Made by a program: the position numbers and the translations under genes | Part shown: piece by piece, positions 1-64,000 of the stretch | How positions within the stretch are numbered: the stretch's first letter is position 1 | Layout: each line of letters starts with the position of its first letter | Source: Planctomycetales bacterium | GTDB lineage: Bacteria; Planctomycetota; Planctomycetia; Isosphaerales; Isosphaeraceae | NCBI GenBank assembly: GCA_027449865.1 | Contig: DAIDKV010000162.1 | Span: 1 to 64,000 of the forward strand | Length of the DNA: 64,000 bases | Direction: 5' to 3' | The notes under the pieces: model-generated | Told to the model about the DNA's origin: nothing | Databases searched by the model: none | What the model saw: only the letters and a program-made list of their open reading frames with translations

Positions 1-195
1 CCGGGGTATGCCCCCGACCTGAACCCATGGGACGAAGGCGGATGGAACCACCTCAAGCATGTTCAGCTGCGGAACGTCGTATGCCGCGACCTCGAGGAGC
101 TGCACGAGCAGTTCCATCTCGCGATCGATCGGCTCCGACACCGGCCCCATGTGATACGATCCTTCTTTGCCCAGGCAGGTTTGCCACTCGGCTAA
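1..195 (+). mobile_element. IS630-family transposase, C-terminal remnant (cut by window edge)
   Basis: Frame 1 is open from the first base to a TAA at 193-195 and reads PGYAPDLNPWDEGGWNHLK, the signature C-terminal part of IS630/Tc1-type DDE transposases. This region carries the last acidic residue of the DDE triad, and the family form is YAPDLNPVE.VWSxLK. The tail reads RHRPHVIRSFFAQAGLPLG. Only about 64 residues are inside the window, so whether the element is intact cannot be told. The element probably ends near position 222-227, where a TA dinucleotide (the usual IS630 target) meets the broken end of the PIN gene. Family call is confident; boundaries are inferred. Confidence 0.8.
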
Positions 196-224
196 GCGTT
201 AACTTCTCTGCGCGCCGATCAGTA

Positions 225-616
225 GTATTCGTCGTGGCAATGAGGACTTCGTCGGCATCGAGATCCAAAGTGGCCGCCTGCCCGGCGAGGATCACGTCGC
301 CATCCAACGCCTCGGCGCCCGCCGTCGGACGCCCTTCCCTCCTCGCTTCCGCCCAGAATTCGGCGGCCCGGAGCATGGCCTCGGTCGTCAGGGGGACGTA
401 GCCCATCGTGGCCTTCAGTTCATCGAGGCGCTCGATACTCTTTGCTTTCTGCGCCCGCAGGAGTTCGCGGCGCACTTCCTAGTCGGCGATCTCGGGTACA
501 AGGATCTCGGTCCCGGAGAGCAAGAGCCCACGTATCCAATCCACGATCCCGGGATTCGGCCGGGGGTGGGAAGCCATTCCGAGCGGGCCGGCGTCGAGCA
601 GGACGACTCTACTCAT
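225..616 (-). pseudogene. VapC-like PIN-domain toxin, broken by an in-frame stop and by the IS630 insertion
   Basis: Reading on the minus strand from ATG at 616 gives MSRVVLLDAGPLGM, a PIN-domain start with the first conserved acidic residue. The frame then runs to EIAD, a TAG stop at 481-479 (codon 46), and continues in the same frame with EVRRELLRAQKAKSIERLDEL. Intact homologues usually read EIADYEVRREL here, so a Tyr codon appears to have become TAG. The frame goes on through AGQAATLDLDADEVLIATTN, the C-terminal PIN core, and then loses similarity where the IS630 end begins. The expected short tail is missing. The toxin is therefore doubly inactivated. It overlaps the antitoxin stop, as toxin-antitoxin pairs do. 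Confidence 0.75.
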
Positions 617-806
617 CGAAGAGCTTCCTCTCCGAGAGCCGATCGCGATCGAGGGCCTTCTTCAACTCCGGCCAGGTCTCCTCATCATATCCCGATTCAT
701 CCCGAAGCCATCGATCCAGCAGGGCGATGACCGCTTCGGGCCGAGACGGCCGCAAGGGAGCCACGGGATGGAGGACGATCGATTCCTTCGAAGTTCCCTC
801 TGTCAT
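609..806 (-). CDS. Antitoxin-like small protein upstream of the PIN pseudogene
   Basis: A 65-residue acidic protein with no motif I can assign to a named antitoxin family. The ATG at 806 is chosen because AGGAGAGCC lies 4-5 bases upstream; a longer frame from 851 has no such site. The stop codon overlaps the toxin start (GATGAGTAG), the translational coupling typical of VapBC-type pairs, and this is the main basis for the call. The C-terminal half (DEETWPELKKALDRDRLSERKLF) looks like the helical toxin-binding tail of such antitoxins. A TATAAT hexamer lies on the minus strand at 895-890, about 85 bases upstream, but without a convincing -35. Confidence 0.6.
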   Translation of the reverse strand: MTEGTSKESIVLHPVAPLRPSRPEAVIALLDRWLRDESGYDEETWPELKKALDRDRLSERKLFDE

Positions 807-1012
807 GATCGGCTCTCCTGACAGGACAAGAGGCGGGCTCGGCGCCCCCATGCGAACGGCTCGGGACGCCGTTCACCTCCGACCTGTTCATTATAACATG
901 GCCTCGAGCGGATTTTCGTCGCGTCTCTCGATCGCCCCACGAGGAAACCGATCGGATTCCCCAGGCGACCGCATTCCACCTCACAGGATCGGCAACAACG
1001 CCGCAAGAACGA

Positions 1013-1384
1013 TCAGGGCGAAGAGTCGAGGAAGACGGCCGGTTCGACCTTGAAGAACCGCGCCAGGGCCTCGATGTGCCGGATGCTCATCTTCCGCTTG
1101 CCGGACAGATTCTCGGAGATCGTGGAATCGGCAAGGCCCGTCCCGGCCGCCACCTCGCCCTGACGGGCGCCGTGCGTCTCGATCAGATAGGCCAGGACCT
1201 CGGCGCCCGAGGCGGTCGGCACCGGCTCGTGGGCCCTTTCGTACTTCTCGACGAAGCAGGCCAGCGCCAGCAGGTACTCGGTCTGATCCTCGGTCCGCGC
1301 CGGGGCGAGGTCGCTCAGGCGGTCGAGCATCTCGACCGCCTGTCGGTACTCGGCCTCGGTCTTGAGCGGCCCGACTTTGGACAT
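1013..1384 (-). CDS. HigA-like XRE-family antitoxin/transcriptional regulator
   Basis: A 123-residue protein. The N-terminal half is helical (LKTEAEYRQAVEMLDRLSDL) and the C-terminal half is an XRE-type helix-turn-helix: ARQGEVAAGTGLADSTISEN followed by LSGKRKMSIRHIEALARFF. The arrangement matches HigA antitoxins, which bind their own promoter and neutralise a HigB ribonuclease. HigB is usually encoded just upstream, but here the upstream stretch (1385-1437) is non-coding and the next gene is an unrelated membrane protein. It is therefore an orphan antitoxin or a free-standing repressor. The start has AGGAAC upstream. Family call firm, partner absent. Confidence 0.75.
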   Translation of the reverse strand: MSKVGPLKTEAEYRQAVEMLDRLSDLAPARTEDQTEYLLALACFVEKYERAHEPVPTASGAEVLAYLIETHGARQGEVAAGTGLADSTISENLSGKRKMSIRHIEALARFFKVEPAVFLDSSP

Positions 1385-1437
1385 CCAACCGGTTCCTCAC
1401 AGGGAGCGCAACGGTGATTGAGAAGCGTTGGAATTCC

Positions 1438-2016
1438 TCATCGGCGCTCGGCCGGCCGCAAGGACGCCCGGACTTGAATGGCCTTGTTCGGCAGTGAGGC
1501 CCGTAACGCCATGATACCTCGATCCGTCACCCTGGTATCGGAGAGCCAGATCGAATCCAGTCCAGCGATGTCATGCAAGTAACGGATCCCTTCATCCCCG
1601 ATGTCCGTCCCGTCCAGGTCCAGCGAGAGGCTCGGATCATTGAAACCACGAGCCACGCACTCGCGGACGATGGAGAGGATCTCGGGCATGGCGCGGTCAT
1701 CGATTCTCTTCCCGTGAAACCAAACGGTGACATGTTCTCGGTATTCTCGCCTCCCGTTGGTGACCCCGCCGCCCAGTCGGCTGGCCCGTTGATTCACGGA
1801 GGCAATCGACTGCCCGAACCGGATGAAGTTGATGGCCCCGACGACGACGAGCAAGGCCCACAGGAGGATAAGGGCCATGCACATCGCCTGAACGAAGATC
1901 TTCACCCACGATCGGGCAGAAACCTTGCCCGTCGGCCCAGGTCCATCCCGCTTCGAAACCGCACCATCGATCTCAACGTCCCAGAGGCCGACCCGCGGAC
2001 GTCGCCTCCACCACAT
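1438..2016 (-). CDS. Small membrane-anchored leucine-rich-repeat protein, function unknown
   Basis: About 192 residues. One strong membrane helix lies near residues 44-66 (MCMALILLWALLVVVGAINF). The C-terminal third has two leucine-rich-repeat units of the planctomycete kind: LSLDLDGTDIGDEGIRYL and LDSIWLSDTRVTDRGIMAL. The N-terminus is basic and probably cytoplasmic, with the repeats outside. ATG at 2016 is preferred over GTG at 2025 because AGGTG is 6 bases before the ATG. Such LRR units mediate protein contacts, but no partner is visible. It may share transcription with the HigA-like gene downstream. Confidence 0.6.
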   Translation of the reverse strand: MWWRRRPRVGLWDVEIDGAVSKRDGPGPTGKVSARSWVKIFVQAMCMALILLWALLVVVGAINFIRFGQSIASVNQRASRLGGGVTNGRREYREHVTVWFHGKRIDDRAMPEILSIVRECVARGFNDPSLSLDLDGTDIGDEGIRYLHDIAGLDSIWLSDTRVTDRGIMALRASLPNKAIQVRASLRPAERR

Positions 2017-2105
2017 GATGAACACCTATGGGACAATTCCAGGGAACTCCAACGACGAGTGTCAGACTAGCGACGAGGTTCTCCAAAGGCAAGGCGACCT
2101 GTCCC

Positions 2106-3716
2106 TCAATGCACCGCCATCCCGCCCCGCGCAACCGACTTCTTCATGAGAAGAAGCAACGGCATTCCGGCCAGAGCCATGATGGCAAAGACCCAGAACG
2201 CATCGAGATACGCCATCACCCGGGCCTGCTCGCGGACCATCTGCGAGAGCTGCCCCATCGCCTGGCTTTCAGCGACGGCCCGCGTCACGCCCTCGCGCAG
2301 CATGTCGGTCCGTACGTAGTAGTCGGTCCACTGGCCGACGGCCGGGTTCATCGGCGTGACCTGCTCCGCCAGCCGAAGATGGTGGAACTGACTGCGTCGG
2401 TCGCTCAGCACCGTGACGATCGCAATCCCGAGGCTCCCGCCCTCGTTGCGCAGCATGTTGAAGATCCCGGTCGCCTTGTTGATCTGATCCTTTGGGAGGT
2501 AGAGATACGCCGCGTTGTTCAGTGGGACGAAAAGCATTCCCACGCCCGCCATCTGAACGCACCTCGGCGCGATGAACATAAAGGGCGACGTGTAAAGATC
2601 CAGGTGCGCCTGCCAGTACGACGCCCCCGCCAGGCAGATCAGCCCGAACGGGATGATGAACCGGGCATCCACCTTGTGCCCCAGCAAGAAACCGACCACC
2701 GGCATCATCGCCATCGTGAAGAACGCCGAGGGTGACAGGACCAGCCCCGCCCGGAAGGCGTCGTAGCCGAAGAGTTCCTGGAGCATCTGTGGCGTGTCGA
2801 CGTTTGCCCCGTACAGCACCGCGAACGAGACGTAGATGATCAGCCCGCAGGCGAGGAAGTTCCGCTCGCCCAGGAGCCGGAGGTTGACCATCGGATCGGG
2901 ATGCCGCAGTTCCCAGATTGCGAACGCGGCCAGTCCGACCACCGTCGCCGCGAAGAAGAACTGTACCCGCCAGAATGGGTCGCCGAACCAGTCCCACTCC
3001 TGCCCCTTCGCGTAGAGAACCTCGAGCGACCCCAGCCCGAGCGACACCAGCGCCAGGCCGATGTAGTCGATCCGAATGCCGCGCTTCCAGTTCTTGCGGA
3101 CTTCCTCGGCCATCCCGGGCGGGTCCTTCACGATCAGGCTCGTCAGGATCAGCGAGACGATCCCCACTGGGATGTTGATGTAGAAAATCCAGCGCCAGGA
3201 GTAATTGTCGCTGATGTACCCGCCGAGCACCGGCCCGAGGATCGGCGCCACCACCACCGCGACGCCGTACATCGCCATCGCCATCCCGAGTTGCCTGGGC
3301 GGGAAGGTATCGACGAGAATCCCCTGCTCCGACGGCTGCAATCCCCCACCGCCGAGCCCCTGAAGCACCCGGAAGAAGATCAGCAACTCGATATTCGGCG
3401 CCGCGCCGCAGAGGGCCGAGCTAACGGTAAATAGCAGCACGCAGGTCATGTAGAACCGCTTGCGACCCATCAGCCCCATCAGCCAGCCTGAGAGCGGCAA
3501 AACGATCGCGTTGGCGACGAGGTAGCTCGTCAGCACCCAGGTCGCCTGGCTCCGGCCAACCGAGAGCCCGCCCGAGATGTACGGCAGCGCCACGTTCGCA
3601 ATCGAGGTATCGAGGACCTCCATGAACGTCGCCAGTGTGACCGTCAGCGCGACGATCCAGTGATTGACCGGCGCCCGGACCTTCGGGCCGTCGCCGCCTT
3701 CGGGGGCCGCGTTCAT
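2106..3716 (-). CDS. emrB: DHA2-family MFS multidrug efflux transporter (EmrB/QacA type)
   Basis: A 536-residue, probably 14-helix proton-driven transporter of the inner membrane. It begins with ALTVTLATFMEVLDTSIANV (the D1 motif of DHA2 transporters) and carries the antiporter motif C region AVVVAPILGPVLGGYISDNY followed by WRWIFYINIPVG, both hallmarks of EmrB. Length fits the family. Its ATG overlaps the TGA of the upstream EmrA-like gene by four bases (ATGA at 3716-3713), so the two are translationally coupled and form one efflux unit. An outer-membrane TolC-type partner is not in the window. The substrate cannot be read from sequence. Confidence 0.92.
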   Translation of the reverse strand: MNAAPEGGDGPKVRAPVNHWIVALTVTLATFMEVLDTSIANVALPYISGGLSVGRSQATWVLTSYLVANAIVLPLSGWLMGLMGRKRFYMTCVLLFTVSSALCGAAPNIELLIFFRVLQGLGGGGLQPSEQGILVDTFPPRQLGMAMAMYGVAVVVAPILGPVLGGYISDNYSWRWIFYINIPVGIVSLILTSLIVKDPPGMAEEVRKNWKRGIRIDYIGLALVSLGLGSLEVLYAKGQEWDWFGDPFWRVQFFFAATVVGLAAFAIWELRHPDPMVNLRLLGERNFLACGLIIYVSFAVLYGANVDTPQMLQELFGYDAFRAGLVLSPSAFFTMAMMPVVGFLLGHKVDARFIIPFGLICLAGASYWQAHLDLYTSPFMFIAPRCVQMAGVGMLFVPLNNAAYLYLPKDQINKATGIFNMLRNEGGSLGIAIVTVLSDRRSQFHHLRLAEQVTPMNPAVGQWTDYYVRTDMLREGVTRAVAESQAMGQLSQMVREQARVMAYLDAFWVFAIMALAGMPLLLLMKKSVARGGMAVH

Positions 3717-5335
3717 GGCACCCTCGCCCTCGATTCCGCCTCGCGGTTCTCCGGCCGTGAACCGGCCGGTCCGCCGCCGACGTCCGGCGGCCTCAGCCGG
3801 CCGAAGGTGTGCAGCCGCTCGCCGGCGCCGGGACCGGTCGGCCGCTCCTTGTACCGAACGTACGGCACGACCGAAAGCCCCGCGAAAAGCGGCGTCTCCT
3901 CGGGGTTCGGTTCGGTCAGTTCGATCCGGACCGGCAGTCGTTGCGTCACCTTCACGTAGTTCCCCGTGGCGTTCTCGGGCGGCAGGAGCGATTGCGAGAG
4001 CCCGGTCCCCGGGCTGAATCCGGCCACCCTCCCGCGGAAGACCCGGTCGGGATAAGCATCCACATAAATTTCGACCGGGATACCGATCCGGATGTCGTCG
4101 ATCTGCGTCTCTTTGTAATTGGCAGCGATCCAGACGTAGGTCGGGCGGATCGAGAGAAGGGTCTGCCCCGGCTCGACGCGATTGCCGGGGTTGACCTGCC
4201 GGCCCTGAACGTACCCAGCAACTTCAGCGCGGACCTCGGTCCATCGCAGGTCAAGCCGGGCACGGTCGAGCTGCCGCTCCACCCGTCCAACCGCGGCGAG
4301 CGCCACCCGGACCGCCGGCGCCTTCTCGATCACCTTTTCGAGCCCCTCGCCAGCCGACTTGTTCCCTTCGGGCCGTAGGAAATCGTCGAACGCTCTCGCC
4401 TGCGCAGCGTCTTTCGGATCGAATGGGATGCCGACCTCCGCCAGGCTCGACGCAATCTCGCTGACCGCCGACTGGACGGTCGACTGCTGGTTTTCCAGCT
4501 CGTTCGGGATTTTGAGCGGGTCGTCGTAATCGGGCGGCAATCCAAGTTGGGCGCGGGTCTCCTGGATCGCGGCCCACGCCTCTTTTTCCTGCTCGGCGGC
4601 CACCTTGAGCGTGTTGTTCCGCTGGTCGAGTTCCGACTGACTGGCCGATCCCCGCTTCACCAGGTTCTCGATCCGGCGCTGGTCGACCTCGGCGAGCCAC
4701 CGGCTCGATTGCCGGGCTTTCAGCGTCGCGACCTGCGCCCGGAGCGTCGCGATCTGGCCGCGAAGAGTCTCCTGCGCGTTCTTGCGTCGATAATAGGCGG
4801 CGCGGGCTCGGGCGATCTGCGAACGGACTTCCGACCTTGCCTGCACGACGTTGGCCCGAGCCTCCTCGAATGCCGCCTCGGCCTGGCCGACGGCCACCTC
4901 GAACGGTTCGCGGTCGATTTTCAAGAGAAGCTGGCCTGGCCAGACCCGGTCATTCTGGTCGACCATGACCTCGGTAACCACGCCCTCGACCCTCGGGCTC
5001 ACGTTAGTGATGTGTCCCTGGACGAATGCGTCGTCGGTGGAGACAGATTCGAGTTGATAGCGGACCCAGGGCTCTCCCCAGTGCCATCCGGCCCAGAGGA
5101 GGATCGGCACAATCAGGCCGATGACGATCCATCGCACCGGGTGCTGCTTTGGCCTCGATCGCTCGGCGGCAACCGGATGCCCATCGGATACAAGGCGTGT
5201 TCCGCCTGGATCGACCAGAACCTCGGAATCGACTGGGAGCCTCGTCCTCGACCGGCCTCGATTGCCTCGCCCCGACGGCGCGGTATCAGCTACCTCAACG
5301 GACCCGTTGCGGTCTGCCCCGTTCTGATCGGCCAT
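3713..5335 (-). CDS. emrA: HlyD/EmrA-family membrane fusion (periplasmic adaptor) protein
   Basis: A 540-residue adaptor protein. One N-terminal membrane helix lies near residues 68-86 (WIVIGLIVPILLWAGW). The barrel-sandwich half motif YVQGHITNVSPRVEGVV-like (VQGHITNVSPRVEGVVTEVM) and its partner EVAGYVQGRQVNPGNRVEPG flank a long coiled coil (about residues 140-330), followed by the beta-barrel region IGIPVEIYVDAYPDRVFRG. This is the standard EmrA layout, although longer than E. coli EmrA because of an extended cytoplasmic N-terminus and hairpin. It links the downstream EmrB-like pump to an outer-membrane channel. It is separated from the upstream TPR gene by 137 bases. Confidence 0.92.
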   Translation of the reverse strand: MADQNGADRNGSVEVADTAPSGRGNRGRSRTRLPVDSEVLVDPGGTRLVSDGHPVAAERSRPKQHPVRWIVIGLIVPILLWAGWHWGEPWVRYQLESVSTDDAFVQGHITNVSPRVEGVVTEVMVDQNDRVWPGQLLLKIDREPFEVAVGQAEAAFEEARANVVQARSEVRSQIARARAAYYRRKNAQETLRGQIATLRAQVATLKARQSSRWLAEVDQRRIENLVKRGSASQSELDQRNNTLKVAAEQEKEAWAAIQETRAQLGLPPDYDDPLKIPNELENQQSTVQSAVSEIASSLAEVGIPFDPKDAAQARAFDDFLRPEGNKSAGEGLEKVIEKAPAVRVALAAVGRVERQLDRARLDLRWTEVRAEVAGYVQGRQVNPGNRVEPGQTLLSIRPTYVWIAANYKETQIDDIRIGIPVEIYVDAYPDRVFRGRVAGFSPGTGLSQSLLPPENATGNYVKVTQRLPVRIELTEPNPEETPLFAGLSVVPYVRYKERPTGPGAGERLHTFGRLRPPDVGGGPAGSRPENREAESRARVP

Positions 5336-5472
5336 GGTTGCGATGGAGACCCGCGGCCGGTCGAGCCTGGAGCTGCCGACAAGGACCTCCCGATCTCCTC
5401 AATTTCCTGTGATGTGAGAAGGTAATCGTTGATGTGGGTGAGGAGCAATCGGCGTGCCGAGAGGGGGAGCGC

Positions 5473-6354
5473 TCAGCGGCGAAGCCGCTCGGTGAGCTGT
5501 CGAACCGCGATGTCGGCGGGGGCGAGGCGGAGAGCCTGTTCGGCGGCCGATCGGGCGTCGGCGGTTCGATGGCCTGCCTCCAGGACGAGGGCGAGTTGAT
5601 AATAGACATCCGGTCGATTGGGAAGCCGGCGTGTGGCGTCCTTGAGGTCAGCGATCGCCTCGGGGATGTGATGCAATTTGGCGTGGGCCAGTCCGCGTAG
5701 GACGCGAACCTCACCGTCCGTGGGGGTCAGTTCGACGGCCTGATCGAGTCGAACGAGGGCCTGGTCGGGCTGGTTGCGGCCAAGCTGGATGGCGGCGACC
5801 CGGGCGATTGTAGCGACGTCGTTCGGGTCGGCTTCCAGGGCGCGGAAGTAGGCGGCGAGCGCCTCGTCGACCTGGCCGACGGCCTCGCGTGCCTGGCCGA
5901 GAAAGAAGTAAGCGCGGGGACGTCGAGGGTCGATCGCGATCGCCATTTCGAACCGCTTCAGGGCGTTGACGGCGTCACCTCGCCGGGCTTCAATCTGCCC
6001 GAGACCGAGCATTGCGTCGACGTAGTCGGGATCCCGCGCGAGCGCTGCATGGAACAGTCCCTCGGCCTCAGCCGACCGACCCTGATGCATCAGGACGGTC
6101 CCCAGCCTTTGGAGAGCCTCAGGCGAGTCGGGCTCCTCGTCGACCAGCGAGACGAGATCGCGGCGCGCCGACTCATAATCGCCGCGGTCAAACTCCGCCT
6201 GCGCCTTTTCGCTAATCTGCCGGATGTGTTCGAGCTTCTGTGGAGAAATTGGCTTAGGGTCGTTGCGGAGGCGCAAACCGATTCGGCCGCAGCCCGCCGC
6301 CTGGGCAAGCGCGGCTGTCAGCAACCAGGCGGACACGACCGACCGCCTCCCCAT
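5473..6354 (-). CDS. TPR-repeat protein, probable lipoprotein
   Basis: A 293-residue protein with an N-terminal signal-like segment (VVSAWLLTAALAQAAGC) whose AAGC is an acceptable though not perfect lipobox. It is followed by about six tetratricopeptide repeats, for example AEGLFHAALARDPDYVDAML, AVNALKRFEMAIAIDPRRPR and DEALAAYFRALEADPNDV. The repeats form a helical scaffold, presumably in the periplasm. It reads in the same direction as the EmrAB-like pair and may be the first gene of that operon, possibly assisting assembly of the pump; that link rests on position only. The 3' end carries an AGCGGC-GAA-GCCGCT inverted repeat. Confidence 0.7.
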   Translation of the reverse strand: MGRRSVVSAWLLTAALAQAAGCGRIGLRLRNDPKPISPQKLEHIRQISEKAQAEFDRGDYESARRDLVSLVDEEPDSPEALQRLGTVLMHQGRSAEAEGLFHAALARDPDYVDAMLGLGQIEARRGDAVNALKRFEMAIAIDPRRPRAYFFLGQAREAVGQVDEALAAYFRALEADPNDVATIARVAAIQLGRNQPDQALVRLDQAVELTPTDGEVRVLRGLAHAKLHHIPEAIADLKDATRRLPNRPDVYYQLALVLEAGHRTADARSAAEQALRLAPADIAVRQLTERLRR

Positions 6355-6658
6355 AAGCCGCGTCCTCTATCGGCCCGTCTCTCTCCTCCGACTGACAATC
6401 GCTCGGAAGTTACGTTAACCCCCCGGGTCGGTCAATGTCGGATCGAGCCCCGCGGTTCTCCTGTTCCCCTGTTTCCCTTTTCTGGCGGCCAACGCCCCGG
6501 GAGCTTATCATCGGAGCAGTCCCGATCGAACGCGACCAGAGGAGCCACTTACCATGGCCTCGGTCACTCAGAGCCGTCCACGAACGAGGACTCGCCAGTC
6601 CAGTGCATGCCGCTTTCGTCGAGCAATGAGCCGACCGAAAACCTTCATGAGGGCCTTT
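6355..6658. other. Divergent intergenic region, TPR gene / phosphotransferase
   Basis: About 300 bases between divergently oriented genes, so it should hold promoters for both. I see no convincing -35/-10 pair and no strong inverted repeat. A CGTTAACCCC stretch at about 6413-6422 is the only AT-richer spot. A possible upstream in-frame extension of the kinase gene starts at 6554 but has no plausible ribosome site or conserved sequence. Confidence 0.4.
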
Positions 6659-7723
6659 ATGGGAGCGAATCCATCCGCCATGCAAGAGATTGACGCCGAG
6701 ACCGCCGCCGATTACCTGCGCGACCACGGTCCCGTTCGGAAAGGGGCGAACGTTCAGGTGCGCGAGCTCTCGGGCGGCGTCTCGAACATCGTCCTGCGGG
6801 CGGAGATCGAGGGCCAGCCGCCGTTCGTCATCAAGCAATGTCGAGAGCGGTTGCGGGTCGCGATGGAATGGCTAGCGCCGCTCGATCGCATCTGGACCGA
6901 AACCGCCACGCTGAACGTCCTGGGCGAGATCCTGCCCGACGGGACGGTCCCTCGCGTCCTCTTCGAGGACCGGCCCAACTACCTCTTCGCGATGACCTGC
7001 GCGCCAGACGAGGCGGTCACCTGGAAATCGATGCTGATGGAAGGCCGCATCGATCCCGAAACCGCCAGTCGCCTCGGCGAGATCCTGGGGACCATCCACA
7101 CCGAAGGCGCGAACCATCCCACTCTTCGCACGACCCTTGCGGATACGAGTCTCTTCGACTCGCTCCGCGTCGATCCCTATTACCGGACGGCCGCGAAGCG
7201 GCATCCCGATCTCGCTTCCCGGATCGCTTCGCTGATCGAATCAATGGAGAATCCGCCCGGCGGCCGTACGCTCGTCCTCGGTGACTTCAGTCCGAAGAAC
7301 ATCCTGGTGCATGACGCGGGCCTCATCTTGCTCGACTTCGAATGCGCCCACGCCGGAGACCCGGCCTTCGACCTGGGATTTTTCTTGACGCATCTGTTGA
7401 TGAAGGAGGTGCGCGCGATCGCCTCGGGCGCCTCCGCTCGCTATCTGGGCCTCACGCGCGAATTCCGGGATGCCTACATCAAACGAAGGGCGCTCGGGAC
7501 CGAAGACCTCGCCGAGTTGATCCGACGAGCCAACCTGCACACGTCGGCGTGCTGCCTGGCGAGGGTCGACGGCAAGAGCCCGGTCGAATACCTCGACGAG
7601 AAGGGCCAGGCGATGGCCCGATCGTTTGCCCGACGGGCCCTGCAAGGGCCCCCGAGATCGTGGGACGACCTTATTCATTTATTCGTGGACGAGATTCAGG
7701 GAGAGAGGGAATGGCGACGTTGA
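6659..7723 (+). CDS. APH/choline-kinase-like phosphotransferase
   Basis: A 354-residue kinase of the aminoglycoside phosphotransferase fold. The nucleotide-binding start reads LSGGVSNIVLRAEIEGQPPF followed by VIKQ, where the Lys should contact ATP. The catalytic loop is LVLGDFSPKNILV (Asp as base, Asn as metal ligand; the His that usually precedes GD is replaced by Leu), and the metal motif is LLDFECAHAGDPAFDLG. These match small-molecule kinases in the methylthioribose, homoserine and choline kinase superfamily. The substrate is unknown. The start at 6659 has GAGGG five bases upstream; ATG at 6680 is an alternative. The gene overlaps the enolase-like gene by 13 bases, so the two are probably made together and may act on the same metabolite. 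Confidence 0.8.
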   Translation: MGANPSAMQEIDAETAADYLRDHGPVRKGANVQVRELSGGVSNIVLRAEIEGQPPFVIKQCRERLRVAMEWLAPLDRIWTETATLNVLGEILPDGTVPRVLFEDRPNYLFAMTCAPDEAVTWKSMLMEGRIDPETASRLGEILGTIHTEGANHPTLRTTLADTSLFDSLRVDPYYRTAAKRHPDLASRIASLIESMENPPGGRTLVLGDFSPKNILVHDAGLILLDFECAHAGDPAFDLGFFLTHLLMKEVRAIASGASARYLGLTREFRDAYIKRRALGTEDLAELIRRANLHTSACCLARVDGKSPVEYLDEKGQAMARSFARRALQGPPRSWDDLIHLFVDEIQGEREWRR

Positions 7724-9027
7724 AAGGCTTGAAGGCGAGACAGGTGCTCGACTCGCGCGGGCGGCCGACGGTCGAGGTCGATGCGATCGCCTCGACCGGC
7801 GCGATCGGCCGAGCGATCGTCCCCTCGGGTGCCAGCACCGGCCGCCACGAGGCCATCGAGCTGCGCGACGCCGAGAGCCCAAGCTACGGCGGACTCGGCG
7901 TGATGCGGGCCGTCGAGAACGTTGCGCAGCACATCGCGCCCGAGGTGATCGGCATCGACCTCGACGATCAATCCGGCCTCGACGCGCGCCTGATCGCCCT
8001 CGACGGAACACCGGACAAGTCGCGTCTCGGAGCGAACGCCGTGCTGGGCGTCTCGCTCGCTGTGGCGCACGCGTCGGCCTCGGCGCGCGGCGAGGAACTG
8101 TTCGTCCACCTCAACCGCCTCTGGAACGAGCAGCTTGCGAGGGAGGGGATCGAGCTCGACCGCCCGACGATCCCCATGCCGATGGTCAACATGATCTCCG
8201 GCGGCCTGCACGCTGGCGGTAACCTCGACATCCAGGACGTTTTGCTCATCCCGATCGCGGCCCGCCACTACAGCGAAGCACTCGAACAGATCGTGATGCT
8301 TTACCGGGCGGTCGGGACGATGCTCGCGAAGACCGGCCACGAATCGGTGCTGGTGGGCGACGAGGGCGGATACGGCCCGAAGCTCCGCGACGCCGAGGAG
8401 GCGTTCCGGATCGTGACCGACGCGATCGTCGCTTGCGGCCTGGAACCGGGTCGAGACGCGGCGATCGCGCTCGACGTCGCCTCGACCCACTTCTACGACC
8501 CAGCGCGTGGAACCTACCGGATGAAGGCGACCGGCGACCTCGACCGCGACGCCTCCGCGATGGTCGACCTGATCGCCGGATGGGCCGAGCGCTACCCGAT
8601 CGTCTCGATCGAGGACGGCCTGGCTGAGGACGACTGGGAGGGATGGTCGGCGCTCACGGCCCGGCTCGGCGATTCGATGCAGCTCGTCGGCGACGACCTC
8701 TTCACGACCCAGGCGGCCCGGATTCGACGAGGGATCGACCAGAAGGCCGGCAACGCGGTGCTGCTCAAGGTAAACCAGGTCGGAACGCTGACCGAGACCT
8801 TCGACGCCCTGGCCCTGGCTCGATCGGCTGGCTTCCGCGCGGTCGTCTCGGCGCGGTCGGGCGAGACCGAAGATGCGATGATCGCCGACCTCGCCGTCGC
8901 GACGGCCGCCGGTCAGATCAAAATTGGCTCGGTGGCGCGATCGGAGCGGCTGGCGAAGTACAACCGCCTGCTCCGGATCGAGGAAGCGCTCGGTGCGGAG
9001 GCCCCGTTTGCGCGACCGTTCGTCTGA
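7711..9027 (+). CDS. eno: Enolase-like protein with altered active-site residues
   Basis: A 438-residue protein aligning end to end with phosphopyruvate hydratase, which interconverts 2-phosphoglycerate and phosphoenolpyruvate. Conserved: the loop VPSGASTGRHEAIELRD, GGLHAGGNLDIQ (yeast His159), VGDEGGYGP (Glu211), the metal ligands in ALDVASTHFYD and VSIEDGLAEDDWEGW, LLKVNQVGTLTET (Lys345) and GQIKIGSVARSERLAKYN (Lys396). Two positions differ from canonical enolases: QE-F becomes QD-V (Glu168 to Asp) and the SHRSGETED motif reads SARSGETED (His373 to Ala). The start has GGGAGAGAGGGA immediately upstream. It overlaps the preceding kinase. It may be a true but divergent enolase, or a paralogue with another substrate; a second, canonical eno elsewhere would favour the latter. 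Confidence 0.85.
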   Translation: MATLKGLKARQVLDSRGRPTVEVDAIASTGAIGRAIVPSGASTGRHEAIELRDAESPSYGGLGVMRAVENVAQHIAPEVIGIDLDDQSGLDARLIALDGTPDKSRLGANAVLGVSLAVAHASASARGEELFVHLNRLWNEQLAREGIELDRPTIPMPMVNMISGGLHAGGNLDIQDVLLIPIAARHYSEALEQIVMLYRAVGTMLAKTGHESVLVGDEGGYGPKLRDAEEAFRIVTDAIVACGLEPGRDAAIALDVASTHFYDPARGTYRMKATGDLDRDASAMVDLIAGWAERYPIVSIEDGLAEDDWEGWSALTARLGDSMQLVGDDLFTTQAARIRRGIDQKAGNAVLLKVNQVGTLTETFDALALARSAGFRAVVSARSGETEDAMIADLAVATAAGQIKIGSVARSERLAKYNRLLRIEEALGAEAPFARPFV

Positions 9028-9050
9028 TCCGCGACGAGGCTTCAGCGGGA

Positions 9051-9115
9051 CGGAGTCGCCGCTCCGAAACTGTCCGAAATCGGTGGTGCCGCGAAGATCG
9101 CCGGCTGGAGCCGGC
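9051..9115. terminator. Two inverted repeats between convergent genes
   Basis: CGGAG-TCGCCG-CTCCG at 9051-9066 and GCCGGCT-GG-AGCCGGC at 9100-9115 lie between the converging enolase-like and permease genes. Neither is followed by a T-run, so a role as a two-way terminator is likely only by position. The second, followed by TCCTACAA, may be a dispersed REP-like palindrome. Confidence 0.35.
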
Positions 9116-9157
9116 TCCTACAACCGACCAATCGGCCGCCATCGGCGGGCTCTCCGA

Positions 9158-10747
9158 TCACTCGTGTCTCAGCGACGTGACCGGGTCAACCCGCGCCGCT
9201 CGCGCGGCCGGATACCAGGCGGCCATCGTGGTAATCAGGCAGACCAGCACCGGAACGCCCACCACAATCCAGGCCGGATAGACGATCAAGGCTCCCTCGA
9301 CGGCCGCCCGCATCTCCGGCTCCATGATCCGGCGCGCGATCACGTCGCCGGGGTATCCGGCCAGCCAGGCGAGCGCCATCCCCAGGCTGCTCCCAAACAC
9401 CCCAAGCGCCGTCCCCTCGACCACGAAGATCCGGCGGATATCCTGGTCGCGCGCCCCAACGGCCTTCATCACGCCGATCTCGTGCGTCCGCTCCAGAACG
9501 CTCATGATCATCGTGTTGGTGATCCCGATTGCCGCGACCAGAAGCGCCACCACCGCCACCGCCGCCATCGCGAGCGTGATCAGCCGGATGTTCATCCGGA
9601 TCGTCCCGATGATCGAGGCGAGTGAAAATTCCTCGAATCCTATCGCTGCGATCCGATCCGCGACCGCCTTCACTTGCCCCTCGTCGTCGACCGTAAGGAT
9701 GACCTCATAGAAACCCTCGCGGGCCTGATCGGCCCCGCGAAGAGACATCTCCGCGGCCGTGTGCGCCGGGATCAAAACCTCGCTATCCATGATCGGCCAC
9801 TCGCCGAACGGTGAGGGCATCGCGTCCTTCTCGTCTCGCTCGCGGACCACTCCAACGATCGTGAACGTCTCGCTGTAGACCTCCACCGACCCGCTCGTTG
9901 CCGTCACAGAGATCCGATCGAAAGCCTGGCGCAAAGCCTCGCGCTCGTCGCGCGGGAGCGGCAAAAACCGTGCGATCGCCGCGAGCCGTCGCAGCCCCGA
10001 TTCCAGAGCCCGCCTTCGGTCGGGACCAGGTGCGCCCCGGTCGAGCACCCAGGCCAGGTCGACCGTCCCCGGCGGCGCCGACCGGTATTCGAACCGGAAC
10101 GTCTTTCCGATTGCGTCTTCGGCGGCCGAATCGCCGACCATCCCCCATCGATAGAGCAAGTACTCGTGGACCATCGCGGCTCGATCGTCCTCCGGCGTGA
10201 AGAGTCGTCCGGCCAGCAACCGCTCGGCGAAGATCCGGCTTCCGATGAGTACCGGTCCGACGCCCGATTCGTGGCGACGGACGCCGAGGATCGCCTGGCC
10301 AGTGATCCGGGCGAGCGGTTCGACCCGCTCAACATGCTCGATCGCCGCGAGCCGTTCGAGCGCCTCGGCATCGAGATGGACCCGACGTCGAGGACCAGTC
10401 GCCGGGCCTCGGTAGTTCCGGACGAGCGCCTTCCGCAGCCGGCGCCGCTCGGCCTCGCTCATCGAGCCGACCGGCTCGCGATCGGCGGCCGGGACCTCTC
10501 GCGCGTTCGGCTCCCACTTCGGATGAACCGCGATCTTGCGGAGCCGGTCGTCCTTGTGGAAGAGAGCCACGATCCCCCGGTCCACCCCCTGCCCGACGGC
10601 CAGGCTGAGCGCCAGCGTGAACGTCCCCACCACGACGCCGATGAGCGTCAGCGCAGCGCGCACCTTCTGTCGGCGGATCGACGAGAAGGCCAGCCCCCAG
10701 ACGTCGCCTCCGCGGAGACAGCCGCCCCCCCATGGATCGCCGCTCAT
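9158..10747 (-). CDS. MacB/FtsX-family ABC transporter permease
   Basis: A 529-residue permease. The start at 10747 has GAGGTGGCG upstream. An N-terminal helix (VRAALTLIGVVVGTFTLALS) is followed by a large periplasmic MacB-type core domain (about residues 55-380). The C-terminal FtsX domain has three helices, beginning ITLAMAAVAVVALLVAAIGI, with the conserved coupling segment ERTHEIGVMKAVGARDQDI, and it ends with the typical PAARAARVDPVTSLRHE. Such permeases work with a separate ATP-binding subunit in lipoprotein export or envelope stress. No ATPase gene is adjacent on either side, so its partner must be encoded elsewhere. Confidence 0.85.
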   Translation of the reverse strand: MSGDPWGGGCLRGGDVWGLAFSSIRRQKVRAALTLIGVVVGTFTLALSLAVGQGVDRGIVALFHKDDRLRKIAVHPKWEPNAREVPAADREPVGSMSEAERRRLRKALVRNYRGPATGPRRRVHLDAEALERLAAIEHVERVEPLARITGQAILGVRRHESGVGPVLIGSRIFAERLLAGRLFTPEDDRAAMVHEYLLYRWGMVGDSAAEDAIGKTFRFEYRSAPPGTVDLAWVLDRGAPGPDRRRALESGLRRLAAIARFLPLPRDEREALRQAFDRISVTATSGSVEVYSETFTIVGVVRERDEKDAMPSPFGEWPIMDSEVLIPAHTAAEMSLRGADQAREGFYEVILTVDDEGQVKAVADRIAAIGFEEFSLASIIGTIRMNIRLITLAMAAVAVVALLVAAIGITNTMIMSVLERTHEIGVMKAVGARDQDIRRIFVVEGTALGVFGSSLGMALAWLAGYPGDVIARRIMEPEMRAAVEGALIVYPAWIVVGVPVLVCLITTMAAWYPAARAARVDPVTSLRHE

Positions 10748-10938
10748 CGCCACCTCTTGCACCGACCTGCCGCGACCACGCCATGAGACACCTGTCCCAG
10801 GATGACCCGCGTCTTGGTCGGATGCAAGTCCCGGGCGTCCCTGGATTGCAACGCACGCCCGGCCTCGGATAATGAAGGGTGATTCCCTTTGACAGGCCGG
10901 CCGCGACGGCGGGCCCGATCTAGACGGAGGATCCTCCA

Positions 10939-11430
10939 ATGAAGACGTCAAAGCTTCTGATTTCTACGATGGTGGTTGTGGCCGGAATGATCGCCGGTGG
11001 GCCATGCCCCGCTCAGGAACAAACCGCCGACGAGGCCATGAAGCTCGCCAAGAAGCTCACCGACGAAGGCGCCGCTACTTTCAGCAAGGGAAACGCGAAG
11101 GCGATGGCCGACTCTTACACCGAGGATGCCCTGCTCTTCGTGCAGGGGCAGAACGACGTCGGCAACGACTCGGTGAAGGAATACGACGGCCGGGCGGAAA
11201 TCGAGCGGTTCTACGCCGACTACTTCAAGGAGCCCCGCACGATTCAGGCCAGGAACCACGTCGAGTACGCGCGGCTTCTGAACAGCGACGTCCTGGTCAT
11301 CGCTGGCACCTTCGAGCCCAACCAGCTCGATGAGAAGCCGATGAAGCTGCCGTTCTATCAGGTCCGCGTTCGTCGCGGAGATCGCTGGATGATCCACAGC
11401 TTGCGATTGTTCATCTTGCCCGCCAAGTAA
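10939..11430 (+). CDS. Secreted SnoaL/DUF4440-like (NTF2-fold) protein
   Basis: 163 residues with a clear signal peptide (KTSKLLISTMVVVAGMIAGG, cleavage probably after PCPAQ). The mature part has the alpha-beta cone pattern of the NTF2-like superfamily: a first helix (ADEAMKLAKKLTDEGAATF), AMADSYTEDALLF, DGRAEIERFYADYF and a final strand pair DRWMIHSLRLFI. Members are small binding or enzyme domains of varied function, so no substrate is proposed. The ATG at 10939 follows GGAGGATCC. It stands alone between the divergent permease gene and comEC. Confidence 0.7.
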   Translation: MKTSKLLISTMVVVAGMIAGGPCPAQEQTADEAMKLAKKLTDEGAATFSKGNAKAMADSYTEDALLFVQGQNDVGNDSVKEYDGRAEIERFYADYFKEPRTIQARNHVEYARLLNSDVLVIAGTFEPNQLDEKPMKLPFYQVRVRRGDRWMIHSLRLFILPAK

Positions 11431-11862
11431 TCTCTGATCGATTTTTCGGTCGCCGCGTGACATTCGGCGTCGAGCGCTCGCCTGACTCTCCAGGAAGCCG
11501 TATCCCCGAGGTCCGAATGGATTCCGATCCGACCGGATCCGCCGTGTTGTGCGGCGGGTCGCGGATCGTCGTTCGTCGTGAGTTGCGAGAAGACAAATCC
11601 GTCCCACCCCGTTCTGGTGGCGATGGTCGCGGTTTGCCCGGCGCGCACGGCCACGATCTTGAAGTTTCTCGTGAGCGGCAATCGCGCCTCGACCGCCGGC
11701 AACGACATCGACGGCTCTCACAACTCGTGACCGAAGAGCCAGAGCCCCCGGTGTTCCACTCGGAAGATCGGGGGCTCGATCGGCCGGCAGCCGATCCTGT
11801 CGATCGCGTCCGGTGCGTGATATCCTCAGGTCCTGGCGATTCGGGGCCGCGGGGGAAGTCGA
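11431..11862. other. Intergenic stretch upstream of comEC fusion
   Basis: About 430 bases without a gene I can support. It holds two inverted repeats: CCGCCG-7 nt-CGGCGG at 11539-11557 and a longer hairpin at 11742-11777, listed separately. A minus-strand frame ending near 11358 runs across part of it but shows no recognisable domain. Confidence 0.45.
11742..11777. promoter_or_regulatory. Long hairpin 85 bases upstream of comEC fusion start
   Basis: GAGCCCCCG at 11742-11750 pairs perfectly with CGGGGGCTC at 11769-11777. The 18-base loop contains a second stem TTCC-ACTC-GGAA flanked by a symmetric GTG/GAT internal loop. There is no T-run, so it is not a classical terminator. It could be an RNA element or a protein site in the comEC leader. 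Confidence 0.45.
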
Positions 11863-14800
11863 ATGGCGACGGCGACCGATGACGCGATCCGTCCACTACC
11901 GCCGGCGGGAATGAAGTGGGCGCCGCTGGTCCCACTCCTGATGGCCGTTTCTTCGGGGATTCTCGTCGATCGATTCATTGATCCCTGGGAGACGATGACC
12001 TGGGCCGCGTTGGCAATCGGTGCCGGTCTGGCCGGGATGCTGGCGACGACTCGAAGGGTCGCGGCCAACCTGGCGGTGGTCGCGGCATTCGCGGCGATCG
12101 GAGGCGGATGGCATCATCACCGATGGTCCGATCGGGCGGCCGACGACCTCGGTGAAATTGTCAGTGAGGATCCCTTACCGGCTCGCATTCGAGGAACCGT
12201 GTGGGATTTGCTGGGCACTCGCCCTGCCGATCGCGATCGTCCCGGATCCGATGGACCTCGGACCCGGTTCGTGGTCGAGATCTCCTCGTCGCACGACGGC
12301 CGGGACTGGCGGCCGGCCTCGGGTCGCGCCATCGTCGCCGCCGACGGGGATTATGTGGATCTGGCGGAAGGAGAAATGGTCGAGCTAACCGGCCGGATCT
12401 CCAGGTTGGAGGGCCCGCTCAATCCCGGCGAATTCGACTATCGTGGGTTTCTTCGAAGCCAGGGGATTTCGATCCGACTCTCGGTCATCGGCGACGGTGG
12501 CGTTCGCCCAGCGCCGGAAAGTCAGGGCCCGGGATGGCTGGGGAGGACACGCGCCTGGTGCCGCGACCGCCTCCTTCAGGGAATGGGTCCCCAGACCGGG
12601 CCGCTGGCGACGGCGCTTCTGCTCGGGCGGCGTGAGGGCGTCGATCCCGAGGTGAACGACGCCTTTGCGCGGACCGGGACGACCCACCTCCTGGCCATTT
12701 CAGGATTGCACATGCAGGCCATGGCCGCGGCTCTGGTCCTCGCCGCGCGGCTTGCGGCGATCCCAGATCGACCAGCCGCCCTTCTCATTTCTCTCTGCAC
12801 CATCGCCTACGCGGTTTTGGTGGGCCCAGCCCCATCGGTAGTGCGGTCGGCGATCATGACCGTGGCCTTTTGCCTCGCCGCGATCCTCGGGCGGATGACG
12901 ATGCCGGCGAACATCCTGGCGCTAGCGGGCCTGGGAACACTGGCCGTCAATCCGGTGGCCTTGTTCGACGTCGGCGGGCAACTCTCGTTCCTGGCCGTCG
13001 CCGCGCTGATCTGGCTGGTCCCGCCGGCCGACGAGGCGGCCCGGCACGTCTGGAGAGCGATTCGCCATCGCGTTTTCGGTCCGCGATCGCCGCTGGATGA
13101 TCTCGAGCGCACCTTCGAGGCGGTCTGGAAGAAGGAGTTGCGGAAGGCAGGTGCCTGGCTGCTTTCCGGAATTCTCGCCTCGACAGTGGTTTTCCTGGCC
13201 GCGCTTCCGATCGTGGCGCTTCGGTTCCACATCGTCTCACCGATTGGAATCCTGCTCAACATTCCCCTGATCGCGATCACGACCGTGGCCATGCTGCTGG
13301 GGGGGATCGGACTGCTGCTCTCGGCGATCTGGGAACCGATGGGGATGCCCATGGCAAGAGGGGCCGGCGTGCTGCTCGATCTCACGCGAAGGATCGTCGT
13401 CTGGGGCGTCGAACAGTCGTGGGGCCACTGGTTTTCGGCCGGACCTGGCTGGCGATGGATTCTTATTTTCTACGTGGCGCTTGGAGTGGCCGCCGTCGCC
13501 GAGACAGCCTCGCGCCGACGTCGGCGGGCGCTGGAACGGCTTCCGGAGGAGGCTCGGGACGTCCCGGATCCTGGCCGATTCCGACGAAGGGGCGCCTGGA
13601 CGATGGTCGCGATCTGGTCGCTGATCGGGATGCTGATGGCGGCATTCCCGCCCCGGCCCGCGACCGCGGAGGCCGATGTGCTCGCGGTCGGTCATGGGCT
13701 GGCAGTGGCCGTGCAGGCACCCAACGGCCGGGTCCTGCTCTATGACTGTGGGCGGATGGGCGATCCAACCGTCGGACGTCGGATCGTCGCACCGGCCCTC
13801 TGGTCGCGCGGGATCGGGCGGATCGACGAGGTCGTCCTGAGCCACGCCGACCAGGACCATTTCGACGGCCTCCCTGACCTGCTAAACCGTTTCCAGGTCG
13901 GCGAGGTGCGCGTTCCGCCGGGCTTTGGCGGTCCGAGGAATCCAGCGGCCGACCGGCTGCTCGCGATGATCCAGGCGCGAGGCATCCCGGTTGTCGAAAC
14001 CGCGTCGCCCGCGTCCTGGGAGATGAGCGGTGTTCGGATGACGGTCCGTCACCCGCCGGATGGCTGGTTTCCGGACGCCTCCGACAACGCCCGAAGTCTC
14101 GTACTGGACGTCGAACAGGGCGGCCGGCATCTCCTTCTCACCGGTGACCTGGAGCAAATTGGACTGATTGAGATGATCGGAGGACCGCGGCCCGATCCCC
14201 CGATCGAGGTTCTTCTCTCGCCTCATCACGGCGGTCGATCGGCGAACCCGGCATCGCTCTACGAATGGGCAAGGCCCGCGAAGGTCGTGGTCAGTCAACG
14301 AGCCCCACGGTCCGAGACCGGTGATGCCCTCACACCTCTCGAAGAGGGTGGTCTCGACGTCCGACGAACCTGGCGCGACGGTGCGATCCGGCTTCGATGG
14401 TCCGATCACGCTATTGTCGCGACCAACTTCCTTCAACGCCCCGAGCTGACAACGGAAGTCCGGACTGGTTCTCCCGCTTTCACGCAGTGGCCGATCGGAA
14501 TGATCGGGATCTGGCCGATCGCGCGACGATTGGCCGAGGCCATGGCCGGACTCGTGGTAGGGCTACTGCTCTGGGCGGTAATGGCGATCGTGGAGTTTGG
14601 CGCCTGGACGCTGGTCGTCCATCCGACTCCTCGTCGGGAAGTACCTGACGATGTTCTCGACTCCAGGCCAATCGAGACGAAGGCGATCGATGGCGTCCGG
14701 CTCGCGGGGCGTTTTTATGGAGCGGGAGGAGAACGCGAGCCCCTCGGGATGGTACTACTCCTGCACGGCTTCGCCGATGACCCTTCAGTCTGGGAGGGCG

Positions 14801-15438
14801 AGCGAGCCTCGATCCTGAACGCCGCCGGCTGGGACGTCGCCGCGCTCGACGCGCGGGGATACGGTCAAAGCGATGGGATGTACGCATCGTTCGGTGGTCG
14901 CGAGGCAGGCGATGTCTCCGCATGGCTCGACGCGATGGACTGTCCGGGGAAGATCGTTGCGGTCTGGGGCCGATCGATGGGGGCTGCCATCACGATGCGG
15001 GCGGCGTCGGTCGATTCGAGAATCTCCGCAGTGGTCCTGGAATCACCGATGGTTGACCTCGATGCCTCGGTTGCCCGACTCCTCAGGAATCGGGGTCTGC
15101 GCCTCGCCCGCCCGATGGCCTGGCTCATCACCCGGCGCGCCGGCCGGATCGCCGGAGTCTCGCTGAGCCGTCCCCGTCCGGTCGAGGTCGCCCAGCGCGT
15201 GGGCTGTCCGACGATGTTCGTCCACGGGACCGACGACTGGCTCGTACCGAAGGAGGATGTGAGCCGCCTCGCCGAGGCGTTTCCGACGAATCCCGACCGG
15301 ATCGAGGTCCCCGGCGCCGGGCATTCGAACGTCGTGGAGGGTGGGAGTACGGAGGTCGTCGGAAGGATCGTCGCGTTCCTGAACCGGGCTCGAGAGTCGG
15401 TTGATGGGATGCCTTCGGATCTGTCGGGCGAGATGTAA
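11863..15438 (+). CDS. comEC: ComEC/Rec2-type competence protein fused to a C-terminal alpha/beta hydrolase
   Basis: 1191 residues in three parts. Residues about 1-600 are membrane helices with an OB-like DUF4131 domain (DPLPARIRGTVWDLL) and the ComEC channel core around residue 275 (TTHLLAISGLHMQAMAAALV). Residues about 600-840 are a metallo-beta-lactamase-like domain with the motif SHADQDHFDGLPDLL (HxxxDH, near 660) and LSPHHGGR. ComEC moves one DNA strand across the inner membrane and the MBL domain is thought to be a nuclease. After another membrane segment, residues about 930-1175 form an alpha/beta hydrolase: LLLHGFADD, nucleophile elbow GRSMGAA (near 1035), acid in HGTDDWLVP and base in GAGHSNV. 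Typical ComEC ends after the MBL domain, so the hydrolase is an extra module. The frame is continuous with no gap. Confidence 0.9.
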   Translation: MATATDDAIRPLPPAGMKWAPLVPLLMAVSSGILVDRFIDPWETMTWAALAIGAGLAGMLATTRRVAANLAVVAAFAAIGGGWHHHRWSDRAADDLGEIVSEDPLPARIRGTVWDLLGTRPADRDRPGSDGPRTRFVVEISSSHDGRDWRPASGRAIVAADGDYVDLAEGEMVELTGRISRLEGPLNPGEFDYRGFLRSQGISIRLSVIGDGGVRPAPESQGPGWLGRTRAWCRDRLLQGMGPQTGPLATALLLGRREGVDPEVNDAFARTGTTHLLAISGLHMQAMAAALVLAARLAAIPDRPAALLISLCTIAYAVLVGPAPSVVRSAIMTVAFCLAAILGRMTMPANILALAGLGTLAVNPVALFDVGGQLSFLAVAALIWLVPPADEAARHVWRAIRHRVFGPRSPLDDLERTFEAVWKKELRKAGAWLLSGILASTVVFLAALPIVALRFHIVSPIGILLNIPLIAITTVAMLLGGIGLLLSAIWEPMGMPMARGAGVLLDLTRRIVVWGVEQSWGHWFSAGPGWRWILIFYVALGVAAVAETASRRRRRALERLPEEARDVPDPGRFRRRGAWTMVAIWSLIGMLMAAFPPRPATAEADVLAVGHGLAVAVQAPNGRVLLYDCGRMGDPTVGRRIVAPALWSRGIGRIDEVVLSHADQDHFDGLPDLLNRFQVGEVRVPPGFGGPRNPAADRLLAMIQARGIPVVETASPASWEMSGVRMTVRHPPDGWFPDASDNARSLVLDVEQGGRHLLLTGDLEQIGLIEMIGGPRPDPPIEVLLSPHHGGRSANPASLYEWARPAKVVVSQRAPRSETGDALTPLEEGGLDVRRTWRDGAIRLRWSDHAIVATNFLQRPELTTEVRTGSPAFTQWPIGMIGIWPIARRLAEAMAGLVVGLLLWAVMAIVEFGAWTLVVHPTPRREVPDDVLDSRPIETKAIDGVRLAGRFYGAGGEREPLGMVLLLHGFADDPSVWEGERASILNAAGWDVAALDARGYGQSDGMYASFGGREAGDVSAWLDAMDCPGKIVAVWGRSMGAAITMRAASVDSRISAVVLESPMVDLDASVARLLRNRGLRLARPMAWLITRRAGRIAGVSLSRPRPVEVAQRVGCPTMFVHGTDDWLVPKEDVSRLAEAFPTNPDRIEVPGAGHSNVVEGGSTEVVGRIVAFLNRARESVDGMPSDLSGEM

Positions 15439-15586
15439 GTTTTGTGCCCCGATACTTCTTCCGGAACTTCCAAGTTCAGAGCCGGGTCGAGGCATTCGCG
15501 GCCCTCGGTGCCCGGACCGCCATCCTCCAAGATGCGGATTCAATCATCCGAACCCGGAGCAGGCAAAACGCCGTTATGCACGGGAA

Positions 15587-16021
15587 TCAATCCTCCATGT
15601 CCTCCACCGAGCGCCCGAGCCTACGGATCAGATCGGGAAGGGCCTCGTCGCCGATGTCGGACCACTGGCCAAAAATGAGGATGGTCCGTTCGACGGTCCG
15701 GAAGCAGCGGATCGTCGCCGCGTTCGTGATGTCGAGCGAGAAGAATTCGAGGTCATACCCAGTCGCGTGGTGGCCGGCGATGTCGTCCATCGCCGGGACG
15801 ACGTCGAGGTGCGGGTAATCCTCTCGCATCGCCTCCAGAACCTCATCGGCGACCTCGGCCGGGTCGGGGCCGGTCTCGTCCGTCCGAATCAGCACGAAGG
15901 CGAGGCCGCCGGGTGCCACCACCTCCACCGTCGTCGATTCGCTGTCGTCCGACTCTTCCACCGACCAGTCGGAAGGGTATGCGAATCGGACCCCATTTCC
16001 CTCGTAGATTCGGGTGATCAC
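15587..16021 (-). CDS. Conserved hypothetical protein, function unknown
   Basis: 144 residues from a GTG at 16021, chosen because GGAG lies eight bases upstream and the folded part begins at once (ITRIYEGNGVRFAYPSDW). A longer frame from ATG at 16081 adds a low-complexity Gly/Ala stretch. The pattern of strands (GVRFAYPSDWSVEE, TTVEVVAPGGLAFVLI) and a later helix resembles small PsbP/DUF1795-like folds, where YPSDW/YPxGW is common, but I cannot assign it firmly. No signal peptide. It lies convergent to comEC and divergent from trpS. Confidence 0.5.
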   Translation of the reverse strand: MITRIYEGNGVRFAYPSDWSVEESDDSESTTVEVVAPGGLAFVLIRTDETGPDPAEVADEVLEAMREDYPHLDVVPAMDDIAGHHATGYDLEFFSLDITNAATIRCFRTVERTILIFGQWSDIGDEALPDLIRRLGRSVEDMED

Positions 16022-16273
16022 CGCGACTTCTCCGCCACCGGACTGCCTAGCTTCCGCCCCTCCGCCGATTGCTCGCCGCATCGTAGCATTGGTTCGGGGA
16101 GCCTGCCAACCCAGGGCGTCGACGACCTCACGCCGACTTGGCCGCCTCCCTCGCCTCCTGGTACATTGGCTACGACCGGGGATCGCGGGACGTCCCGATC
16201 ATCCCTCTGGCGACATCCGTCGCGTCCGGTGGTTTCTCCGCCATTCGTTCCTTCCAGCCGAGTTCTTCGAACC

Positions 16274-17245
16274 ATGCGCATCCTGTCGGGAATTCAGCCT
16301 TCGGGCGCCCTGCATATCGGCAATTATTTCGGCGCGCTCCGACAGTTCATCGACCTTCAGCGCGAGAATGACGCCTATTACTTCGTCGCCAACTACCACG
16401 CGCTGACAAGCGTCCGTGACGCCGCCCAGCTTCGCGCCTATACGTTCGACGTGATGGTGACGATGCTCTCGCTGGGTCTCGATCCCGATCGAGCGACGCT
16501 CTTCGTTCAGTCCGACGTCCCCGAGACGACCGAGCTGGCCTGGCTGTTGACGACGGTTACGCCGATGGGATGGCTTCAAAAGTGCGTCAGCTACAAGGAC
16601 AAGGTCGAGCAGGGTCTCTCAGCCGAGCACGGCCTGTTCGCTTACCCGGTCCTCCAGGCCGCCGACATCCTCCTCTACGACGCTGATCTCGTTCCGGTCG
16701 GTCAGGATCAGAAGCAGCATCTGGAGATCACTCGCGATATCGCCGAGCGTTTCAATCAGGTCTTTGGCGGCGGTAAGGAGGTCTTCCGCCTGCCGAAGCC
16801 GCACATTCTGGAATCGGTCGCCGTGGTCCCAGGTCTCGACGGCCGGAAGATGTCCAAGAGCTATGGCAATGCCATTGAGATTTTCGACGAACCGGCCGCG
16901 ATCAAGAAAAAGGTCAAACGAATTGTGACCGACAGCACGCCCGTCGAGGCCCCAAAGAATCCCGAGACCGACTCGCTGTTCCACCTCTTCAAGCTCTTCG
17001 CCGCGACCGATGAACTGGCCGAGGTCGAGCGCCGATACCGAGAAGGCGGGATCGGCTACGGCGAGGTCAAAACCCGGCTGGCCGAAGCGATGATCGCCCG
17101 GTTTGCCCCGGCTCGCGAACATCGGGCGGAATGGCTGGCGCATCCCGAGCGAGTCGCCGAGGTTCGTGCCGCCGCCGCCGAGCGTGCTCGCGCCACGGCA
17201 CGACGTGTCCTCGACCGCGCCCGACAGGCCTGTGGTGTTGGGTGA
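16274..17245 (+). CDS. trpS: Tryptophanyl-tRNA synthetase
   Basis: 323 residues, the usual bacterial length. It charges tRNA-Trp in the cytoplasm. It starts MRILSGIQPSGALHIGNYFG, containing the HIGH-type motif (HIGN), and carries KMSKSYGNAIE as the KMSKS loop near residue 195. GQDQKQHLEITRDIAERFN and DADLVPVGQDQ are family signatures for the Trp-binding core. An upstream in-frame extension to 15401 exists but has no homology, so the ATG at 16274 is used. It is a single gene, followed by a small GC-rich palindrome. Confidence 0.96.
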   Translation: MRILSGIQPSGALHIGNYFGALRQFIDLQRENDAYYFVANYHALTSVRDAAQLRAYTFDVMVTMLSLGLDPDRATLFVQSDVPETTELAWLLTTVTPMGWLQKCVSYKDKVEQGLSAEHGLFAYPVLQAADILLYDADLVPVGQDQKQHLEITRDIAERFNQVFGGGKEVFRLPKPHILESVAVVPGLDGRKMSKSYGNAIEIFDEPAAIKKKVKRIVTDSTPVEAPKNPETDSLFHLFKLFAATDELAEVERRYREGGIGYGEVKTRLAEAMIARFAPAREHRAEWLAHPERVAEVRAAAAERARATARRVLDRARQACGVG

Positions 17246-17573
17246 TTCCCCTGCGCAGGGGCCGATTTTCTGAGTCTCTCCCATCGAGCACATGGTGGAT
17301 CGGCCATCTCAGAGATGAGATAACCGCCGATCCGCCCATCTCCCCGGTTTACGAGGCGATTGACGACGCCTATAATGATGCCGGCTTCGCGATGGGGCTC
17401 CGGCTCGAACCGTCCGGTTTACTCCGGCTGTGGCCGTCCCTCCTCTTCCTCCGCCGAGCCGAGCTGTCCGGCTTTCTCCGACGATTCTCGTCACCGGCAA
17501 GAGCGGCGCTTCTGGGCGCCTCCGACCGAATGATTCGCCTCATCTTTTGGACGAGGTGATCCCTGGAGGAATC
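17246..17573. other. Intergenic region trpS / HisC-like gene
   Basis: About 330 bases without a supportable gene. Three bases after the trpS stop is the palindrome CCCCTGCGCAGGGG (17248-17261) followed by CCGATTTTCT, a weak terminator candidate. The remainder should contain the promoter of the aminotransferase-like gene, whose ribosome site GGAGGA ends at 17570, but I see no clear -35/-10 pair. Confidence 0.35.
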
Positions 17574-18728
17574 ATGACGGAACTGTTCAGCCCCCGGCAG
17601 CGGCGGGACCTGATCGATCGCGGCTTCAATCGTCGGGATTTCGCCCGCCTCGCCACGCTACTGGCCGCCGGCTCGGCCCTGCCGTTTTACAATGAGGCGA
17701 CGATGGCGCAGGGCCTCTCCGCCGGGCCGCGCATCCCTGCCGACGCCGTGAAGATCAACGCCAACGAAAATCCGATGGGCCCCTGCCCTGAGGCCGTCGA
17801 TGCCATCCAGAAACTCGTGCCCCAGGGTGGCCGGTATCTCTATCAGGAAACCTTCACCTTCCGCGACGCCATGGCGGCCGTTGAAGGATTGCCCGCGGAC
17901 CACATCGCGCCTTTCGGCGGTTCGAGCGACCCGCTCCATCGCGTCATCCTGGCGTTCTGCGGGCCCGGGAAAAGCTTCGTCGTGGCCGATCCCGGCTACG
18001 AGGCCGGCAGCCGCGCTGCCGAGTTCATCGGCGCCCGGACGATCAAGGTCCCGCTCCGAAAGGACTGGTCGCACGACGTCCGCGCCATGGCCGCCGCCGA
18101 CCCGAACGCCGGCGTCATCTACGTTTGCAATCCCAACAACCCGACCGGCTCCGTGACCTCGATCGACGAGATCGAGTACCTCGTCGCCAACAAGCCAAAA
18201 GGGTCGATTGTCCTGCTGGACGAGGCTTACATCCATTTCGCCAGGACGACCGAGCCGGGAACGCCGATGGTCGCCGCCGGCAAGGACGTCATCATCCTCC
18301 GAACGTTCTCCAAACTCTACGGGATGGCCGGCCTCCGCGCCGGCGCCGCTCTGGGCCGCCCCGACCTCCTGGAGAAAATCCGAGGATACTCCGCCGGCGC
18401 CCTGCCCGTCACCGGGATGGTCGGAGCCATCGTCAGCCTGAAGGCGAAGGGGCTCGTCGAATCGCGACGAAAGCTCATCACCGGGATTCGTGACGAGACC
18501 GTCCGATGGCTGGAGAAGAAGGGGTTCGACGTGATCCCCTCAGAGGCTAACATGATGATGATCGATGCTCGACGCAACGGCAACGACGTCGCGCGGGCGA
18601 TGCTCGGCGAGAAGGTGGCGATCGGCCGGACCTGGCCGGCGCTGCCGAACCATATCCGGGTCTCGATCGGAACGGCCGAGGATATGGCGAAGTTCCGGGC
18701 AGCCTTCGGGCGTGTCATGAATGTCTGA
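17574..18728 (+). CDS. HisC-like PLP aminotransferase with a Tat-type signal sequence
   Basis: 384 residues, fold type I aminotransferase close to histidinol-phosphate aminotransferase. Features: KINANENPMGPCPEAVDAIQ, PFGGSSDPLHR, CNPNNPTGSVTSID (cofactor and substrate contacts), LLDEAYIHF, and the PLP-lysine motif TFSKLYGMAGLRAG near residue 250. Unlike cytoplasmic HisC it has an N-terminal twin-arginine segment, FNRRDFARLATLLAAGSALP, which would send the folded, cofactor-loaded enzyme to the periplasm. The start at 17574 has GGAGGAATC upstream. Its last eight bases overlap the start of the SulP gene, so the two are probably co-translated. The substrate is unknown; an exported amino acid or aromatic amine transaminase is possible. 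Confidence 0.85.
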   Translation: MTELFSPRQRRDLIDRGFNRRDFARLATLLAAGSALPFYNEATMAQGLSAGPRIPADAVKINANENPMGPCPEAVDAIQKLVPQGGRYLYQETFTFRDAMAAVEGLPADHIAPFGGSSDPLHRVILAFCGPGKSFVVADPGYEAGSRAAEFIGARTIKVPLRKDWSHDVRAMAAADPNAGVIYVCNPNNPTGSVTSIDEIEYLVANKPKGSIVLLDEAYIHFARTTEPGTPMVAAGKDVIILRTFSKLYGMAGLRAGAALGRPDLLEKIRGYSAGALPVTGMVGAIVSLKAKGLVESRRKLITGIRDETVRWLEKKGFDVIPSEANMMMIDARRNGNDVARAMLGEKVAIGRTWPALPNHIRVSIGTAEDMAKFRAAFGRVMNV

Positions 18729-19980
18729 CATCCCGGGGCCTGCCTGGCGACGTCTGGCCGGGGATATCGCCGGCGGCGCTATCGCCGCGATGGTAGCGCT
18801 CCCCTACGGCCTCGCGATGGCTCGGCTAATGGGGCTCCCGGTCGAGTTTGGCCTGTACACGTCGATCCTCACGGCGCCGATTACGGCGATCCTCGGCCGC
18901 AATCCGGTCCTGATCGGCGGGACCGCCAGTGCCACGGTCCCGTTCCTGGCGGCAGTCGTGCGTGCCCAGGGTATCGGCGGCGCGGCGAAGGTCGGCCTGG
19001 CGGCTTCGGTCTTCCTGATGGCCTTCGGCGTACTCCGATTGGGCCGATATGTCGCGAAGGTCCCTCACGCGGTCGTCTCGGGCTTCTCCTGCGGCGTCGG
19101 CACGATGATGGTGATCCTGCAACTTCGGACTTTGCTCGGTCTGCCTGTGGGCGGCCCGTCGAGCCCGATTGGCCAACTGGTTTCGGTGGCGGGAATGTTC
19201 GGCCGGGCACGCTGGGAGCCGATGGTGCTCGGGATCATCGTGGTGGGTTTCGCGCTCGCGTCGGCCCGGCGATGGCCGAGGTCGCCGGGTCCTCTGGTCG
19301 GCGTGGCGCTGGCCGTCTCGGTCGCGGCGATGTTCGGCTGGCATGAGACACCGCTCGGCCGAATCTCGATGCAGTTTCCTGCGCTGGCCGAGTTCACCTG
19401 GCGAGCGACCGACATCCGCGAGGTTCTACCGCCGGCATTCGGGCTCGCGATCGTGGCAGCGGTCAACATCCTGATTACCTCGCGGGTCGTCGAGCACTTT
19501 CAGGGCCGGCATCGCCCGCTGCGCAGGGGCGACGCCGACGCCGAACTCGGCGCGTACGGGATCGCGAACCTGTTCGCCGGTGTCTTCGGCGTGCCGCCGA
19601 GCGTCGGAATCCCGGCGCGGAGCCTGGCGAACGTCCGATGCGGCGGGACAACTCGGCTCTCAAACCTTCTGCATGCCGCGTTCTTGCTGCTCTTCCTGCA
19701 ATTCGGGTCGGAGCTAATCGCACACGTGCCGATGGCCGCGCTGGCGGGCGTGACGACCTCGATCGGAATCGGACTCCTCGAATGGAGCACCTGGCGTCGG
19801 CTGCACCGGATGCGACGCCTCGACGCCTCGGCATTCCTGGTCACGGCCGCCGCGGTGCTGGCGACCAACGCCGTCGCGGCCGTGGCGATGGGATGCTCGC
19901 TCTACCTCGCCCGCCACGTCCTGGCGCGCGCCCTGGCTCCCCGCCCCGTCGCCATCGGGGCCGGACGTGCGGAGTCGTGA
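18721..19980 (+). CDS. SulP-family anion transporter lacking a STAS domain
   Basis: 419 residues, about 10-12 membrane helices. It begins AGDIAGGAIAAMVALPYGLA, the SulP pattern (usually AGLTVAxVALPQxxA), and has FGLYTSILTAPITAILGRNP, GGTASATVPFLAAVV and FGVPPSVGIPARSLANVRCG, matching the conserved substrate-site helices of the family. Most SulP proteins are 550 residues or more and end in a cytoplasmic STAS domain; here the protein stops right after the last helix. Related proteins carry sulfate, bicarbonate or dicarboxylates. Because it is fused by overlap to an exported aminotransferase, an organic anion such as a 2-oxo acid is worth considering (inference). Confidence 0.85.
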   Translation: MSDIPGPAWRRLAGDIAGGAIAAMVALPYGLAMARLMGLPVEFGLYTSILTAPITAILGRNPVLIGGTASATVPFLAAVVRAQGIGGAAKVGLAASVFLMAFGVLRLGRYVAKVPHAVVSGFSCGVGTMMVILQLRTLLGLPVGGPSSPIGQLVSVAGMFGRARWEPMVLGIIVVGFALASARRWPRSPGPLVGVALAVSVAAMFGWHETPLGRISMQFPALAEFTWRATDIREVLPPAFGLAIVAAVNILITSRVVEHFQGRHRPLRRGDADAELGAYGIANLFAGVFGVPPSVGIPARSLANVRCGGTTRLSNLLHAAFLLLFLQFGSELIAHVPMAALAGVTTSIGIGLLEWSTWRRLHRMRRLDASAFLVTAAAVLATNAVAAVAMGCSLYLARHVLARALAPRPVAIGAGRAES

Positions 19981-20071
19981 ATCGCAAACATCGTCGCTGC
20001 TCCGATCGAATAACCTGGAATGACGGCGCGTGATCGTCGTCGTCCCGGTTGATACGGTAGTGACTCTCGCA

Positions 20072-20575
20072 ATGGCCGAGTCATCCACTCGATCGCCGAA
20101 GCCCCAACCAGAGGCCAAGCGGCTCCGCTTCGGCCTCCGCGGATTATTGCTCCTCATTCTGCTGCTGCTGGGGTTGGTATTCGGCGGGACCGCGGGATGC
20201 AGCGAGCCGCGAGAGATCCTCGTGGCCGATCTGGCACGCGATTGAATAGTCGTCAATCACCCCGAGCCGACCTTCGTTTGCCTGGCCCTCATGAAAGGAC
20301 TCGGCACCGATCCGCATGATGTCGAGACGCGGTGCGTCCGCTGGCTCGGGCCCGCTCACTCCAGGAGTTTCAACGCCAGGCGTCTGAGCCCCGAGCGAGT
20401 GGACTCCGTCGTCGAGCGGTTGCGTCCTCTCGGCCTGGTGTGGGAGGTCACCTACACAACTCCATCGCTCGCCGGACTGAAGTTATTCTACATCGATCGG
20501 GTTCCCTATAATAACGTAGGGCCCGACGGGGGTAGCTGTATCATCAGGCAGCACCCGACAGAGATGGACCGGTAG
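20072..20575 (+). pseudogene. Small membrane-anchored protein interrupted by an in-frame TGA
   Basis: From ATG at 20072 the frame encodes a basic N-terminus and a membrane helix (GLRGLLLLILLLLGLVFGG) then TAGCSEPREILVADLARD, and meets TGA at 20243-20245 (codon 58). The same frame continues without break as IVVNHPEPTFVCLALMKGLG and on to a stop at 20575. The codon choice after the TGA resembles coding DNA. The simplest reading is one 167-codon gene in which CGA (Arg) or TGG (Trp) became TGA, by mutation or sequencing error. A second ATG at 20291 could start a 94-residue protein. No known family is recognised. Confidence 0.5.
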
Positions 20576-20610
20576 GGCCCATTCTTCAAAGATGGGCGGG
20601 GGACGACGCG

Positions 20611-21915
20611 ATGAGCCTGATCGAAGACGAACCGCAGACCGTCCAGGCCGAGCCAATCCGGCTGCTCACCCGCGTCATCTGCCCGCACTGCTGGGAGACC
20701 TTTCCGCCCGAGCAAGTCCTCTGGATCTCCGAGCACGTCGAGTTGCTTGGCGACTCGATGCTCGGACCCGAGCGGCAGCAGCGGTTTCTTCCGAGCCGTT
20801 TCACAGTCGGAGGAGACGCGATCGACGCCCGAGGAATGACCTGCCGGAACCTCGCCTGCCCTCATTGCCACCTCGCCATTCCCCGCGCCCTGCTGGAAAT
20901 GGAGCCACTATTCTTCTCGATCCTTGGAAGTCCGGCAAGCGGGAAGTCGTACTTCCTCACGACCATGACCTGGCAGTTGCGCCAGATTCTGCCAATGCAG
21001 TTCCACGTCGCATTCACGGATGCCGACCCGACAGCCAACCGCCTGCTCAACGCCTGGGAAGAATCGCTCTTCCTGAACGCCGAGGAGTCACACCCGATCC
21101 CGCTGGGGAACCTAATTCGCAAGACCGAGCTTCAGGGCGAGCTGTACGATACGGTCGCCTACGGACAGCAGACCGTGAGTTATCCCCGCCCGTTCCTCTT
21201 CACGGTCCGGCCACAGAAGGGCCATGCGCACGCGGATTCGGGCCGGCTCGCCCGGATGCTTTGCCTCTACGACAACGCCGGCGAGCACTTCCAGCCCGGG
21301 CAAGACACCACTTCCAGCCCGGTCACACGGCACCTTGCACACTCTCGGGCCGTGATGTTCCTGTTCGACCCAACTCAGGACCCCCGCTTCCGCGCGGCTT
21401 GCCGCGGTAGCTCGACCTTCAGCGACGGCATGGCCCAGAACGCCGGGCGGCTCAGTCGGCAGGAGACGGTCCTGAACGAGGCCGCCGCGCGGATTCGTCG
21501 CCACGCCGGCCTGCCCCACTCTGCGCCCTACGATCGGCCGCTCATCGTCGTCCTCTCGAAGCTCGACGAGTGGAATCACCTCCTCGATACCGACCGAGAC
21601 GGCGACCACTGGCGCACCCAGGGGGGCGTCACCGGGATCGACATGGATCACATCGAGCACCTCTCCGAACTGCTCCGCCGAATCTTGCTACACTACTGTC
21701 CTGAAACGGTCGCCGCTGCCGACGCCTTCGCGAAGGACGTCACCTATATCGCAATCAGCTCGCTCGGTTCGAAGGTCGCCCGCGACCCATCCTCCAGCCT
21801 GCCTTCGATTCGGCCAGCAGAGATTCAGCCGATTTCTGTCACTGCGCCCCTGCTCTACTGCCTCACTCGCACTTCCTCGCGACTGATACCCAGGTTTGTG
21901 AAGAAGGGCCGTTGA
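20611..21915 (+). CDS. Zinc-ribbon P-loop GTPase-like protein (double-GTPase family type)
   Basis: 434 residues, soluble. An N-terminal zinc ribbon has Cys24-x2-Cys27 and Cys78, Cys83-x2-Cys86 (VICPHCWETF and LACPHCHLAI). A P-loop follows at about residues 105-113 (ILGSPASGKSYFLTTM), then a Walker B/switch-like segment LCLYDNAGEHFQPG and VMFLFDPTQDPRF. A base-specificity-like motif VVLSKLDEW stands where Ras-type GTPases have NKxD. This set resembles the TRAFAC-related double-GTPase group predicted to act in bacterial conflict or signalling systems. The usual partners are not adjacent: neighbours are the broken membrane gene and nadD. Biochemical role unknown. Confidence 0.65.
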   Translation: MSLIEDEPQTVQAEPIRLLTRVICPHCWETFPPEQVLWISEHVELLGDSMLGPERQQRFLPSRFTVGGDAIDARGMTCRNLACPHCHLAIPRALLEMEPLFFSILGSPASGKSYFLTTMTWQLRQILPMQFHVAFTDADPTANRLLNAWEESLFLNAEESHPIPLGNLIRKTELQGELYDTVAYGQQTVSYPRPFLFTVRPQKGHAHADSGRLARMLCLYDNAGEHFQPGQDTTSSPVTRHLAHSRAVMFLFDPTQDPRFRAACRGSSTFSDGMAQNAGRLSRQETVLNEAAARIRRHAGLPHSAPYDRPLIVVLSKLDEWNHLLDTDRDGDHWRTQGGVTGIDMDHIEHLSELLRRILLHYCPETVAAADAFAKDVTYIAISSLGSKVARDPSSSLPSIRPAEIQPISVTAPLLYCLTRTSSRLIPRFVKKGR

Positions 21916-21940
21916 ACTGACTGAGGTGGAGCGCAACGCA

Positions 21941-22540
21941 TTAGCCAGTCGGGCGATAAAGTCCGTGAGTCTCGATGTAAGCCTCGACCCCGCGAGGGAC
22001 CAGGTAGCGAATGCTCCGTCCCTCGGCTATCCTCCGGCGGATCTCGCTCGAGGCGATCCCGATCGGCGGGATCGTGACCCATCGCATGGGTTTCATTCCG
22101 ATCCCGAGGTTGGTCGTTCGCGATGGGTCGCCCTCCTCGATCCCCGGCCGGTTTACCACCACGATCGTCGCTAGCTGAGCGATCCGATCGGGCTCGCGCC
22201 AGGTCGGCAGGTCGGCCAGGCTATCGGCGCCGATCAGAAAGAAAAGTTCGTCGTCGGGTCGTTCCCGGTGGATCGCTTCCACTGTCTCCACACTGTAATG
22301 CGGGCCAGGCCCTAGGGCCTCGATCTCCGAGGCCTCGAAGGACGGATGGCCGGCGATCGCGATTCGAACCATCTCCAGTCGGTGCAAAACCGACGTTCGC
22401 CCGCCCATCTTGTGCGGAGGTGAGCCGGTCGCGATCAGCCAGACCCGGTCCAGCCGGCACGCTTCACGGCATTGCTCCGCCAGGATCAGATGGCCCAGAT
22501 GGATCGGATCGAAAGTTCCGCCGTAGAGTCCCAGTCGCAT
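21941..22540 (-). CDS. nadD: Nicotinate-nucleotide adenylyltransferase
   Basis: 199 residues, normal for NadD, which joins ATP and nicotinate mononucleotide to form deamido-NAD in NAD synthesis. The start MRLGLYGGTFDPIHLGHLIL contains the T/HxGH nucleotidyltransferase motif, SPPHKMGG is the loop seen in NadD, FLIGADSLADLPTW is the central signature, and GIASSEIRRRIAEGRSIRYL is the ISSTxIR motif near the C-terminus. The start at 22540 is chosen because upstream residues are not conserved. It faces away from priA and runs toward the GTPase-like gene. Confidence 0.95.
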   Translation of the reverse strand: MRLGLYGGTFDPIHLGHLILAEQCREACRLDRVWLIATGSPPHKMGGRTSVLHRLEMVRIAIAGHPSFEASEIEALGPGPHYSVETVEAIHRERPDDELFFLIGADSLADLPTWREPDRIAQLATIVVVNRPGIEEGDPSRTTNLGIGMKPMRWVTIPPIGIASSEIRRRIAEGRSIRYLVPRGVEAYIETHGLYRPTG

Positions 22541-22778
22541 CACCCGGCAGCCCTCATCCCTCGCCCGATCGGCAGATCCCCACCGCACCCGGCCCACCAG
22601 CCTCCGGTTTCTTGTGGACAGACGAACAGAAATCCGTTGTACTGGGGCATCCGTCGGGGACGGCCCCTGTCTTCTATCCGGTCGCCGAGGCCGGCAGGCA
22701 CTTGACGATAGGGCCGGGTCCCGGGCCTTGTCAACGTCGGAGGGTTCGTCTCAGGTTCTCGGAGGAGCCGCGTACATC

Positions 22779-25157
22779 ATGAGCCCCACCCGCGCCGGCG
22801 ACGATCATGCGAGCACCGGTCGCTCGCCGGTCGTTGACGGACCGATGGCTACGTCTCAGCCGTCCTGGTTCGGGCTGGTTGACGATGAGCCGGCGAGTGT
22901 CGGGCTCTTCGCCGGCCTGGTCTTCAATCGCCCGATCGAGCAGGTTCTCACTTATCGCGTTCCGGAGCGGATGGCCGGGCAGATTCGGGTTGGCCAGCGG
23001 GTTCGAGCGCCGCTCGGGCGTGGAGACAAGCTGGCGCCGGGGTACTGTGTCCGGCTGGACCGCGAGCCACCCGATGGGCTTGACCCGTTTCGGATCAAGG
23101 AGGTGGTCGAGCTCCTCGACCCACTCCCGTTGATCGATGACCGAATGCTCGAGCTTTCGCGGTGGCTCGCCGAGTATTACGCCTGCTCTTGGGGCCAGGC
23201 ACTTGATGCCGTGATTCCGGCCGGGGTCAAAAAACACGCCGGGACCCGGATTGGGACGTTTCTCGTCGTCCCCGAAGAGACTCGCGAGGCCCTCCGCGAG
23301 CCGACCACCGCGCCAAAACTCTCCGTCAAGCAATCCGCGGCGCTGGAGGTTCTTTGTCGAGATGACGAGCCGCTCACCATCGCCGATGTCGCCCGCCTGG
23401 CGAAGTGCGGGCCGGGACCGGTCCAGGCTCTTTTGAAGCAGGGACTGGTTCATACCGTCCGGCGTCGATTGCCGATCGGGTTTGCGAATCCCCCGGCGTC
23501 CTCGTCTCCAGCTCCACCTGCCGAGAGACCCGCCGCAGATTCGCAGCCGGGTCTGGTTCTAACCGCCGAGCAGTCAACGATCCTGGAACAGATCCAGCCT
23601 GCGCTGGACTCGGGGGAGTTCACGCCGTTTTTGATCCATGGGGTGACCGGGAGCGGCAAGACAGAGGTGTATCTCTCGGCGATCGAGCGGGTGGTGGCCC
23701 GGGGTCGAGAGGCGATCGTCCTGGTCCCCGAGATCAGTCTGACGCCGCAGACGATCCGGCGGTTCCGCCGGCGCTTTGGCCGGGTCGCCGTTCTGCACAG
23801 TCACCTGAGCGATGCCGAGCGTCATCGACACTGGCAGAGCATCGCCGCAGGAGAGATCGAGGTTGTCGTCGGGGTGCGGTCGGCTGTTTTCGCGCCGGCG
23901 CGTCGGCTTGGGCTGATCGTCATCGACGAGGAGCACGAGGGAACCTTCAAGCAGGAGACGACCCCGCGGTACCACGCGCGCGATGTCGCTGTGAAGCGCG
24001 CGCAGATGGAGAAAATCCCGATTTTACTCGGCTCGGCGACACCCTCCCTGGAGACCTGGCGGAATGCCGACCGCGGACGATACAGGCGGCTCTCGATGCC
24101 TTCCCGGGTTGGTGACCGGCCGATGCCCGAGGTCCAGCTTATCGACCTTCGGCACGAGAAGACGCCGCTGGGCGGGCTCTCGGAATCGCTCCGCCAGGCG
24201 ATGGCCCAGGCGTTGAAGGACGGCGGCCAGGTGATCCTGCTGCTGAACCGTCGCGGGTTCCATACGTTCGTCATTTGTCCGAAGTGCGGCGGTGTGGTGA
24301 AGTGTCACTCCTGCGACGTCGCGGTGACCTACCACCGATCGCGCCATCTTCTGATCTGCCACACCTGCGATGCCGAGCGTGCTTGTCCGCCGGCCTGTCC
24401 GTCGTGCCGGGCGACCGGGTTGCATTACGGCGGGATCGGAACCGAGCGGCTGGAACGCGAGGTCGAGCTGGCCTTCCCTGAGTATCGATCGCGGCGGATG
24501 GACTCCGACACGATGCGATCGCCCGGGAGCCACGAGCAGGTGCTTTCGGCCTTCAAGGAGGGTGAGATCCGGATCCTGCTCGGTACCCAGATGATCGCCA
24601 AGGGGCTTGACTTTCCTGATGTGACGCTGGTTGGCGTGGTCAATGCCGACACAGCGCTTCACCTGCCTGACTTCCGAGCCGCCGAACGAACCTTTCAACT
24701 GGTGGCCCAGGTGGCGGGTCGGACGGGTCGGGGCGACCGGCCGGGTCGAGTGCTGGTCCAGACCTACGCACCGGAACACCCGGCGATTCAGGCGGCAGCC
24801 CGGCACGACTACCTGGCGTTCGTCGCCGGCGAGTTGCCCGAGCGGGAGAAGTACGGTGTTCCACCGTTCGGCCGGCTGGTTCGTTTGATCGCGCGCGGCC
24901 CGGAAGAATCGGCCGTCTTCGAGTATCTCCAGCAGATGGCCGACGCGCTCCGATCGGCGGCCGAACCGGGAGTACGTGTCCTCGGGCCGGCGCCGGCACC
25001 GATCCTGAAAATCCGGAATCTGTTCCGGTTTCACATCCAGCTTCGATGCCCCTCGCCTCGCCCCTTGCAGGTGCTGGCTCACAACGTCCCTTCCAAGATC
25101 CCAGCCCCGCACGGCATCGAACTGGCGATCGATGTCGACCCCATTCACCTACTCTGA
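22779..25157 (+). CDS. priA: Primosomal protein N', replication restart helicase
   Basis: 792 residues, standard PriA size. It recognises stalled forks and reloads the replicative helicase. The N-terminal DNA-binding domain has FNRPIEQVLTYRVPERMAG. The helicase core has Walker A GVTGSGKTEVYLSAIE, LVPEISLTPQTI, DEEHEGTFKQ and LLGSATPSLETW. An eight-cysteine zinc region runs from CPKCGGVVKCHSCDVAVTYH to CHTCDAERACPPACPSC. The C-terminal part has GTQMIAKGLDFPDVTLVGVV and AGRTGRGDRPGRVLVQTY. The start at 22779 follows GGAGGAG; longer in-frame sequence is not conserved. Confidence 0.95.
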   Translation: MSPTRAGDDHASTGRSPVVDGPMATSQPSWFGLVDDEPASVGLFAGLVFNRPIEQVLTYRVPERMAGQIRVGQRVRAPLGRGDKLAPGYCVRLDREPPDGLDPFRIKEVVELLDPLPLIDDRMLELSRWLAEYYACSWGQALDAVIPAGVKKHAGTRIGTFLVVPEETREALREPTTAPKLSVKQSAALEVLCRDDEPLTIADVARLAKCGPGPVQALLKQGLVHTVRRRLPIGFANPPASSSPAPPAERPAADSQPGLVLTAEQSTILEQIQPALDSGEFTPFLIHGVTGSGKTEVYLSAIERVVARGREAIVLVPEISLTPQTIRRFRRRFGRVAVLHSHLSDAERHRHWQSIAAGEIEVVVGVRSAVFAPARRLGLIVIDEEHEGTFKQETTPRYHARDVAVKRAQMEKIPILLGSATPSLETWRNADRGRYRRLSMPSRVGDRPMPEVQLIDLRHEKTPLGGLSESLRQAMAQALKDGGQVILLLNRRGFHTFVICPKCGGVVKCHSCDVAVTYHRSRHLLICHTCDAERACPPACPSCRATGLHYGGIGTERLEREVELAFPEYRSRRMDSDTMRSPGSHEQVLSAFKEGEIRILLGTQMIAKGLDFPDVTLVGVVNADTALHLPDFRAAERTFQLVAQVAGRTGRGDRPGRVLVQTYAPEHPAIQAAARHDYLAFVAGELPEREKYGVPPFGRLVRLIARGPEESAVFEYLQQMADALRSAAEPGVRVLGPAPAPILKIRNLFRFHIQLRCPSPRPLQVLAHNVPSKIPAPHGIELAIDVDPIHLL

Positions 25158-25549
25158 TCCGGTGCTTTCGGCCGCCACCGGCCACGAGTTGAGGAAATCT
25201 CGAAAAAATCGTCGGCGAGGTCAAAGTTCAATTTACAACATCGGGTGATCGAGGTATCCTCCGCCGCGTTCGCTCAAGGACGGGAATCCGCGAAGGTGGG
25301 ACCCAGCAATGGGTCCCGACCGAATCGGGCAAGGAGGCCGGGATGCGGATCGCGACAATTCTTCCGCTCCATCGCCCCGACCTCTCCGGTCGGGACGGCT
25401 CGGGCCGCTTCACCGCGCCCGAGGACCGTCGCGGGACTTCTCCCGTCCTCCGGGCCGGGGGCTCAACGGGACCATGTCTCGAGTCCGGACGCAGACGGGC
25501 GAAGTCGCGGGAAGGAGCGCGACGTCCCCATCCCTTTCAGGAGGAAGTG
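25158..25549. other. Leader region of the PEP-CTERM gene
   Basis: About 390 bases between priA and the PEP-CTERM protein. It contains the GNRA-loop hairpin at 25298-25317 and several GGGA/TCCC patches. An upstream in-frame extension from 25343 lacks any conserved content. A ribosome site AGGAGGAAG directly precedes the ATG at 25550. No protein gene is supported. Confidence 0.4.
25298..25317 (+). promoter_or_regulatory. Perfect hairpin with GCAA tetraloop in the PEP-CTERM gene leader
   Basis: GGGACCCA (25298-25305), GCAA loop, TGGGTCCC (25310-25317): eight base pairs closed by a GNRA tetraloop, flanked by smaller repeats (CGGGAATCCGCG before, GACCGAATCGGGC after). It lies about 230 bases before the coding start. 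The shape suggests a structured leader RNA, but it does not match a riboswitch consensus I know. Confidence 0.45.
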
Positions 25550-26209
25550 ATGCAGACGACAAGAGGATGGACCGGGTTTCGCACCGCGGCCATCGCGCTG
25601 GGCCTGATCGTCGCCGGCGCCTCGGGCGCCCGTGCCGACGGGATTCTGAATTACACCACGTCGGGGGGCCCCGGGACCGCCAACATTAACGGCGCCCCGG
25701 CGATTAGCTTCGTCCCGGTGCAGAACGGGTCGGTAGACACCGCCTCGAACATTTCGCTGGGGACTTTCGTCGTCGCCGCGCTGCCGAATGGCCAGTCAAC
25801 CACCTATAACAATACGCCATTCAGCCTCTCGCTCATCCCGAACGCGTTCAACGGTACGACCGTACAGGATACCCCGGTGCAGGTCACCGGGTATTTTAAC
25901 GGGACGGTCACCGGTGCGAATCAGTCGAGCGTGAAAGTCACCTTCAACCCGGTGACGACCGCTGCGTTTTCGATCGGCGCGGGCGCCGGCACCCTGGACC
26001 TCTCCAACAGCCAGGAACTGCTGGTCCCCAGCTCGGTCAACGGCGGCCAGACCACACTTCAGGCACAGGTCGCGACGACCAATGCCCCCTCCGGCGGCGG
26101 TGACACCAGCGCCCCCGAGCCTAGCACGATCGCCCTGTTCCTCAGCGTCCTGGGCGGTGTCGGCCTGCGTCGGATGGTGCAGGGCCGTCGCCGGAACGCC
26201 GCAGCCTGA
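25550..26209 (+). CDS. PEP-CTERM sorting-signal protein, secreted
   Basis: 219 residues. An N-terminal signal peptide (FRTAAIALGLIVAGASGARA, cleavage near ARA-DG) is followed by a Thr/Asn/Ser/Gly-rich, beta-rich body, and the C-terminus reads SAPEPSTIALFLSVLGGVGL then RRMVQGRRR. That is a PEP motif, a membrane segment and a basic tail, the tripartite signal cut by an exosortase (EpsH/XrtA type). The mature protein is probably exported with exopolysaccharide or kept at the surface. No exosortase gene is in the window. The body has no recognised domain but resembles choice-of-anchor type surface proteins. Confidence 0.8.
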   Translation: MQTTRGWTGFRTAAIALGLIVAGASGARADGILNYTTSGGPGTANINGAPAISFVPVQNGSVDTASNISLGTFVVAALPNGQSTTYNNTPFSLSLIPNAFNGTTVQDTPVQVTGYFNGTVTGANQSSVKVTFNPVTTAAFSIGAGAGTLDLSNSQELLVPSSVNGGQTTLQAQVATTNAPSGGGDTSAPEPSTIALFLSVLGGVGLRRMVQGRRRNAAA

Positions 26210-26227
26210 GCGAACCCGCTCGCCCGG

Positions 26228-26255
26228 CCCCCGGCGCCCCCGCGCCGGGGGCTTT
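26228..26255 (+). terminator. Strong hairpin terminator after the PEP-CTERM gene
   Basis: CCCCCGGCGC (26228-26237) pairs with GCGCCGGGGG (26242-26251), loop CCCC, followed by CTTTC. It starts 19 bases after the stop codon. A short T-run makes it a plausible intrinsic terminator in this GC-rich genome. Confidence 0.65.
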
Positions 26256-26381
26256 CGGCGCGCCCGGCTCGACTCCGTCCCGTCCGCGGACCAGGGCAAG
26301 CCCCGACCGAGGGCTCGAATCGGCTCACGTTCAATGCGGCCGCCCCCTCGTTCACAAGAAATTACTTCATCATAAGTATTG

Positions 26382-29300
26382 TCATTTATCAAGATGACGA
26401 TCTTGGTTGTCGATCGCCCGCCGGAGCCGCTCGCAGACCGTCCTGGCCATGACATAGTCGGCCCGCTCGATGAAGGCGATGCTGTACCGGGCCGGAGATC
26501 GCTTGAGGTCGGGGATGTGCCGGATGAGCTTCTCGTGGCCCTTCCGGCCGAAGCCGAAGACCGTCATGTCCCGAAAGGATCCGTCGGCCTCATCTCGGCG
26601 GAAGGGCCAGGAGACGTAGGAGTCGGCCTCCCCCGGCTCCGGGTCCTGATGGTTGATGCAGATGAAACCGACCGGCGTCTCGCTCGCGCCGAAGCAGACC
26701 CATGGGACGACCTGCGACCAGGCGCGGTCGAGCGCGGTCTTCTGACCATCGGGGCGGATGACGAAGTCCCGCTCGGCGTCGAGCGCGCCCCCCGGCGTCC
26801 CCTCGTACAGGAACCAGAACGTCGGCAGATCGATCCGTAGGAGCGTCATCGTCGCGTGATCGGGGTGAAAGTCCCATCGGCAGGCGGACTTGCCGTCGCG
26901 CGTCTCGGACTCGATGCGGACGTGACCGCCCTGTCGCAGCGTCACGCGGCTTGAGAAGGGATTCTCGGTCTTGTACTGGCCATAGCCGTAGCCGCAGTGG
27001 AAAAACTTGGTCGGCTGCCCGCATTTCGGCAGCCCTCGATACTCACCGCGGGCCTTGCCGCCGGGCCGGTAGGAGATCCAATCGCGGCCGTCCTTGTCGA
27101 TCAGGCTCGCGAAGCCCGCGCCCCGCTTCCCGTAAAAATACGTTGCGGAAGGCGTCTCGACCTTGTAGCAGTCCATCCCGCCGTGCAGAGTCACCTCGGA
27201 GACGCCGATGGCCGCGGCCTCCCGCGCCTGCCTGGCAGGCCGTTCGGCTCGGATCCTGAACAGCGACCCGGTGGAGGGCCGGAAGTTCCGGTCGACGACC
27301 CAGGCGTCGCGGGCCAGGGCGTAAAGGCTGCCATCCGGGCCGAACTCGAGGTCGACCGGCCGCATCAGCCCCTCGGCGAACGTCTCCGCCTCGCGCGGAT
27401 GATCGGGGTCCAGGATCTTGATCCACCCCTTGACGAAGTCGGTGAAGAAATACCGGCCCCGATATCGGGGGGGGAAGTTCGTCGGGTCATCCGAGGGGCA
27501 GAAGGCCCCGCCGGTGATCGAGGCGACCGGATAATAATGGATCGGGGCGAGAAACTGCGGGTCGGACGTCGGGCCCTCGCGGATCGGCCAGCCGTAGTTG
27601 CCGCCCCGGACGCCCTCGTCGATCTCCTCCCAGGTGTTGTCGCCCACGTCGTTGATGAAGATCCGGCCGGTGCCGGGCTGGACGGCGAATCGGAACGGGT
27701 TGCGGAGCCCCCGCGCCCAGATCGCCCGGTACTTGCCGCGGGTCGACGCGATGAACGGGTTGTCCGTCGGGATCGTGCCGTCAGGGTCGATCCGCAGGAG
27801 CTTTCCCTGGATCGTCGTCAGCTCCTGCGAGGGCGCCCCGGCGGTCTGGTCGCCGATCGCGACGTACAGCTTGCCGTCGGCGCCGAAATGGAGCGCACCG
27901 CCCTGGTGCCCGGCGGGGACCGTGCCGCCGAGCTTTGCCTGGTCGTCGCCTTCGAAGAGGATCCGCTCGCTGCCGGGGATCGCCCGGTCGCCGTCGGCGG
28001 TGAAGCGGCTGACCCGGTGGTGGACGTAGGGCCTGCGGGCGACGTAGCAGACGTAGACGTGGCCGTTACTAGCGAAGTCGGGGTCGAGGGTCACGCCGAT
28101 CAGCCCGCGCTCCCACGAGCCGTCCACCTCGACCGACAAGAGCGGCTCGGGGAGCAGCTCCCCGCCCTTGACGACGCGGAGCCGCCCCACCTGCTCGCAG
28201 ACGAAGATCCGCCCGTCGGGCGCGGCGACCATCGCCGACGCGCCCGTGATCCCGCTGGCGATCCGCTCGCAGGTGAAGCCGGGCGGGAGGGTGATCGGGC
28301 CGATCAGGCCGCTGCCGGGGGAGGCCATCCCCTTTGCGCGGAGCGACTGGAGATAGGCGATCAGGTCAGCGAAATCCAGGGGCGAGAGCCCGGCGGCCTG
28401 CCCGTCCGGCATGATCGACGTCGCGCAGGCCCGGCGATCCTCGATGTCGGCCTTCGCCACGACCAGCCGATGGCCCTGGGAGTCGACCATGCTCAGCTCC
28501 CGATCCGACTCGGCTCGGATCAGGCCGGAGAGTACCCGGCCGTCGATGGTGGCGATCACCTCCGATCGATATCCCGGCGCGACCTGGCGCGAGGGCTCGA
28601 GGACCGACTCGATCAGCAGGTCGAGCTCGTACTTGCCGCCGATGTCGGAGAGGTCCGGACCGACGTCGCCGCCCCTGTCGTGCGCCCGATGGCAGCGGGT
28701 GCAGCCCGCCGCCTCGCTCTCGAAGAGCTTCTTGCCGCGGCCCGGGTCGCCGGGATGCTCCCGCGCGAATCGGGCGTTGGACTCGTGGCGAGGGCCGGAC
28801 GCCCCGGCGCCTGCCGTCGTCGCCGTCCGGTCGAGCCCCGCCGCCCATCGGATGCCGCCGAGCAGGTGGCGGCGGAAGGTGGCCTGGCCATAGCCCTCCT
28901 TCGTGTGCCCCAGCGCCGTGCACCAGACGCGCCCCTTCCCGCTCTCGCGAGACCAGGAAATGGGGTGGTCCTTCCCCATCGTCCCGCCTCGGTAGGACGC
29001 CTCGTCGACCGTCAACAGGACGTTCGCCCGCCCGCGCGGGCCCGGCTCGAAGTTGTACCACTCGTCGGTCCATGACCACGTCTCAGGCAAGGATTTCACC
29101 GCCGGGTGCTCGCGGTCCTCTCGCCGGCACGTCGCCGCCTGGACCCGCGGATGCCCGTCGAACTTGACGCCGCCGACGAGTTCGACGTACCACGGCCACT
29201 TGTCGAGGGTGGTGATCCCCTGATGCACGGCGGCCAGGCCCCCGCCGTCCTCAATGTACCCGCGGAACGCCGCTTTTTGTCGCTCGTCGAGCACCTCTCC

Positions 29301-29555
29301 CGATGTGTTGAGGAATACGATCGCCCGGTAACGCCTCAGGTTCTCCGGGGTGAATGCCGCGCCGTTCTCGGTGGCATCGACGGCGAGGCTCCCATCGACT
29401 CCGAGCTCCCGGACGGTCGCGAGCCCCGCCGGGATCGCGTCGTGGCGAAAGCCGAGGGTCCTGGTGAAAACGAGCACCCGGGCCCCGGCCGGCTCGCCTT
29501 GCGGTGGGTCTACGGCCAGCAACGTCGCCAGGACGATCATCGGCAGTCCATTCAT
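26382..29555 (-). CDS. ThuA / cytochrome c / PQQ-type sugar dehydrogenase fusion with an extra C-terminal domain
   Basis: 1057 residues, exported (short signal NGLPMIVLATLLAVDPP). Residues about 25-245 are a ThuA-like trehalose-utilisation domain (RVLVFTRTLGFRHDAIPAGL; GGGLAAVHQGITTLDKW). Residues about 260-410 form a planctomycete-type cytochrome c domain with heme motif CTRCH near 285 and VLEPSRQVAPGYRSEVIATI. Residues about 420-780 are a glucose/sorbosone dehydrogenase beta-propeller (GALHFGADGKLYVAIGDQT; RGLRNPFRFAVQPGTGRIFI). Residues about 795-1057 are a further domain I do not recognise (FHCGYGYGQYKTENPF). The layout suggests periplasmic oxidation of a carbohydrate with electrons passed to the built-in heme. 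It converges on the PEP-CTERM gene. Confidence 0.85.
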   Translation of the reverse strand: MNGLPMIVLATLLAVDPPQGEPAGARVLVFTRTLGFRHDAIPAGLATVRELGVDGSLAVDATENGAAFTPENLRRYRAIVFLNTSGEVLDERQKAAFRGYIEDGGGLAAVHQGITTLDKWPWYVELVGGVKFDGHPRVQAATCRREDREHPAVKSLPETWSWTDEWYNFEPGPRGRANVLLTVDEASYRGGTMGKDHPISWSRESGKGRVWCTALGHTKEGYGQATFRRHLLGGIRWAAGLDRTATTAGAGASGPRHESNARFAREHPGDPGRGKKLFESEAAGCTRCHRAHDRGGDVGPDLSDIGGKYELDLLIESVLEPSRQVAPGYRSEVIATIDGRVLSGLIRAESDRELSMVDSQGHRLVVAKADIEDRRACATSIMPDGQAAGLSPLDFADLIAYLQSLRAKGMASPGSGLIGPITLPPGFTCERIASGITGASAMVAAPDGRIFVCEQVGRLRVVKGGELLPEPLLSVEVDGSWERGLIGVTLDPDFASNGHVYVCYVARRPYVHHRVSRFTADGDRAIPGSERILFEGDDQAKLGGTVPAGHQGGALHFGADGKLYVAIGDQTAGAPSQELTTIQGKLLRIDPDGTIPTDNPFIASTRGKYRAIWARGLRNPFRFAVQPGTGRIFINDVGDNTWEEIDEGVRGGNYGWPIREGPTSDPQFLAPIHYYPVASITGGAFCPSDDPTNFPPRYRGRYFFTDFVKGWIKILDPDHPREAETFAEGLMRPVDLEFGPDGSLYALARDAWVVDRNFRPSTGSLFRIRAERPARQAREAAAIGVSEVTLHGGMDCYKVETPSATYFYGKRGAGFASLIDKDGRDWISYRPGGKARGEYRGLPKCGQPTKFFHCGYGYGQYKTENPFSSRVTLRQGGHVRIESETRDGKSACRWDFHPDHATMTLLRIDLPTFWFLYEGTPGGALDAERDFVIRPDGQKTALDRAWSQVVPWVCFGASETPVGFICINHQDPEPGEADSYVSWPFRRDEADGSFRDMTVFGFGRKGHEKLIRHIPDLKRSPARYSIAFIERADYVMARTVCERLRRAIDNQDRHLDK

Positions 29556-29852
29556 GGTATCGGCTACTCCTCACCTTGGGTCGATCGTTCGTGTGGATCC
29601 ATGCGGTACCACGAGGGGAGGCGATGCGTCCCCTCGGGCCGATGCCATCGGAGAATCCGTGTCGCCCCGCGGGAGGGACGAGGCTCGAGGGCGACGGCTC
29701 CGGCCCTCCCTCGCGGCGGCGGTGCCCCGCGATACCTTCACCGTCGGCGTCTCCGGCCGCGGCCGGGCCCGACCGGCGCGTGGTGTCGGGAGGGGCTCTC
29801 CCGTCCCCGCGCCGGAGTATCCACACCGGCCGGGGATCGGTAGGGCCCCGCC
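29556..29852 (-). terminator. Intergenic inverted repeats between lipoprotein and ThuA-fusion genes
   Basis: In the direction of transcription (minus), a GC-rich inverted repeat, CGCGGGAGGG at 29668-29677 with CCCTCCCTCGCG at 29704-29715 (two-base bulge), follows the lipoprotein gene. A second, CGAGGGG-11 nt-CCCCTCG at 29612-29636, precedes the ThuA-fusion start. Either may end transcription of the DUF1559/lipoprotein unit, though neither has a U-run. No gene is seen in this stretch. Confidence 0.35.
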
Positions 29853-30308
29853 TCACTTTCCGCTGGGCTTCCCGCCGCCGGCCCTCCGCTTGGAGGCCAT
29901 CTGACCCTTGGCGGTGTATCCCGTGGACCTGTCGTCGCCCAGCAGGTCGAAGTCCTGCACCTGACCATCGTCGGTGACGACGCAGAACTCCTTGGCCATG
30001 CCGAGCATGGGATAGGCTTTGACCACTTCCCCGCCGAAGGTCACCGTGTTCTCGCCCGTGTAGGTCTTGATCGTGTAGCTGCCGCCCTCGCCGATCGGCG
30101 CGGTGAACGCGGGGACCTTGCGGTCCCGGTTGCTGGGATTGAACGAGATCAGGCCGCCGGACGCCGGTTTCCCCTTGACCCGGACGACCCCTGTGACCGT
30201 CACCTCGGTCGTCGACGTGTCCATGTAAGGGGTTCCGCTGCATCCCGCGGCGAGCGCCACGAGGGTCGCGGCGGCGAGGGCGGCGATCGCACGCAATGGA
30301 CCGTTCAT
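29853..30308 (-). CDS. Lipoprotein with carboxypeptidase-regulatory-like domain
   Basis: 151 residues. Signal and lipobox: IAALAAATLVALAAGCSG, Cys as acylation site. The start at 30308 has GGAGGATCAG upstream. The body reads TEVTVTGVVRVKGKPASGGL followed by ISFNPSNR and AFTAPIGEGGSYTIKTYTGE, the seven-strand transthyretin-like pattern common in planctomycete lipoproteins encoded after DUF1559 genes. It lies 60 bases downstream of a DUF1559 gene in the same direction and is presumably co-transcribed with it. Role unknown; a surface or periplasmic binding or structural role is likely. Confidence 0.8.
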   Translation of the reverse strand: MNGPLRAIAALAAATLVALAAGCSGTPYMDTSTTEVTVTGVVRVKGKPASGGLISFNPSNRDRKVPAFTAPIGEGGSYTIKTYTGENTVTFGGEVVKAYPMLGMAKEFCVVTDDGQVQDFDLLGDDRSTGYTAKGQMASKRRAGGGKPSGK

Positions 30309-30368
30309 CGGCTGATCCTCCGGTAAGAAAGGCACAAGGCACCGGGCACGGTGCGGAGCGGGCGCCGA

Positions 30369-31457
30369 TCAATACTGATCCGCCGAGATGACTTCATTGC
30401 CGGCCATGGTCCCGAGGGCCCACCAGGTTGGCATGCTGATGCTCGCCTTGATGAACTTGACGGAGCCATCGCAGAAGCAGACGTTTACGCCGCCGGGGTG
30501 GCGGGAGCTGGCCACGCCGCACCGCTGCAGCCCCTTGGTATTGTCGATGCAGCTCCAACTGTTCGGCGGCATGACGTGCACATATCGGGAGCAGGCGCCG
30601 CCCCCGCCGAAAGCCCACATGGCTCCCCCCACGCTGTCGTCCAGCGGGAGCCATCCCCCGCCTTTGGCGGGCTGGGGAGGCGTAATCTTGCAGATCGAGT
30701 AAAAGGGCTGCGGCGTCGTCTCCTGCGCGGCGGTGACGGGCGGGACCTGGGCCTCGTTGCCGCCGGGGGTCGTGGGATCGAACGGGTTGTTCGATGGGGA
30801 GCCGATGCCCATAACGCGCTCGCTGAAGGCGGCGGTATTGCTCAGGCCGTCGACGATGTTCGCGAACTTCACGGCGCCGAAGGTCTGACCATTGTTGCCG
30901 CTCCCGCCGGTCTTCGCATACTCGTAACCCTGGAGGCCGGCATACCAGAGGAAGGGCCCGGCGGACGGGCCGTTTGCCGGCGTCCCGTAATTGCCGCCGT
31001 AGGCCGAGTTGGGCGCCGAGCCGGCGTTGGCCATGTAGTTGTTCGGGCCGTAGGGGGTCGTCAACCGGTCGAAGTCGGACGGGCAGAGGAACGCCGCGAT
31101 CTTGCTGTAGGTGGCCGTGGAGTTGAGGGGCGATGTCGCGTCGGCGGGAGTGGGGTAATTCCAGACGAAGTTGATCGAGTTGTAGATTGCCCCCTGCTCG
31201 AGATAGGGCAGGAGCATCGTGTGGGCCGACCATTCCGTCCACCACGGATAGTCGCCCCCGCACAGAGCATCGCAGGCGCTGTTGTAATTGTGGACGGCCA
31301 GGCCGATCTGCTTGAGGTTGTTGGTGCACTGGGCGCGTCGGGCGGCCTCGCGGGCCGCCTGCACGGCCGGCAGCAGCAGGGCGATCAGGACGGCGATGAT
31401 CGCGATGACGACCAGGAGCTCGATCAGGGTGAAACCGGGACGAGGACGCGGATTCAT
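30369..31457 (-). CDS. DUF1559 prepilin-like protein
   Basis: 362 residues. The N-terminus [20 protein letters not shown] is a type IV pilin/pseudopilin cleavage and methylation site followed by a membrane helix, and [20 protein letters not shown] with [15 protein letters not shown] is the start of DUF1559. Near the C-terminus are the family motifs [18 protein letters not shown] and the terminal ISADQY. The start at 31457 follows GGAGGGTATCC. DUF1559 proteins form a large expanded planctomycete family, thought to be processed by prepilin peptidase and placed in the envelope. It pairs with the lipoprotein gene that follows. Confidence 0.93.
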
Positions 31458-32068
31458 GGATACCCTCCGAGGAGAAATGAGAGGAACGTGACGGGCGTTG
31501 GGCAGCTCGATCGCGCTGCGATTACCGGTTGGCGCCCCGCTGCCCGCTCGGCCGAGGATACTTGCGGGTCTGCCTCGGCCATCTTGCCGGGCGGCCCCGG
31601 CCGGCACGACTGCGAAAAGCTGTCCGCTCGAGCGGCGGAGCGGGACGTCGACCTTGATCGAGCAAGGACCCGAACGGTCCCCCAGCGAGTCGGCGTGAGG
31701 CTCTCGGCGCCGGCCCGAGTCGGCTCGCTCGGGCCTGACACGATCTGGTCCATCCGGAGTCCGGTGCGTCGGATTCCCGACTCGCCACTGGCATCGAGAT
31801 TAGCGATGCGCCGATCCCGCGCACTATGAAACTTCTGGTCTTTTTCTTATAATATTTGGTCAGAGGCGGAAGGGCCGATCTGCCGGGCCCTCTCCTCGGA
31901 ATCCAGCGAAAAGGCGTCGGCGACCGGCGGCGGTCTGTCAGACGTCCCCCCCGGCGTTAACCGATTCGAGCGGGCGCGGTGCGGCGGCCCCGGGCCTGAA
32001 CGCAGCCCGGTTCTCGCCCCGTGATGGGAACGCCGTGCGACCGATTCCCGCCCTGAGGACCTGGACAG
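31458..32068. promoter_or_regulatory. Divergent promoter region, DUF1559 / XylR-type regulator
   Basis: About 610 bases without a supportable gene. An unusually AT-rich patch at 31829-31860 contains TATAAT (31848-31853, plus strand) in TTTTTCTTATAATATTTGG; no good -35 stands 16-18 bases upstream. Since XylR-type regulators usually bind next to their own gene, the operator may lie here, but I see no direct or inverted repeat strong enough to name. Confidence 0.4.
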
Positions 32069-33268
32069 ATGAAGCAGTCCTCGAGGCGTCGAACGAAGGG
32101 CATCCCTCACGTCGCCCTGATCAGCGAGACCTCGACGGCCTATGGGCGCGCGATCATCCGGGGGGCCACGAAGTACATCCGCGAGGCGGGGCCGTGGACC
32201 GTCTACATCGAGCAGCGCTCACTTCAGGACTCCGCCCCGCCGTGGCTATCGAACTGGGACGGCGACGGGATCATCTCCCGCGCATCGACCCCGCGCAGCG
32301 CCCGGGCCATCCTCGGCGCCGGCATCCCGACGGTCGACATCAACGACCAGGTGAGGGGCCTGAGGCTGCCGCAGATCCACAGCGACCACGCGGCGATCGC
32401 CCGGCTGGCGGCCGAACACCTGCTCGACCGCGGGTTCCACCACTTCGCGTATTTCGGCTTCCCGGTCTTCGAGTGGTCGGTGCGCCGGCTCGACGCCTTC
32501 GCCGAGTGTGTCCGCGCCGCGGGCGGCGAGTTCCACGAGAACGAGTGCACCCGGCGCGTCTCCTGGGGCCACCAGCAATCGTCCTGGGAAGGTGAGGTCG
32601 AGGGGGCAGCGCGATGGATCAAGAGGCTGCCCAAACCCCTGGGCGTCCTGGCCGGGAACGACCCGCGCGGCATCCAACTGCTCGACGCCTGCCGGAGGGC
32701 CGGCGTGGCTGTGCCCGAGGAGGTGGCGGTCGTCGGGGTCGACAACGACGAGCTGGTCTGCGAGCTAGCCTATCCGCCGCTCTCCAGCGTGATCCCCGAC
32801 GCGTTCCGCATCGGGTACGAGGCCGCCGCCCTTCTCGACCGGCTCATGAAGGGAGAGGCCGCCCCCGCTCCGATGCAGACCATCCCTCCCCAGGGCCTGG
32901 CCATCCGCCAGTCATCGGACGTGACCGCCATCGACGACCCCCGGCTTGCGGACGCCATGCGATTCATCCGCGAGCACGCCTGCGACGGCATCGGCGTCGA
33001 CGAGGTCCTCGATCACCTGGCCGTCTCGCGTAGCGTGCTCCAGCGGCTCTTCCGAAAGCACTTTGACCGAACCATCCTCGATACCATCACCGGCGTGCGC
33101 ATCGCGCGCGTCAAGCAGCTCCTGACCGAGACCGACCTGCCGCTCGCCGCCATCGCAGGGCGCGCCGGGTTCACCTACATGGAGTACCTGAGCAACACCT
33201 TCCGGCGCCAGACCGGCTGGTCCCCCAGCGAATTCCGTCGCGAGTTCGCCCGGCAGAGAAGTCGCTGA
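32069..33268 (+). CDS. XylR-type AraC-family transcriptional regulator with a sugar-binding domain
   Basis: 399 residues. Residues about 12-285 are a LacI/periplasmic-binding-protein-like sensor (HVALISETSTAYGRAIIRGA; LPQIHSDHAAIARLAAEHLL; GVLAGNDPRGIQLLDACRRA; EVAVVGVDNDELVCELAYPP). Residues about 295-395 are a C-terminal AraC helix-turn-helix pair (DEVLDHLAVSRSVLQRLFRK; PLAAIAGRAGFTYMEYLSNT; FRRQTGWSPSEFRREF). This is the XylR order, in which a bound sugar changes DNA binding. Planctomycete genomes have many paralogues, so the inducer is not known. It is divergent from the DUF1559-lipoprotein genes and the ThuA fusion, and upstream of an FG-GAP protein. Confidence 0.9.
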   Translation: MKQSSRRRTKGIPHVALISETSTAYGRAIIRGATKYIREAGPWTVYIEQRSLQDSAPPWLSNWDGDGIISRASTPRSARAILGAGIPTVDINDQVRGLRLPQIHSDHAAIARLAAEHLLDRGFHHFAYFGFPVFEWSVRRLDAFAECVRAAGGEFHENECTRRVSWGHQQSSWEGEVEGAARWIKRLPKPLGVLAGNDPRGIQLLDACRRAGVAVPEEVAVVGVDNDELVCELAYPPLSSVIPDAFRIGYEAAALLDRLMKGEAAPAPMQTIPPQGLAIRQSSDVTAIDDPRLADAMRFIREHACDGIGVDEVLDHLAVSRSVLQRLFRKHFDRTILDTITGVRIARVKQLLTETDLPLAAIAGRAGFTYMEYLSNTFRRQTGWSPSEFRREFARQRSR

Positions 33269-33319
33269 CGCCGTCCGACTCCCGGCTCGGGCACGACGAC
33301 TCGAATCCGTCCGATCCCG

Positions 33320-34561
<1,242 letters not shown>

Positions 34562-34568
34562 CGGGGCC

Positions 34569-36197
34569 TCAAGTCCTCTTGAGCCGTCGGTAGCGACGGA
34601 TCAGGGCGTTGGTCGAACTGTCGTGGTTGAGCTTCGGCTCGTCCTTCGACTCCAGCTCGGGGATGATCCGCTTGGCGAGCACCTTCCCCAGCTCGACGCC
34701 CCACTGATCGAACGGGTTCACCCGCCAGATGGTCCCCTGGGTGAAGACGCTGTGCTCATAAAGCGCGATCAGCGCGCCCAGCATCTCGGGCGTGAGCCGA
34801 TCGGCGAGAATCACGTTCGACGGTCGGTTCCCCTCGAACGTCCGGTGCGGGACCAGCCAGTCGGCCGTCCCCTCCGCCTTTACCTGCTCGGCCGTCTTGC
34901 CGAACGCCAGCGCCTCGGCCTGCGCGAAGACGTTCGACATCAGCAGGTCGTGGTGATCTCCGAGTGGGTTGAGCGACTGGCAGAAGCCGATGAAGTCGCA
35001 GGGAATCAGCCGGGTCCCCTGGTGGATCAACTGGTAGAACGAGTGCTGGCCGTTCGTCCCCGGCTCGCCCCAGTAGATCGGGCCGGTCGGATAATCGACC
35101 CGCTTCCCATCGAGCGTCACCGACTTGCCGTTGCTCTCCATCGTCAACTGCTGAAGGTACGCCGGGAACCGCTTGAGGTACTGGTCATACGGCAGAACGG
35201 CCACCGTTTCGGCGCCGAAGAAGTCGGTATACCAGACGGTGAGCAGGCCGAGGATCGCCGGGAGGTTCTTCTCGAACGGGGCCGTCCGGTAGTGCTCGTC
35301 CATCGCGTGAAACCCGGCGAGCATCGCGCGGAAGTTCTCAGGTCCGACCGCGATCATCGTCGAGAGGCCGATCGCGGCGTCCATCGAGTATCGGCCGCCA
35401 ACCCAGTCCCAGAAGCCGAACATGTTCGCCGTGTCTATCCCGAACTTGCTGACCTCGTCGGCGTTGGTCGAGACCGCGACGAAATGCCGGGCGATCGCCT
35501 TGTCATCCTTCAATGACGCGAGGGTCCACGCCCTCGCCGTCTGGGCGTTGGTCATCGTTTCGAGCGTGGTGAACGTCTTCGACGAAACAATAAAGAGTGT
35601 CTCGGCCGGGTCGAGGTCGCGGGTCGCCTCGGCGAAGTCGGTCCCGTCGACGTTTGAGACGAACCGGAGGGTCAGCCCTCGGTCACTGAAGTGTCTCAAC
35701 GCCTCGTAGGCCATCACCGGCCCGAGGTCCGACCCGCCGATCCCGATGTTCACGATGTTCCGGATCGGCTTTCCGGTGTATCCCCTCCACTCGCCGGACC
35801 GGATCCGGTCGGAGAAGCCGGCCATCTTGTCGAGGACTTCATGAACGTCGGGCACGACGTCCTTGCCATCGACGAAGATCGACTGCCCCTTTGGCGCCCG
35901 GAGGGCGACGTGGAGCACCGATCGGTGCTCAGTCGCGTTGATCGGGTCGCCGCGGAACATCGCGTCGATCTGGCCGCGGAGGTCGGATTCCTCGGCCAGC
36001 TTGACGAGGAGCTTCAGCGTTTCGTCGGTGGCGCGGTGCTTCGAGTAGTCGAGGAAGAGTCCGGCGGCCTCGGCGGTCATCCGCTCGCCCCGGCCTGGAT
36101 CCTCGGCGAACAGCTCCCGAAGGTGCCGGCCCTTGACCTCCGAGTGGTGGGATTCGAGCGACGTCCAGGCGGGCAGATCACGCAGCGTGGTGCTCAT
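34569..36197 (-). CDS. pgi: Glucose-6-phosphate isomerase
   Basis: 542 residues, the long (E. coli-like) form. It interconverts glucose 6-phosphate and fructose 6-phosphate. Signatures: [39 protein letters not shown] (phosphate contacts), [17 protein letters not shown], and [20 protein letters not shown] containing the catalytic Glu and His region. The C-terminus [19 protein letters not shown] is typical. ATG at 36197 is used; upstream in-frame residues are not conserved. It follows pgm by 34 bases and is almost certainly co-transcribed with it. It converges on the FG-GAP gene with only 7 bases between. Confidence 0.96.
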
Positions 36198-36231
36198 CTC
36201 TTTTCGACCTTGTGGAGGAATGTGGACATAC

Positions 36232-37872
36232 TCAGGCGAGCGCATCGGAAACGATCTGCTGCGCCTCGGCGACGATCGCTTTCAGATGGCCCTCGTCGCG
36301 AAAGCTCTCGGCGTAGATCTTGTAAATGTTCTCAGTGCCCGACGGCCGTGCGGCGAACCATCCGGATCCGGTGACAACTTTCAGTCCCCCGATCGGGGCA
36401 TCATTTCCAGGTGCTCGGGTGAGCCGGGCGACGATCGGCTCGCCCGCCATCTCCGACGCCTTCACCGCGGAGGGGTCGAGCTTGCTCAGCTTCGCCTTCT
36501 CCTCGGGTGTGGCCGGGGCGTCGATCCGAGTATAGAACGGCGTCCCGTACTGGGCCGCCAGCTCCTGATAATGCTCGCCGGGGTCCTTGCCGGTGACAGC
36601 GAGAATTTCGGCGGCAAGCAGGTCGAGGATGATCCCGTCCTTATCGGTGGTCCAGGCCGACCCGTCGCGTCGGAGGAAGCTGGCTCCGGCGCTTTCCTCG
36701 CCGCCGAAGCCGAGCGAGCCGTTGGCCAGCCCAGGCGCGAACCATTTGAACCCGACCGGGACCTCGCGCAGCGTCCGGCCGAGCCCAGCGACCACCCGGT
36801 CGATGAGCCCGCTACTAACCAGTGTCTTGCCGATCGCGACGTCCCTTCCCCAGCCGGGCCGGTGCGTCAGCAGGTACCGGATCGCGACGGCCAGGTAATG
36901 GTTCGGGTTCATCAGCCCGATCGATCGCGTGACGATTCCGTGCCGGTCCGCGTCTGGGTCGTTACCGAAAGCCAGGGCGAAGCGGTCCTTGAGTTTCACC
37001 AGGCTCGCCATGGCATACGGGCTTGAGCAGTCCATCCGGATCTTGCCGTCGTGATCCAGTGTCATGAACCGGAATGTCGGGTCATAGGCCGGATTGGTGA
37101 CCGCAATGTCCAGCCCATAGGTATCGGCAATCGGCTGCCAGTAGCGGGCCGAGGCCCCGCCGAGCGGATCGACGCCCAGCTTCAGACCGGCCTTGCGGAT
37201 GGCCTCCATGTCGATGACGCTCCCGAGGTCCTCGACGAACGGCTGAACGAAGTCGATCTCACGGGTAGTCGACGCCCGAAGGGCCTGGGCAAACGGCAAT
37301 CGCTTTACCTCGGAGTTCCCGCCTCGGAGCAGCGCGTTGGCTCGTTCCTGGATCCAGGAAGTGACATCGGTGTCGGCCGGTCCGCCGTCAGGCGGATTGT
37401 ATTTGAAGCCGCCATCGGTCGGTGGATTGTGCGAGGGCGTGATGACGATCCCGTCGCCGAGGTGATCGCGACGTCCCCGGTTGTGGACGAGGATGGCGTG
37501 CGAGATGACGGGCGTCGGTGTGAAGCCGTCGTCGCGTTGAAGGACTGTTTCGACGCCCTCGGCCGCCAGGACTTCGAGCGCCGTCCGCTGCGCCGGGCCG
37601 GAGAGAGCGTGGGTGTCCTTGCCGAGGAAAAGCGGGCCCTCGATTCCTCGATCGCGTCGGTAATCGCAAATCGCCTTGCTGATGGCGAGGATGTGGGCCT
37701 CGGTGAAGGTGCTGTCGGTTGGGGTTCCGCGATGGCCGCTGGTCCCGAAGGCCACGCGGAGGCGTGGATCAGACGGATCGGGGCGGTTCTCGTGGTAGGC
37801 ACGCTCGAGTGCGGGGAGATCAATGAGGACATCGGCCGGGGCCGGTTGACCCGCCTGGGGGTGGATCGCCAT
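36232..37872 (-). CDS. pgm: Phosphoglucomutase (alpha-D-glucose phosphate-specific)
   Basis: 546 residues, the length of E. coli Pgm. It converts glucose 1-phosphate to glucose 6-phosphate. The start region reads [20 protein letters not shown], the phosphoserine loop is [20 protein letters not shown], the metal loop is [15 protein letters not shown], the sugar loop [16 protein letters not shown], and the phosphate-binding loop [15 protein letters not shown]. All catalytic parts are present. It is between the histidine phosphatase gene (50 bases upstream) and pgi (34 bases downstream), forming a three-gene unit that links glycogen or glucose 1-phosphate to glycolysis. Confidence 0.95.
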
Positions 37873-37922
37873 GAGAATGCTCCGTCCGTCGGATGTTCCG
37901 TCCCGCCGCGATCTCGGGAGGT

Positions 37923-38519
37923 TCAACCGCGGGTGTGTCGATCGTCGTTCCAGAGCCGGATGACCGGCTCGTCGCGGTCATGTTCGTATCCGAGGACGCT
38001 CAGCGAGGCGGTCCCCAGAACGTAGAAACGTCCCTCGCCGGCTGGCCGGCCCAGCCAACGCGCCGCCAGCACGCGGAAAAAGTGGCTGTGACCGAAGAGG
38101 AGAGTCCGACCCTCGATCGGTCGGAGGCGCTCGATCACCCGGTCAGCCCGCGCCGCGATGGCCTCGACCGATTCGCCGCCGGGGCACCCATCACAAAACA
38201 TGTCCCAGCCGGGACGTTGGCGTCGGATCTCGGCCGTGGTCAGCCCGTCATAGTCGCCGTAATCCCACTCGATCAGGTCAAGATCGACCTCGGCCCGATC
38301 GGCAAAGCCCGCGAGTTCGCACGTGCGCCTTGCGCGGTGGAGTGGACTGGTTCGCACCTGGGCGAAGTCGACGCCTCGCAGGCGTTCGCCGAGCCCGATC
38401 GCGTTGGCCTCGCCGCGATCGGTCAGAGGAATATCACTCCGCCCTGTGTGCTGCCTCGAAATGGTCCAGGCCGTTTCACCGTGCCGGGCCAGATAAATCT
38501 CGGGGAGGGTCTCGGACAT
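37923..38519 (-). CDS. Histidine phosphatase family protein (phosphoglycerate mutase-like)
   Basis: 198 residues. The first catalytic motif is [20 protein letters not shown] (RHGE with catalytic His near 13), the second [18 protein letters not shown], and [17 protein letters not shown] with [15 protein letters not shown] are shared with GpmB and alpha-ribazole phosphatase types. The reaction is phosphate-ester hydrolysis or mutase action through a phosphohistidine; substrate unknown. The start at 38519 is chosen by homology, since upstream residues are not conserved. As first gene of the pgm-pgi unit, a sugar phosphate substrate is likely (inference). Confidence 0.88.
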
Positions 38520-38615
38520 CGGTCTGCACTCCGCGTCGTGTCCAGCCAGCCGGACTTCGTCCCGGCGAAGATCATACCCGCCGCGGAGAGCCAAGTCACG
38601 TATCCGCCGGACGAT

Positions 38616-38681
38616 CATTGCATGTGCGATCGTTGCAATGTAAAGATTGGAGCGGCGGAGCTCGCTCTCACAGTGTGAGAG
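38616..38681. promoter_or_regulatory. Two operator-like palindromes in a divergent intergenic region
   Basis: CATTGCA (38616-38622) and TGCAATG (38634-38640) are perfect inverted repeats with an 11-base spacer; CTCTCACA-G-TGTGAGAG (38665-38681) is a perfect 17-base palindrome whose one-base centre is too tight for an RNA hairpin. Both are between the divergent histidine phosphatase-pgm-pgi unit and the TPR gene, so they look like repressor or activator sites for dimers. No regulator gene is adjacent. Confidence 0.5.
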
Positions 38682-38728
38682 TCGAGGCTGGCGTCATCTC
38701 AGCCTTGTTTGCTGATGAGGGAACACCC

Positions 38729-41700
38729 ATGATCCAGATTTGCGGCAAGAATCGACGATCTTGCAGCCAGGGCAAAATCAGGTTCATCCTGGTGATCGCC
38801 TTGGCCGGCATACTGGCGTCCGGCGGAGTCTTCTATTTCCGCTGGGTTCAGGCGACTCGTACCGAGGCCATCGCCCGGCAGCAGGTCGCCGCCGCAGAGG
38901 CTGCGGGGAAGACGAAGGTCGAGTTAGCCGGGAAGGACGACGAACCCAGAGAAGTCTCCACGGCACTCGACCCAGCCGAGGTCCGGACGCCGATGGTGAT
39001 CCTCCCGTCGGGCAAGAAAGGCGAGGCGAGCGCGGTCGTAGCGCTCGGGCGATCGGAGTCACCTCGTTATGAGGCGGAATACCTTGGGACCCGCCAGGGA
39101 CTTCTTGACCGAGAGCTGGTTCACCAGGCACTCCTCATGGCGGCTCGCGACGAATTAGGGCTTTCCACCCGAGACGTCGTACTCGACGACGCCGAGCCTG
39201 CCCCTGGTGACGGGCCGCCGATCGAGTTGGTCGTCCTGTTCCGCAACGGAGAGTGCCACGCACTGGTGCGCCGTGGGACCGGTCCGAAGGCCGAGATTCT
39301 TGAGGCCGATGACCTCGGGACGAGGCCCGACTCTGACCCGTTCATCCTCCAGCTTGCCGGCCGGTCTGAGGAACTCGCACGCACGAAGTTCCCCGCGTTG
39401 CTGAAGCGTCTGGGACTCGACGGCCGCCCCAACCCGATTCGAGACGATGCGACCGTTTCGCCCGACGTCGAACGGCGGCTGGAGACACTTGGACTGGTCG
39501 ACCACTTTGCCGCGATCCGGTCGCTCCACGAAGCGATCCGAACCGACGGCGAGTCGCCCGCCCGGCTCTCGGCACTGGCGCGAGCCTACGCCCAGCTTGG
39601 CCTTCTCACGGAATATCAGTGGAGCCCAGCGCACCGCGCCTTCAAGGCGAGGGCGATGCTCTACGCCCATCGGCTGCGGGCCCGGCAGCCCGATTCTCCG
39701 TTCGCCGTCCGAACGCTCGCGTTCGTACTGGCGATGATCGGCCGGCCTTACAACGCCCGGCTTGTCCTTGACCGCGCCGAAAAGCTCGACACCCAGGCAA
39801 AGACTGCTGGAAAATCGCCGGCGCCAGCGCCCTCATGGCTCCCTGTGGTTGAAGCCTACCTGAAGGCCGATCGCGATGGTCTGACGATCAAGGACGGCCC
39901 ACACGCGAAGCTAGCCGCCCTGCTCCGGATGCTCACACTCGAATACCCGAGGGGTACGCGCGTTTTCGTGCAGACGGCCCGATCGATCCTCTCGTTCGAC
40001 GCCGATTGCCAGCGCGCTTACGACGCCATCTGTGCTCAGGGCCAGCTTGGCGACCTGCACTCCGCAACGGTTCTTGGCCCCGAGGCCTTCACGAAGCTAT
40101 TTCCCGTCAAGTTGAAATCGATCGGCTCGCCGCCGGGTTCACTCAAGATCGCCCTGGATCAGGATGAGGAGCTTCCGATTGTCGAGGCGCTCGACCAGGA
40201 GGGCCGACACGGCGTCGATCGAGGCGAGCTGTCCTGGGGTGTTCTGGCACACCTCGTCCGCGAGGCGCGGTTTGCTCATGCCTTCCGTCGTCTCCACTTC
40301 ATGGCCTACAAGTGGAGCGTACCGACCGGTGAGTATTTCCAGGACATCCGACCGTTCGTCGAACACCACCGATACTTCGGCTACCTGGAATTCCTCGGTC
40401 TGCCTCCGCAACAAGGCATCCCGGCACTGACGGCCCTGGGAAACCGAATGAACCTGGCCGATATCGAGGTAATCGAGTTGCCGATGCTTGAGGCCCTTCG
40501 CCAAATCCGGTTTCCCGCCTACAAGCAGACCTGGGACCTCGCCAACTACCACGCAACCTCCGTCGTGCGCGATGCCTGTGAGCGGATCGCCAACGCCAAG
40601 GACCCTCATCCCTTCTTCTCGAGCATGTTGATGCGACTGGACCCCTACTCGGCCTTCGCGATGGGAAAACTGGTCGAGGGGGCCTGGGACCAGTCGAAGG
40701 GGAGCGTCTCCGAATGGCGACAAAAGGTGGGCGACGCACCGGCGCTGATCGGCGCTCTTGGTCGGAAGTACGCCGACCTGAAGCAGTACGAAGAGGCCGA
40801 GAAGCTATTGAGACGATACATGGAGCTTTCGCCCGATCGATGGGCCTATGTCAAGCTCGCCGACTGTTACAAGGCATGCGGCGACGCGGACCACTGGAAA
40901 TCGACTCTCGATGAATACCTGGTCAAGACCGAGGCGGGCGGGCTCGAGCACGCCGAGGTCCAGGTCCAGCTCGCCAACCACCTGATGGACCGCGGCCGAT
41001 TCGCCGAGGCGAAGCCGTACGCCGAGACGGCCGCCGAGACCTGGGCGAACTGGGCAATGCAGTGCGCGTCACGCTGCAATGAAGGGCTCAAGGACTGGGA
41101 ACGCGCCGAGCTCTGGATTCGTCGGACCACCGAGCGATATCCCGATACAAGCTGGCCGCTCTGGTATCTCTTCTGCAAACGATCCGGACGAGGTGACCTC
41201 GCCGCGGCGACCGACTTCGCCCGGGAGTTCCTGGCCGCCGCCGCCGATCGCCCCGACCTCGTTGCCCCAACCAGTGCGGGTCTGTTCTTCTGGTCGATCG
41301 GATTGCCGAAGCAGGCCATGTCCTACCTGATCACGGCAGAGAAAGCCGCACCGGCGCCGATGGAGACGTTCTACATCGCACTGATCGCCGACGAAATGGG
41401 TGATAAGGCACTCCGAGATCGGTCTTTCCATCAGTATATCAACAAGTTTCAGGGCAGTGTGCCCCGATCGGTGGCCCTCGTGCAGCGGATCGTCGAATCG
41501 CTCGCCGACGGCGGAGGCCGTCCGCTCGACGAACCGGCCGTCGACAAGAAACTCGCTGAGATGTCGCCGACTCCTCGCGCGAACGCCTCGTTCCTGGTCG
41601 GCCGGTTCCTGATGAAGCGAAGTCCGGAGGCCGCTCGCAAGTATCTGAAAGCCGCCGATACGGACGAAACCTTTCCCTGGCTCCGGGTCCTCGCCATCGA

Positions 41701-41737
41701 TTCTCGTCGATCAGTGGAGGCGAAGCCGACGCGATGA
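38729..41737 (+). CDS. Large TPR-repeat membrane protein, function unknown
   Basis: 1002 residues from ATG at 38729, which has GATGAGGGA upstream; an in-frame extension to 38330 overlaps the opposite gene and is not conserved. One membrane helix lies at about residues 18-36 (IRFILVIALAGILASGGVFY). The rest is mostly helical, with recognisable tetratricopeptide units such as LGRKYADLKQYEEAEKLLRR, YMELSPDRWAYVKLADCYKA and AQLGLLTEYQWSPAHRAFKA. The domain at about residues 105-220 (YLGTRQGLLDRELVHQALLM) is unassigned. It probably faces the periplasm and organises a complex. It stands alone, convergent with phosphoketolase. Confidence 0.7.
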   Translation: MIQICGKNRRSCSQGKIRFILVIALAGILASGGVFYFRWVQATRTEAIARQQVAAAEAAGKTKVELAGKDDEPREVSTALDPAEVRTPMVILPSGKKGEASAVVALGRSESPRYEAEYLGTRQGLLDRELVHQALLMAARDELGLSTRDVVLDDAEPAPGDGPPIELVVLFRNGECHALVRRGTGPKAEILEADDLGTRPDSDPFILQLAGRSEELARTKFPALLKRLGLDGRPNPIRDDATVSPDVERRLETLGLVDHFAAIRSLHEAIRTDGESPARLSALARAYAQLGLLTEYQWSPAHRAFKARAMLYAHRLRARQPDSPFAVRTLAFVLAMIGRPYNARLVLDRAEKLDTQAKTAGKSPAPAPSWLPVVEAYLKADRDGLTIKDGPHAKLAALLRMLTLEYPRGTRVFVQTARSILSFDADCQRAYDAICAQGQLGDLHSATVLGPEAFTKLFPVKLKSIGSPPGSLKIALDQDEELPIVEALDQEGRHGVDRGELSWGVLAHLVREARFAHAFRRLHFMAYKWSVPTGEYFQDIRPFVEHHRYFGYLEFLGLPPQQGIPALTALGNRMNLADIEVIELPMLEALRQIRFPAYKQTWDLANYHATSVVRDACERIANAKDPHPFFSSMLMRLDPYSAFAMGKLVEGAWDQSKGSVSEWRQKVGDAPALIGALGRKYADLKQYEEAEKLLRRYMELSPDRWAYVKLADCYKACGDADHWKSTLDEYLVKTEAGGLEHAEVQVQLANHLMDRGRFAEAKPYAETAAETWANWAMQCASRCNEGLKDWERAELWIRRTTERYPDTSWPLWYLFCKRSGRGDLAAATDFAREFLAAAADRPDLVAPTSAGLFFWSIGLPKQAMSYLITAEKAAPAPMETFYIALIADEMGDKALRDRSFHQYINKFQGSVPRSVALVQRIVESLADGGGRPLDEPAVDKKLAEMSPTPRANASFLVGRFLMKRSPEAARKYLKAADTDETFPWLRVLAIDSRRSVEAKPTR

Positions 41738-41881
41738 AATCAGCCCGCCTCATCGAGGGCTGTCAAAATTCGGTCCGCATCGCGATCTCGACCGAAAGGG
41801 AAGATGGTTCGGAGAGGGCCGCCCGACCGCGGCCGACCCACGTCCTGAATCCTGCCCAATGGCCTTTACGCAGTCCCAGGC

Positions 41882-44278
41882 TCAGCCCGTCTCCGCTCGA
41901 CGAGGGTCCGACTCGCCCGAGATCCCCCAGCCCCAATCGCGGATCTCGGGCATGTCCTGACCGTGCTCGGTGATGTAATGCCGGTGTTCGATTAGCTTGT
42001 CGCGAACCGCCTGCTTCACATAGGCCGCCGAGCTTCCAAGCTGCGGGAGGCGATCCACCACGTCGCTCACCAGGTGAAACCGGTCGAGGTCGTTCATCAC
42101 CGCCATGTCGAACGGCGTCGAGATCGTTCCCTCCTCCTTGTAGCCGCGAACGTGCAAATTCTTGTGATTCGTGCGCCGGTACGTGAGCCGGTGGATCAGC
42201 CAGGGATATCCGTGGTAAGCGAAGATGACCGGCCTGTCCTTCGTGAAAAGTGTGTCGAAGTCGTGATCGGAGAGTCCGTGAGGATGCTCGGTCGGCGGCT
42301 GGAGCTTCATGAGATCGACGATGTTAACCACCCGGATCTTCAACTCTGGCAGCGACGCCCGAAGAATCGAGACGGCGGCGAGCGTTTCCAGGGTCGGGAC
42401 ATCCCCCGCGCAGGCCATCACGACGTCGGGCTCCGCTCCACGGTCGTTGCTCGCCCACTCCCAGATGCCAATTCCGGCCGTGCAGTGCTTGATGGCCGCG
42501 TCCATGTCGAGCCACTGTGGCGACGGGTGCTTGCTCGCCACAATCACGTTGACGTAGTGCCTGCTCCTCAGACAGTGGTCCATCACGGAGAGCAGGCAGT
42601 TCGCGTCCGGCGGCAGATAGACACGAATCACCTCGGCTTTCTTGTTCACCACGTGATCGATGAAACCCGGATCCTGGTGGGTGAACCCGTTGTGGTCCTG
42701 CCGCCAGACGTGCGAGGACAGCAGGATGTTCAGACTTGCGATCGGCCGCCGCCACGGGATGTTCCGGGTGACCTTCAGCCACTTCGCGTGCTGGTTGAAC
42801 ATCGAATCGATGATGTGGATAAACGCTTCGTAGCAGTTGAACAGGCCGTGCCGGCCGGTCAGGAGGTATCCCTCCAGCCATCCCTCGCACTGATGCTCGC
42901 TGAGCATCTCCATCACCCGGCCTGATCTCGCCAGGTGGTCATCGGTCGAGACGACCTCTGCCTCCCACTGTTTGCCCGTGGCTTCGAGGACGGCGGTCAG
43001 CCGGTTCGATGCCGTCTCGTCAGGTCCGAAGATCCGGAAGTTTCTCAGATCGGCGTTGAGCTTGATCACGTCGCGAAGGAACTGGCCGCAGATCCGGGTG
43101 TCCTCCCCTTGCACCTTGCCCGGCGCGGGGACGTCGAGGGCATAGTCGCGGAAGTCAGGCAGGCGTAGGTCACGGAGCAGGAGACCGCCGTTGGCGTGCG
43201 GATTGGCTCCCATCCGTCTCTCGCCTTTCGGGGCCAGCTCGGCGAGCTCGGCAAGGATCGTTCCCCGCTCATCGAAGAGCTCCTCGGGACGGTAGCTCCG
43301 GAGCCACTGCTCGAGCATCGTCAGGTGGCCGGGGTGCTCCGTCGGCTCGGAGAGCGGGACCTGGTGCGCCCGATACGTCCCCTCGACTGGAAGACCGTCC
43401 ACTACCTTCGGACCAGTCCACCCCTTCGGCGTGACCAGCACGATCATCGGCCACCGGGGACGCTCGGTCATGCCTCGTTCGCGGGCGTCGGTCTGTATGC
43501 GGCGGATCTCGGCGATCACTCGGTCGAGGGTCGAGGCCATGAGCCGATGCATCGCTTCTGGTTCGTCTCCCTCGACGAAATGAGGCGTGTAGCCATAGCC
43601 GCGCAGGAGTGACTCCAGCTCATCTCGACCAATCCTCGCAAGGACGGTCGGATTGGCAATCTTGTATCCATTGAGGTGCAGGATCGGCAGAACCGCGCCG
43701 TCGTGAGCTGGGTCCAAAAACTTGTTCGAGTGCCAGCTTGTCGCCAAGGGACCGGTTTCGGCCTCGCCGTCACCGATCACGCAGGCCGCGATCAGGTCGG
43801 GATTGTCAAAGACCGCTCCATACGCATGGCTAAGGCTGTAACCCAGCTCGCCTCCCTCGTGGATCGAGCCGGGCGTTTCTGGCGCGACGTGGCTTGGAAT
43901 GCCACCTGGGAAGCTAAACTGCTTGAAGAGACGTTTCAGCCCGAGCGCGTCCTGAGTGATGCTCGTGTAAATCTCGCTGTAAGTCCCTTCGAGGTACGTG
44001 TTGGCCACCAGCGCCGGCCCGCCGTGCCCCGGACCGGAAAGGTAGATCATGTTCAGATTGTGTTCATTAATAATGCGATTCAGGTGGACATACACGAAAT
44101 TCTGACCGGGGGTCGTGCCCCAGTGGCCGAGCAGCCTCGGCTTGACGTGTTCGAGCCTCAGCGGTTCCCTGAGTAACGGGTTGTCGAGCAGGTAGATCTG
44201 GCCGACCGAAAGGTAGTTGGCGGCCCGCCAGTAGGCGTCCATCCGCCTGAGGAGCCCGGCCTCGAGCGTCGAATCCAT
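41882..44278 (-). CDS. xfp: Phosphoketolase (xylulose 5-phosphate / fructose 6-phosphate)
   Basis: 798 residues, the family length. A thiamine-diphosphate enzyme that splits xylulose 5-phosphate or fructose 6-phosphate with phosphate into acetyl phosphate and a triose or tetrose phosphate. Signatures: [40 protein letters not shown], the ThDP site [40 protein letters not shown] and the C-terminal [20 protein letters not shown]. All expected regions are present. It is the last gene of a minus-strand set that begins with acetate kinase, which would turn its acetyl phosphate into acetate and ATP. A 195-base gap separates it from the aldolase gene. Confidence 0.96.
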
Positions 44279-44473
44279 GGCGATGATCCTTCCCTCTCCG
44301 AAGTCTCTCGTTGATGGAACGGGGGATCAATCTAGCCGATCTCGGCGTGAGGTGCAACCGAGGGAGAGAGACCATCGACCTGACTGCCGTCGACATCGAC
44401 GGGACAATCAGGCCACCGCCGGATGCGGCTCGCGCACCCGGCGGGGCCAATCGGGCTCAGGGCCCGCGACGAC

Positions 44474-45394
44474 TTAGCGACCGGCGGAGGCCGAGTCGAA
44501 GATGTCGCACCACTCGCGATACCGGCGGGCGATCTCGGCAACGGCGGCCTCGCGGCTGAGCTTACCGTCTCGCCATTCGACGCAGGGATCCCAGAAGCTG
44601 GTCCGGCCAACGGCGAAGCCGATGAAGCCGGGGACGGAGGCCGCCGTCTTGAGCCAGTGCCGGACCTTCACGTCATCCTCACCGCGGCCGAGAATGATCC
44701 CGCCGACCTGGTCGCGACCGCCCCGCTTCATGGCCTCGACGACCCGCCTGGCGTCCTCGGCGGTCTCGATCCCCTCGATCTTCCAGACGTCGGCCTCCAC
44801 GCCGGCGTCCTGAAGCTGGTGGATCGCGGCGATCATCAGGTCGGGGCGAAGCTCGCGGTCATACCGCTTCTTGTCGCCGCCCACCTTCTCAAGCTGGGCC
44901 TTCTCGGCCGGGACCAGCAGCTCGAACATGAACTTGCTTTGACCGACCGAATGCAGATACTTCGAGAGGCGGGCCAGTCGATCCGCCTGGCGGTGGTTCA
45001 GTTCGGGGTCGCCCTCGGGATTGAACCGGACCAGAACCTTGCAGAAGGTCGGTCGGAATTTCTCAATGTGCTTGCCGAAGTCGTCGCCGTACTCGAAGTC
45101 AAACTCATCCTGGCCGCTCTTCTCGGCCGGGCACGACGTGTTGTAACCGTGCTTCGCCGCGTCGGCCAGGATCGCCGAGCCAAACTGCTCGTCGACGAGG
45201 ATGCCCGACTTGTCTTGCGGGACGCCGCCAGCCAGTGCCGCCTTGAAGCCGTCATAGATGACGCCCTTCATCTCGGCGATCTTCGCGGTCTGCTCGTCGC
45301 TCAGCGAGCCCGACCAGCCGAACATGTTCTTCTGGAACGTTCCTCGGTGATCGAAGGGCAGGATGTAGAGCGGACGGTCGTAGCCGATAGCCAT
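44474..45394 (-). CDS. DUF2090 / 2-deoxy-5-keto-gluconate-6-phosphate aldolase-like protein
   Basis: 306 residues, start at 45394 with GGAGAACGCAC upstream. The sequence begins YDRPLYILPFDHRGTFQKNM, as in the C-terminal aldolase half of IolC fusions and in stand-alone DUF2090 proteins, with a TIM barrel of the class I aldolase kind. Other motifs are SGILVDEQFGSAILADAAKH, FMFELLVPAEKAQLEKVGG, VDVWKIEG-like (ADVWKIEGIETAEDARRVVE) with the likely Schiff-base Lys, and FAVGRTSFWDPCVEWRDG. In inositol breakdown this activity gives dihydroxyacetone phosphate and malonate semialdehyde. No other inositol genes are near; its place between acetate kinase and phosphoketolase suggests a sugar-phosphate cleavage feeding that shunt. 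Confidence 0.82.
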   Translation of the reverse strand: MAIGYDRPLYILPFDHRGTFQKNMFGWSGSLSDEQTAKIAEMKGVIYDGFKAALAGGVPQDKSGILVDEQFGSAILADAAKHGYNTSCPAEKSGQDEFDFEYGDDFGKHIEKFRPTFCKVLVRFNPEGDPELNHRQADRLARLSKYLHSVGQSKFMFELLVPAEKAQLEKVGGDKKRYDRELRPDLMIAAIHQLQDAGVEADVWKIEGIETAEDARRVVEAMKRGGRDQVGGIILGRGEDDVKVRHWLKTAASVPGFIGFAVGRTSFWDPCVEWRDGKLSREAAVAEIARRYREWCDIFDSASAGR

Positions 45395-45438
45395 GTGCGT
45401 TCTCCTGGAAATTTCGTTGCGATCCGGAAAAGGGTACT

Positions 45439-46062
45439 TCAGAGTCCGAGGTCGGGCTTCGGCCAGAGCGGGCCTAGCGGCCCGGCGGGCGAGGGATCGA
45501 TGGGGTCGCCCGCCTCGGGATAATGACCGAGCTTCAACTCTTGAAGCTTGCGGAAGTCCTCGGCGGCCCACCGGGTGAACTCGTCGGTCGATCCGACGGC
45601 CTCGGCGGCGTTGAGAGCGGCGGTGAAAGCTCCCATCGCGGCGAGATCGGCCGAGATGCCGGCGACCGGCGCTAGCGGCTGATTCCCGTGGCCTCCCATG
45701 ATCCTGCGCTCGGCCGGCTCGTGTTCCTCGGCGATCGCGCGGGCCGCCGTCGCAGCGGCGTGAACCGCCCGAACAATCGCCGCGTAGGCATTCTCGCGAA
45801 TGATCTCGCCAGAGGCCGCCTCGTGAACGGCCTCAATCGCCACCACAGCCTGCTCGGCCGAGGAGCATGACTCGCCCCGGGCAAAGGTCTCCGCCACTCG
45901 CATGGCCTCGTCGGCCGCCGCCTTGACTCGCGCCGCGTCGGGATGCCCGTCCGGCAGAGCCGCGAGTCGCTCCACTCGCCGGGCACATCGCGCCGCCAGA
46001 GCGACGATTGCTCGCAAGGGGAGTGTCTTCAGATCGTCGGCGGTGTATCTCATGTGGGTCAT
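45439..46062 (-). CDS. Conserved hypothetical protein in the phosphoketolase operon
   Basis: 207 residues, almost all helical and rich in Ala and Glu. It starts MTHMRYTADDLKTLPLRAIV after GGGGGAGATACCAG and has no signal peptide or membrane helix. Ala-rich helices (AVVAIEAVHEAASGEIIREN; AAIVRAVHAAATAARAIAEE) suggest an all-helical bundle. The C-terminal tail is Pro-rich (DPIDPSPAGPLGPLWPKPDL). I recognise no family. It lies 44 bases before the aldolase gene and 100 bases after ackA, so it probably shares their transcript and may be an accessory protein of this pathway. Confidence 0.65.
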   Translation of the reverse strand: MTHMRYTADDLKTLPLRAIVALAARCARRVERLAALPDGHPDAARVKAAADEAMRVAETFARGESCSSAEQAVVAIEAVHEAASGEIIRENAYAAIVRAVHAAATAARAIAEEHEPAERRIMGGHGNQPLAPVAGISADLAAMGAFTAALNAAEAVGSTDEFTRWAAEDFRKLQELKLGHYPEAGDPIDPSPAGPLGPLWPKPDLGL

Positions 46063-46162
46063 CTGGTATCTCCCCCGGAATTCCCCGATCGCTTAGGGAG
46101 TGGGCGATGGTCCCGACACCGGGCCTCGCCATCCTTTGATCGCTTTCCGACCTTTCCGGCGC

Positions 46163-47371
46163 TCAGCTCATCGACGCCATCACGGCCCATGCCTGTCCGG
46201 CCATCACCAGTTCCTCATCGGTCGGGATCACGCGGACCTGCGTCGAAGCCCTGGCCGTCGAGATCAAGGGAGCTCCCTCGGCGTTGGCCCGATCGTCGAG
46301 TTCGATCCCGAGGAACCCCAGTCCCTGGCAGGCTTCGGCTCGGATCTCCGGAGCATTTTGACCGATGCCGCCGGAGAACACCAGGACATCCAGGCCGCCC
46401 ATCGTCGCGGCCATCGCCCCGATTGCCTTCCGGACCGAGTAAACGAACAATTCGATGGCCTCGTCCGCCCGAGAATCGTTCATCCGGTGGACCAGCAGAT
46501 CGCGGATATCCGGGCTCGTTCCCGAGATTCCCAGCAAACCCGACTCGTGGTTGACCATCCGGTCGAATGCCTCGGATGAGACGCCGGCCATTCGGGCGAG
46601 GTAGCCTGGCAAGCCCGGGTCGATGTCACCCGACCGCGTTCCCATGACAATTCCCGCGGCTGGAGTGAGGGCCATTGTCGTATCCACCGGCTTCCCCTGA
46701 TGAACCGCCGCCAGGCTTGCACCGCTGCCGAGATGCGCCAGGACAACCCGTCGGCTCGCGACCGTTTCCCCGGCCGCCTCAGCCAGCGCCCGCATCAGGT
46801 AGGTGAACGAGAGCCCGTGAAACCCGTAACGCCGGACCCCCATCTCCTCAAATTGCCGCGGGATCGGGATCATCCGGGCCACGCGTGGCAGGTCGCGGTG
46901 GAAGGCTGTGTCGAAGCAGGCCGTCTGAGGAACGCCGGGCATTCCCTCGACAAACTTCTCGATCAGAGCGATCTCGCCCGGTAGATGGTCGGGATCCATC
47001 GGGCTGACCCGCCTCAGTTCGGCGACCAGATCCGGCGTGATTCGGGCGGGCTCGGAGTAATGGGGACCTCCGTGGACGACCCGATGCGCCACGCCGGCAA
47101 TCGCCGATTCACCGACGTTCGCCTTCAGCCATCCGATCAGCCAATCGGCCGCCGCGGCAAGCTCGGGTGCCTCGACATTCTGTTCGATACGGTCTCCGTC
47201 GTCGGGCAAGACGATGGCTCGCGTCCCGTGCAGGCCGATTCGTTCCACTCGACCGCGGAGGATCGCTGGCGAGTTTGCCTCGCCGGTCGACGGGAAGAGA
47301 GCGAACTTCAGGCTGGAGGATCCGCCGTTGACCGTCAGCAGGCAGGAGCGATCCGGACGTCGTCTCACCAT
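46163..47371 (-). CDS. ackA: Acetate kinase
   Basis: 402 residues, standard size. It transfers phosphate between acetyl phosphate and ADP. It begins LLTVNGGSSSLKFALF (N-terminal ATPase-fold phosphate motif) and has VAHRVVHGGPHYSEP, ACFDTAFHRDLPRVA (substrate and catalytic Asp region), YGFHGLSFTYL, VLAHLGSGASLAAVHQGKPV, VMGTRSGDIDPGLPGYL and VFSGGIGQNAPEIRAEAC. The start at 47371 is set by homology. First gene of the minus-strand ackA-hypothetical-aldolase-xfp set. Its promoter must lie in the 263-base divergent gap shared with the sigma-factor gene. Confidence 0.95.
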   Translation of the reverse strand: MVRRRPDRSCLLTVNGGSSSLKFALFPSTGEANSPAILRGRVERIGLHGTRAIVLPDDGDRIEQNVEAPELAAAADWLIGWLKANVGESAIAGVAHRVVHGGPHYSEPARITPDLVAELRRVSPMDPDHLPGEIALIEKFVEGMPGVPQTACFDTAFHRDLPRVARMIPIPRQFEEMGVRRYGFHGLSFTYLMRALAEAAGETVASRRVVLAHLGSGASLAAVHQGKPVDTTMALTPAAGIVMGTRSGDIDPGLPGYLARMAGVSSEAFDRMVNHESGLLGISGTSPDIRDLLVHRMNDSRADEAIELFVYSVRKAIGAMAATMGGLDVLVFSGGIGQNAPEIRAEACQGLGFLGIELDDRANAEGAPLISTARASTQVRVIPTDEELVMAGQAWAVMASMS

Positions 47372-47572
47372 CGCGGCGTTCTCGTCGGGAATGGGGATAC
47401 GAACACCGATCAGGTTCCTCCGAGGGACTGATAGCCTTCCAACGAACGACAGTATAATGGAGGCACGGGCCTGGCACAATCGCGAGGCCCGTCCGCGCCG
47501 GGGCCGCCCACCTCCGATCGAGAGAGCTTCGGGGGTTCGCCGGGTCGGTGCCCGAGTTTTCGACGCCTATTT

Positions 47573-47605
47573 GGGAGAAGGGCCCACGACGTTGGCCCTT
47601 CTCCC
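47573..47605 (+). promoter_or_regulatory. 12-bp perfect hairpin just before an ECF sigma-factor start
   Basis: GGGAGAAGGGCC (47573-47584) and GGCCCTTCTCCC (47594-47605) are perfectly complementary with a 9-base loop, ending 29 bases before the chosen ATG of the sigma factor. There is no T-run. It could be a leader-RNA control hairpin or a DNA operator. A TATAAT hexamer stands at 47453-47458 on the plus strand. If translation began at the GTG at 47548, the repeat would be coding. Confidence 0.5.
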
Positions 47606-47634
47606 GGACCCATCGCCGGGAGCGGATCAAGACG

Positions 47635-48294
47635 ATGGCCGCCGGACCAATCGATTTGCTTTCGAGGGCCCGCGCTGGGGAGACCGAGGCGCTGGGGGAA
47701 CTGTGCGCCCTGTACCGGAACTATCTCCGGATGGTCGTTCGGACGGGCCTCGGTCCCCGGCTCCGCGAGCGGGTCGAGCTCTCCGATGTCGTGCAGGAGG
47801 CACTCGTCGAGGTTGTCCGGCAGTTTCCGCAGTTCACTGGTCAAACCGAAGCGGCGCTGCTGGGTTGGCTCCGTCGGTTGGTCGGTCAGAAGCTGGCGGA
47901 TCTGGGTCGTTATCACAGTCGAGCCAAGCGTGCGGGCGGTGTGTCCGCTCGTCCGCTCGACGCGCCGCCCGACTCTAGCGCCCGGTCGGGCGAGGAGGGC
48001 GGCCGGCTACTCGACATGCTCTCGCTCAGCCAATCCAGCCCCAGTCAGGCCGCCAGCAAACGTGAACAGTTGGTTTTACTCGCCGATGCCTTCGCTGGCC
48101 TGCCGGTCAACGAGGCCGATGTTCTCTGGCTCTACTACGCCGAGAACCTCTCGTACGAGACGATTGGTCAGCGGCTTGGCCTGAGCCGCAAGTCGGTCCG
48201 GGGGATTTTTGCCCGCGGCCTCAAGCATCTGAAGCGTACGATGGAAGGGCCGCCTGGCGGCTCGCTGAGGTATGACGATGGCTCCGCCCAATGA
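47635..48294 (+). CDS. ECF-type RNA polymerase sigma factor (planctomycete kinase-linked type)
   Basis: 219 residues. Sigma region 2: DLLSRARAGETEALGELCAL and ELSDVVQEALVEVVRQFPQF. Sigma region 4 helix-turn-helix: ADVLWLYYAENLSYETIGQR followed by LGLSRKSVRGIFARGLKHLKR. The linker contains a Ser/Pro-rich stretch. ATG at 47635 gives the usual start of this group; a GTG at 47548 is an alternative. The last 23 bases overlap the following Ser/Thr kinase gene, a coupling known in planctomycetes, where the kinase is thought to activate the partner sigma factor by phosphorylation. Target genes are unknown. Confidence 0.9.
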   Translation: MAAGPIDLLSRARAGETEALGELCALYRNYLRMVVRTGLGPRLRERVELSDVVQEALVEVVRQFPQFTGQTEAALLGWLRRLVGQKLADLGRYHSRAKRAGGVSARPLDAPPDSSARSGEEGGRLLDMLSLSQSSPSQAASKREQLVLLADAFAGLPVNEADVLWLYYAENLSYETIGQRLGLSRKSVRGIFARGLKHLKRTMEGPPGGSLRYDDGSAQ

Positions 48295-51200
48295 CGACCC
48301 GCGACCGATCGACCAGGGACCCGCGCCCGAGGTCGAGGAGGACGACGAGGACGACCGGCTCGGCGAGGCGATCGAGGAATTCCTCAGCCTTGTCGAGCGT
48401 GACGAGGCTCCGGATCTCGATTCCTTCGTCGCTCGATACGAGGACGACCTCCGAGACGAGCTTCGCGCAGCTCTCGAAGGGCTGGAACTTGTCCACGGCC
48501 TGGTTGGTCGAGGCGGCGGATCGGGCTCGTGGAGCGGCTCACACACCGGCTCGGGCCGCTGGCTGGAGTCGGGCCACCGAATTGCCGGCTACAGGGTCGT
48601 CCATGAACTTGGCCGGGGTGGGATGGGAACGGTCTACGAGGCCGTTCACGTCGGCCTTGACCGCCCGGTGGCTCTGAAAGTTCTCGGAACTCACGCCGCG
48701 CCCGATTCCTCGGCACGCCGACGCTTTCTCAACGAGGCCCGGACCGCCGCCGGTCTTCATCACACGCATATCGTCCCAGTCTTTGACGTCGGACAGGTCG
48801 GCGGCCTCTGCTATTACGCCATGCAGCGAATCGAGGGGAACGGCCTCGATCGAGTGATCCGACACCTCCGCCGGGCTCGGAATGCCTCGGGACCAGCCGG
48901 AATGTCCTCACTCGTCGAGCCGGGCGCCTCAAACAGCTCGCGATTCGGCCAGATCTGGCTGCGAGTCTCGCCAGGATGGCTCTGGCGCCATCCCCGGGCC
49001 GAGCCGGCCGTCAGCCCTCCACCGCGAGTCATCCCAACCGCCCCCTCAGCGCTCGGCGATTCGACCGCCTCTTGGGCGAGCCGGATCGGCCATCGGAGCC
49101 GCCTCGGCGCGCCGATGGACGGTGATACTTCCGGGTCCTTGCTCGCGCTGGAGGATTCTTTCTCCCGCGGAGGACGCGGAACCTCGACCATCGGCGACGA
49201 GCCACCGCCGTTCGACCCGCCCCGCGGTTCCTTGTATTTCCGGTGGGTCGCCTCGGTCGGACTTCAAGCCGCCGACGCCCTCGCGCACGCCCACCAACAG
49301 GGCGTGATCCACCGCGACGTCAAGCCGTCGAACATCCTGATCGACGCTCGGGGCAACATCTGGGTGACCGACTTCGGTCTTGCCCGTCGCCTGGCCGATC
49401 CCGGTCTCACCCACCATGATAGCCTGCTGGGCACCCCTCGCTACATGAGCCCTGAGCAGGCCCGGACCTCCGGCCAGATCGACGGAAGAACCGACGTTTA
49501 CTCGCTCGGCGCCACACTCTACGAACTGCTGACCCTGCGCCCTCCGTTCGACGGCCGGAGCGCCGCCGAACTGGTCGATCAGATCGGACGAGACGATCCC
49601 GCACCGCCGAGAAAGTTCGAGCCGAGGGTCCCGCGCGACCTGGAAACGATTGTTCTGAAGGCTCTGGCGAAGCGTCCGGTCGATCGTTACGCCTCCGCCA
49701 CCGAACTCGCCGAGGACCTCGCCCGATTCCTCAGCCATGCCCCCGTGAAGGCGCGCCGGATTGGGCCCGTCGGCCGACTCTGGCGAGTCGCACGCAGACA
49801 CCCGCAAACCGCCGCCGTCACTGCTTCGGCCGTTGCGATGATCCTGGCGATCGCCACGTATTCCTACGTCCGCATTCTCGGCGAGCGCGCCGCGGTCATC
49901 GACGCCAACAAGGATCTGCGTAAAACGCTCGACTCGCTCGAACGGGCCAATCGAGAGGCCCAGTCAGCACGTCGGGGTCAGCATCTCAAGACGGCGCAGA
50001 TCCTCGAATCGCTCGATGGACCCGACCGACGCGCCAAGGGCCTGGAGCAGATCCGCAAGGCGGTTGCACTGAACATTCCGCAGGAAGAGCTTTCCGAGTT
50101 CCGAGATGAGGCCGTCAACTTCCTCGTGATGCGAGACGTCGAGACCCGCCCCGCGCTGGAGACGCGATCGGGCGATGGCCTGAGCTTCGGCCCGCAGGGG
50201 CACCGGCTCTGGTCGATCTCGCGCGAGAACAACGAGCTGGTGCTCTGGGACGTCGAGCAGGGTCGGCAGGTCCTCTCGCTTCCGCTTCGGGCGTCGAGCG
50301 AGCCGGCCGAGGCCATGGAGTCCGAGCCGTCCCCGACCAACTCAGGAACAAATCGATCCCGACCGCGTCCGGCCCAACCGCCTGGTCCTCCCCGGCTCAC
50401 CGGTCGGACGCTCGCCACAGCCGGCAATTACATTGCTGCTCTGCTCCCCGACGGCTCCGGAGTTCAGCTCGTCGACGCCATCTCGGGCGCCCCGGTCCGC
50501 CGGATTACCTCACCCGGGCGCGCGATTCTTGGATTGATCGCCGACCCTGAGGGACATCGATTGGTCACCGTGGAGCTTCGGCTCGAATCGCCCTCGGCTG
50601 ACGTACACACCGATGAAGACGTCGATGCTCTGCCGCACTATCCCTTCGTCGTCAATCTCTGGGACATCGACGGCCTGGAGCACCGCGAACTCGATCCATG
50701 GCCGCCCTTGCGCCGAGGACCATCTTCCGGCCGCGATCGAACTCGCTCCGGCTCACCGCCCATGGTGGCGATCAGCCCCGATGGTAAAGTCGTCGCTGTC
50801 GCCTTGACTGGAGCCGGCACGCGAGGCGTCCGCCTCTTCCGCACCGAGACGGGATACGACGGCTCCCGCCGCGACTGGATCGACACCCAGGGCGAGGTCA
50901 CCGCGCTGGCGGTCGGCCCAGGCTCGCTCCTGGCGACGGCCGGGCGTGACCAGTCGATCCGCGTCTACAACATGGAAAACAGCGGCGGCCCCTCGCCGGC
51001 GCCGAGCTTCCAGGCCCGGGTGGCCAGCTTCATCCGCGTGATGCGGTTCAGCCCGATGGGGCTGCTCGCCATCTCGGGTTGGCCCGGACCGATCGAGATC
51101 TACGACCCGGCCGCTCAGGCGAGAATGGCGATCCTACCCGGTTCGGAGCAGTCGCACGACCTGGCCTTCTCGCCTGATGGCCGAACCCTGGCCGCCGTGG

Positions 51201-52315
51201 GTGCCTCCGGGAACACACCCCTCTGGACGATCCACGACTCCGCGGCGCGCTCTCAGGTCAGCGGCTTCGAGAACCGGCCGACCTCGCTCGCCTTCGGCCC
51301 AGGGGGACTGCTCGCTGGCGGCGGCTTTGACGCTGAGGTCTGGACCTGGCGTGGAGGGCGATGCCCAGAGTCGGCGATGCCTCGCTCACTGGCCGTCGGC
51401 GATGATCCGACAACAGGTCGTCGCTCCGGCGTATGGCGAGGCTCTCGGGGCCGATCCAACGAGCAATCGCCGGCCTCGATCGCCTTCGACGACAAGGGCC
51501 GCCTGATCGCGCAGGACACCGACGAGATACGAATCTGGCCGTCGGATGTGGTCCCTGCACGCACCCCGCCGATCCTCCGCATCCCGCAGGATCGCGCCCA
51601 GCCAGCCTGGTTTACGCCGATCTCTCGATCGGCCGACGGTCGGACGATGGCCCTTCTCCGCTCGACGTCAGTCTCGATCTGGCGAAGCGATCATCCCGAC
51701 CGCCTGATTCCTGTCAAGCCTCCCGTGCCGGAAGCCTCATCCCAGCGAGGCCCGAGCCTCTTCCACGCGATCCAACTCGCCCCACGCGGAGATCGGCTTT
51801 ACCTCGTCGATTTCGCCGGGCGAAGTCTGCACATCTGGGACCTCAAAGGGCCCGACGACTCGGGCGCCTTGCAGGCCGTTGCCCGCGACCGGAACGTCCC
51901 GACTCTGGAGAAGCTCTCCAGCCTGGCCCTCCGTCGTGACGGTGAAATACTTGCAGTCGGCGACCGAGAGGGGACCGTTACCCTGATCGAGACCGGCCGC
52001 CTCGCGATCCTCGGCACGTTCCGCCCCTCGCCCGGTGAACTGACCGGCGTGATCCCCTCGCTGGCCTTCACACCCGATGGACGAACTCTTGCCGTGGGAT
52101 CGCTTCAGGGAACGATTTCGCTCCACGACGTCTCCCGCCCCGCCTCACCACGACTCTGGTTGCGGCTCCCCGGCCATCAAGGAATGGTCACCAACCTGGT
52201 CTTCGATGACCAGGGCACAAGACTCGCCAGCTCCGCCATTTCCGACCCGATGGTCGAGGTCTGGGACCTTGAACTCATCGCCCGCGAGCTCGGCCGCCTG
52301 GGGGTGAGCGACTGA
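48272..52315 (+). CDS. Ser/Thr protein kinase with WD40-like sensor domain
   Basis: 1347 residues. An acidic N-terminal region (residues 1-90) precedes the kinase domain: GRGGMGTVYEAVHVGLDRPV, ALKVL Lys, HRDVKPSNILIDARGN near residue 347, DFGLARRL, and GTPRYMSPEQARTSGQIDGR. Between the hinge (MQRIEGNGLDRVIRHL, about 186) and the catalytic loop there is an insert of roughly 115 residues, rich in Ser, Pro and Arg, absent from ordinary kinases of this type. A membrane helix lies near 510-530 (AAVTASAVAMILAIATYSYV). The outer part, about 600-1347, has degenerate WD40-like blades (LAFSPDGRTLAAVGASGN; FTPDGRTLAVGSLQGTISLH). It overlaps the sigma gene start to end, so the pair is one signalling unit. 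Confidence 0.92.
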   Translation: MTMAPPNDDPRPIDQGPAPEVEEDDEDDRLGEAIEEFLSLVERDEAPDLDSFVARYEDDLRDELRAALEGLELVHGLVGRGGGSGSWSGSHTGSGRWLESGHRIAGYRVVHELGRGGMGTVYEAVHVGLDRPVALKVLGTHAAPDSSARRRFLNEARTAAGLHHTHIVPVFDVGQVGGLCYYAMQRIEGNGLDRVIRHLRRARNASGPAGMSSLVEPGASNSSRFGQIWLRVSPGWLWRHPRAEPAVSPPPRVIPTAPSALGDSTASWASRIGHRSRLGAPMDGDTSGSLLALEDSFSRGGRGTSTIGDEPPPFDPPRGSLYFRWVASVGLQAADALAHAHQQGVIHRDVKPSNILIDARGNIWVTDFGLARRLADPGLTHHDSLLGTPRYMSPEQARTSGQIDGRTDVYSLGATLYELLTLRPPFDGRSAAELVDQIGRDDPAPPRKFEPRVPRDLETIVLKALAKRPVDRYASATELAEDLARFLSHAPVKARRIGPVGRLWRVARRHPQTAAVTASAVAMILAIATYSYVRILGERAAVIDANKDLRKTLDSLERANREAQSARRGQHLKTAQILESLDGPDRRAKGLEQIRKAVALNIPQEELSEFRDEAVNFLVMRDVETRPALETRSGDGLSFGPQGHRLWSISRENNELVLWDVEQGRQVLSLPLRASSEPAEAMESEPSPTNSGTNRSRPRPAQPPGPPRLTGRTLATAGNYIAALLPDGSGVQLVDAISGAPVRRITSPGRAILGLIADPEGHRLVTVELRLESPSADVHTDEDVDALPHYPFVVNLWDIDGLEHRELDPWPPLRRGPSSGRDRTRSGSPPMVAISPDGKVVAVALTGAGTRGVRLFRTETGYDGSRRDWIDTQGEVTALAVGPGSLLATAGRDQSIRVYNMENSGGPSPAPSFQARVASFIRVMRFSPMGLLAISGWPGPIEIYDPAAQARMAILPGSEQSHDLAFSPDGRTLAAVGASGNTPLWTIHDSAARSQVSGFENRPTSLAFGPGGLLAGGGFDAEVWTWRGGRCPESAMPRSLAVGDDPTTGRRSGVWRGSRGRSNEQSPASIAFDDKGRLIAQDTDEIRIWPSDVVPARTPPILRIPQDRAQPAWFTPISRSADGRTMALLRSTSVSIWRSDHPDRLIPVKPPVPEASSQRGPSLFHAIQLAPRGDRLYLVDFAGRSLHIWDLKGPDDSGALQAVARDRNVPTLEKLSSLALRRDGEILAVGDREGTVTLIETGRLAILGTFRPSPGELTGVIPSLAFTPDGRTLAVGSLQGTISLHDVSRPASPRLWLRLPGHQGMVTNLVFDDQGTRLASSAISDPMVEVWDLELIARELGRLGVSD

Positions 52316-52363
52316 TCGATCTTCCAACGGGCTCGCCATTTCTCCACCTTTTTCTGGGTTTTC

Positions 52364-52380
52364 GGTGGGCGAAGCCCACC
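52364..52380. terminator. GGTGGGC-GAA-GCCCACC hairpin after the kinase gene
   Basis: A seven-base-pair stem with a GAA loop lies between the converging kinase and prepilin-like genes. The T-rich run (CCTTTTTCTGGGTTTTC) precedes it on the plus strand and gives no U-run after the stem on either strand, so terminator function is uncertain. The GGCGAAGCC core recurs at the 3' end of the TPR gene near 5480. Confidence 0.35.
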
Positions 52381-52396
52381 TGGATGGCGGCTTCCG

Positions 52397-53185
52397 TCAC
52401 GGGTAAAACTTTGGGTCGGGATAGACAACGCCGCCCGGATACATCCCCGGCAGCGCCTCGGCCCGTTGAATCGACCGGGCATGACCGTCCAGAAAAAGAA
52501 CGTTCGAATTCCCATGACGCTTCCACGGAATCCAGGTATCCAGAATATTCGTACCGAGCCAGATGTCATAGTCATCCTGCCGAGGGTCGCCAGCGAAGGG
52601 GCTTGATAGGATGCCCGACGCATCCCGTTCATTAAACGCCACGAAGTTCGAGAGCCCGATCTCCGACTGGAACCTCGGCAATGTCCACCGCCCGTATCGC
52701 CTCGTCTTGTGGCTAAGCTGCGAGTTCATCAGGTAGCTCGTTCGGTTCGAGATCCCGTCGATCGTCCCGGTCGGTGTGAGATACGGTGTTCGGTACGAAA
52801 CGTCCGACCGGCACCGATAGATCGCCTCGTCCGCAATCGCCGTGCCCCCCTTCGCAATCGCCTCATTGGCAAATGTCGGATTCACATAAGGCATGATCTT
52901 GTCTTCCCAGTAGATCTCGGCAAACGACTCCGCGTCAGCCACCTGCGAGAGTACATCCGCCTGGAAGGGGTGGTGCAGGAAGAACTGCCCGTTCCAGTCG
53001 TCGAAGTATTGCAAGACCCCCAGCCCAATCTGGTGCAAATGGCTCTGACAGTCCATCCGACGCGCCGCCTCTCGCGCCGCCATCACCGCCGGCAACAACA
53101 GCCCCACCAGCACCGCGATGATCGCCATCACGACCAGCAATTCGATCAAAGTAAACGCCCGTCGGCATCGACCTCTCATCTTCAT
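52397..53185 (-). CDS. Short prepilin-like (DUF1559-related) protein
   Basis: 262 residues from ATG at 53185 (GGGGAC just upstream). The N-terminus [20 protein letters not shown] is a pseudopilin signal, followed by [20 protein letters not shown] and [20 protein letters not shown]. The C-terminal part has [20 protein letters not shown], the equivalent of the DGSV motif of DUF1559, but the protein is about 100 residues shorter than its relatives here and lacks the ADxY end. It is divergent from a full DUF1559 gene across a 223-base, AT-rich gap. Probably an envelope or minor-pilin-like protein. Confidence 0.85.
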
Positions 53186-53299
53186 CGTCCCCAAAGATGA
53201 TCGTTTGGCGGTTACGTAATACGATTCTTGGAAGAGTAATACTACGGCGTCGTCGATGTCGGCGATAGTCCCTCTCCTCTCTCGGATCTTCCCCTGGAA

Positions 53300-53400
53300 G
53301 ATTTTTGGATGCCCAAAATTTTTCGACTTGAGTTACTGAAATTCGCCGGATACAGTCTGTGTTACAATTTTAGGACAACCAAAAAAATAGAGGATACAGA
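53300..53400 (+). promoter_or_regulatory. AT-rich candidate promoter region of the DUF1559 gene
   Basis: The stretch before the ATG at 53409 is far richer in A and T than its surroundings (CCCAAAATTTTTCGACTTGA; ACCAAAAAAATAGAGG). A TACAAT hexamer at 53363-53368 could be a -10; the best -35 candidate, TTGAGT at about 53325, is too far away. It sits between two divergent prepilin-like genes. Low certainty. Confidence 0.3.
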
Positions 53401-53408
53401 GTCAAATT

Positions 53409-54494
53409 ATGTCTAGGGACGAGCAAACGGGAACCTGGCAGCGAGCGGGCTTCACGCTGATCGAGTTGCTGGTGGTGATCGCCATCATCGGCGTGCTGAT
53501 TGCGTTGCTGCTTCCGGCGGTGCAGGCAGCACGTGAGGCGGGCAGGCGGGCTCAGTGCATCAACAATCTGAAGCAGATCGGGTTAGGCATCGCCAACTAC
53601 GAGTCAGCGCAGGGGATCATTGTCTCGGGGTACATCACCGGCTGCATCGGCAATTGCGCGACGTCGATGCCGATGCTGCCGTCGATCGCGGTCCCTGGGT
53701 ACAACCCCGACCCGTTCACGAACGACAATGGGCCGGGCTGGGGATGGCTGGCCTTGATGCTCCCGCAGGTCGAGCAAGCGCCACTTTACAACGCGATCAA
53801 CATGAACCTGCCGACCTGGGTCGCGGCCAACGGCACCGCGGTCGTCACGCGAATCAACGTCTTCCTCTGCCCGTCGGCGAACAATCCGACGCCCACCTGC
53901 CCCATGGTGGATGCCAACGTCCAGCTTTTGCCGGTCGCCAACCCATACTTTGCACGGGCGAACTACCAGTACAACATGGGCTGGGACGACACGAGCATCC
54001 AGCCGCCGAACCTGAGCTACGACAATTATCAACTTGGTTGCAATGGCCCGCTCTATCGGAACAGCAGGGTGACGTATGCCGGCGTGACCGACGGGCTGAG
54101 CAATACGGTGATCGCCAGCGAGAAGACGCCGTTTCTTGCCGATGCGAGTTGGGTAGGGATCATCCCGGGCTATCGGCACTTCGCTAACAACGCGTTCGCC
54201 AGCATGGGCACAGGTGGGATGACCTCGGGCGGCCAGCCGATCGATTACGATTATCCCGGCGCGATTCTGGCCTCGCACAGCGGTCCCTCGCTTTATGAGG
54301 ATACGCAGGTCATCCATCCGCCGAACAGCCCGCTCGGACACACGGATGAGTTTTACTCGCTCCACCCAGGCGGGGCGAACGTCCTGATGGGCGACGGCTC
54401 GGTCCGGTTCGTCAAGCAGTCGATCAACTTGCGGACCTGGCAGGCCCTAAGCAGTCGGATGAGCGGAGAGGTGATCAGTGCCGACTCCTACTGA
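53409..54494 (+). CDS. DUF1559 prepilin-like protein
   Basis: 361 residues. N-terminal pseudopilin segment [20 protein letters not shown] with [20 protein letters not shown] and [17 protein letters not shown]. The middle has the family pattern [37 protein letters not shown] and [15 protein letters not shown]; the end is [20 protein letters not shown] and ISADSY. Probably processed by a prepilin peptidase and held in the envelope. The stop overlaps the start of the next gene, a small lipoprotein, by 17 bases, so they are co-translated. Confidence 0.93.
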
Positions 54495-54810
54495 AACCGC
54501 CAGCCGACTTCGCCTCGCGTTGGTCATCGGGCTCTTGCTCGCGATCGCTGGATGCTTGGGCAATCCGAGCGACCGCGAGTTGAAAAACCGTCGGGAACTC
54601 GAAGCCATCCTCACGGCGATCACGATCAAGGACCGCAAACAGCTCGACCGGGACGCCTGCCGGATCGAGGCTCGACACAACTCAGGCGAGCTTTCCGACG
54701 CTTCCTTCAAGTCCCTTGACGCGATCATCGAGAGGGCCCGATCCGGCGACTGGGCTGGCGCCGAGCATGACGCCTACCGCTTCCGAGAGAATTTCCCCTT
54801 TTTCAGGTGA
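54478..54810 (+). CDS. Small lipoprotein coupled to DUF1559
   Basis: 110 residues from GTG at 54478, with GGAGAGGTGATCA upstream inside the DUF1559 gene. Signal and lipobox: [18 protein letters not shown]. The mature part is charged and helical ([40 protein letters not shown]). No known domain. Its last 37 bases overlap, on the opposite strand, the end of the SGNH hydrolase gene, an unusual 3'-3' overlap. Confidence 0.75.
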
Positions 54811-56132
54811 GTCGCCAGCTTCGACGTTGTGGGCATGATCCCGAGATAAGCATCCAGGAGTCGGGTGGCGATATCCTGGTTTCCCGTGGCATTGGGATGG
54901 AGTGTTCCATCGATGCTTCCCTCCGTCGCGAGTGATTGCGGGAAGGTGCGGACCCACGAATCCTTCGAGGGATAACCGTGGGTTCTGAAGTCGGCAACGA
55001 TGCCCGGCGCGAGGGTCCAGCCGTAGGTTTGAGCGGCCGAGGCGATGACTGCGTCCAGCGGCGGGATGATCCGGTGTGTGGCGAAGATGGCGTCGATCCG
55101 GTTGATCAGGACCACACCGCCAGGTCCGAGGATTGGTGAGGGAATACCCTGGCTGTTGCCCGCCAGGCCGGGGTAGTCGCTCACAAGGACCCGCCCTGGG
55201 TTCAGTCCCTGGATCGCCGCGGCCAGTTCCGCGAAGTGTGAGGGCAACTGCGAGAGCGCTCCCTGGAACTGTTGCAGGATCATCTTCCGGGTCGGGTGGC
55301 CGATGTGAGAGTTCAGGATCAGCGACTCGACAATCTTCGAGAAGCCGATGTCGTCGCCGCCGACGGAGACGGTCAGCACGTCAATGGTCTGGTTGCCGAT
55401 AATCGATTTCAGTTCGCTGATCTGGGAGGGGAGTGTCACGCTGGGGTTGCCGATGCTTGTCATCGGGCCGAGAATTCCGTTATTGATCGTCGCTCCCGAC
55501 GCCGCAACCGAGACGAACGTGACGGCCTCGTGCGGGTTAGCCTGCTGAAGTTGGAGTGCGAATTGCGCGGGAGCCGAGAGAGTCGATCGGTGGGCATCGG
55601 CGTTTTGGGTGTTCATCGCGGGGTCGGGCGAGTAGGCCCACTGCGGCGAGGTCGGTGACGGTACGACAGGATTTCCCTCGCCCGAGGCGTACGAATCTCC
55701 GATCGAGACCACCAGCAGATCCTTCACCTGGATCGACTCGGTCGCCACCTGCGGTCCGCTCGACCCTACCAGGCCGGTCGCCGTAAGCTGGACGGTGTAA
55801 GCCCCTTGCTGCAAATCAATCGTCGGGGTCTCGCCAGTGACGTCGGTCGTCTGGCCCGTCGAGCTGGTGACGGTCCAGGCGAACGTCGAGGTCGGTTGGA
55901 TACCCATCGACCCCGATGCGTTCAAATTGACGCCGTAACCATTCGGCGGATTGACGTAAGCAGGCGTGTTCGGCAGATCCGGTTGATTCCCGTGAGCCGG
56001 GTCGGGCACGATCTGGGGGACCATCGACCACTGAATCACGGCGGCGGTCGTGAGCATCGACCGTGACTCAAGAACCTCGACAGCGAATCCGCATCGGAGC
56101 CGGCGTCGGTTCGATCGTGATCGGATCGACAT
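54774..56132 (-). CDS. Secreted SGNH/GDSL-type hydrolase with planctomycete export motif
   Basis: 452 residues. The N-terminus RRRLRCGFAVEVLESRSMLT is the planctomycete LESRxLL-type leader found at the start of many large secreted proteins. A PKD-like beta domain follows (about 55-160; FAWTVTSSTGQTTDVTGETP). Residues about 165-440 are an SGNH hydrolase: block I SIGDSYASGEGNP with the Ser nucleophile, block II with Gly in VAASGATINNG, block III VSVGGDDIGFSKIV with Asn/Asp, and block V DGTLHPNATGN with Asp and His. Expected to act on ester bonds of lipids or polysaccharides outside the cell. ATG at 56132 is used; residues further upstream are not conserved. Confidence 0.82.
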   Translation of the reverse strand: MSIRSRSNRRRLRCGFAVEVLESRSMLTTAAVIQWSMVPQIVPDPAHGNQPDLPNTPAYVNPPNGYGVNLNASGSMGIQPTSTFAWTVTSSTGQTTDVTGETPTIDLQQGAYTVQLTATGLVGSSGPQVATESIQVKDLLVVSIGDSYASGEGNPVVPSPTSPQWAYSPDPAMNTQNADAHRSTLSAPAQFALQLQQANPHEAVTFVSVAASGATINNGILGPMTSIGNPSVTLPSQISELKSIIGNQTIDVLTVSVGGDDIGFSKIVESLILNSHIGHPTRKMILQQFQGALSQLPSHFAELAAAIQGLNPGRVLVSDYPGLAGNSQGIPSPILGPGGVVLINRIDAIFATHRIIPPLDAVIASAAQTYGWTLAPGIVADFRTHGYPSKDSWVRTFPQSLATEGSIDGTLHPNATGNQDIATRLLDAYLGIMPTTSKLATHLKKGKFSRKR

Positions 56133-56229
56133 CTGGAGAACCCTCGGGGTTTGGAATTTCTGCGAAGATAGGGAAGAGTATAAGACCCCCTTCGACTGTC
56201 CCGCCAGGATGTAGCGGAGGCCCTCGTCC

Positions 56230-56703
56230 ATGATCGAGAGGATGGTTACCGGAGGCGTGACCTGTGCGGAGTGGGAGGCGTGGGCGTCCGCACGTCGGGC
56301 GGGGGTAGCGACGGGGGGCTACATGCCGCGTGGCTGGATGACCGAGGACGGCCCGCGCCCGCGATTGGGGATGCTCTACGGTGCGATTGAGTTCCCGCTG
56401 GCCGAGCCGACGCGGCTCCGCGCCAACCTCCGGCGCTCTGAGGCGCTGCTCTGGCTGGGCGACCCGACCTCGGCCGATGGGACCGCGGCGCTCGAGGCCG
56501 CGCGCGACCTGGGCCGCCCCTTCCTCGCAGCAGAGCCCGGCCTGACGTCCCCCTCGGAGGTCGCTGCCTGGCTCTCCGTCTTCGAGGTCCGAACTCTCAC
56601 CATCGGCGCGGAGGCCGAGTCGGCCCGCCCGGGTCTTGCCGCCCGCACCGGACCCTTCCTCGACCGCGTTTTCACTGCATGGCAAAGGCGGGATGGAAGC
56701 TGA
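56230..56703 (+). CDS. YpsA/SLOG-type putative molybdenum carrier-like protein
   Basis: 157 residues with a Rossmann-like pattern. It resembles the putative molybdenum carrier/YpsA-related (SLOG superfamily) proteins in the order of elements: MVTGGVTCAEWEAWASARRA, GVATGGYMPRGWMTEDGPRP, RANLRRSEALLWLGDP, GRPFLAAEPG and EVRTLTIGAEAESARPGL. The normal SGGQTGVDRAALD phosphate loop is here TGGVTCAEWEAW, so key loop residues differ. Members bind nucleotide-like or molybdenum cofactors, but the function is unproven. Divergent from the SGNH gene and convergent with the kinase. Confidence 0.7.
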   Translation: MIERMVTGGVTCAEWEAWASARRAGVATGGYMPRGWMTEDGPRPRLGMLYGAIEFPLAEPTRLRANLRRSEALLWLGDPTSADGTAALEAARDLGRPFLAAEPGLTSPSEVAAWLSVFEVRTLTIGAEAESARPGLAARTGPFLDRVFTAWQRRDGS

Positions 56704-56830
56704 TCGACCGGTTTGCCGCGACCTGGCATTCTTCGGGTAGGCGTGCCGTTCAAGCCCGAGAATCTGGCTCAGCCTCGGAATCATCGGGAAGACCGAGTTG
56801 AGCTTGTGAATCGAGTCTCGGAGTCGTTCA

Positions 56831-59800
56831 TTATTTGCTCGAAGTTCGATCGCTGACGAGGGAGCCGCCAGGGCTTCGTTCGCGTCGTGATTGCCATCCG
56901 GCCGCGTCGAGGACGTGGAGCGAGCCGTCGTCGAGGAGTTCCATGCCGGTCGCGGTCTGGACGGCCGGCTCGACGGCGGGGGCCGGAAGGTCCAGCGATC
57001 CTGGCACCTTGCGCAGGTAGCCCCGGCGTTCCTGGCCCCCGGAGATCATCGAGCGGCCGTCGGGGGCGATCGCAACGAACCAGACCTGTCGCACGTGGAG
57101 GAAGGCCGGCCCGATCGGCTGGCCGGACGCGGCGTCCCAGAGTCGGGCGGTCCGGTCGTAGCTGCCGGTGGCGAGCGTCTGGCCGTCGGGGCTAAAGGCC
57201 GCCGCTCGGAGTTGTCCCTCGTGCCGCAACGGGCCGCCCATCGGGGCGCCAGTGTGGGCGTTCCAGAGACGGGCGGTCCGGTCCCAGCCGCCGGTGATCA
57301 GGGCGCCGCCGTCGGGGCGGAACGCGACCACCGAGACCGGCCCGTCGTGACGCAGCGGGGCGAATCGAGGCGCTCCAGTGGCGACGTCCCAGAGTCGGGC
57401 GGTCCGGTCGTCGCTGCCGGTCGCGACGGTCTTTCCGTCGGGACTGAAGGCCGCCACCATCACCTGCCCAGCGTGACGGAGCGGGGGACCCACCGGGTGG
57501 CCGTCGAGGGATGACCAGAGTCGGGCCGTCCCGTCCTCACTTCCGGTGACGACCCGATCACCGTCGGGGCTGAACGCGGAGGAGACGACCCAGTTATCGT
57601 GCTTCATCGGCTCGCCGATCGGCTGGCCGGTAGCGACGTTCCAGAGTCGGGCGAGCCCGTCGCCGCCTCCGGTCAAGACGCGGTCTCCGCGGGGAGAGTA
57701 GGCGACCGTACGCACCCGCTCGCCGTGCCGCATCGGTGGGCCAACCGCGGCGCCGGTGCGGGCGTCCCAGAGTCGGGCGGTCCGGTCGTAGCTGCCGGTC
57801 AGGACGAGGCGGCCGTCGGGGGCGAAGGCGATCGCCTCGACCTTCTCGCCGTGGAGCATGGGAGCGCCAATTGGCTGGGCGGTGGCGGCGTTCCAGAGGC
57901 GGGCGGTCCGGTCCTCGCTGGCCGAGAGGATTGTCTTTCCGTCGGGGCTATAGCGAGCGGCGCGGATGAAGCCCCGATGCTCGAAGCACCGCTCGGCCGG
58001 CGCCGCGACTTCCCGGATCATCGCCGTGCCGTCGTAGCCGCAAGTCAGGACGCATCGGCCGTCTGGCGCGAAGGCGACTGCAGATACGGTGTGCCGATGC
58101 CGCCACGACGATCCGATCGTCTGGCCGGTTCGGAGGTCCCAGAGCCTCGCCTGTCCGTCGATAGCGCCGGTCAGGGCGGTGCGACCATCAGGGCTGATCA
58201 CAGCCGTCTGGATGCAGTGCTGATAGGCAAGCCCAGGGCCGACCGTCTGGCCCTCGATCGGGTCCCAGAGTCGCGCGGATCGGTCGTAGCATCCGGTTAA
58301 CAGCGTGTGCCCGTCAGGAGAATAGGCAACCGACGAGACCCAGTCGGGATGGGTCAGTGGAGGCCCGAGGGGTCGGCCGGTCTCGGCGTCCCAGGCCCTG
58401 GCGGTCCGGTCCCAGCTTGCAGTGGCCACCGAGCGGCCGTTGGGGGCGAAGGCGACCGAGCCGACGAGATCGGCGTGGGCCATCGGTTCCCCGATCGGAG
58501 ACCCTGTCTCGGCGTCCCAGAGCTGGGCCTTTCCATTGATGCAGGCGGTAGCAATCCGTCGGCCGTCGGGGCTGAAGGCGACAGCCGGAACGGGGCCTTC
58601 GTGCCGGAGCTCCGGTCCGACGACTGACACCGTTCGAAGGTCCCAGATTCGGGCGATAGAGTCGTCGCAGCCGGTGAGGAGACGTAGGCCGTCGGACCGG
58701 AAGGCCAGGGCGTTAACCCGCGCGGGATGGTGAAGCGGGCGGCCGAGCGTGGCCCCCGTTCTTGCGTCGTGGAGCTGGACGGTCGCATCGTCGCCGCCGA
58801 CGGCGACGATGCGACCGTCGGGCGAGTAGGTCGCTGCACGGATGGCGCCGGGGTGCTCGAAGCAGGCTCTCAGCGGATGCAGTCGATCCCACCAGGCGGA
58901 GAGATTGCGTCGGAAGGCTCGCTCCAGCTCGGTGTCGCCGGCAAGCCGGGTACTCTGAAGACCGCGGGCGAGCCAGAGCAGGCCGTGGCCGATCTCGCCT
59001 CGCTCGCAGATCGCCTGGCCGTGATCATAGGCGAGCCGGGCCGACTGATCGATAACCTCCTGTCGGTGGGCCCGGACCTCGTCGAGTGCTCCGGCGAGCC
59101 GGGAGGCAGCGCGATACTGGGTGATCGCCAGGCTGATTGAGAGGCCGATCGCCGCGACGATCGCCGAGGCGGCCAGGCCCAGGGCCAGGGCGAGCGAGGT
59201 CCTGCGTCGGCACCACCGCCAGAATCGCTCGGGGGCTGGAACTGGACGGGCGCGGACCGGCTCATGGTCGAGGAAACGGCGGAGGTCGTCGGCCAGGGCT
59301 CTCGCTGTTGGATACCGCCGCGCCGGGCTTTTTTCCAGGCACTTCAGGCAGACAATCTCCAGATCACGCGGGAGCCCGGGACGGAGCCTCGATGGCGAGA
59401 TCGGCTCCTCGTGCAAAACCTGAAGCACCGTTTCGACCGGGCCCGAGGCGCGGAAGGGCGGCCGGCCTGTCAGCAACTCGTAAAGAATGGCGCCGAGACC
59501 GTAGACATCGGCCGAAGGCGAGTCCACGGAGACTTCATCCTCCCGGCGCCGGCGGTCGCGGCGGGGCCGGATGGCGAGCTCGGGAGCCATGTAGCTGGGC
59601 GTGCCGAGGAACTGGTCGGTAAGGGTTGGGAAGGTGTGGTGGCCATCGAGCCGCTTGGCGAGCCCAAAGTCGGAGACCTTCGGATCGCCTGAAGCGGTCA
59701 ACAGGACGTTGGAGGGCTTCAAATCGCGGTGGATCACGCCAACGCGGTGGGCGGCCTCCATCGCCAGGGCGAGCGACTCGACCAGCCGGGCGGATTCGAC

Positions 59801-60388
59801 CACGGGCCGGGGCCGGCCGGCGATCCAGTCGGCAAGGCTGGGCCCGTCGACGTGTTCAAGGGCGAGATACGGGGCACCCTCGTGCTCGCCGATTTCGTGG
59901 ATCTGGACGATGTTCGGATGATGGAGCCGGGCGATGGCCTCGGCCTCGCGTCGGAAGCGGTCGCGATCTCGGGGCGTGGCGCGGGCACCGTCGATGAGCA
60001 CCTTGAGGGCGACGGTGCGATCGAGCCCACGCTGGCGGGCGCGGTAGACGATTCCCATCCCGCCCCGGCCAATCTCGGCCTCGAGGTCGTATCCGGGAGG
60101 AAGCCGCGGTGGCGCGTCGTCGTCTCCAGGATGCCGGACGTGATCGTAGGTCGAGACTCCGGGCGGATGGCTCTTGAGCGATTCGAGGAAATCGTCGTCA
60201 ACGACGGACATGTCGGCCAGGTCGCGCCCCGGCCGAGAAACCGGTAGGCCGTCGGTGAGTCCTTCGAGCGATTGCTGGCAGAGCGGGCATCGCTGGACGT
60301 GGTCGCCGAGGAGTTCCTCCTGGGCCGGGTCGAGCTGGTCGGCCAGCAGGCGCCGGAGGAGTTCCGGTGACGGGCAGACCTCGGGCAT
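56831..60388 (-). CDS. Ser/Thr protein kinase with zinc-finger anti-sigma-like N-terminus and double WD40 propeller
   Basis: 1185 residues; start at 60388 preceded by GGGAGGTAAGCTC. Residues about 1-45 have an anti-sigma-type zinc finger (DHVQRCPLCQQSLEGL, HxxxCxxC). The kinase, about 95-365, has IGRGGMGIVYRARQRGLDRT, ALKVL, HRDLKPSNVLLTASGDPKVS, DFGLAKRL and GTPSYMAPELAI. A membrane helix lies at about 425-450 (LALALGLAASAIVAAIGLSI). The C-terminal part, about 545-1150, carries 14 clear WD40 repeats plus one decayed, each about 42 residues (AFSPDGQTLATGSYDRTARL). Repeats 1 and 8 both begin FEHxGxIRAAxYSPDG, pointing to two seven-bladed propellers. It follows its ECF sigma gene by 133 bases. 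Confidence 0.93.
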   Translation of the reverse strand: MPEVCPSPELLRRLLADQLDPAQEELLGDHVQRCPLCQQSLEGLTDGLPVSRPGRDLADMSVVDDDFLESLKSHPPGVSTYDHVRHPGDDDAPPRLPPGYDLEAEIGRGGMGIVYRARQRGLDRTVALKVLIDGARATPRDRDRFRREAEAIARLHHPNIVQIHEIGEHEGAPYLALEHVDGPSLADWIAGRPRPVVESARLVESLALAMEAAHRVGVIHRDLKPSNVLLTASGDPKVSDFGLAKRLDGHHTFPTLTDQFLGTPSYMAPELAIRPRRDRRRREDEVSVDSPSADVYGLGAILYELLTGRPPFRASGPVETVLQVLHEEPISPSRLRPGLPRDLEIVCLKCLEKSPARRYPTARALADDLRRFLDHEPVRARPVPAPERFWRWCRRRTSLALALGLAASAIVAAIGLSISLAITQYRAASRLAGALDEVRAHRQEVIDQSARLAYDHGQAICERGEIGHGLLWLARGLQSTRLAGDTELERAFRRNLSAWWDRLHPLRACFEHPGAIRAATYSPDGRIVAVGGDDATVQLHDARTGATLGRPLHHPARVNALAFRSDGLRLLTGCDDSIARIWDLRTVSVVGPELRHEGPVPAVAFSPDGRRIATACINGKAQLWDAETGSPIGEPMAHADLVGSVAFAPNGRSVATASWDRTARAWDAETGRPLGPPLTHPDWVSSVAYSPDGHTLLTGCYDRSARLWDPIEGQTVGPGLAYQHCIQTAVISPDGRTALTGAIDGQARLWDLRTGQTIGSSWRHRHTVSAVAFAPDGRCVLTCGYDGTAMIREVAAPAERCFEHRGFIRAARYSPDGKTILSASEDRTARLWNAATAQPIGAPMLHGEKVEAIAFAPDGRLVLTGSYDRTARLWDARTGAAVGPPMRHGERVRTVAYSPRGDRVLTGGGDGLARLWNVATGQPIGEPMKHDNWVVSSAFSPDGDRVVTGSEDGTARLWSSLDGHPVGPPLRHAGQVMVAAFSPDGKTVATGSDDRTARLWDVATGAPRFAPLRHDGPVSVVAFRPDGGALITGGWDRTARLWNAHTGAPMGGPLRHEGQLRAAAFSPDGQTLATGSYDRTARLWDAASGQPIGPAFLHVRQVWFVAIAPDGRSMISGGQERRGYLRKVPGSLDLPAPAVEPAVQTATGMELLDDGSLHVLDAAGWQSRRERSPGGSLVSDRTSSK

Positions 60389-60521
60389 GAGCTTACCTCC
60401 CGGGCGGGGTCGTGGCTTGTGGTGTGATCGGGCGGGGGATTCCGGATCAGAGGTTCCAGTCGAGGTCGCCGCGAGGGCTCGGGATTCCGCCGCGGACTGG
60501 GATCGTTCTGCTCTCGGCCCG

Positions 60522-61130
60522 TCAATCCTCCGGCCGGCGACCTTCAAGGCGGTCGAGCTCCTCCCGCAGCATGCGCTGGACCTTGCTCTTTGCCTTGAAG
60601 ACGGTGGCGACCTTGAGGCCGAGCCGCTCGGCCACGACGTAGCCGGATTGGCCGTCGAGGGCGGTCAGACGGAAGGCCTCCCAGGTGTGAGGCTCGACGC
60701 GAAGGCGGACCCGGACCATCGCCTCGTCGAGAAGTTCGAGGTCGAAGGATTCCTCAAGGCGCGCGACAAGGTCGTCGCGAGCGACTAGCGACTCAAGCCA
60801 GGCGGGGTCGTCGCCGCCCCGGGCGGTGGTGGCAGCCCTGCGCGAGGCGAGGAGGTCGCTCCAGGTGTGGTGGGTCAAGGTCCTGAGCCAGGCGCGGAAG
60901 CTCAGCCCTGGGTCGTACTGGAAGGTCCTCATCTTGGTGCAGAGGCGGGCGAGAACGGCCTGGGTCACGTCGCGGGCGTCGGCGTCCTGGAGCTGCCACC
61001 GGCGGCACCAGGCATAAATCCGCGCCCCGTATCGGTCGACGAACTCGCTCCAGGCCTCCTGGTCCGCCGGGTTCTGACGCAGCCGTCCGAGCAAGGTGGC
61101 GCTGGTCCGGAGGTCGGCCGCGTCCCTCAT
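60522..61130 (-). CDS. ECF-type RNA polymerase sigma factor, kinase-linked
   Basis: 202 residues, start at 61130 after GGGGGGTATTATCC. Region 2: AWSEFVDRYGARIYAWCRRW, DADARDVTQAVLARLCTKMR, FRAWLRTLTHHTWSDLL. Region 4: EPHTWEAFRLTALDGQSGYV followed by VAERLGLKVATVFKAKSKVQR. It is of the planctomycete group whose genes precede WD40 kinases. The downstream kinase carries a zinc finger like those of anti-sigma factors, so the kinase may hold and release this sigma factor. It is divergent from a DUF1559 gene. Confidence 0.92.
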   Translation of the reverse strand: MRDAADLRTSATLLGRLRQNPADQEAWSEFVDRYGARIYAWCRRWQLQDADARDVTQAVLARLCTKMRTFQYDPGLSFRAWLRTLTHHTWSDLLASRRAATTARGGDDPAWLESLVARDDLVARLEESFDLELLDEAMVRVRLRVEPHTWEAFRLTALDGQSGYVVAERLGLKVATVFKAKSKVQRMLREELDRLEGRRPED

Positions 61131-61494
61131 CGGATAATACCCCCCGAGGCGGAGAGAGTTGACAGCAGGACCCGCAATCCGGGCCGGATACCCACCGGGA
61201 AGCCGACGACCCGCACCGCCGTGTGCCGGTCTATTGTCCATGTTAAGGGTTCAGCACTGGCCGGGCCAGCGGTGGGCGATCCGCGATCTAGCCGCTGCGC
61301 TCCACGATTTCTCACAGGATTCGAGGGGATGTGTCAGGTTTCGAGGCGGCAGGGAGTATTAGCCCCTGGGTTGTGTTCCGAGATCCCTCCGACGGCTGCC
61401 GCAGTGGCCAGGACCGGCGCCTCATGGCAGGTTGCGCGACGGGTCATAGGAATCCTCCCTTTCCATTATCGCTCACCATTCAGGAGGGAACGTC
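61131..61494. promoter_or_regulatory. Divergent region, ECF sigma / DUF1559
   Basis: About 360 bases that should hold promoters for both directions. A TTGACA stands at 61157-61162 on the plus strand, but no matching -10 lies 16-18 bases on. Ribosome site CAGGAGGGAAC precedes the ATG at 61495. Short reading frames here show no homology. No strong inverted repeat seen. Confidence 0.35.
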
Positions 61495-62613
61495 ATGGAC
61501 TCGCGCCTCCGTCGCCATCGCGGCGGCTTCACGCTGATCGAGCTTCTGGTCGTCATCGCGATCATCGCGGTCCTGATCGCCCTGCTTTTGCCAGCGGTGC
61601 AGGCCGCGCGAGAGGCCGCACGCCGCGCCCAGTGTACGAACAACCTCAAGCAGCTCGGACTGGCGGTGCAGAACTACATCAGCACCAACTCAACCTTCCC
61701 GCTCATGGTGATGCCGCCGCCGGTCTACCTGGGTGGGCCCTGGAATAATAGCCACACCTGGTACTCGGCGATCCTGGGTTTCATGGAGCAGCAGCAGATC
61801 TTCAACGCGATCAACTTCAACGTCCCCCCCGACCCCACCGAACCCTCGTCGCCGGGGTTGGGCGTTGCCAACCTCACCGCCGGCGGCACACAGGTGGCAA
61901 CCTTCCTTTGCCCCTCCGAAAGCCAGACCACCCCGCTGTACAGCTACGGCAATTTCAGCTTCTATCTGGCGAATTACGTCGGGAACTTCGGCGGCCCGGC
62001 GCAGATCCAGCCGTATTCCGGGACGATGATCCCGGTCTGGGACATCGAGTTCAATTACATGCAGGTCGTGGGGCCGGCGCGGCTGGCTTCGGTGACCGAC
62101 GGAACCTCGAACACGGCGCTGTTCAGCGAGCGGCTGGTCTCGCTCCCCTGGAACGGTTGGCCGCCGCAGACGATTCCGGCCGGTAGTCAGGACGCCCGAC
62201 GCTTCGCCTACATGGGAACCGCCGGCGCCGCTGCCAAGTCCGGGATGGCCGGCGCACTGACGTTCGCCAAGGCTTGCCAGGCCATCCCCGGCACCCAGCC
62301 CGAGTATTACAACGACGGCTGCATGATGGGCCAGCGCGGCTTCATCGGCTTTTCGCTCGACCTTTCCTACACCAGCTACAATCACGTCGGGCCTCCGAAC
62401 TCGGTCCCCTGCATCAACCCCGCGATGGGGTATTCGTGGGCCTGCATCGATCCGTCGAGCTCGGCCCCCGCCAGCAGCAACCACCCCGGAGGGGCCAACG
62501 TCGCATTCTCCGACGGCTCCGTCCACTTCCTCAAAAATACGGTTGCCCTCCAGACCTGGTGGGCGTTGGGCTCTCGCAACCTGGGCGAGGTGATCTCGTC
62601 GGACTCGTATTGA
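61495..62613 (+). CDS. DUF1559 prepilin-like protein
   Basis: 372 residues. N-terminus [20 protein letters not shown], then [20 protein letters not shown] and [20 protein letters not shown]. The middle contains [36 protein letters not shown] and [18 protein letters not shown]. The end reads [20 protein letters not shown] and SSDSY. All DUF1559 landmarks are present. It is next to an ECF-kinase pair and 14 bases before a small lipoprotein gene in the same direction. Confidence 0.94.
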
Positions 62614-62627
62614 GGGGTGCAGAGATC

Positions 62628-62828
62628 ATGAAGCGATGGTTTGTCAGTAGTTTGATCGTCGCGGCCTCGGCGACGATCGCCGGATGTTCCGGTGGCGGTA
62701 CCCAGGCGGCGCAGGAGGCAACTGGTAAGGCCCAGGAAATCCAGAACGAGAAGCGGGCCGAGGCCCGCGAAAAGGCGATCCAGTCGCATCAGGCGGGTCG
62801 CCGGGGCACCACCCATCGTTCCCGATGA
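62628..62828 (+). CDS. Small lipoprotein following DUF1559
   Basis: 66 residues: MKRWFVSSLIVAASATIAGC is a textbook lipoprotein signal with lipobox IAGC, and the rest is a short, charged, helical tail (EATGKAQEIQNEKRAEAREK) ending in Arg/His. ATG at 62628 follows GGGGTGCAGAGATC. Third example in this window of a small lipoprotein directly after a DUF1559 gene; the three are unlike one another in sequence. Confidence 0.75.
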   Translation: MKRWFVSSLIVAASATIAGCSGGGTQAAQEATGKAQEIQNEKRAEAREKAIQSHQAGRRGTTHRSR

Positions 62829-62889
62829 AACAGGGCGGTCGGCGCTCGCTTCCTGGAGACAGGAGCGGCGCCGACCTTTCCCCGAGCGA

Positions 62890-64000
62890 TCAGGCGTGGT
62901 GCGTCGCGCCGTTCCCACCCGAGATTGGAGAATCCGACGGGATCGCGCGGATTCGGGGAGCAAACCAGGGATAGATGGACGGCAGGACCAGCGTTGTCAG
63001 CAGGGTTGCCGTGATGATCCCACCGATGACGACCGTCGCCAGCGGGCGCTGGATCTCCGAGCCTGGCGAGGTCGCCAGCGCCATCGGGATGAACCCTAGC
63101 CCGGCCACCAGTGCCGTCATCAGGATCGGTCGAAGCCGGACGATCGCCGCCTCGCGCGCCGCCTCGTGAGCCTCGACCCCATCCTGGTGCAGGTGCTCGA
63201 CCGCGCTGACCCAGACAAGACCGTTGAGCACCGCGACCCCGAAGAGCGCGATGAACCCCACTCCCGCTGAGACGGAGAACGGCAGACCTCGCATCGCGAG
63301 CGCGAAGACGCCGCCGGTCGCCGCCATCGGAACCGCCAGGTAGATCAGGGCCGCGAGCTGGAGCGAGCGAAACGTGCTGTAGAGCAGCAGGAAAATGAGA
63401 AGCAACGCCACCGGAACGACGATCATCAGCCGTCGTGTCGCCGATTGCAGGTGCTCGAACTGTCCGCCCCATCGGAGGACGTATCCTCCCGACTTCGGCA
63501 GCTTCACCTGCTTGTCGATCGCAGCCTGGGCTTCGGCGACGAAGCTGGCGATGTCGCGACCTCGAACGTTCACACCGACAACCGCCCTGCGCTGGACGTT
63601 GTCGCGCTCGATCTCGTCGGGGCCTTCTTCCTCGGTGATCTCGGTGAGGTCGCGGAGCGGGATTGCGCGGCCCATCGCGTCCTCGACCCGGATCGACCCG
63701 ATCCTGGACGCGTCGTTCCGCCAGGATTCAGGGAGCCGGACTCGGAGCGGGTGCCGAGCCGGCAGGCGAACCTGCGACGAATCACGGCGGCTGGCCGAAT
63801 CCTGCGACTCGTCCTCGAAGATCGTTCCGACCGTGATCCCGCCGAGCGAGGCGACCGCGTCGAGAACCTCCGAAGCCTTGATCCCGTATCGAGCGAGCTG
63901 ATCCCGCCGCACCTTGATCCGGAGCATCGGCAGACGGCCAGCAGTGGGGACCTTGATGTCGTGGGCGCCCGCGATGCCGGTTAACACGCGTTCGACCTCC
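62890..64000 (-). CDS. CusA/CzcA-type RND heavy-metal efflux pump, C-terminal part (cut by window edge)
   Basis: About 369 residues up to the window end; the true start lies beyond. The periplasmic part reads KVRRDQLARYGIKASEVLDA, SLGGITVGTIFE and VQRRAVVGVNVRGRDIASFV, then the second transmembrane half: IVVPVALLLIFLLLYSTFRS, AVPMAATGGVFALAMRGLPF, SVSAGVGFIALFGVAVLNGL, RLRPILMTALVAGLGFIPMA and the final VVIGGIITATLLTTLVLPSI. This is the heavy-metal (HME) RND order. It exports Cu, Ag or Co/Zn/Cd using the proton gradient, together with an adaptor and an outer-membrane channel, presumably encoded upstream outside the window. Metal choice cannot be decided from this half. Confidence 0.93.
   Translation of the reverse strand, partial: EVERVLTGIAGAHDIKVPTAGRLPMLRIKVRRDQLARYGIKASEVLDAVASLGGITVGTIFEDESQDSASRRDSSQVRLPARHPLRVRLPESWRNDASRIGSIRVEDAMGRAIPLRDLTEITEEEGPDEIERDNVQRRAVVGVNVRGRDIASFVAEAQAAIDKQVKLPKSGGYVLRWGGQFEHLQSATRRLMIVVPVALLLIFLLLYSTFRSLQLAALIYLAVPMAATGGVFALAMRGLPFSVSAGVGFIALFGVAVLNGLVWVSAVEHLHQDGVEAHEAAREAAIVRLRPILMTALVAGLGFIPMALATSPGSEIQRPLATVVIGGIITATLLTTLVLPSIYPWFAPRIRAIPSDSPISGGNGATHHA

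Follow-up and report, generated by a model that had tools for sequence, protein, structure and literature searches.

A ComEC DNA-uptake channel protein joined to an alpha/beta hydrolase of predicted cytoplasmic location in the Isosphaeraceae

Domain architecture of the fusion protein

The window, i.e., the whole stretch of 64,000 nucleotides that was analysed, carries a reading frame of 1191 codons uninterrupted by internal stops, in which a ComEC protein runs on into an alpha/beta hydrolase (Table 1). The Pfam domains DUF4131, Competence, Lactamase_B (residues 610–791) and Hydrolase_4/Abhydrolase_1 (residues ~959–1077) follow each other in this frame, each scoring over its curated cut-off. 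Together with the single frame and the presence of the same fusion in relatives, these domains bear out the original prediction of a ComEC fused to a full alpha/beta hydrolase. In an AlphaFold2 model of the full-length protein (from a 47-row alignment; mean pLDDT 87.7, pTM 0.74), a disordered linker and then one long helix lie between the MBL and the hydrolase domains. The extra membrane segment that had been proposed to precede the hydrolase is found here as the only hydrophobic segment of this region (residues 889–920), coinciding with the model helix, the end of which carries the motif E-[WFY]-G-A-W-x-L-[VI] (residues 911–918).

Table 1. Features of the comEC-hydrolase locus (positions in the window).
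Feature	Position	Strand	Basis
comEC-hydrolase fusion gene, 1191 aa	11863..15438	+	Single open frame; full-length matches in related genomes
DUF4131/OB-fold domain, residues 46-208	11998..12486	+	Pfam PF13567, E 1.9e-23
Competence (channel) domain, residues 252-545	12616..13497	+	Pfam PF03772, E 6e-51; sequence match to solved ComEC 9vc6, 30bt
Metallo-beta-lactamase (MBL) nuclease domain, residues 599-857	13657..14433	+	Structure match to 9ic4
Disordered linker, residues 860-882	14440..14508	+	pLDDT <50 in model
Single transmembrane helix, residues 883-918	14509..14616	+	Model, hydrophobic segment, conserved motif
Alpha/beta hydrolase domain, residues 929-1180	14647..15402	+	Pfam, triad, profile and fold matches
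Small reverse-strand protein, after the fusion	15587-16081	-	
trpS, following the small protein	15401-17245	+	

The ComEC part

The first three domains stand in the same usual order (OB/DUF4131, Competence, MBL) as in the ComEC/Rec2 proteins of Moorella glycerini and Legionella pneumophila, from which the window protein differs by the additional membrane helix and the alpha/beta hydrolase. The Competence domain PF03772 reaches 173.8 bits (cut-off 23) and the OB/DUF4131 domain 83 bits (cut-off 31.6). The match to the NCBIfam ComEC equivalog TIGR00361 amounts to 182 bits, under the cut-off of 190.05; with all three Pfam domains passing, this shortfall is a matter of a naming threshold and not a biological feature.

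In a structure comparison the MBL domain was aligned to 9ic4 over 255 residues (Z 32.9, rmsd 2.3). All metal ligands are kept in the alignment to 9ic4 (H661, D663, D665, H666, D762 and H788, aligned with H598, D600, D602, H603, D700 and H725 of M. glycerini) and they are nearly invariant across the 47-row alignment. The substrate-binding S728 of M. glycerini, in contrast, is G791 in the window ComEC. It was shown that S728A reduces the activity in M. glycerini about 3-fold, and that transformation is not abolished for the Legionella equivalent (PMC12455585). Moreover, the same genome encodes DprA, PilT and HHH (ComEA-type) proteins that score above the respective cut-offs, as well as a ComF-like protein below its cut-off, making a transformation apparatus plausible in this organism.

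The hydrolase domain

The catalytic triad consists of S1038 (codon 14974–14976), D1125 (15235–15237) and H1154 (15322–15324), and the complete motifs quoted for it in the original prediction were located at residues 1036, 1121 and 1151. None of the 29 orthologs deviates at Ser, Asp or His; the conserved domain with its invariant triad rules out that the hydrolase part is a chance open frame. The domain is modelled with a pLDDT of 92.3 as an alpha/beta hydrolase fold, with structure matches up to Z 30.6.

The nearest solved structure is Pf2001, an esterase/lipase of Pyrococcus furiosus (PDB 5g59; profile E 4e-29), which is also the top hydrolase by Foldseek and the top match by VIA-align (Z 30.6, 262 residues, rmsd 2.5) and which, as the best match in both sequence and fold, reaches into the C-terminal part of the window helix. 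For Pf2001, a preference for the C7 ester and hyperactivation by hydrophobic supports have been reported, for which it was called a lipase by its authors (PMC2967836). Its identity to the window hydrolase is 23–25%, at which the substrate preference is not transferable, and Pf2001, unlike the window hydrolase, is not known as joined to anything. The next structure matches (Z 22–27) are monoacylglycerol lipases, feruloyl esterases and the thioesterase DcsB. Among these, bacterial and human monoacylglycerol lipases (6eic, 7ozm, 3hju) share the fold with Z values of 22–25 and an identity of 22–26%, at which the substrate is likewise not transferable. Peptidases and thioesterases also share the hydrolase fold with these nearest esterases.

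All matches of the domain to NCBIfam hydrolase equivalogs are far under the cut-offs (e.g., 42 of 307 bits), and as none reaches its cut-off the assignment of a specific substrate from NCBIfam was dropped. The domain is most likely a membrane-interface carboxyl-ester hydrolase. The original prediction had also suggested the processing of something other than DNA, and in general terms this is possible and favored, the nearest structures being carboxyl-ester hydrolases.

Fused and separate forms in related genomes

Relatives were surveyed in 45 genomes of the family of the window (f1; Isosphaeraceae by named matches). At least 16 of the 45 encode ComEC and hydrolase in one frame (G000, G003, G005, G006, G011, G012, G016, G019, G021, G023, G025, G027, G029, G033, G065, G066). 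G003, a genome of the same genus, has the MBL end, the helix and the hydrolase in one frame at 79–80% identity; its ComEC is split by contig ends, the junction region itself being intact. The whole fusion lies in one frame in 14 further genomes. Thus, a missed stop near 14580–14700, for which a check of the reads had been proposed, is not indicated: the junction shows no error and is in frame in G003 and these 14 genomes. That an assembly or sequencing error joined two genes would agree with the separate adjacent genes in many relatives, but the same fusion recurs in 15 other genomes, including single- or few-contig assemblies (G016, G023, G027, G065), by which such an error is ruled out as the source of the fusion and its probability becomes negligible.

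In a 17th genome, G028, ComEC runs into the same helix and the contig then ends. The terminus of this contig (L048) reads AGATCGG, which introduces a spurious stop into the frame of ComEC and hydrolase and which we take to resemble the start of an Illumina adapter. For two genomes of the genus of the window, G002 (L034) and G004 (L035), the contigs break inside the MBL domain (query positions 827 and 813) and no hydrolase ortholog was found.

In 12 genomes the hydrolase has a gene of its own, 0–4.6 kb downstream of comEC and in the same orientation. It is the next gene in eight of them (G018, G024, G032, G034, G060–G063), and in six of these eight the end of comEC and the beginning of the hydrolase gene share the 4 bp ATGA; the two genes also overlap in G062, and in G063 the hydrolase starts 7 bases past the start of the comEC stop codon. 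In G022, G030, G036 and G013 the distance to comEC is 1.2, 2.4, 3.4 and 4.6 kb, respectively. The original prediction had considered close homologues in which the two parts are separate and unlinked: separate they are in these 12 relatives, but always linked. Named records of the split form are Singulisphaera acidiphila DSM 18658, Singulisphaera sp. GP187, Paludisphaera soli and Aquisphaera insulae, and cultured relatives have the split form; the fused forms that carry names in the same scan are metagenome assemblies.

At the junction of the fused G005 protein (L056), a Met and the sequence MTWLIA are kept just ahead of the helix, resembling the starts of free-standing hydrolases. A shorter hydrolase, started internally, might also be made from this fusion.

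Side of the membrane

For ComEC, the OB domain is predicted to be periplasmic, and the MBL domain lies at the channel entrance (PMC12455585). A single helix following a periplasmic MBL domain, in combination with the positive charges flanking it, argues for a location of the fused hydrolase on the cytoplasmic side. Counted as K+R, the 13 free-standing orthologs have 5 positive charges before and 26 after the helix, and the 22 distant free-standing paralogs have 79 before and 55 after; according to the positive-inside rule the former would face the cytoplasm and most of the latter the outside. The 16 fused proteins show a weak, mixed bias (26 before, 34 after). The most likely prediction therefore places the hydrolase at the cytoplasmic face, behind the pore and at the exit of the channel for single-stranded DNA, in an orientation predicted to be opposite to that of the free-standing paralogs.

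Alternatively, the linker might re-enter the membrane, or the helix might not cross it fully, leaving a periplasmic enzyme beside the MBL domain that would modify the envelope or remove acyl groups at the uptake site. The mixed charges of the fused proteins and the charge pattern of the distant paralogs, which suggests that these face outward, are in line with such an arrangement, which we nevertheless judge improbable, as there is one hydrophobic segment and one model helix and the free-standing orthologs point inward. The original suggestion that the envelope is modified locally where DNA is taken up loses weight, since the single helix and the charges predict the cytoplasmic side, i.e., the opposite.

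Distribution and evolutionary history

A profile of helix and hydrolase retrieved 29 genomes with at least 313 bits, all of family f1, the next best match having 154 bits. Nearly all 29 orthologs retain E-[WFY]-G-A-W-x-L in the helix, or a motif very similar to it, and 28 of the 29 are located in or just downstream of comEC. These are 28 of 28 testable cases, as the 29th (G014) lies at the edge of its contig and was excluded from the linkage count. An apparent ComEC remnant before the G014 hydrolase was not confirmed on translation, and a ComEC relic beside the distant hydrolase of G036 was looked for and not found. Outside of the family, this hydrolase was found in none of the genomes covered (392 from the phylum, 198 from the class); relatives there have ComEC without it. 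A viral-contig scan for a lateral or phage origin of the hydrolase found no relative.

In four genomes of the family (G008, G015, G017 and G020) the 3' end of comEC is complete and the search for the hydrolase was negative, for G015 over 0.6 kb of downstream contig. In G008, G017 and G020 the next genes are those of the window, the small reverse-strand protein and then trpS, and the hydrolase was therefore either cleanly lost or never there. With the gene order after the fusion being the same in hydrolase-less relatives, the locus is a clean presence/absence site. As these four genomes keep comEC, the hydrolase is dispensable and DNA uptake does not need it.

Fused and separate states require at least five changes on the ComEC tree, and five also on the hydrolase tree. 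Because the deepest hydrolase-bearing lineages are fused (G023; the g9 genus; G021 with G016), parsimony favors an old fusion with about five later splits. The trees fit best with a fusion near or at the root of the family, after which the two parts became separate genes about five times and the hydrolase was lost several times. Support is low for several of the deep branches, and an old neighbor gene that was fused repeatedly might be an alternative history. The hydrolase and ComEC trees agree on most well-supported groups, as would result from joint inheritance. A comparison of the window with G003 gives a dN/dS of about 0.36–0.41 for the hydrolase and 0.12 for the ComEC channel part; both values are rough, as dS is not the same in the two G003 contigs, which may be from different strains. 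On this rough estimate the hydrolase is under purifying selection, with a weaker constraint than ComEC.

The hydrolase might be a passenger, i.e., a membrane esterase with a housekeeping substrate of its own, the chance join of which to the upstream comEC was tolerated and which plays no role in uptake. The weaker constraint, the repeated splits and the repeated losses of the hydrolase while comEC was kept all speak for this explanation, which appears quite possible, if short of probable. However, the ortholog is never away from comEC in 28 of 28 testable genomes, and the topology signal of its helix is inverted compared to the free paralogs, as would be needed next to ComEC.

Prior record and further ComEC fusions

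The pairing is already on record: a survey of Competence-domain proteins from 2018 (Pimentel and Zhang) has Abhydrolase_5 and Abhydrolase_6 among the rare extra domains, the same kind of combination as in the window protein (PMC6299819). The passages that name the pairing give it no species, linkage, topology or function. A text search of the literature retrieved no other paper naming ComEC and Abhydrolase together. As the domain pairing was listed before, the surprise is moderate; added here is that the combination is confined to one family, that its split form stays linked, that it went through splits and losses, that the triad is intact, which protein is nearest to the hydrolase and that the latter is predicted to be cytoplasmic.

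Further extensions of ComEC were observed. In G258, of another planctomycete family (L084:2508-5807, minus strand), ComEC is followed in the same frame by a DUF92 integral membrane domain (residues 855–1088, Pfam E 2.6e-40), a different C-terminal fusion. In G100 (L081:3394-7860, minus strand), ComEC belongs to a frame of 1489 codons that continues, after a signal-like segment, into an unrelated esterase-type domain, for which PF00756 is just under its cut-off and LC-Est1C is matched in the PDB (E 8e-10); this may be an independent hydrolase fusion, seen in one genome only. A long open frame after ComEC in G307 gives an arginine-rich translation, has no further Pfam domain and is probably not coding.

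Proposed function

The gene encodes a ComEC of four parts, in which the OB domain, the channel and the MBL nuclease are followed by the helix with the alpha/beta hydrolase. The hydrolase would be active, of the Pf2001/monoacylglycerol-lipase type, and would work at the membrane interface. It would be tethered by the pore, where an inner-leaflet ester or lipid or a small acyl ester might be its substrate. We infer a role in DNA uptake, which would be that of an accessory and not a part of DNA translocation itself. The specific claim that in the four-domain ComEC of the Isosphaeraceae an inverted serine esterase of the cytoplasmic face takes part in DNA uptake at the channel exit, for example through changes to the inner-leaflet lipid near the pore or the removal of a pore-controlling acyl group, is rather doubtful in our estimate.

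ComEC is the channel that is said to be required by all competent bacteria, and descriptions of it usually give it no more than three domains. The broader reading, for which we see about an even chance, is that the Isosphaeraceae hydrolase would be an old fourth domain of ComEC, acting as an active interfacial esterase at the cytosolic mouth of the channel and as an accessory to DNA uptake.
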